A stretch of DNA of 25,896 nt from Chloroflexota bacterium (GTDB lineage: Bacteria; Chloroflexota; Ktedonobacteria; Ktedonobacterales; Ktedonobacteraceae): assembly GCA_005879655.1 (NCBI GenBank), contig VBJK01000101.1:9053-34948 (forward strand), in the 5' to 3' direction. The notes under the pieces are model-generated. The model was not told the DNA's origin, did not search any database, and saw only the letters and a program-made list of their open reading frames with translations. The translations under genes and the position numbers were made by a program. Below, piece by piece: positions 1 to 25,896 of this stretch (position 1 is its first letter; every line of letters starts with the position of its first letter).

Positions 1-428
1 CACTCAATCTCAATATGACCGATGAGGAGACGGATAGTGAGATTGAAAAATACCAAAAGAAGATTGATGCAGGTGCACACTTCATTATGACGCAACCAAT
101 CTATGAACTTGCACCTTTAGAACGCTTTCTCAGCCGTGCCGGGAAACCACCCATCCCTATGTTGCTGGGCTGCATTCCACTCCATAGTGGGCGTCATGCA
201 GAGTATCTCCACAATGAAGTACCAGGTATCACTATTCCTGATGAGATACGTACGCGTATGAAAGCTGCGGGAGAACATAGCCATGAAGAAGGACTGAAGA
301 TCGCTCAGGAGCTACTTGCGGAAGCCCAAAATCTCGTTGAGGGCGTCTACTTGATGCCATCCTATCGACGCTATGATATCGTTGCAGAACTGACAAAAAC
401 ATTACGTGCTAAATATCCTAAGAAATAA
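1..428 (+). CDS. Methylenetetrahydrofolate reductase (MetF-type), C-terminal part
   Basis: The 3' end of a gene entering from the left edge: the frame is open from base 3, so the ATG at 15 is internal. The visible ~142 residues are the C-terminal part of the MTHFR (MetF) TIM barrel, with the block GAHFIMTQPIYEL (the family's 'GADFxxTQPxF' strand), then MLLGCIPLHSGRHAEYLHNEVPG and a terminal GVYLMPSYRRYDIVAEL. This last block resembles the 'GVYxMPPFGRYE' ending of YitJ-type proteins that fuse homocysteine S-methyltransferase to MTHFR. The enzyme reduces 5,10-methylene-THF to 5-methyl-THF for methionine synthesis; it is a cytosolic flavoprotein. Whether the N-terminal methyltransferase half exists cannot be seen. 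The stop codon lies inside the left arm of a 40-bp inverted repeat. Confidence 0.85.
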   Translation, partial: LNLNMTDEETDSEIEKYQKKIDAGAHFIMTQPIYELAPLERFLSRAGKPPIPMLLGCIPLHSGRHAEYLHNEVPGITIPDEIRTRMKAAGEHSHEEGLKIAQELLAEAQNLVEGVYLMPSYRRYDIVAELTKTLRAKYPKK

Positions 429-512
429 GGAAACAAGGGACAGGAGTACAAATGTGAGAATGATCAATGATGCTCACATTTGTACTCCTGTCCCTTGTTT
501 CCTTATTTCTTA
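419..512. repeat. Perfect 40-bp inverted repeat, probable bidirectional terminator
   Basis: Bases 419-458 are the exact reverse complement of 473-512, with a 14-nt loop (459-472). The arms contain the stop codon of the + strand MetF gene (426-428) and that of the - strand DUF255 gene (510-512), so two convergent genes end inside one symmetric hairpin. There is no classical long U-tract. The stem is far longer than usual intrinsic terminators (commonly 7-15 bp), so the element may be a repeat or MITE that has been recruited as a terminator. Confidence 0.9.
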
Positions 513-2123
513 TAACCATCTCTTTTCAAGAGCCTGAGCTACGACGCAAGCATAGATTGCGCCCTGAATGCCAGTACGGTGATATTTGTCTAAACAACCA
601 GAGAGCACTAACAAGGCAATATCATGCAGGTTTTTGCGCTTACTATAGGCGCTCATGCGCAAGAGACATTCAGCTGCGATAGCATTTTCCGTCAGTGGTT
701 GTTCCCGTTGTAAGAGTCGTCCAACGGCATCAGGATCTTCTGGATAATCGAAGAAAAGGCCGCTCGGATGATCCAATAGCTGCTGACAAACGAAATGCAT
801 AAGCGCGATCGCCACTTCTAAGTAGGACTTTTCGCCGCACGCATCATACGCATCGAGCAGGGCACGCGTCATCCAGACCTGATCTGCTAGCTGTCCCGGC
901 AAATCTGCTTGACCATCAATCGCATAATGATACATACAACCATCCTGGTGCATCATCTGCTTGCATAAGCTATCGAGTGCACGCAGCGCAATCGATGCGA
1001 GGGATGGATAGTGAAGTATCTTTGCGGCGAGGAAATACGCCGATATCATGCGAGCATTCCACGAGGTGTAGATGGTCTTATCAACGTGGGGAGCCTCGCG
1101 TGAAGCTCTGGAATACGGTCCTGGCTCGTAGTACTCTTCATCTGCGCTTTGACTACCACTAAAGATGCCAATATCAGGCTGCCACAGTGTCGCATTGACA
1201 GAGAGGACAAGGCGTTTGGCCAGTTCATGCCATGCTTGCTCTTGTGTTACTTCAGCGGTAAGCAAAACCAAGCGCAACATGGCCGCATTTTCTTCCAGCA
1301 TCTTCTCTGTATGCGGGATGCTCCAATCGCTGGCAACCGAATAGCGAAAGAAACCACCCTCCTCGTGATCCCACAAACCGCCGTCGCGCATCTGAGCCAG
1401 CGAGTAGCAGACAAATTCGCGCAACGCTGGCTGCTGACCAGAATGCAACAACAACAATTCTAGAGCTTCAGGGTGGGGAAACTTGAGATGAGGATGAATG
1501 ATAAAACCGCCATACTCTGTATCATACAGATCTTGCAGAATCCGTGCAGCCTGTGCAGGTATATCGGCTAGTGCAGCTCGTTCATCTTCCAATAAGGCGC
1601 GTAGTCCGGTACGCGGCAACTCCTGTGTCAATGGACGAGTGAAGCGCTGATCTTGCAAGAGCTGCACTTGTGTAGAGATCTCATGCCTATTTTCACCGTA
1701 ATAGCGCCTGATGTATCCAAGGTAATACAACATCTGTTTGGGTGGGACATAGACCCCACCCCACAAAGGCTCTCCCTCTGCGGATAAGATGGCAACACTC
1801 GGCCAACCATTGCGGTTATAGCGTTGATTCACGTCAGGACGCAAGTCACTATCTACACGAATAGGGATATAATCAGTATTGACGATCGTAATAATACTAG
1901 GCTCAGAGAGCGTCGTTTCATCCATAATATGACACCATTGACACCAAGAAGAAGAAATAACCAAAAAAATTGGCTTTTCCAGACGATTAGCCTCTTCAAA
2001 TGCTGCTTTGCTCCAGGAACGCCATTTGATAGTATGAGCAAGATTAGCACGTGGGGAGAAACGAAACACATCATGCAGGGATGCAGATGACCACGGACAA
2101 TTGGCGACCACCTTGCCGCTCAT
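510..2123 (-). CDS. DUF255 thioredoxin-domain protein (YyaL / SPATA20-like)
   Basis: 537 residues. The N-terminal third is the DUF255 thioredoxin-like domain: WSKAAFEEANRLEKPIFLVI, then a CxxC motif (C61-Q-W-C64, followed by H65), VDSDLRPDVN, NGWPSVAILSAEGEPLWGG and VYVPP. The rest matches the family's (alpha/alpha)6-barrel glycosidase-like region (LKFPHPEALELLL, GGLWDHEEGGFFRYSVASDW, EKMLEENAAML, YTSWNARMISAYFLAA). Family members are usually about 650-690 residues, so this copy is compact. The biochemical role of the family is not settled; a redox or folding role is only suggested by the CxxC. The start is fixed by AAGGAGG 8 nt upstream of the ATG. The gene ends inside the shared 40-bp hairpin with MetF. 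Confidence 0.85.
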   Translation of the reverse strand: MSGKVVANCPWSSASLHDVFRFSPRANLAHTIKWRSWSKAAFEEANRLEKPIFLVISSSWCQWCHIMDETTLSEPSIITIVNTDYIPIRVDSDLRPDVNQRYNRNGWPSVAILSAEGEPLWGGVYVPPKQMLYYLGYIRRYYGENRHEISTQVQLLQDQRFTRPLTQELPRTGLRALLEDERAALADIPAQAARILQDLYDTEYGGFIIHPHLKFPHPEALELLLLHSGQQPALREFVCYSLAQMRDGGLWDHEEGGFFRYSVASDWSIPHTEKMLEENAAMLRLVLLTAEVTQEQAWHELAKRLVLSVNATLWQPDIGIFSGSQSADEEYYEPGPYSRASREAPHVDKTIYTSWNARMISAYFLAAKILHYPSLASIALRALDSLCKQMMHQDGCMYHYAIDGQADLPGQLADQVWMTRALLDAYDACGEKSYLEVAIALMHFVCQQLLDHPSGLFFDYPEDPDAVGRLLQREQPLTENAIAAECLLRMSAYSKRKNLHDIALLVLSGCLDKYHRTGIQGAIYACVVAQALEKRWL

Positions 2124-2270
2124 GCAAAGCCTCCTTCGTGAATAACCGGTTCTTCGCAGGGGTGCATGTCAGGAGAGCACTCATCACTTCACGCATCAAA
2201 ACTTCTATATACCAGTATACCATAAAGCCTTGAGAAAACCAAAAGTCGCTGAGTCGCTGAACCAAGCCCG

Positions 2271-2299
2271 TTGACAATTGTGATCGCTTATGATACTAT
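2271..2299 (+). promoter_or_regulatory. Sigma70-type promoter of the tRNA(CAT) gene
   Basis: A consensus -35 TTGACA (2271-2276), a 17-bp spacer and a -10 TACTAT (2294-2299; 4 of 6 to consensus) lie about 11 bp before the first base of the tRNA. This spacing puts the start of transcription just upstream of the mature 5' end. Confidence 0.6.
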
Positions 2300-2310
2300 A
2301 CGTTCCGCAA

Positions 2311-2383
2311 GGGCCCATAGCTCAGCGGTTAGAGCAGCCGGCTCATAACTGGTAGGTCGCTGGTTCGATCCCAGCTGGGCCCA
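2311..2383 (+). tRNA. tRNA-Met (CAT anticodon; possibly Ile2)
   Basis: A 73-nt cloverleaf. The acceptor stem GGGCCCA/TGGGCCC is perfect, D stem GCTC/GAGC, anticodon stem GCCGG/CTGGT with two G-U pairs, anticodon loop CTCATAA (CAT at 2344-2346), T stem GCTGG/CCAGC and discriminator A. The 3' CCA is not encoded. The 1-72 pair is a full Watson-Crick G-C, so this is an elongator tRNA-Met or a tRNA-Ile2 whose C34 would become lysidine. Sequence alone does not decide between the two. The stop codon of the next gene (- strand) lies 1 nt beyond the tRNA end. Confidence 0.95.
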
Positions 2384-2384
2384 T

Positions 2385-2810
2385 TCATAACTCATAGTCC
2401 CTTGCCCACCGCACATTCTTCTCCTGGTTATTCTTTGTCGGTAATAGCCGGAGCTTCGCATTAGCAGTGCCTACCTCATCTACCGGAATGAGATACACCT
2501 TATTCAGTTCTTCGTTGTATAGGGCGAAATAATCACACTGCCCCCGATAGTGCCGCCAATCTCTCTGCTGGCCATTATGGTTGGCCGTTTTAAATACGAG
2601 TATTGTGCCCTCTCCCTCAAGCCACCCAGTCTTACACTGTACGCGCCAAAACTGCCCTTCGCTATCCTCGATAACTAGATCATACCGTTGGCCTCCACCG
2701 TGGGGAGTGAGGACTACATAACCGAGTTGAAGGAAGCGGGCAATAATAGTAGCCTCACTAATATCCCCTACGGCATTGGTATCACGCTTGCCTTTACCGA
2801 GCAATCCCAT
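2385..2810 (-). CDS. PD-(D/E)XK endonuclease, group I intron endonuclease-like (PDDEXK_5 type)
   Basis: A protein of 141 residues. The order of motifs fits the family that includes the intron-encoded homing enzyme I-Ssp6803I: GDISEATIIARFLQLGY (E19), the P-H-G-G-G-Q-R-Y-D-L turn (D44) and VQCK (Q58, K60), where Q replaces the usual acidic residue of E-x-K. The C-terminal part YFALYNEELNKVYLIPVDEV is also characteristic. An AGGAG sits directly against an ATG at 2816 but 6 nt before the ATG at 2810, so I use the latter. It is convergent with the tRNA, with 1 nt between tRNA end and stop codon. Many family members are free-standing and uncharacterised, so a homing function is only a possibility. 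Confidence 0.75.
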   Translation of the reverse strand: MGLLGKGKRDTNAVGDISEATIIARFLQLGYVVLTPHGGGQRYDLVIEDSEGQFWRVQCKTGWLEGEGTILVFKTANHNGQQRDWRHYRGQCDYFALYNEELNKVYLIPVDEVGTANAKLRLLPTKNNQEKNVRWARDYEL

Positions 2811-2828
2811 ATGCATCTCCTCTTCTCA

Positions 2829-2900
2829 CTACTTCTCAACTTCAGAGAGGGCGGCTATAGCTGAGAGCAACTGCTGCTTTCCTTTTGTAAGTGGTCCCAT
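2829..2900 (-). CDS. Tiny ORF upstream of the endonuclease (23 residues)
   Basis: ATG GGA CCA ... TAG encodes a 23-residue peptide starting MGPLTKGKQQLLSAIAAL and ending 12 nt before the endonuclease's first ATG. AGGAG is 6 nt upstream of its start. Its opening (MGPLTKGK) resembles the endonuclease's own MGLLGKGK, so it may be a leader peptide or the remnant of a duplicated endonuclease start. No function can be assigned. Confidence 0.35.
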   Translation of the reverse strand: MGPLTKGKQQLLSAIAALSEVEK

Positions 2901-2921
2901 GTGTCTCTCCTGATTCTTTCG

Positions 2922-3455
2922 TTAAGAGCTTTCAATTTGTATCCCCAGCTGTCGAAGTTTCTCCAGCTCTTGTTTGCCGCGTGCTTGCAACTGTGCCTCC
3001 CACTCGTCCTTATACTTGCTCATGGTCGTGACGAGTGTGTGAGCCACCGCCAGGTTGCGATACCACTTGTGATTGGCGGGAACAAGATACCAGGGGATTT
3101 CGTTGCATTGGGTAGGCGTAGCCTTGTGAACACGCCACAAAAAATCGTGAGCTAATTCCTGCTCAGTTGGCTCCTTAAAAGATTGTACATAGCAGCTCTG
3201 GGGATTAACGTTGGCGAGCACATGGCGAATAGTTCCGTCTTTTCCGCTTGTATCCATGCCCTGTAAGACTACGAGCACACTTTGTTGATGAGCTTCATAC
3301 AAGCGTTCTTGTAGTTCGCTCAATTCTTTGGTGAGTAATTGCAGTGCGCTTTCCCCCTCGTCGCGCTTGATCTTATCTTCTGCAAAGTCAGGATTGTAGT
3401 CTTTCAGTTTGACGGTTGTGCCTGCTGTGATTTTCCAAGCAAAATGTTTGCCCAT
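2922..3455 (-). CDS. PPK2-family polyphosphate kinase with a large internal deletion
   Basis: 177 residues from an ATG with AAGGAAGG 7 nt upstream; an upstream extension in the same frame lacks a ribosome site. PPK2 enzymes transfer phosphate between polyphosphate and nucleotides. The N-terminal half is typical: LVVLQGMDTSGKDGTIRHVL (Walker A, residues 61-80), VQSFKEPTEQELAHDFLWRVH. After HKATP (about residue 114) the protein jumps directly to PWYLVPANHKWYRNLAVA, which in full-length relatives (about 260-300 residues) comes some 85-95 residues later. The missing part carries the GEIxIFNRSHYEDVL Walker B segment and the lid. The frame is preserved, but catalysis is very unlikely. Confidence 0.8.
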   Translation of the reverse strand: MGKHFAWKITAGTTVKLKDYNPDFAEDKIKRDEGESALQLLTKELSELQERLYEAHQQSVLVVLQGMDTSGKDGTIRHVLANVNPQSCYVQSFKEPTEQELAHDFLWRVHKATPTQCNEIPWYLVPANHKWYRNLAVAHTLVTTMSKYKDEWEAQLQARGKQELEKLRQLGIQIESS

Positions 3456-3612
3456 TGTTCTGCCTTCCTTTGTTGAGGGTAATGCCGCAAGGATTTCTCT
3501 AACTATTATGAAATAAAACCACCTGGCAGGCAATCAAAGAAAGAGGGAGCGTAAGAAAGAAATCGTGCAGCAGGGCAAGCACGGGGGACAAGACCTGCCG
3601 CATCGAAGCTTA

Positions 3613-4437
3613 TCAAACGACAAATGGCTCAACTTTCATAATAATCTGATTGTACCAGGGATCATGGACCTGAATGAGATCTCCTCGTACCTCAAAGGCC
3701 ACATCATGAGCTGCTAAGCGCTCTTTGACTGCCTGTAGTGCTTCGCGTGTCGGCAGGACAATCGCGTAGCTTTGCAGACCGACGCAGTGCTCTGGTGCTG
3801 GTTGGGCACCTAGAGAGTGCCAGGTATTCAAACCAATGTGATGGTGGTAATGATCCGCACTTAAGAAAATAGCTCCCGGAAAATGGCAGGTGACATCGAA
3901 GCCCAATATCGTGTGATAGAACCGTTCTGCTTCTTTAATGTCTGCGGCTCGCAGGTGCATATGTCCGATGCGTGTTCCTGCTGGTAGCACCTCCCACGGC
4001 TCAGCATAGCGTCGGCCAGCTTCAGCCAGCCCTCTATACATTTCGAGGCCATTGCCATCGGCGTCCGAGATATAGAGCGCCTCGCTGACTAAATGATCCT
4101 CTTGATAATGCTGCCAATGCACTCTGGCGAGACGGAGGAGTTGACGACCAAGATCCGCCCGCGTGGGTAAGAGGATCGCTACGTGATGCAGGCCCGTTGC
4201 CCGCCGTGGTTGAGGTGCTGCCCCTGGAAGCTCTACTAATGCCAGTAAGGGTTGCTTGTCCTGCCCACCAAGCACCACCTTTGCAGATGTGTGCTCGATA
4301 GGCTGGAATGCGAGGATATCCTCATAAAAGTGTCGTGAATGTTCAAGGTTAGAGACGCGCAGTGTAACTAGGCCAATGTGTGTGCCAGGATGAATTGATG
4401 CAGGGACTGGCGATGCTTGTTGTTGTTCTGTGGACAT
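3613..4437 (-). CDS. VOC-family protein, two-domain CatE-like (catechol 2,3-dioxygenase/glyoxalase superfamily)
   Basis: 274 residues with two vicinal-oxygen-chelate units. Unit 1 starts HIGLVTLRVSNLEHSRHFYEDILAF and includes GLHHVAILLPTRADLGRQLL and ISDADGNGLEMYRGL, the E of which is a usual metal ligand. Unit 2 starts GHMHLRAADIKEAERFYHTILGFD, with HHHIGLNTW and VHDPWYNQIIMKV. The layout resembles the Bacillus CatE family. Substrate unknown; a metal-dependent ring-cleaving or lyase reaction is expected of the family. GAGG lies 6 nt before the ATG. It appears to be a single-gene unit, with a long AT-rich gap upstream. Confidence 0.85.
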   Translation of the reverse strand: MSTEQQQASPVPASIHPGTHIGLVTLRVSNLEHSRHFYEDILAFQPIEHTSAKVVLGGQDKQPLLALVELPGAAPQPRRATGLHHVAILLPTRADLGRQLLRLARVHWQHYQEDHLVSEALYISDADGNGLEMYRGLAEAGRRYAEPWEVLPAGTRIGHMHLRAADIKEAERFYHTILGFDVTCHFPGAIFLSADHYHHHIGLNTWHSLGAQPAPEHCVGLQSYAIVLPTREALQAVKERLAAHDVAFEVRGDLIQVHDPWYNQIIMKVEPFVV

Positions 4438-4745
4438 GCGTTACCTCAATTCTTCGCATACGTTGCGATTGGTACGAGTAGGACCCTCCGTCATGCTATG
4501 GATAGAGATCTTCAAAGCATAATCTTATTATAGCACTATCTTAGGTTTATTATCTAATATAATATAAGCAGGAAATCACTCCACAAAAATTTACCAACCC
4601 ATTGAAAAATCCACGAAGACGAATTTGCAGATTTCTGATTTCCTCATTGGAAATCATACGAAATGGTCTTGACATCTATCCGTAGAGGCGTTATTATTAG
4701 CACCACAAGTGATGCGAAACGTTAATAGCGCTTCACGAATATTCA
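4438..4745. other. AT-rich intergenic region before tRNA-Leu
   Basis: About 308 bp between the divergent VOC gene and tRNA-Leu. It holds an AT-rich block (4527-4570) that could carry the - strand promoter of the VOC gene, and the tRNA-Leu promoter near its right end. I see no coding sequence in it. Confidence 0.6.
4669..4697 (+). promoter_or_regulatory. Sigma70-type promoter of tRNA-Leu
   Basis: TTGACA (4669-4674), a 17-bp spacer and TATTAT (4692-4697; 5 of 6), about 48 bp before the mature tRNA 5' end. It is the best promoter match near this gene. Confidence 0.7.
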
Positions 4746-4826
4746 GCCGGTGTGGCGGAACGGTATACGCGCCTGTCTCAAAAACAGGTCCCGCAAGGGT
4801 TGAGGGTTCGAATCTCTCCACCGGCA
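4746..4826 (+). tRNA. tRNA-Leu (CAA anticodon)
   Basis: An 81-nt class II tRNA: acceptor GCCGGTG/CACCGGC perfect, anticodon stem CCTGT/ACAGG with loop CTCAAAA (anticodon CAA at 4779-4781), a long variable arm with CCC-GCAA-GGG, T stem GAGGG/CTCTC and discriminator A. CCA is not encoded. It decodes UUG. The 900 bp downstream are decayed, as is often seen beside tRNA integration sites, but no integrase is present. Confidence 0.95.
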
Positions 4827-4842
4827 TAACCCCCCCTCTAGA

Positions 4843-4899
4843 GTCCGCTGACGTTCATCCTACGCTCAATTTTCCAAGTTTTGTCCGCTGAAGTTCGTC
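4843..4899 (+). repeat. 17-bp imperfect direct repeat downstream of tRNA-Leu
   Basis: GTCCGCTGACGTTCATC (4843-4859) recurs as GTCCGCTGAAGTTCGTC (4883-4899), 15 of 17 identical, with starts 40 bp apart. It lies 16 bp after the tRNA. It could be protein-binding arms or a trace of an inserted element; the sequence does not match the tRNA 3' end, so it is not an obvious att copy. Confidence 0.5.
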
Positions 4900-4902
4900 A
4901 GT

Positions 4903-5130
4903 TTGCGCAAAAAATCGTGGGTGTTGCTACATTGGTTGCTACATGTAGCAATGCCCGTTTTTGTGTGTTCGATCGTGCTTACGCCTATGTTCGTAGCCAT
5001 TCTCCAACATCCTCACATTTTGCGATTCCCGGAACTTTGGGAGAGCATACCTAACAGAGTGGCAGACCAGGATCTCAGGCCACACGTTGTTGGTACAGAT
5101 CTAGAATGGGACGACTCATCTTTGCCATAG
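4903..5130 (+). CDS. Hypothetical short membrane-like protein or gene fragment
   Basis: A 75-residue open frame with a hydrophobic stretch (LLHWLLHVAMPVFVCSIVLT, then FVAIL) followed by a polar tail. There is no convincing ribosome site before its start, and a palindromic operator-like site lies inside it. It sits in a decayed patch (4830-5854) whose 3' part is a NACHT-protein remnant, so it is more likely a fragment than a gene. I do not recognise it. Confidence 0.25.
   Translation: MRKKSWVLLHWLLHVAMPVFVCSIVLTPMFVAILQHPHILRFPELWESIPNRVADQDLRPHVVGTDLEWDDSSLP
4924..4951. promoter_or_regulatory. Operator-like cluster of three TTGCTACA half-sites
   Basis: TTGCTACATGTAGCAA (4936-4951) is a perfect 16-bp palindrome. 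One further direct half-site TTGCTACA (4924-4931) lies exactly 12 bp upstream of the first. This arrangement is typical of a dimeric DNA-binding protein plus an extra half-site, but no regulator is known for it and the neighbouring reading frame is doubtful. Confidence 0.4.
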
Positions 5131-5316
5131 TAAAGGACAGCTGTCTGCCATCAGGCAAGTGTGGTGCAGCTTTGCTCACGCGTTCGCAGAGAAGAGAGAG
5201 GTCTCGGTTAAGTTGTTTATCATTGAAGGGGCGAAAGGTGATGCGCACAGCCTGCTGGCCAGGCAGGGTGTCGCAATATCACCGCTCGCTTCTTATGAAA
5301 CCAGTCTACTGGCTGG

Positions 5317-5673
5317 TTGAGCATTATAGTTGCTAAGTCGCTGTCGCTAGTGCAGATCAACCAATTAACTGTCGATCCGCTGATTTGGGAGCTAGGATGG
5401 GCACTATTTGCTGGGCTGATAGCTGCTTTGGCTGCCGGGCTGCGCAAAGGATTAGAGGTTTTTGTTTATCATTTTTACGTACGTTTCCAACTCTGGCGCA
5501 CACGTTTGCTTCCTTGGAACCTCGTTGCCTTTTTAGATGAGGCGGCAGAACGACGGCTGCTATGCAAAGTGGGGGGTGGTTACATTTTCGTTCATAAGCT
5601 CTTACTCAATTATTTTGCTGACCTTGATGAGGCTATAGCCGATGAATGCGCGACTACAGAGGAACAGGTATAA
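5317..5673 (+). pseudogene. C-terminal remnant of a NACHT-type NTPase/membrane protein
   Basis: 118 residues: a hydrophobic segment (WELGWALFAGLIAALAAGL), then FQLWRTRLLPWNLVAFLDEA, AERRLLCKVGGGYIFVHKL and LLNYFA. This terminal block is what I recall at the ends of large NACHT-domain NTPases with several membrane segments in Ktedonobacteria ('LPWNxVxFLDxAAERxLLRKVGGGYIFxHRLLLxYFA'). The NTPase part and most membrane segments are absent. Upstream (4903-5316) no frame stays open for long. Such proteins are often linked to signalling or conflict systems; here only the tail survives. Confidence 0.6.
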
Positions 5674-5854
5674 ATGCGTTTTTGACAAGAGCGAGCAGAA
5701 AGAACTGCCTCCGGCTTGTTCTTCACCCTCTTACGAAGTATAGTGAGACGACAAGCTTGGCCAAGAGAGCGTGCGTACCTCGTCCTAGCCGTGTGGTGTG
5801 GACTGCAAGCAACAAGTATGCAGCTCAGAATGCTGTTTCTGACGGAGATCTGCT

Positions 5855-6418
5855 ATGAAATATGTCGCTTTACTTCGAGGCATTAATGTAGGCGGCAAGA
5901 ATATTATCAAGATGGAACACCTCAAAGCCTGTTTTGAGCAAGGTGGCTTTGAGCAGGTCACGACCTACATCCAAAGCGGTAATGTCCTTTTCGCATCTGA
6001 TGAGACAAACCAAGAAAAGCTGACAAGCTTACTTGAAGAGATACTCTCACAAACCTTCCACTATCCTGCACGCATTGTGCTGAGATCTTCTGTACAGATG
6101 CAACAAGTCATCACAGAAGCTCCAGATGATTGGCACAGTAGGACAGATTTGAGGTGCAATATCGCTTTCCTTAAAGAGCCTGTGACTGCAAGCGAAGCGT
6201 TACCACACATCGAGCCAAAAGAAGGTATCGATATGATCACCACTGGAGATGGAGTTCTCTATTTCTCGACTGTGCTGAGTGGTGTGACACAAAGCGCCCT
6301 GGGCAAATTGGTGAGTAAAAAGATCTACCAGCATATGACCATCAGGAACTACCAGACAACGAAAAAACTGTTCGCACTCATGCAGCAAGAAACATCACCA
6401 TCAGACGTTGCATTATAA
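5855..6418 (+). CDS. DUF1697 domain protein
   Basis: 187 residues. The N-terminus MKYVALLRGINVGGKNIIKM, then FEQVTTYIQSGNVLFAS, is the DUF1697 hallmark ('ALLRGINVGGxNxxxM ... xTYIQSGNVxF'). The C-terminal GVLYFSTVLSGVTQSALGKL and MTIRNYQTTKKL also fit. It is a small cytosolic protein of unknown biochemical role, common in Firmicutes, Actinobacteria and Chloroflexota. GGAG lies 8 nt before the ATG. It is about full family length (170-190). Confidence 0.88.
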   Translation: MKYVALLRGINVGGKNIIKMEHLKACFEQGGFEQVTTYIQSGNVLFASDETNQEKLTSLLEEILSQTFHYPARIVLRSSVQMQQVITEAPDDWHSRTDLRCNIAFLKEPVTASEALPHIEPKEGIDMITTGDGVLYFSTVLSGVTQSALGKLVSKKIYQHMTIRNYQTTKKLFALMQQETSPSDVAL

Positions 6419-6528
6419 CACGGGCGAGACTCGATAATGAGGATTTCTTACTGAAGGACACCCGGCAGCGACACATGCTGGTCATGCAAGACTTGTCGAA
6501 GACCACCTCCTGCGGATACAATAAGCTC

Positions 6529-6927
6529 ATGGAAGCAAGAATTAGCCTGATTACATTAGGCGTCCAGAACCTTGACGCCTCTATTACCTTTTATCGAGAT
6601 GGGTTAGGATTGCCGTTGCGTGAAGGCACCGAAGGAATCGCCTTCTTTGAATTAAAGGGCACCTGGCTCGCTCTCTTTCCTCTACAAGCTTTGGCCGCTG
6701 ATGCAGGCGTTGCCCCACAAACGGGAGCTTTCGCTGGCTTTACCCTTGCTCATAATGTGCGCTCTAAACAAGAGGTCAATCAGGTCTTACAACAAGCACA
6801 AGATGCGGGTGCACGGCTCGTCAAGCCTGCCGCTGAGACTGACTGGGGTGGCTACTCTGGCTATTTCCAAGACCCTGATGGGTACCTGTGGGAAGTCGCT
6901 TGGAACCCTCATTTTTGGATCGAGTAG
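6529..6927 (+). CDS. VOC-family protein (glyoxalase/bleomycin resistance-like)
   Basis: 132 residues from the ATG at 6529, where homology begins (EARISLITLGVQNLDASITF); the frame is open back to 6475, but those residues do not look like the family. One VOC unit: YRDGLGLPLREGTEGIAFFE, AGFTLAHNV, and the end GYFQDPDGYLWEVAWNP, whose E is a usual metal ligand. Substrate unknown. Ribosome sites before both possible starts are weak. It follows the DUF1697 gene on the same strand by about 110 bp. Confidence 0.8.
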   Translation: MEARISLITLGVQNLDASITFYRDGLGLPLREGTEGIAFFELKGTWLALFPLQALAADAGVAPQTGAFAGFTLAHNVRSKQEVNQVLQQAQDAGARLVKPAAETDWGGYSGYFQDPDGYLWEVAWNPHFWIE

Positions 6928-7059
6928 CTAGGCAGTGCATCACAAGCCTGTGCACAAAGTTGATTGGCCCTGTCACTGCACGCAGACACGCACCTCATCT
7001 CCCATTGAGACAGGAGGACTTTTCGCAGCGCCGAGAGACACTATGCAATGAGAGACCGA

Positions 7060-7554
7060 TCAGGCTGGATCGAGAAGCTGGTACATGACCAATGCATCGA
7101 CCAAGCCCAGTCGTCTGTGATTGAATGCTCTTGGCAAGGTGCCAATGATCGAAAAACCAAGGTCCTGCCACAATTTGATGGCTCCCTCGTTAGTGGCCAC
7201 GACCAGATTGAATTGCATCGCACGAAACCCCGCTTGACGGGCCTCGAGGCTAGAGTGCAGACCCATTGCACGACCAACCCCTTGTCCGCGTGCTTGCCCT
7301 TTGACCATATAGCCTGCGTTGCAGACATGGGAGCCAAGACCGGGTTGATTGGGCTTGAGGTAATATGTCCCAACCATTTGCCCTTCAGCCAGAGCCACAT
7401 ACGTAGCAGTGGGCGTCCGCATCCAGATCGCTCTGGCTTCTTCCTTTGTCGTCTCTGGCGCAAACGGGTAGGTCTCCCCAGCCGCTACGACTTCATGGAA
7501 AATTTCCCAAATGGCATCAAAGTCTGTATCACTGGCCCGACGAATGACTAGCAT
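7060..7554 (-). CDS. GNAT-family N-acetyltransferase
   Basis: 164 residues. The N-terminal IRRASDTDFDAIWEIFHEVV, a beta strand ATYVALAEGQMVGTYYL, the acetyl-CoA motif A (GYMVKGQARGQGVGRAMGLH, with QxxGxG/A as GQGVGRA) and motif B (NEGAIKLWQDLGFSIIGTLP) are all present. Family members transfer acetyl groups to amines; the end GLVDALVMYQLL is frequent in small-molecule or protein acetylases. I take the ATG at 7554, preceded by AGAAGAG, over an in-frame GTG at 7569 with no ribosome site. Confidence 0.85.
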   Translation of the reverse strand: MLVIRRASDTDFDAIWEIFHEVVAAGETYPFAPETTKEEARAIWMRTPTATYVALAEGQMVGTYYLKPNQPGLGSHVCNAGYMVKGQARGQGVGRAMGLHSSLEARQAGFRAMQFNLVVATNEGAIKLWQDLGFSIIGTLPRAFNHRRLGLVDALVMYQLLDPA

Positions 7555-7793
7555 GTTCTCTTCTTTCACTCAAATTATCAAGACAAACCTTGAGAGCGGC
7601 GTCAACTCTTCATTATTAAACGACTTCTGACACTCGTTGAGCAAGCCACTGCAAAGGCCATCTCTAGGAGCAACATGAAAGAAGAAGGTGATGACGCCAA
7701 TGTTGATAAGGATACTGTTGAAGCAGAAGAGACTGGTACGAGAAACCATCTCATAGAAACTGGAATCTGTTACGAGGGTATGCAGCACTCTTG

Positions 7794-8310
7794 TCACGCA
7801 GGATTTGGCTCTCTGCCTAGAAGACGAGAGATGGCTTGTCTGAGCTGTGTGTGAGGATGGTTCACACCACCAAGCGAACGCCAAGCAACAAAACCATCCG
7901 GTCGCACCAGCACCGCACCTTTTGAGCTTATCTCAAAGCATTCCTCGAAACAATGCTGGGTATCCTTGCATCCATTCACCCCTTCAATATGATGGGCTGT
8001 GATCAAGAGATCCGTCTCCTGAGACACGCCTCGCGCCGCTTCGCTCCAATCGGTATCTTGGATACCAACCAACAGCGTCCAATTGCCCAGACGCAGATCA
8101 ATGGTTGAGATGAGGGATTCTCCGCGTCTGAGCATGAGATGTGGAGCGCGAGTGCCAGGCTCACCATCTAGCTGGCTCGGATGCTGCGTGAGTGGAGCCA
8201 TATTTGTGTCTGGTTTTGCCAGGATCGCAGCACTCCGGTAGCGATACCCGAAGAGCATTTCTGCATCGTCAATGAATCTGCGCTCGATACTGCCTGTACG
8301 ATAGAAGTGA
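7794..8310 (-). pseudogene. C-terminal stub of a FAD-dependent aromatic-ring monooxygenase
   Basis: The frame on the - strand (open from about 8537 to 7794) is recognisable only in its last ~165 residues: DDAEMLFGYRYRSAAIL, QLDGEPGTRAPHLMLRRGES, STIDLRLGNWTLLVG and VLVRPDGFVAWRSLGGV. This is the thioredoxin-like C-terminal domain of PheA/TfdB-type flavin monooxygenases (polyketide or phenol hydroxylases). The FAD-binding Rossmann and substrate domains (about 370 residues) are missing. What precedes it (to 8537) is not homologous, and no proper start with a ribosome site is seen. It is dead on present evidence. The 225 bp between it and the acetyltransferase hold nothing I recognise. Confidence 0.7.
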
Positions 8311-8572
8311 CGAAGAAGTGACTGTTCGACCGTCAGCTTGCCGATTTGACCGTTTTCCCTGAAATAAGTGCCACTTTTGCCGTTTTTATACCAATGCGCG
8401 TGTCTCCCAGACAACCTTTTCGCTATGATTTTACGGGCATAGTGCCGAAGATACGTTGTACACTGCAATGCGAAGTGGTATGAAACGATCACCCATTTCC
8501 CCTTCTGATTGACAGTGCCAATCAAGCACGAGAGCAAAGCACCTCGCAGATAATTTGTGTTGAAGCGTTCAG

Positions 8573-10633
8573 CTATTGCCCTTCACTATTTCTACTCATG
8601 TGGATTGTAGACCCAGCATGCAAAATGCGGAAAGGTCTAATTCTCGGTATGGCCTCCGGCTGGCGAGTAGATACAAACTGTGCCTGGTACAGTTGCGCGT
8701 AGAGACCCTTCAAGGCCAATAATTCATGGTGGGTGCCCTGCTCAACAATTTCTCCTTTGTTGACCAAGAAAATCACGTCGGCAGCCAGAATGGTGGAGAG
8801 ACGATGAGCAATAGCCAGAGTAGTGCGGCCACGCATCAAGGTCTCCAGTGCTTTCTGGACGAGGCGTTCGGAGTGAGTATCAAGAGAACTGGTCGCTTCA
8901 TCCAGAATCAGGATGCGCGGATTTTTGAGGATCACACGGGCGATGGCAATCCTTTGCTTTTCCCCGCCGGAGAGCTTGTAGCCGCGTTCCCCGACGATGG
9001 TATCATAGCCATCTGCCAGTTCCAGAATGCGATCATGGATAACTGCCGCTTGTGCCGCAGCCATCATCTCTTCCTCAGTAGCATCCGGGCGTGCATACAA
9101 AAGGTTCTCCCGAATGGAGGCATGGAAGAGGTAGGTCTCCTGTGTCACTACACCAATCAATTCGGCAAGCGAGGCCTGTGCAATATCTTTCACATTCATA
9201 CCATCGATCTCGACCGCCCCGCTGTCCACATCGTAGAGGCGCGGGAGCATATAACTGATTGTGGTCTTTCCTGCGCCACTGGGGCCAACCAGCGCCACCA
9301 GTTGTCCGGGTTTGATAGTGAGCGAGATATTTTTCAGTACCGGGCGTGGCTCCTCCTGCACACTGGCTACAGTGCTACTGGTCTGCACTTTCCCTACGGC
9401 TGCACCCGGTTTCTCCGCAGGCGGATGCTTCGCCTTGCCTTCGTCTAGTTCTTCATCTTCGTTAAGGTCAGTCAGGGCGCTGTATTCATCACGCTTATAG
9501 CTAAAGGTGACATTCCTGAAATTCACTTCACCTCGCGTCTCTTCTGGTTTGAGATGGAGCGCATCTGGCTTGTCGGTAATATCAATCGGCATATCCAGGT
9601 ACTCGAAGATGCGATCGAAGAGGGCCATGGCCCCCTGAATATCTACCTGTATGTTCAGAAGTTGTCCGATGGGGAAGAAGAGTCTACTTTGGAGCGTCGT
9701 AAAGGCAATCATGATACCTAACGTCATATTGCCCCCCAGTATAGGGACATTATGAATAATCTGCTGACCCCCAACCAGATAGATCACGGCGGGCATGACC
9801 GAGAAAAATGTGCCAACCGACATAAGTAACCAGCGTCCAGTCATGAGTTGGCGTACCATCAGTTGCGCCAACTTTTTACTTTCTCCTTTGAATTGGTCCT
9901 GAGCATATTGCTGTCGTCCGAAGACTTTGACCAGCAGAATCCCACTCACCGAGAGTGTTTCTTGCATGAGTGTGGAGAGAGAGGCCATACTTTTCTGGGT
10001 CTCTTTGCTTATTTGCCGCCGGACAGTGCCTACTTTATAGGTAATCCACACGAACAGAGGGAGCACGCCAAGCGAGATCAGCGTCAGTAGCGGACTGAGT
10101 AAGACCATAGCAATGATGATGCTTGCTACTGCTGAGATACTCGAGACGAGGCTCGTCACCGTGATCGTGACAACACCCTGGACTCCGCCGATATCGTTAG
10201 AGAGGCGCGACTGAATCTCACCCGTCCGTGTTCCCATAAAGAAGCGTAGCGGCATGCTTTGGAGATGCTGGTAGAGTCGGTTGCGGAAGTCGTACATCAC
10301 GTTCTGCCCAACATTGTGATTCAGATAGCTTTGTCCTGCACTAATGATCCCTGAAATAACGGGTATGATAACCATAATAGCAACATAGATAAGCAGCAGC
10401 GTACCATCGCCCTTTTGAATAGCATTATCAAAAACATAGGGGATTAAGAGTGGATTTACTAACGCCAGCAGTGTTGTGAGAAGGATGGCAGCGAGAACTA
10501 GGGCCACTTGAAATCTATAGGGATAGAATGCCTTTATTACTCTTTTGATAGTTTTAGCATCGGTTTTGCGCCCACGCTTTTTCTGTTCTTCTGCATAGAT
10601 AGCCAGATCGTTATCCCTATGATCACGCATCAT
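8573..10633 (-). CDS. ABC transporter, fused permease and ATPase (exporter type)
   Basis: 686 residues from the ATG at 10633 (AGGAG 7 nt upstream; the frame is open further but without a ribosome site). Residues about 30-330 are a six-helix exporter domain (LVLAAILLTTLLALVNPLLI; GTRTGEIQSRLSNDI coupling region). The ATPase has Walker A GPSGAGKTT (about 449), Q-loop VTQETYLF, signature LSGGEKQRIAIARV, Walker B ILILDEATSSLD and H-loop AHRLST. It resembles MsbA/LmrA-type half-transporters that work as dimers. It has no C39 peptidase domain. Odd: about 45 residues of acidic and low-complexity sequence (NEDEELDEGKAKHPPAEKPG onward, near 385-430) sit between the first ATPase strand (VTFSYK) and PVLKNISLTI. 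It is divergent from the amidotransferase gene. Confidence 0.93.
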   Translation of the reverse strand: MMRDHRDNDLAIYAEEQKKRGRKTDAKTIKRVIKAFYPYRFQVALVLAAILLTTLLALVNPLLIPYVFDNAIQKGDGTLLLIYVAIMVIIPVISGIISAGQSYLNHNVGQNVMYDFRNRLYQHLQSMPLRFFMGTRTGEIQSRLSNDIGGVQGVVTITVTSLVSSISAVASIIIAMVLLSPLLTLISLGVLPLFVWITYKVGTVRRQISKETQKSMASLSTLMQETLSVSGILLVKVFGRQQYAQDQFKGESKKLAQLMVRQLMTGRWLLMSVGTFFSVMPAVIYLVGGQQIIHNVPILGGNMTLGIMIAFTTLQSRLFFPIGQLLNIQVDIQGAMALFDRIFEYLDMPIDITDKPDALHLKPEETRGEVNFRNVTFSYKRDEYSALTDLNEDEELDEGKAKHPPAEKPGAAVGKVQTSSTVASVQEEPRPVLKNISLTIKPGQLVALVGPSGAGKTTISYMLPRLYDVDSGAVEIDGMNVKDIAQASLAELIGVVTQETYLFHASIRENLLYARPDATEEEMMAAAQAAVIHDRILELADGYDTIVGERGYKLSGGEKQRIAIARVILKNPRILILDEATSSLDTHSERLVQKALETLMRGRTTLAIAHRLSTILAADVIFLVNKGEIVEQGTHHELLALKGLYAQLYQAQFVSTRQPEAIPRIRPFRILHAGSTIHMSRNSEGQ

Positions 10634-10695
10634 TGCGGGACTCCTGGAGATGAATCTTTCCACATTTTTGTAGACCTGTGAGAGTTTAGGACCAT
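10630..10695 (-). CDS. Possible leader peptide coupled to the ABC transporter (21 residues)
   Basis: An ATG at 10695 with AAGGAG 9 nt upstream opens a 21-residue frame (MVLNSHRSTKMWKDSSPGVP plus Q). Its TGA stop overlaps the transporter's ATG as ATGA, the classic coupling arrangement. It could adjust transporter translation. A frame this short can arise by chance. Confidence 0.35.
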   Translation of the reverse strand: MVLNSHRSTKMWKDSSPGVPQ

Positions 10696-10737
10696 CGTTG
10701 GCTACTCCTTTCGATACGGTATATCCTCTGGTACAGC

Positions 10738-10764
10738 AAAAAAAAGACCCTATTCTTCGAGTCT
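10738..10764 (-). terminator. Terminator-like hairpin with T-run upstream of the ABC transporter
   Basis: On the - strand AGACTC (10764-10759), an 8-nt loop and GGGTCT (10750-10745), with one G-T pair, are followed by eight T (10745-10738). It resembles an intrinsic terminator, sitting in the transporter's leader. It could be an attenuator, although it lies very close to the predicted transcription start. Confidence 0.4.
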
Positions 10765-10770
10765 CCTGCA

Positions 10771-10800
10771 AGTATACTTTACAGGTAAGAGCAGTTACAA
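10771..10800 (-). promoter_or_regulatory. Possible promoter of the ABC transporter
   Basis: On the - strand TTGTAA (10800-10795), an 18-bp spacer and TATACT (10776-10771). Both boxes are fair, not perfect, matches. Confidence 0.4.
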
Positions 10801-10920
10801 CGGTCTAGACGACAAATATAAGCCCGCTGATTGTTACTCCAGAATAAAGCATAGCTTGCATGGATCATAAGGCAACACAAAACGGGCACACTGAAAAAAC
10901 TGATCAATTGAATAAATTGC

Positions 10921-10950
10921 TTGCAATAAGTAATAAAAATTATCTATCAT
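10921..10950 (+). promoter_or_regulatory. Possible promoter of the amidotransferase gene
   Basis: TTGCAA (10921-10926), an 18-bp spacer and TATCAT (10945-10950) in an AT-rich block 37 bp before the start codon. It is the best candidate seen; the spacing is acceptable but the boxes are imperfect. Confidence 0.35.
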
Positions 10951-10986
10951 ATTTAAAAATAGAGCTTCTAAGAACGGATGAATGTC

Positions 10987-12708
10987 ATGTGCGGAATCGC
11001 AGGAATAGTTGGCACACAGGATCAAACACTGGTCATGAGAATGATGGATTCTCTGCGCCACCGAGGGCCAGATGGCATTGGTTATTGCTGGCGGAGCAAC
11101 GTTCACCTGGGCGCTGCTCGGCTAAGCATCATTGACCCTGATGCAGGATTGCAACCGCTTTATAACGAAACGGGTGAACTCTGTATTGTCTTCAATGGCG
11201 AGATCTATAATCACCACAAGCTGAGAACTGATCTCAAAAGGAAGGGCCATATTTTCACGACGGAAACAGACACAGAGGTAGTGCTTCATCTTTATGAAGA
11301 AATGGGAGATGATTGTGTCCACCACCTGCATGGTATGTTTGCGTTCGCTATTCTCGACGGTGAGCGGTTGTTCCTAGCTCGCGATCGGTATGGGATCAAG
11401 CCCCTCTACTATACGTTTCTCCCTGAGAAGCAGCTCTTCCTCTTTGCCTCTGAGATCAAGGGCATTCTGCAATGCCCAGAGTATACTCCTCGGCTCGATA
11501 TGCAGACATTAGCTGACTGGATCGCCCTGAATCATCCAGTAGGAACGGAGACCTTCTTTGAAGGAGTGAGGTCCCTCGCCACTGGTAGTACCATGAGCAT
11601 CCGGTGGGACCAACAGATAACCATTAGTGAGCCGAGGTCCTACTTTACCCCTCATTTTATCCGTGACAAAGACATCAGCCTGGCTGAGGCACTCGAAGTG
11701 CTTGAGGCGGTCCTCCGAAACTCAGTCGAAGCGCATCTAGCAGCTGACGTGGACATCGGCTTTACTCTGTCTGGTGGCCTGGATTCAACCTTACTGGCGC
11801 TGCTGGGCCATGAATACCAATCCCGTCCAATCTTCACCTTTAGCGTAGCCGACGGCGAGCACCATCCAGATCTTCTACAGGCTCAATCAGTAGCACATAT
11901 GATTGGATCGTCTCACCAGTCTGTCGTCATAAGCTTCGATGAGTATCTGGCAGCGATTCCAGGTTGTGCCACAGCAGAGGAACAGCCCATCAGTTTGAGC
12001 GGACTCCCTGCCTACTTTCTTTGTGGCAAAATTGCCCATCAGGTTAAGGCTTGTCTGCTTGGAGAGGGTGCGGATGAGTTGTTTGGTGGATATCGGGAGT
12101 ATCTTGATCGAGAGTTTAAGCTCTCGCGTATCCGTATGCGTACTCCATTGCTCAAACAACTTGGTGTCTCGCCAAGTGACCGTGCGCTCAATCTTATTGA
12201 ACGTCTCTCATCTTCTCCTCCCTTTGATCAATATCTCCAGAGCACTTTTGAAATGAACCTGAGCGATCCACTCGAACGCCATCATCTCAACATTTTCGAC
12301 AAATATGGCATGGCGGCTGGTGTAGAGATGCGTGTCCCTTACCTCGATGATTCTCTCCTTGAGTTAGTCAATCAATTCCCGCTTCGACACCTTGTGAGAA
12401 GAGATCTCGGTATCACAAAGTACATTCTCAGACATCTCTGTCTGCGTCGTTTTGGATACGATGTCACAGATGTGGTGCTTCGTAGGAAGGAGAGCTTTCC
12501 ATCCGTAGGTATGCGCCTGGAGCAGCGTTTCGATAGGTTATGCGACGAGATACTACCAGACGACTATTTGACTCAACATGAGTTGGGATTCTGCTTCAAG
12601 AGGAAACGAAGTCTGCTTCTGTTCGAGCTATTTTATGAGATCTTTATGGTACATCGAGGAGATGGCAAGACCGTGGGGAGTATCCTGAGCTTTCTCAAGT
12701 CCAGGTAG
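10987..12708 (+). CDS. Asparagine synthase-like glutamine-hydrolysing amidotransferase (AsnB family)
   Basis: 573 residues. I choose the ATG at 10987 so that MCGIAGIVG places the nucleophile Cys at position 2; an ATG at 10978 would bury it. The N-terminal glutaminase has LRHRGPDG, LSIIDPDAGLQPL, VFNGEIYNH and FAFAILDGERLFLARDRYGIKPLYY. The synthase half has the ATP-binding PP-loop SGGLDST (about 262), LLGEGADELFGGY and AGVEMRVPYLDD. Family enzymes amidate an ATP-activated carboxylate. It is shorter than housekeeping AsnB (about 610-640). Besides asparagine synthesis, relatives work in peptide and polysaccharide clusters. Its neighbours (Cys-rich peptide, GT fusion, MNIO) leave open a tailoring role, but a metabolic one cannot be excluded. 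The ribosome site is weak (GGATG). Confidence 0.9.
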   Translation: MCGIAGIVGTQDQTLVMRMMDSLRHRGPDGIGYCWRSNVHLGAARLSIIDPDAGLQPLYNETGELCIVFNGEIYNHHKLRTDLKRKGHIFTTETDTEVVLHLYEEMGDDCVHHLHGMFAFAILDGERLFLARDRYGIKPLYYTFLPEKQLFLFASEIKGILQCPEYTPRLDMQTLADWIALNHPVGTETFFEGVRSLATGSTMSIRWDQQITISEPRSYFTPHFIRDKDISLAEALEVLEAVLRNSVEAHLAADVDIGFTLSGGLDSTLLALLGHEYQSRPIFTFSVADGEHHPDLLQAQSVAHMIGSSHQSVVISFDEYLAAIPGCATAEEQPISLSGLPAYFLCGKIAHQVKACLLGEGADELFGGYREYLDREFKLSRIRMRTPLLKQLGVSPSDRALNLIERLSSSPPFDQYLQSTFEMNLSDPLERHHLNIFDKYGMAAGVEMRVPYLDDSLLELVNQFPLRHLVRRDLGITKYILRHLCLRRFGYDVTDVVLRRKESFPSVGMRLEQRFDRLCDEILPDDYLTQHELGFCFKRKRSLLLFELFYEIFMVHRGDGKTVGSILSFLKSR

Positions 12709-12744
12709 CAGACAGAGAACTATAGGGACACAGCCCCAAATTCC

Positions 12745-12790
12745 GAGGCTTGCGCCCTACTTCCCCTTGTATCCCCGCATGGGGAGCCTC
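12745..12790. terminator. Nested hairpin between convergent genes, likely terminator
   Basis: An outer stem GAGGCT (12745-12750)/AGCCTC (12785-12790) encloses TCCCC-GCAT-GGGGA (12772-12785); the two stems share base 12785. A further 12-bp palindrome CCTCATATGAGG lies at 12798-12809. The structure sits between the 3' ends of the amidotransferase (+) and the Cys-rich peptide (-). No U-tract is seen, so the strength is uncertain. Confidence 0.4.
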
Positions 12791-12821
12791 ACAGGCCCCT
12801 CATATGAGGATGGCTCATATT

Positions 12822-13028
12822 CTAGCCAAAATGACCGTTGCAGCTATGGCCTTGACCGCCGCATCCACAGCTCGTGCCACAGCCAGGATCACTACAGTTG
12901 TGGCTGAAATTCGTCCTCTCAGAATCGATCTCTTCTTTATGGGTGACAGGTTCACACCAGAATGCTTGCTCTACACATGCTTGAGATATCACATCAGTAC
13001 TCTGGCTCTCAGTTTTGGTTGCGTTCAT
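12822..13028 (-). CDS. Cys/Gly/His-rich small peptide, candidate RiPP precursor A
   Basis: 68 residues. Residues 1-42 are polar and leader-like (MNATKTESQSTDVISQAC...). The last 26 are a Cys/Gly/His-rich tail with C45, C50, C54, C56 and C63 and the segment CGTSCGCGGQGHSCNGHFG; C18 and C25 lie in the leader part. AGAGAGG is 6 nt before the ATG, and a near-consensus promoter lies 77 bp upstream of the start, so I take the gene as real. I do not recognise the family. A precursor for Cys modification fits the nearby MNIO and RRE-like fusion; a metal-binding peptide is the alternative. It is on the opposite strand to both neighbouring genes. Confidence 0.65.
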   Translation of the reverse strand: MNATKTESQSTDVISQACVEQAFWCEPVTHKEEIDSERTNFSHNCSDPGCGTSCGCGGQGHSCNGHFG

Positions 13029-13048
13029 GCTTACCTCTCTTTGTAGGT

Positions 13049-13065
13049 GCAGGGCTTGTCCCTGC
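13049..13065 (-). promoter_or_regulatory. Hairpin in the leader of precursor A
   Basis: GCAGGG-CTTGT-CCCTGC (13049-13065) forms a 6-bp stem in the transcribed leader of the Cys-rich peptide, about 20 bp before its start codon. GC-rich palindromes of this style recur in the window (15863-15889, 20414-20435), so it may be a small repeat. Confidence 0.4.
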
Positions 13066-13104
13066 TTGCCAAGACAATTGAAAAATGTGAATCACTATAT
13101 TATC

Positions 13105-13133
13105 ATTATAAACAGGTAATTTACTTACGTCAA
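13105..13133 (-). promoter_or_regulatory. Strong promoter for precursor A
   Basis: On the - strand TTGACG (13133-13128), exactly 17 bp, then a perfect TATAAT (13110-13105): 11 of 12 to the sigma70/sigmaA consensus. It points at the Cys-rich peptide gene, leaving a leader of about 70 nt. Confidence 0.7.
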
Positions 13134-13244
13134 GTATTTAACACAGCCATTGTGTTTAATGTTTTCTGCCATATTTTGTTTAGTATTAAGCTGATCCAAT
13201 TACCTCCATCTAGTTGCAGCCGCCGTCCTCACACACCTCATGTC

Positions 13245-13340
13245 CCTGCTGGGGCAATACCGCTCAAATAACGTCTCTCTTAGCTTACGCGCCGCCGTAG
13301 GCGCGAGAATGGCTCTTAATTGAACGGTATTGCCAGCGGG
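13245..13340. repeat. Cruciform-like inverted repeat element
   Basis: GCAATACCGCTCAA (13254-13267) pairs with TTGAACGGTATTGC (13320-13333), 13 of 14 plus one G-T type pair. The pairing extends outward (GCTGG/CCAGC with a 2-nt bulge). Inside is a second hairpin CGCGCC-GCCGTA-GGCGCG (13288-13305). It may be a small mobile repeat or a structured RNA; a 73-codon frame that runs across it on the - strand has no ribosome site. Confidence 0.55.
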
Positions 13341-13437
13341 GGCGGAGAACGGCAATGAAATTACATCATATGGCGTAATGTCCTCATTCATGTCAACACA
13401 GATTAAAAAATGTAATACCATAAAGAAGATAAATTAC

Positions 13438-13465
13438 TTGCTAAAACTTTAAAATGGTATATAAT
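13438..13465 (+). promoter_or_regulatory. Promoter of the GT fusion operon
   Basis: TTGCTA (13438-13443), 16 bp, and a perfect TATAAT (13460-13465). It lies 110 bp before the GT fusion start, leaving a leader of about 100 nt. Confidence 0.5.
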
Positions 13466-13524
13466 ATTCAAAGCTATACTCACAACTGTCTTTAGTGGGC
13501 CATGAGTTACACCGAATTTTTGAC

Positions 13525-13567
13525 ACTCCGTTCAAAAAGCGGAGTTCCCTGAAAAATACAACGGAGG
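13525..13567 (+). promoter_or_regulatory. Leader hairpin able to compete for the ribosome site
   Basis: ACTCCG (13525-13530) pairs with CGGAGT (13540-13545) over a 9-nt loop. The same ACTCCG segment could instead pair with CGGAG of the ribosome-binding site (13562-13566, GGAGG, 7 nt before the ATG at 13575). The two pairings exclude each other, a layout found in translational switches. This is only an inference from base complementarity. Confidence 0.35.
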
Positions 13568-13574
13568 ACCTTCA

Positions 13575-15710
13575 ATGACGATGAAACTATGTATGATTGG
13601 GAAATACCCTCCTATACAAGGTGGGGTCAGTCGGGAAAATTTCTGGCAGACCTATACTCTGGCACAAGCTGGTTTTGATGTCCATGTTGTAACCAATGCT
13701 CAAGAGGTTGAAAATGAATTTCGGTGTATCGATCTCCCTTTTTTGCCTCATCCTCTTGACTCTTTAGCCTCAACGCAGGGAAAGGTAACCGTCCATTCCA
13801 CTCCCAGGACAAGGCACGAATATATTCCCTGGGCCAACCCGTTTGTGACTAAATTAGCTTCTCTTGCAACTGACGTGATAAAGACGTATGACTGTGAACT
13901 CATACATAGCTCCTATTTTGAGCCATACGCTGTTGCTGCACATCTTGCAGCTCGATGGACTGGGGTCCCCTATGGAATCCGGCATGCTGGCAGTGATGTC
14001 GGAAGACTCTTCCAGGCAAGCGAGTTGCAAACTAGCTATACCAATGTTGTGCTCTCTGCAGACTATCTGTTGGTTGGGCCTAAAACATTGCGTAGCTTTC
14101 TCCACTTAGGGGTTGATCTCGACAAGCTCTACCAGCCCAGAGGCCACTCCTTGCCTACTGACTATTTCAATCCATCTGCTCCTCCCCTCGATATCAATAA
14201 GCTTCTCGCTGTTATAGCGCAGACCTTGCCTCAAGATGAGTACTACGCCCCCTATCATCGTTTGGCGTCTAAACCTTTTGATCCTTCTCTGCCGACCATC
14301 GGTATCTATGGTAAGGTGGGAGAAGTCAAGGGCAGTTTTGATCTGCTGCAAGCACTTGGCAGACTATATTCCTCCGGGGGGCGTTTCAACTTTTTGGCCT
14401 TAACCCAAGGCAGGAAGGCGATAATACAGAGATTTGCCAGGAGTATTGAAGAGTGCGGGCTCGAAGAGGTGACCTGGCTTTTGCCCTTTATTCCTCACTG
14501 GGGCATCCCCAATTTTCTCAAAGCCTGTACAGCAGTCTGCTTCTTAGAGAGGGGTTTTCCCATCACGATACATGGACCTACTATCCCACAAGAGGTTTTC
14601 GCTTCTGGAACCTGTCTGATTTTATCCCATGAAGTTGCGAACAAACAGATGAATCAAAAGCGGTTTCGTCACGGCTCTAATGTCTTTCTTGTGGAACCAC
14701 GCAATATTGACGAACTGACCCAGTGTCTGAAAGTGGCCGTGAAAGAACCGGCCCAGAGCCATACCATAGGTATGAGAGGCTATGATGACTTCTCTGTAAG
14801 AGAGAAGTTTGACACGTATAAGAGTGATTTACTCTCCTTTTTCACGTCCACCCAACAAGATATTGTCCTAAGGAGGCAGGTGATGAGTGTTGCAGAAATG
14901 CAAGCATATCTAGCACGTTTATATACCAACGATCCGTTCCGCAAGCTCTTCGAGCTAGACCCAGATACGACCATGAAGGACTATACCCTGACTGATGATG
15001 AGGTAAACGCGCTGAAGCAGATTGACATCCAGATGCTTAATATGTTTGCAAGCACGCTGAAGAATAAACGCAAAAAGCGATTTTTAGGAGCATATCCCTT
15101 ACTATTTAAGCTTGCAGATGTGAACATAGTAAAATACTATAATAGATACTATAACCTGTATCCTGCCAAACCCCATGAAGAGACGTTGCCACAAATAGTT
15201 GCTTTTGGAGAGTTTATGGAACAATCTCTGGCAACGGATGAGGATGCCCCCGCTTATAGCTGCGATCTGGTTCGCTATGAACGCCTCTATTATATGACTG
15301 CTTTTTCCCCTACGTCACAAGACGCATTTGGCGTAATGAATCAGACAAACGATCAACAACCGCAGTCCATTGGTCCAGATACCTTCCTCCGTATACAAGA
15401 AGGCACTCATTTCTCAACCTTTCGCTTCGATGTGGTAAAGATTGCCGGGGAGATAGAAAAGGATGAGCAGGTGAGTCATCTGCAAGAAGGAACCTACTGT
15501 TTTCTCTTTCAACCGCAAGCCAAATCCCTGACTCCAAATATCTTTGCCATTAGTCCCGCCACGAGAGATCTTCTTGCACTCTGTGATGGCTCACGCAACA
15601 TGGCTGGTGTCGTAGATGAGATGGAAAAGCTCCTGGGTCGTGAGCATCTTGAGGCAGACATTAGCAAGATGGTCCAACATTTATATACAGTTAGAGTTTT
15701 AGGAGCTTAA
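13575..15710 (+). CDS. GT4-type glycosyltransferase fused to MNIO-partner-like and RRE-like domains
   Basis: 711 residues. Residues 1-~415 form a GT4-like transferase: CMIGKYPPIQGGVSRENFWQ, IRHAGSDVGRLF, IGIYGKVGEVKGSFDLLQAL, and a donor-site region GPTIPQEVFASGTCLILS. From ~436 a second module begins (YLARLYTNDPFRKLFELDPD, YTLTDDEVNALKQIDIQMLN), a small helical unit like the partner proteins encoded beside MNIO (DUF692) enzymes, followed by LVRYERLYYMTAFSP. The last ~65 residues (IFAISPATRDLLALCDGSRN ... VQHLYTVRVLG) resemble the PqqD/RRE winged-helix fold that binds RiPP leader peptides. GGAGG lies 7 nt before the ATG. It heads an operon with a 67-residue peptide (4 nt downstream) and an MNIO. 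Inferred role: binds a precursor peptide and glycosylates it. The GT assignment is firm; the partner/RRE assignment is by resemblance. Confidence 0.8.
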   Translation: MTMKLCMIGKYPPIQGGVSRENFWQTYTLAQAGFDVHVVTNAQEVENEFRCIDLPFLPHPLDSLASTQGKVTVHSTPRTRHEYIPWANPFVTKLASLATDVIKTYDCELIHSSYFEPYAVAAHLAARWTGVPYGIRHAGSDVGRLFQASELQTSYTNVVLSADYLLVGPKTLRSFLHLGVDLDKLYQPRGHSLPTDYFNPSAPPLDINKLLAVIAQTLPQDEYYAPYHRLASKPFDPSLPTIGIYGKVGEVKGSFDLLQALGRLYSSGGRFNFLALTQGRKAIIQRFARSIEECGLEEVTWLLPFIPHWGIPNFLKACTAVCFLERGFPITIHGPTIPQEVFASGTCLILSHEVANKQMNQKRFRHGSNVFLVEPRNIDELTQCLKVAVKEPAQSHTIGMRGYDDFSVREKFDTYKSDLLSFFTSTQQDIVLRRQVMSVAEMQAYLARLYTNDPFRKLFELDPDTTMKDYTLTDDEVNALKQIDIQMLNMFASTLKNKRKKRFLGAYPLLFKLADVNIVKYYNRYYNLYPAKPHEETLPQIVAFGEFMEQSLATDEDAPAYSCDLVRYERLYYMTAFSPTSQDAFGVMNQTNDQQPQSIGPDTFLRIQEGTHFSTFRFDVVKIAGEIEKDEQVSHLQEGTYCFLFQPQAKSLTPNIFAISPATRDLLALCDGSRNMAGVVDEMEKLLGREHLEADISKMVQHLYTVRVLGA

Positions 15711-15714
15711 TACT

Positions 15715-15918
15715 ATGAAAACAACTTTTGAGGAAAAGAGATCGGCTCTCTTTACCATTGAGAAAATAACTTCAGTACCATCTTCTCTAAGTCAGCTCAG
15801 CGGTTGTGCTCTTTGTGGGCATTGTACGCTCTTACGTCTCAGAGCACAAAGCAGTTTGGATCGAGGGGACGGGTCTTGCCCCCGCCCTCTTCTTGCACAT
15901 GAGAAGGAATACAAATAA
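15715..15918 (+). CDS. Small Cys peptide, candidate RiPP precursor B
   Basis: 67 residues between the GT fusion and the MNIO. TAGGAGC lies 9-10 nt before the ATG, and the TAA stop overlaps the MNIO start codon by 1 nt (TAATG), so it belongs to the operon. Residues 1-30 are leader-like (MKTTFEEKRSALFTIEKITS...). Then comes CALCGHC (C31, C34, C37; CxxCxxC), a basic stretch and one more Cys (C55). Substrates of MNIO enzymes are Cys-containing peptides encoded next to the enzyme (MbnA, TglA, bufferins), which this fits. The DNA for residues 50-58 is a GC-rich imperfect palindrome (15863-15889), so the C-terminus may be repeat-derived. I do not recognise a family. Confidence 0.65.
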   Translation: MKTTFEEKRSALFTIEKITSVPSSLSQLSGCALCGHCTLLRLRAQSSLDRGDGSCPRPLLAHEKEYK

Positions 15919-16793
15919 TGACACAAACAGCCAATAGGACAACCGAGCTCCCATTTCTTGGAGTTGGTCTTGGATACCGTCCAGCGCTCAGAGAGGGTAT
16001 ATTTGCCTTCAAGGATGAAATTGATTTTCTGGAGATCATCACAGAACAGTATATCGACAAGGCCAATGATAGAGACAAGCTCGCAAAGGTCTGTGAGCAG
16101 TTTCAGGTAATCCCGCATGGTGTAAGTCTCTCAATCGGCTCAATGTCACCATTAGATAGAGATTACTTACGAGCAGTTAAGCAGATTAGTGACCTGACGA
16201 GATCGCCTTATTATAGCGAACATCTCTGCATGACATCTGCTCCTGGCATAGAGATCGGCCATCTCTCGCCACTCTGGTTCAACGAAGAGACGTTGCAGAA
16301 TACAATCAGAAAAGTCTCGGAGGTTCAGGAGTATCTTGGGAAACCGCTTATCCTAGAAAATGTGACGTATCTGTTTGAGCTTCCTGCATCTCCCATGAGC
16401 CAGACCACATTCTTCCAGAGACTGGTTGGTGCTACTGGCTGTGGTGTCCTGCTTGATGCGACGAATGTTTTCATCAATTCGTTAAACCATCACTTTGATC
16501 CTATCGCCTTTTTAGATGAAATGCCACTTGATCATGTTGTACAGGTCCACTTAGCTGGTGGCTACTGGAGAGACGAGACATTTATCGACGGGCATTCAGA
16601 GCTGGTGCAGGAGGAAAGTTGGGATGTCTTCAAAGCACTTGTCGCACGATGCCAGGTAAAGGGCGTCATATTCGAGCATGATGATAACTTCCCGGAAATG
16701 ATGTTATTGGTCGAACAAATAAGGAGGGCCAGAAACATTCTGCGAGGAGAAGCTGAAGCCATCCGCTCCTGGAAAATTCGGGATGACTCATAG
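15918..16793 (+). CDS. DUF692 multinuclear non-heme iron oxidase (MNIO), RiPP-modifying
   Basis: 291 residues, full family length (~270-300), TIM-barrel fold. It starts LPFLGVGLGYRPALREGIFA and FLEIITEQYID. Candidate iron ligands visible: H67 (PHGVSL), H102 (SEHLCM), E147 (LILENVTYLF), the LLDATNVFINSLNHH segment (about 177-191), H211 (VQVHLAGG), H226 (DGHSE) and E253 (EHDDN). Characterised relatives (MbnB, TglH, ChrH) use two or three irons to rearrange cysteines in a peptide with the help of a partner protein. Here the partner seems to be fused to the glycosyltransferase two genes upstream, and the peptide gene overlaps its start. AAGGA is ~8 nt upstream. The reaction on this peptide is unknown. 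Confidence 0.9.
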   Translation: MTQTANRTTELPFLGVGLGYRPALREGIFAFKDEIDFLEIITEQYIDKANDRDKLAKVCEQFQVIPHGVSLSIGSMSPLDRDYLRAVKQISDLTRSPYYSEHLCMTSAPGIEIGHLSPLWFNEETLQNTIRKVSEVQEYLGKPLILENVTYLFELPASPMSQTTFFQRLVGATGCGVLLDATNVFINSLNHHFDPIAFLDEMPLDHVVQVHLAGGYWRDETFIDGHSELVQEESWDVFKALVARCQVKGVIFEHDDNFPEMMLLVEQIRRARNILRGEAEAIRSWKIRDDS

Positions 16794-16794
16794 C

Positions 16795-17003
16795 TCAGAC
16801 GAAAACATTCTGCAATCTTTTCGGCAACGAAGCCAGGGCCTGCCCCTAGCTCTATGACTGACATCCCTATCCCTCAAGCCGAACTCCACATAATGCTTCA
16901 ACTCGCTGTCCCAAAACAACTCAACCTGTGCTTTCAACCGCTTGATTTCGCTTTCTACATTACTAGCAATGCTCTTAATGTGGTAGGAGCTTTCTTGCGT
17001 CAT
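16795..17003 (-). pseudogene. Frameshifted, truncated SAM methyltransferase fragment
   Basis: From an ATG at 17003 (AGAGG 9 nt upstream) the frame reads MTQESSYHIKSIASNVESEI ... DSELKHYVEFGLRD. It then continues in another frame as GMSVIELGAGPGFVAEKIAE, whose ELGAGPGF is SAM-binding motif I. One extra A in GAT-A-GGG-ATG explains the shift. Homology stops at about 16800, where the 3' end of the MNIO gene begins, so roughly 65-70 residues of an expected 200-250 remain. It is convergent with the MNIO. Either it was cut by rearrangement at the operon boundary or it decayed after loss of its 3' part. Confidence 0.7.
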
Positions 17004-17333
17004 CGCTTATAACCTCTTGCTTAAGATAGTTCTGGTCATGGCTTAGTCCATGAGTGCTCCCTGATGGAGTTCACTCCACCAAATTTACTTTCTCCATTTC
17101 TCCAGGTCAGGATCAATGCGCAGTGAAATGGTAGAAGAAAGAGTCTCTTCGGTGATCCTCTCAAAGAAGAGAGTGTTTGTCACCCGTCCCTTTCCCTTTT
17201 TAGAACGAATAAGCCTAGTTATGCCATAAAAGCTAGTGTTATCATATTATATGTGTTATAACCATTTTAACGCATATCCACAGAGTCATGGTTATGTTTT
17301 TCTTCTAAGCTTTTTTCACAAAGGAAATTGCGT
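17004..17333. other. Intergenic region upstream of the O-methyltransferase
   Basis: 330 bp with no convincing gene. It has two tandem small hairpins, CATGG-CTTAGT-CCATG (17037-17052) and TGGAG-TTCA-CTCCA (17065-17078), and an AT-rich stretch (17220-17280) likely to hold the O-methyltransferase promoter; no clean -35/-10 pair stands out. Confidence 0.45.
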
Positions 17334-18401
17334 ATGAGCAACAATCCAATGAATGAGCGTCCCTTCCCTTCTCCACTGTTAGCGCCGACCTGTGACGATC
17401 GCCTGATCTGGGAAATCTGGCTTTCACGGTATCATCTGCCCGCGCTAACGGTTGCCGACCAGATTGGCCTTTTTTCCTTTCTTGCTCAATCTCCAGCTAC
17501 CATTGAGGAGGTGGCGGTGGGCCTTTCGTTGGGGCCACGCGGAGCAGAAGTGCTGCTGGGTCTGCTGAGCGCACTTGGCTTGTTGGTGCAGCGACAGGGG
17601 CATTTTCATCTCAGCGATGAAGCACGCACCTATCTGCTGGCTGAGAGTCCCTATTACCACGGCGACATTCTACAGATATTGAATTATCCAGTGACAGCGG
17701 CGACTCTGCGTGAATGGCTGGAAAACGACCGGGCCATTGCTTGCGGAGGTGGTGAAGAGGACGTATTAATACGAGCCTGGGAGTCTGGCGAGATGTCGCC
17801 AGAGATGGCCGCCAAGGTAACCTCTGCCACGCATGCCCATTCCTTCCCAGCGGCGATGGGCGTAGCACGCAATGGCGATTTTTCCAATGTGCATCGGTTA
17901 CTCGATGTGGCAGGTGGTTCCGGCTGCTTTTGCATCGCCCTGGCGACCCGCCATCCGAACATGCACTTTGCAGTCATGGAGTTGCCCACCGTTTGCAAGC
18001 TGGTAGAACAGTATGCTGCTACCTATGGACTACAAGGTCGCATCGAGACTATTGCCGCGAATATGTTCACTGATCCCTGGCCTTCTGGCTATGATGGGGT
18101 GTTCTTCGCAGACATTTTCCACGACTGGAATCGTGCTCAGTGTCTCCACCTAGCAAAGCGCAGTTTCGAGATATTGCCGCCGGGTGGTCGTGTCTTCATC
18201 CATGAAGTACTGCTCAACGATACCAAGGATGGTCCGCTAGTGGCAGCCGCCTTCTCGATGACCATGCTCCAACTAAAGGGCAAGCAGTATACTGCAAGGG
18301 AGTTGGCTGAACTCCTGCAAGTAGTGGGCTTCATTGGTGTAACGGTCAGGCCAACCTACGCCTACTATTCGTTAGTCAGTGCTAGCAAGCCAGCAGAGTA
18401 A
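17334..18401 (+). CDS. SAM-dependent O-methyltransferase (family 2, acetylserotonin-OMT-like)
   Basis: 355 residues from the ATG at 17334, with AAGGA 8 nt upstream; the frame is open to a TTG at 17328 with no support. The N-terminal helical dimerisation domain (LTVADQIGLFSFLAQSPATI, LLSALGLLVQRQGHFHLSDE) is followed by a Rossmann domain with SAM motif I LLDVAGGSGCFCI (about 190-200) and FADIFHDWNRAQCLHLA, where H263 is the presumed catalytic base of the family. It methylates small-molecule hydroxyls, commonly on aromatic or polyketide products. It lies next to a P450 and PKS genes, so a tailoring step in a polyketide pathway is plausible. It looks intact, unlike its neighbours on the right. 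Confidence 0.9.
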   Translation: MSNNPMNERPFPSPLLAPTCDDRLIWEIWLSRYHLPALTVADQIGLFSFLAQSPATIEEVAVGLSLGPRGAEVLLGLLSALGLLVQRQGHFHLSDEARTYLLAESPYYHGDILQILNYPVTAATLREWLENDRAIACGGGEEDVLIRAWESGEMSPEMAAKVTSATHAHSFPAAMGVARNGDFSNVHRLLDVAGGSGCFCIALATRHPNMHFAVMELPTVCKLVEQYAATYGLQGRIETIAANMFTDPWPSGYDGVFFADIFHDWNRAQCLHLAKRSFEILPPGGRVFIHEVLLNDTKDGPLVAAAFSMTMLQLKGKQYTARELAELLQVVGFIGVTVRPTYAYYSLVSASKPAE

Positions 18402-18517
18402 ACTAAGGAGCAAGGGGCAGTGATGTGACTTTCTATAACTCACGAATGCTCATCCTAACACTTAGCTGCTCCATTGGTAGAGAAATACGGTGCTCTGCAA
18501 CTAGCGGCTCCTCGCCA

Positions 18518-19614
18518 TCAGCGTTTTTGTAAACGTACGGGGAGCTGTTGTACTCCGTAGGTACTGGTACACGGAATCATCTGGAGCGGCACATCACGTA
18601 TACGCTGAATATCTTTGAAGCGTTCAATGATCTGCTCCAGTACGATCCTGGCCTCCAGGCGGGCCAGTGCCGCACCGAGGCAAAAATGGACGCCATGACC
18701 AAAGCCCAGGTGTCGGTTCGGAGAGCGCCGGATATCGAAGACGTCAGGATCAGGAAAGTATTCTTCATCCCGATTAGCTGATCCACTCCAGTAAAATACT
18801 CTATATCCTGCTTTGATCTGCTTTCCACCAATTTCTGTATCCCTGGTCACCAGTCGTGATCCTCGTTGCATCACAGAACGAAAACGCAGCACCTCTTCAA
18901 TGGTGCTCGGCAACAAAGAGGGGTCGTCCCACAGTTGCTCACGGGAGGAGGGATACTCGTCCAAACAGAGAATCATATTGCCAATGAACTTCGTTGTGGT
19001 TTCATGACCCCCTACCAGTAGTGACACACAAAAATCGACGATCTCCTCTTCACACAGCAGCTCCCCATCTTCCTCAATTACTAACATAGCACTAATGAGA
19101 TCGGCTTGTCTTTCCTTGCGCCTTTGAGCAAGCAATGTATGTACCATCCCCTCAAGTGCTCCGAGACTGGCGATGGCTTGCTCTTGAGAACCTCCCAAAA
19201 CAGCAGGTGACCAGCGCTTGAAGTCTGCCTGCTGCGAGCGTGGAACACCTAACAGCTCAGCGATCACCCTCACGTGAAGAGGAATAGCTAGATGCGCGAT
19301 TACCTCAAGAGTGCCAGATGCTGTCGATGCATCCAGCAGTTCGTTCACTATGTCTCGAATGCGCTCGGCTTGTTGTGCAATGATGCGAGGGGTAAAGGCC
19401 TGAGAGAACAGACTGCGCAATTGTTTATGACGTGGGGGATCTATGACAACGAGGCTCCCTCTGATCCGTACCGGAACACCTCACATACTTGGTTCTGCTC
19501 ATCAACAGAGACCGGATTGGTTATACGCATCTGCTTGTACCAGGGATACGGATCTAGCCCCAGGCTGGAGACCCGTCGCTTTATCATAAGTTCGATTAAA
19601 GACGGCGTTGTCAT
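18518..19614 (-). pseudogene. Cytochrome P450, broken by an internal deletion and frameshift
   Basis: The N-terminal part starts at the ATG 19614 (AGGAGG 5 nt upstream): MTTPSLIELMIKRRVSSLGL ... DPYPWYKQMRITNPVSVDE ... EVFRYGSE, and hits a stop at 19441. The rest is in another frame: GSLVVIDPPRHKQLRSLFSQ, I-helix VGGHETTTKF, ExxR in EEVLRFRS, and the heme loop FGHGVHFCLGAALARLE with its Cys ligand. Between EVFRY and SLVVIDPP, normal P450s of this type have roughly 25-40 more residues, so a deletion plus frame change is the simplest reading. The larger part alone (about 300 residues) lacks the N-terminal region. P450s of this bacterial soluble class hydroxylate small molecules; it was probably a tailoring enzyme of the adjacent polyketide pathway. 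Confidence 0.85.
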
Positions 19615-19620
19615 AATCCC

Positions 19621-22600
19621 TCCTTAGTGGCAACGCACTTGGCCTGCCAAGCCCTGCGGAATGGGGAAATCGATATGGCCTTAGTGGGTGGCGTGAGTCT
19701 GTGTCTGACACCAGATGTCTATATTGGCATGTGTGGTGCAGGGATGTTATCGGCGGATGGCCAATGCAAAACCTTCGATGCATCGGCCAATGGTTTTGTG
19801 CCTGGCGAAGGCGTTGGAGCACTGGTCTTAAAGAGATTAGCAGATGCAGAAGCCGATCATGATCAAATCCATGCAGTCATTATTGGATCAGGGATTAATC
19901 AGGATGGAGCCACTAATGGGATTACGGCTCCCAGTGTCAAGAGTCAAATTGGCCTTGTGCGAGAGGTCTATGAGAAATATCACGTCGATCCTGACAGCAT
20001 TAGTTATGTAGAAATGCATGGGACGGGCACAAAACTGGGAGATCCGATTGAGTTAGAAGCGTTGTCAACCGTGTTTCAAGAGAAGACACAACGCAAACAG
20101 TTTTGTGCCATCGGTTCTGTCAAAACGAATATTGGTCATACATTGGCGGCAGCTGGTGTGGCGGGTCTGCACAAAGTCTTGCTCGCTATGAAGCAGAAAA
20201 AACTCGTACCAAGCCTGCATTTTGAGCAGCCAAATCCGCACTTTGACTTCGCTGCATCACCATTTTATGTCAACACCACACTGCAAGACTGGAATACAGC
20301 AGCACAGGGAACAGCGAGACGCGCTACCGTCAGTTCCTTTGGCTTTAGTGGCACCAACGCCCATATCGTGCTCGAAGAATACATGCCAAACTCTAGCGGT
20401 AGACAGGCGCAAGGGAAGGGGGCAAGCCCCTTTCCTACACCTACAGCCTCACCCACGCTCTCCCCGAACCTGTTCGTGTTATCAGCCAGGAGTGAGCAGC
20501 AATTAATAAGCTATGCGCAAGAGATGAAACATTGGATACAAGCGCATGAGGAGCTTGCTCTCCCGGACATCGCATTTACCTTGCAGATGGGGCGGCAGGC
20601 TATGGAGTATCGACTGGCCATCCTGGCCGATTCGCGCGAGATGCTCCTGCAAAGATTAGACAGGTTTGTGCATAATGCAGAAACAAGAGAGGTAGTAGGG
20701 ATTGGGGGTCCAGGGAGCGATGCCTCCCTGGCGGGGCTTGGGGTGCCCCCAAATCCTCCTATTTCCCAAAAGGTTTTGGGATTCTGCAATAAGCAAGGGT
20801 CAACCGGGCTATATACCGCTCAGGTAACAAAGGAGAGCATTGATGTAACACTCTTTGAAGTCGATAAAGATGGACAATCCTTACTGCGTCTCTGGTGCCA
20901 GAAGAAGAATCTCGAAAGGATAGCGCAGCTATGGGTAAGAGGAGTGAATGTCGATTGGATGCTCCTCTACACCGTAGAGACGGGAATGGCTCCCACCCTA
21001 CCACATCGCGTCAGCCTGCCCACCTATCCATTTGCCAGGGAAAGCTATTGGGTACCTGCACGTCACTCCCAAGCAGTAAAGGTAACGGCCTCAGCGCGTG
21101 CGGTGCCAACATGCGAGGCAAGCTCACCCCTACATAATGGCATCTTGCTTAGCGACACACCAAACTATAACGGCGAGCTTGCCTCACCCGCACCCCTCGC
21201 CTCGCCCACGTCTGCAAACATCGCCAGACCAGACGAAATCCTAACATTTACAACCACCTATTTAGCCAATGCCCTATCAACAGTGCTAAAAATCAGCCCA
21301 GAAAAGCTTGATCGAGCAGTAGGCTTTGATGAATATGGGCTAGATTCTATTATCATTCAACGTCTACATGCAAACCTCACAGCAGTGTTTGGCCCCTTTC
21401 CTGCCACCACATTCTTCGAGTACAAATGTATCAGCGATCTGGCCCAATACTTTCTCAGAGAACATAAAGAAACGCTGCACGCGCTCTTCCAGCAAGCCAA
21501 CCAACCCGCAAATGTTGTAGGGACAATGGTGCATCAAAAACCAATCACTCTCGAACAAGACATCGCTATCATCGGCATCAGCGGCCAGTATCCCCAGGCC
21601 GAAAGTCTCGATGCATTCTGGCATAATCTAGCAGCAGGTAAAGATTGTATTGTCGAGATTCCACAAGAACGCTGGGATTATCATACATATTACCAACCCG
21701 AAAATGGGACTGGTGGCAAAACGGGGGGCATGTATTGCAAATGGGGCGGCTTCTTGTCGGATATCGACGCCTTTGATCCATCATTCTTCCATATCTCGCC
21801 TCTGGAGGCGCGTTTGATGGACCCACAGGAACGGCTCTTTCTGCAAATAGCCTCGGCGTGTCTTGAGGATGCCGGGTATGGAAAGCACCGGTTGAGAGAC
21901 GAGAGTGCGGGAGATGGCAGAGCCAATGTCGGGGTTTTTGCTGGTGTCACCTATAATGCCTACCAGTTACATCTCATCAAGGAATACGAGCAAGGAAACG
22001 CAGTACCAGTCAATTCCCAAACCTATTCCATCGCCAACCGCGTCTCCTATATATACAACCTGAGAGGGCCAAGCGTCGTCATAGATACCGCCTGTTCCTC
22101 CTCCCTTTTTGCTATTCATCTGGCTTGTGAAAGCATCAAAAAGGGTGAATGTGCTATGGCCATTGCGGGCGGGGTCAATCTCTCTTTACATCCAAGTAAA
22201 TACATTTCCCTCTGCGTAGCTCAGTTCGCCTCAAGTGATGGGCATTGCCGCTCATTTGGTCAAGATGGGGATGGCTATGTTCCGGGTGAGGGCGTTGGAG
22301 CGGTGCTCTTGAAACCGCTAAGAGCTGCTGTGGCTGATGGGGATCATATCTATGCTGTGATCAAAGGAACTGCCGTCAATAACGATGGCAAAACCTTTGG
22401 CTATAGTGTGCCCAATCCGGTGGCCCAAACAGAAGTCATTAGCAAAGCGCTGGAAGTGGCTTCTGTCGATCCACGCACCATCAGTTATATCGAGGCCCAC
22501 GGTACGGGCACGAAACTTGGAGACCCCATTGAGATCACAGGTCTTAGCAATGCCTTCAAGGCATATACATCAGATAAACAGTACTGTGCCATCGGCTCAG

Positions 22601-24333
22601 TCAAGTCCAATATTGGTCATTTGGAGGCTGCCGCTGGCATTTCCCAGGTTGCCAAAGTCGTTCTTCAGATGAAGCACAAGCAGCTCGCACCATCTTTGTT
22701 GCATACAGTTGCGCTCAATCCGCACATTGATTTTGAAAATACACCGTTTTTTGTGCAACAAACTCTTACAGAGTGGAAGCAACCTGTCATTCAAGTGAAT
22801 GGTGAAGAGATTGTGTACCCGCGCCGTGCTGGCATCAGTTCATTTGGAGCAGGAGGGGTCAATGTCCATCTCGTTCTAGAGGAATATCAAGTCAGGGATG
22901 AGAAAGTTATTCAACGTGAAGGAGATAAAGAGCCTGTCATTATCGTGCTATCGGCTCAAAAGGAGGCGAATCTCCGTGCGTATGCTCAACGTCTGAAAGC
23001 ATACATGGCACAAGGCATACAGAGTCTGCGTACAATGGCAACGCTAAAAGATCTAGCTTACACGTTGCAAACTGGTCGAGATGCAATGTCATGCAGGCTG
23101 GCATTTACGGCGCGAGACCCTGAAGAAATCATCGAGAAACTCTCGCTCTTTCTCAATGCTCAGCAGCCTGTTGGGCACAACGGTCTCTACATTGGGTATG
23201 GAACCGCAGCCAAAAAGCCGGGCACAGATGTGGCTCTTGACAGCCGCAAAACCATACAATCTTCACCACTAGTTTCAATCCCTTCCGGGCTGACAAAGGA
23301 CATTGGCTCCTGCGGCTTCCCCAGCGGAGAAGTATACACACCAAATCCTAATAAGTCAAGTGAAAATGCACTAGACTTAGAACACATGGCGGAACTTTGG
23401 GCGAACGGCAGAGAGATCGACTGGGAAAGCCTGTATCAAAACGAGAGGCGTTTCAAGGTATCTTTGCCAACATATCCCTTTTCAAAAGAGAGATATTGGG
23501 TTGGGCGACCGCAAGGAATCGTCCCCGTAGGCGCGGACTTAACGCCTTCCGGCGGGATTGCAAAGGGCGGTCAGCCCTTTGACGGGGTTCGGGGTGTCAC
23601 CGATCAAAACCTCTTTTCTTCTTTTTTGCCCGCCGCCGCAGGCGGCCAGAAGGGCGAAAGGAAGTCTTTGGGGGCACCCCAAACCCCGCCAGAGGACTAC
23701 CGTCCCCTGGACCCCTGGCTTAAGTCCGCGCCTATGGGGGACTCCCCAAACCCCGCCAGGGGACTACCATCCCCTGCACCCCTGCCTAAGTTAGCGCCTA
23801 TGGGGGACTCCCCAAACCCCGCTAGGGGACTACCATCCCCTGCACCCCTGCCTAAGTTAACGCCTGAACACGGAACCTTCCTAGCAGAATTGTGCCAAGC
23901 TCTCGAAGGTGAGCGCCAGGCAATGATGAAAAAGTATCTGCAAGATGTACTGGCCAAATTGCTGGCGTTTCATCCCCCGGAGGTACCAGAACTTCATCAA
24001 GGATTTTTTGATATGGGGATGGAATCAGTGATGGTGGAACAGCTCCGAGTTTCGCTTGCAGAAACCTTTATGATTGAGATCAATGAAAATGCCCTCTATG
24101 AGTATCCAAACATCTCAGCGCTCTCTGCGTACACCATTGACCTTATTTCTTTTTTAGATCTGGAATTACACCAAAGTCCCGACATTTCATGCCAGGAAGA
24201 GACGGGATTTTTGGATGAACTTGCTTTACTTATTACAGACGATATACAAGAAGTACAGGCCATGGATCTGAAAGAGGTTGTTTCTGAGTTACAAAATTTA
24301 CTGACTGGTAACAGTAAAATCTTGGGAGATTAG
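19621..24333 (+). CDS. Modular type I polyketide synthase, 5'-truncated (KS'-ACP-KS-ACP, AT-less)
   Basis: About 1,570 residues, with no genuine start: homology begins inside a KS at SLVATHLACQ, just after the TACSS active-site block, so KS1 lacks its nucleophile. Order (residues from 19627): KS1 C-half 1-251 (H131 in EMHGTGT, H171 in NIGHTLAAAG); AT-less linker ending LPTYPFARESYW (~464); ACP1 (S574 in EYGLDSI); KS2 ~643-1085, complete (C823 in DTACSSS, H958 in EAHGTGT, H998 in NIGHLEAAAG); second AT-less linker ending LPTYPFSKERYW; a Pro-rich repeat region; ACP2 with S1467 in DMGMESVM (E for the usual D); acidic C-terminal tail, probably docking. No AT, KR, DH or ER domain is seen, as in trans-AT systems. 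It is followed after 5 nt by the next PKS gene. With its 5' end lost, expression of a working protein is doubtful. Confidence 0.85.
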   Translation, partial: SLVATHLACQALRNGEIDMALVGGVSLCLTPDVYIGMCGAGMLSADGQCKTFDASANGFVPGEGVGALVLKRLADAEADHDQIHAVIIGSGINQDGATNGITAPSVKSQIGLVREVYEKYHVDPDSISYVEMHGTGTKLGDPIELEALSTVFQEKTQRKQFCAIGSVKTNIGHTLAAAGVAGLHKVLLAMKQKKLVPSLHFEQPNPHFDFAASPFYVNTTLQDWNTAAQGTARRATVSSFGFSGTNAHIVLEEYMPNSSGRQAQGKGASPFPTPTASPTLSPNLFVLSARSEQQLISYAQEMKHWIQAHEELALPDIAFTLQMGRQAMEYRLAILADSREMLLQRLDRFVHNAETREVVGIGGPGSDASLAGLGVPPNPPISQKVLGFCNKQGSTGLYTAQVTKESIDVTLFEVDKDGQSLLRLWCQKKNLERIAQLWVRGVNVDWMLLYTVETGMAPTLPHRVSLPTYPFARESYWVPARHSQAVKVTASARAVPTCEASSPLHNGILLSDTPNYNGELASPAPLASPTSANIARPDEILTFTTTYLANALSTVLKISPEKLDRAVGFDEYGLDSIIIQRLHANLTAVFGPFPATTFFEYKCISDLAQYFLREHKETLHALFQQANQPANVVGTMVHQKPITLEQDIAIIGISGQYPQAESLDAFWHNLAAGKDCIVEIPQERWDYHTYYQPENGTGGKTGGMYCKWGGFLSDIDAFDPSFFHISPLEARLMDPQERLFLQIASACLEDAGYGKHRLRDESAGDGRANVGVFAGVTYNAYQLHLIKEYEQGNAVPVNSQTYSIANRVSYIYNLRGPSVVIDTACSSSLFAIHLACESIKKGECAMAIAGGVNLSLHPSKYISLCVAQFASSDGHCRSFGQDGDGYVPGEGVGAVLLKPLRAAVADGDHIYAVIKGTAVNNDGKTFGYSVPNPVAQTEVISKALEVASVDPRTISYIEAHGTGTKLGDPIEITGLSNAFKAYTSDKQYCAIGSVKSNIGHLEAAAGISQVAKVVLQMKHKQLAPSLLHTVALNPHIDFENTPFFVQQTLTEWKQPVIQVNGEEIVYPRRAGISSFGAGGVNVHLVLEEYQVRDEKVIQREGDKEPVIIVLSAQKEANLRAYAQRLKAYMAQGIQSLRTMATLKDLAYTLQTGRDAMSCRLAFTARDPEEIIEKLSLFLNAQQPVGHNGLYIGYGTAAKKPGTDVALDSRKTIQSSPLVSIPSGLTKDIGSCGFPSGEVYTPNPNKSSENALDLEHMAELWANGREIDWESLYQNERRFKVSLPTYPFSKERYWVGRPQGIVPVGADLTPSGGIAKGGQPFDGVRGVTDQNLFSSFLPAAAGGQKGERKSLGAPQTPPEDYRPLDPWLKSAPMGDSPNPARGLPSPAPLPKLAPMGDSPNPARGLPSPAPLPKLTPEHGTFLAELCQALEGERQAMMKKYLQDVLAKLLAFHPPEVPELHQGFFDMGMESVMVEQLRVSLAETFMIEINENALYEYPNISALSAYTIDLISFLDLELHQSPDISCQEETGFLDELALLITDDIQEVQAMDLKEVVSELQNLLTGNSKILGD
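20414..20435. repeat. GC-rich palindrome within the KS1 linker
   Basis: GGAAGGGGG-CAAG-CCCCTTTCC: a 9-bp stem (one G-T pair) with a 4-nt loop, in frame and encoding GKGASPF in a non-conserved linker. It is of the same style as GGGCTTGTCCC at 13049 and the palindrome at 15863. Confidence 0.6.
20701..20757 (-). repeat. REP-like palindromic element, inverted copy, in the KS1 linker
   Basis: An 8-bp perfect stem CCAGGGAG-CGATGC-CTCCCTGG (20710-20731) followed by TTGGGG-TGC-CCCCAA (within 20738-20752). Read on the - strand it matches the elements at 23668-23859: GGGGGCACCCCAA, a CCCCGCCAG block, a hairpin, then TGGACCCC. It adds GPGSDASLAGLGVPPNPP to the protein. Confidence 0.7.
23528..23734. repeat. 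~207-bp segment bounded by perfect 15-bp inverted repeats
   Basis: TAGGCGCGGACTTAA (23528-23542) is the exact reverse complement of TTAAGTCCGCGCCTA (23720-23734). The segment lies in the linker between the KS2 post-linker (ends GRPQG) and ACP2, is GC-rich and carries one copy of the REP-like element near its right end. It looks like a small non-autonomous mobile element read through in frame. Confidence 0.65.
23668..23716 (+). repeat. REP-like palindromic element, direct copy 1
   Basis: GGGGGCACCCC, then AAACCCCGCCAGAGGA, a short loop, and CCCCTGGACCCC. It is the forward equivalent of the inverted copy at 20701-20757 and of the two units in the adjacent tandem repeat. Confidence 0.7.
23728..23859 (+). 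repeat. 66-bp tandem repeat (two units) in the PKS linker
   Basis: Unit 1 is 23728-23793 and unit 2 is 23794-23859. They differ at one base (GCCAGG vs GCTAGG). Each encodes 22 residues beginning APMGDSPNPARGLPSPAPLP. Each contains GGGGACTCCCC and a hairpin AGGGGA-CTACCA-TCCCCT. The length is a multiple of three, so copy-number change would only vary the linker before ACP2. Confidence 0.9.
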
Positions 24334-24338
24334 GTTTT

Positions 24339-25896
24339 ATGTTGAAAGAACCTGGAAAAGCAGATTACACATCGCTCTTGAGAGGCTCATTAGCTACCAT
24401 AAAACAGTTAAAAGCCGAACTGGCACAGCAAAAAAAGGTGCAAGAGCCGATTGCCATCATTGGGATGGGGTGCCGTTTCCCAGGGGGATGCCATGACCCA
24501 GAAACCTTCTGGCAGTTTTTAATCGATGGCGGCGACGGCGTCATCGAGTTTCCTCGTGACAGATTCAATCTTGAGGAGCTCTATGATCCTGATCCCAACG
24601 CTAGTGGGAAAATGTACCTCAAAGAGGGCGGGTTTTTGCAGGAAAATGTGGGCGACTTTGATGCCCGCTTCTTTGGCATATCTCCACGAGAAGCAGTTGA
24701 AATGGACCCTCAGCAACGCATGCTCTTGGAGGTAAGTTGGCAAGCGCTGGAACGAGCAGGCATCCCTCCCAGACAGCTCAAGGGAACACAAACCGGTGTG
24801 TTTATCGGGATCATCGGTTCCGAATACGCCCTTTTGCCTCGTGAAGACATCGCTGTGAATCCCTATAGGCTAACCGGTACCATAGCCAATATTGCCTCTG
24901 GTAGAATTTCCTATATCTTAGGCGTCCACGGTCCATCCATTTCTCTTGATACAGCTTGCTCTTCATCGCTCGTCGCAGTTCATCTGGCCTGTGAAAGTTT
25001 ACGCAGAGGTGAATCCTCTTTAGCTTTAGCTGGTGGCGTTAGTTTAATGATCGCCCCTTCTGGCTTCCTCTCTCTGTGCATTACATGTGCTTGCGAAAGA
25101 TGGCAGGTGCAAAACGTTTGATGTCAGTGGTGATGGCTACGGACGCGGTGAAGGCTGTGGCATCGTGGTCTTAAAAAGGCTTTCTGATGCCTTGCACGAC
25201 AACGATTCTATTTTAGCCGTCATCAAAGGAACTGGTGTGAATCAAGATGGTCCTGGTAGCGGACTGACCGTGCCAAATGGAATGGCTCAAAAAGCCTTGC
25301 TTCGCAAAGTACTTGAGGAGACAAACCTCTCTCCCACAGATATTGGGTATATGGAGGTTCATGGCACAGGCACTGCCGTAGGCGATCCCATCGAAATTCA
25401 GGCACTGACAGAAGTATTTGGCCAAGACAAAAAAAGAGAACAGCCGCTCTACATCGGTTCGGTCAAAAGTAATATCGGACACTTAGAAGCGGCAGCTGGT
25501 GTCACGAGCCTTATTAAATCGGTCCTCTGTTTGCAGCACAAGCAAATTCCACCTAACTTGCATTTGCATACACTCAACCCAAAAATTCACCTGCAAAGCA
25601 TTCCGGCGGTGATTCCCCAAAAAGTGATCCCCTGGAACACAACAAGAACCGAGCGGATCTTAGGGGTGAGTGCATTTGGGTTTAGTGGCACCAACGCTCA
25701 TGTCATCGTCTCAGAATGGCAAGACGCCCCGCTGGCCTCTGCACCTTCTACTTGCATGCGGCCCTGGCATATCCTGGCCCTTTCAGCAAAGGACGAGAAG
25801 ACCTTATCTCAGGTCATCGTCAAATACAAGAAGCACTTTGTGCAGATCAGTGCAGATCAACTAGAAGATATATGCTTTACCGCCACTGCTGGGAGA
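24339..25896 (+). pseudogene. Type I polyketide synthase, N-terminal KS, frameshifted; runs off right edge
   Basis: Starts at ATG 24339, 5 nt after the previous PKS gene. Residues 1-35 are a helical docking-type segment (YTSLLRGSLATIKQLKAELA), then KS: PIAIIGMGCRFPGG, DFDARFFGISPREAVEMDPQ, DTACSSSLVAVHLACESL (C207). At ~25076 the frame breaks: it reads SLCITCACE and stops at 25121. In another frame, LCALHVLAKDGRCKTFDVSG continues without a stop to the edge, through GYGRGEG, VHGTGT (His at 25360), VKSNIGHLEAAAG, GVSAFGFSGTNAHVIV and the start of a KS-AT linker. Loss of one CT from a CT repeat explains the break. The KS resembles those of AT-containing modules (GKMYLKEGGFL, LCLQHKQIPPNL). Its fate depends on whether the frameshift is real. 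Confidence 0.85.
25068..25075 (+). repeat. CT dinucleotide tract at the PKS frameshift
   Basis: Four CT units (25068-25075). Five units would restore a continuous KS reading (GFLSLCALHVLAKDGRCKTF), so this tract is the likely site of a 2-bp slippage or of a sequencing/assembly error. Confidence 0.7.

Follow-up and report, generated by a model that had tools for sequence, protein, structure and literature searches.

We describe a three-gene operon from a member of the Ktedonobacteria (Chloroflexota) that, taken as a whole, is probably best explained as a RiPP pathway joining a GT4-type glycosyltransferase (GT), an MNIO partner with its RRE, an MNIO and a GCxxCxxC precursor peptide. This reading builds on features observed directly: domain architecture, partner/RRE fold, homology to separately encoded partners, gene linkage, the metal site and the peptide family. 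The first-pass annotation of this DNA is supported, its finding being real and its interpretation largely right; leader binding, the role of this peptide as substrate, the oxidation and glycosylation chemistry, acceptor, sugar and order of steps, and the direction of the fusion event are the parts that we infer. The whole stretch analysed, 25,896 nucleotides of contig VBJK01000101.1, is referred to as the window.

Organization of the operon and its proteins

The first gene (13575..15710, + strand) encodes a GT4 - MNIO partner - RRE fusion protein of 711 residues (P0001), for which close full-length homologues exist. A 4-nt spacer (TACT) separates it from an ORF for a candidate RiPP precursor of 67 residues, belonging to the GCxxCxxC family (15715..15918, +). 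The TAA of this ORF overlaps by one base with the ATG of the third gene, whose product is an MNIO of the MbnB/TglH/ChrH family with 291 residues (15918..16793, +). Layout and coordinates are exactly those first proposed. By eye, GGAGG is found 7 nt 5' of the first operon ATG and AGGAG 9 nt 5' of the second. An Rfam scan of the window returned two tRNAs and nothing else.

The GT4-type domain occupies residues 1-425 of the fusion protein (13575..14849, +). It passes the Pfam model Glycos_transf_1 (PF00534) narrowly, scoring 26.6 bits where 26.4 are required, and has PDB profile matches to 5i45 (E = 5.7e-10) and Alr3699 (E = 1.1e-8); it also resembles BshA, a solved GT group 1 protein. These matches bear out the GT4-like domain suspected initially. 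We take 5i45, Alr3699 and the other GT group 1 matches in the PDB to be GT4. In alignment A5, residues K252, E325, H333 and E340 are invariant across the 36 aligned sequences, including that of the window. The GT group 1 / GT4 sequence signature is present, and the domain is accordingly predicted to belong to GT4.

Residues 426-711 (14850..15707, +) form the MNIO partner region, which consists of a helical DUF2063-like domain and an RRE. It opens with an Os1348/NHLP (LigA-like) helical segment (residues 441-497; 14895..15065, +) and closes with a PqqD-like winged helix, the RRE, at about residues 603-711 (15381..15707, +). In this composition and in its structural similarity to NGO1945/TglI, the region corresponds to PME-type 2 partners (PMC12452194). 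It also lies beside an MNIO, as such partners do, both in the window and in all 33 relatives whose GT is extended. No DUF2063 Pfam match was obtained in the partner region of the window. The RRE scores 14.3 bits against the Pfam PqqD cut-off of 23.4, and its assignment therefore rests on the structural match, in a fold comparison that covers listed families and in which absence from the list does not exclude a family. An RRE/PqqD-like fold had been anticipated in this extension and was indeed found.

The third protein matches PF05114 with 264.1 bits (curated cut-off 25, E = 1.5e-78), which settles its proposed identity as a DUF692 MNIO. Residues H67, H102, E147, D180, N183, H211, D224 and E253 align to the iron ligands of MbnB (7dz9). 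Counted by eye in the printed alignment, all eight VcMbnB ligands face identical residues and D255 faces the Asp proposed as catalytic base, ligands and base being those named in excerpts of PMC8888699. The metal site thus appears intact, as judged from the alignment. The best NCBIfam match is BufB (221.7 bits, cut-off 310), followed by HvfB (201.2, cut-off 360), ApyH (126.4, cut-off 400), ChrH (55.7, cut-off 600) and the MbnB equivalog (51.9, cut-off 325). As all five named subfamilies are matched below their curated cut-offs, membership among bufferin, methanobactin or aminopyruvatide systems was ruled out.

Linkage and distribution

At least 661 homologues of the fusion protein were found among the best 7997 candidates scored. 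Among the 120 homologues listed, the first 59 (P0004-P0062) show 96-100% query coverage and 40-100% identity, P0004 being identical to the protein of the window. A genome scan with the single fusion protein as query yielded no loci. Scanning with a fusion-family profile and GT-domain patterns, the MNIO not being consulted, gave 40 loci: eight with the fused architecture, 25 with a GT carrying its own RRE-type tail and seven with a GT devoid of extension. The fused loci are hosted by Ktedonobacteria, Anaerolineales, an Acidobacteriota MAG, Burkholderia and Pseudoalteromonas.

A full-length MNIO accompanies the GT at all eight fused loci. It is likewise full in 23 of the 25 loci with an RRE-tailed GT and represented by a fragment in the other two, while the seven loci without extension yielded one MNIO fragment. 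The first-pass annotation had named loss of linkage to DUF692 as one observation that would tell against it; all 33 extended GTs have an MNIO nearby, two of them as fragments, and unlinked homologues among the 40 loci are GTs without extension, such as the related GT4s at three Patescibacteria loci, which have neither extension nor MNIO. Extension and MNIO occur together in Chloroflexota, Acidobacteriota, Pseudomonadota, Myxococcota, Actinomycetota and Bacillota.

Among 47 genomes of the window's class, four contain the full extension, and in each an intact MNIO follows at a distance of roughly 0.3 kb; one of these (G006) has an interrupted fusion gene. Twelve further genomes match the extension profile over short RRE- or Os1348-like segments and nothing longer. 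None of the 43 genomes other than these four has a full MNIO match, although a broken copy is present in one of them and a short fragment in another. Within 400 Chloroflexota genomes, the fusion was detected in 5 (E <= 1e-30), G035 being one of the five, and an MNIO in 13 (E <= 1e-20). In G035 (L018) the GT piece runs into the end of its contig, and a search of the rest of the assembly found no extension and no MNIO.

Origin of the fusion

None of the eight fused loci shows a separate partner gene; of the 23 unfused loci whose MNIO is full length, 20 do. A separate partner was called at E < 1e-2; the exceptions are L016, L023 and L031, the candidate of the last falling just short (0.011). Since the profiles behind this count were built from A1 and may include tails of unfused GTs, the window's extension was also run as a single-sequence query. 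Of the 20 loci with a separate partner, 17 were retrieved with E < 1e-2, L011 giving the best match (1e-58); the partners of L012, L029 and L037 were not retrieved. The GT's own tail was matched in one of the 25 unfused loci (L010, 5e-4, RRE only). For L010 (Plesiocystis pacifica), equating the separate partner with WP_006975235, model D of PMC12452194, was considered and rejected; the 276-residue reading has no start codon at its beginning.

In a domain tree of 50 of the 59 domains (nine were removed for E > 1e-5 or fewer than 150 residues), fused extensions fall among separate partners. The clade uniting them with the six nearest separate partners is weakly supported (69/60), and a topology that groups fused extensions and GT tails together fails the AU test (p = 0.0001). 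The history of the fusion requires two changes on this tree, L003, L004 and L006/L008 not being placed. Derivation of the extension from an ancestral tail of the GT family is ruled out by the direct search and the AU test. At L011, GT, partner, GCxxCxxC peptide and MNIO follow one another in that order as separate genes. Direct search, tree and this gene order identify the window's gene as a GT plus an MNIO partner. That the extension is the MNIO partner had been claimed at the outset, and fold, homology and linkage all argue for it. A GT4 gene would have joined a separate partner gene, and the window's gene has one RRE where other loci have two.

The candidate precursor peptide

The 67-residue peptide has no Pfam family match at E <= 1 and no hydrophobic signal evident by eye. 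It contains a leader motif F-x-phi-E-x-phi (FTIEKI, residues 13-18; 15751..15768, +), proposed to form the strand bound by the RRE, and a conserved core GCALCGHC (residues 30-37; 15802..15825, +). Comparison with other loci indicates that it is not a chance ORF. In seven loci (the window, L001, L002, L004, L005, L007 and L011) the MNIO is set off from the fusion or partner gene by a gap of about 200-270 nt, and in all seven a GCxxCxxC ORF, located by position, fills it; L014 has a similar ORF after its partner gene and before the MNIO. Apart from the peptide of the window, a family profile found 22 database proteins at E <= 10, all but one of them with E <= 3.5e-4; four of the 22 are again the peptides of L004, L005, L011 and L014. 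In 25 distinct members, F13, G30, C31, C34 and C37 and no other residues are invariant, an invariance to which the profile search itself contributes. From G30 to C37 these 25 peptides contain no Ser or Thr. Their variable tails have one to eight Ser/Thr each, so O-glycosylation of tails could also occur.

Of 1308 small ORFs that the 40 loci have on the operon strand, 37 contain CxxCxxC (spread over 23 loci), versus 3 of 1538 on the opposite strand (two loci). F-x-phi-x-x-phi, a loose motif picked after the peptides were inspected, precedes the first Cys in 28 of the 37 and in none of the three. One of these peptides, from L009, is similar to the leader of ammosamide/lymphostin, with a score under the cut-off (E = 2e-4). 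In three fused loci (L003, L006 and L008), no peptide lies between GT and MNIO; Cys peptides are present upstream in L003 and L008, and none was found in L006.

The small protein might instead be an MNIO accessory, for instance in metal handling, the real precursor being encoded elsewhere. Such a role would fit its position directly before the MNIO wherever it is present, and it is suggested by the additional Cys peptides of L014 (six tandem GG-type Cys precursors) and L005 (a second Cys peptide). We nevertheless consider it unlikely, because the peptide shares the motif before its Cys core with most CxxCxxC peptides and its tail is hypervariable, as in precursors. Moreover, the other CxxCxxC ORF noticed in the window encodes 32 residues on the minus strand (3534-3632), about 10 kb away. 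Initial mention of two peptides implied a second precursor; this was not borne out, as no further small ORF with spaced Cys pairs lies near the operon on either strand.

Neighbouring genes

An AsnB-like glutamine amidotransferase, probably an accessory gene, is encoded upstream of the operon (10978..12708, +; TIGR01536, 393.5 bits, cut-off 267.1). Its product retains the Cys of MCGI, and the gene is 53% identical to the AsnB-like genes that immediately precede the partner gene in L013 and L020. AsnB-like genes are present at 16 of the 40 loci; ten genomes picked for having one near the GT contain one to seven Asn_synthase matches each. A possible accessory gene on the minus strand encodes an ABC exporter (TM + NBD, 8573..10771, -; PF00664/PF00005), a relative of which directly follows the MNIO in L003, L006 and L008. 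L001, L002 and L007 have neither gene in the stretch covered, which reduces the minimal core to three genes.

Comparison with known systems

The extension resembles partners of known MNIO holoenzymes. TglI of TglHI (3-thiaglutamate/pearlin) is, unlike the fusion, a separate protein without GT; its scaffold TglA gains a tRNA-derived Cys, according to excerpts of PMC9016710. The ApyI profile (aminopyruvatide, PME-type 2) matches the window's extension with E = 9.3e-7, as it does 29 of the 36 sequences in the partner alignment, and ApyHI/PME-type 2 partners share with it the lack of a DUF2063 Pfam signature. However, ApyHI has no GT, and the proteins of the window stay far from the ApyI and ApyH equivalogs (28.4/200 and 126.4/400 bits). 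Bufferin maturase BufB gives the top NCBIfam match, and both partners combine a helical domain with an RRE, but the MNIO remains below the BufB cut-off and the partner has no DUF2063 match. Bufferin precursors carry Sec signal peptides (PMC12452194).

The hallmark of glycocins is a GT2-type S/O-glycosyltransferase, whereas the GT of the window has no GT2 match (PF00535) at E <= 1 and belongs with GT group 1 instead. Glycocins, modified on Cys, Ser or Thr, NAI-112 and cacaoidin are likewise glycosylated RiPPs, and no MNIO is named for them in the source excerpts. Excerpts report a GT-4 enzyme and no RRE in the cacaoidin cluster (PMC8068269) and call glycosylated RiPPs rare (PMC8120280). The RRE-glycosyltransferase (PF00535) fusions of RRE-Finder are, like the GT of the window, glycosyltransferases carrying an RRE; they are mentioned in passing in excerpts of PMC12710340, with a GT2-type Pfam and no MNIO partner named.

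The architecture had been put forward as undescribed, and in agreement, the titles and abstract beginnings searched describe no glycosyltransferase with an MNIO partner. Neither PMC10214503 nor PMC12257519 contains the string "glycos". The text of PMC12452194 contains neither "glycosyl" nor "transferase", although the Pfam names given for its small MNIO clusters in Fig. 5b could still include a GT. In PMC13174530 and PMC8888699, "glycosyltransferase" appears in a reference and nowhere else, and no occurrence is listed for the MNIO papers PMC12026744, PMC10635010, PMC12636315, PMC12668002, PMC13419390 and PMC11002830. Excerpts of PMC8776678 (Acetobacteraceae) and PMC8719888 (Pseudomonas) mention DUF692 and glycosyltransferase with no link between them.

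Discussion

An RRE takes up the leader as an extra strand and passes the peptide on to the enzyme that carries the RRE (PMC12710340, excerpts). Fused and RRE-tailed GTs are for this reason best read as leader-dependent peptide glycosyltransferases that would work with the MNIO holoenzyme on a single precursor. In the pathway we propose, the precursor would be the 67-residue peptide, with its strand-forming leader motif, Cys core and variable tail, and the RRE of the extension would bind the leader. The MNIO, an iron enzyme, would oxidise this cysteine-rich peptide with the help of the partner region. The GT4 half, tethered to this site, would move a sugar from an activated donor onto the same peptide. 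Given that the core contains no conserved hydroxyl residue, the acceptor would most simply be Cys or a Cys-derived group made by the MNIO. Through the fusion, one RRE could serve two enzymes that elsewhere use two.

Alternatively, the extension may be a true partner and the peptide oxidised, while the GT glycosylates something else, be it a lipid-linked compound, a small molecule or a cell-surface structure, and is fused solely for co-expression or localisation. GT4 enzymes act mostly on glycans, lipids and small molecules, the GT part resembles GT group 1 proteins (5i45, Alr3699, BshA), and the peptide core offers no conserved hydroxyl. Still, we judge this improbable: GTs of the family that are not fused have their own RRE-type tail, a feature best understood if the GT encounters a leader peptide, and linkage with MNIO holds in 33 of 33 cases. 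An ordinary polysaccharide GT adjoining an unrelated MNIO by chance would suit the barely passed Pfam cut-off and the label "glycosyltransferase involved in cell wall biosynthesis" that one source, JGI, attaches to several relatives, but it is made very unlikely by the partner fold, by this linkage and by the rarity of MNIOs in Chloroflexota (the 13 of 400 genomes above).

Returning to the RiPP pathway, a bolder version, to which we would give somewhat less than an even chance, sees a RiPP class, present in six or more phyla, whose sugar sits on Cys sulphur or on an oxidised, Cys-derived group freshly made by the MNIO. The fused polypeptide would combine the roles of glycosyltransferase, MNIO partner and leader reader, and the product a sugar-capped metallophore or thiol warhead unlike known glycosylated RiPPs.

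If this is true, MNIO RiPPs would gain another tailoring chemistry, and one RRE would be demonstrated to serve two enzymes. A GT4 with an RRE or partner tail adjoining DUF692 provides a handle for genome mining. The fusion indicates which enzymes share a substrate, and the systematic pairing of GT and MNIO, with the parts fused or separate in many bacteria, suggests a group of peptides, both glycosylated and oxidised, that is new to the literature searched.

Genomic context of the fusion gene

The window encodes an AsnB-like glutamine amidotransferase with an intact N-terminal Cys (10978-12708, + strand). Such a gene recurs beside GT/MNIO loci, at 16 of the 40 found with the fusion-family profile. 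The window's copy is probably a member of the cluster, and either the peptide or a sugar acid may be the target of amidation by its protein. L013, L020, L030 and L039 each have another, more distant Asn-synthetase gene, adjoining or fused to a methyltransferase, 3´ of the RRE-tailed GT (unfused, with its own RRE-type tail); L013 has an additional GT group 1 gene downstream of that GT.

An MsbA-like ABC exporter is encoded at 8573-10771 (- strand), and related exporters are located immediately 3´ of the MNIO (DUF692) gene in L003, L006 and L008. KS-rich polyketide synthase genes (19627-25121, + strand), near which lie an O-methyltransferase (17328-18401) and a P450 (18518-19420, - strand), may either represent their own cluster or extend the GT/MNIO cluster.

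Variation among related loci

Six Cys-rich precursors with GG motifs form a tandem array in L014 (5855-7359), flanked by two RRE-tailed GTs; this locus also has a GCxLCxHC peptide ahead of its MNIO. In Ktedonobacter robiniae, about 2.7 kb interrupt the fusion gene (L007, 6744-10699), and a second MNIO in this genome adjoins a partial extension.

Patescibacteria (L032, L033, L034; assigned from record titles) possess GTs of the window GT's subfamily without extension and without MNIO. According to GT-domain alignment A5, they retain E325, H333, P335 and E340 (window numbering); these extension-less GTs possibly represent the ancestral form.
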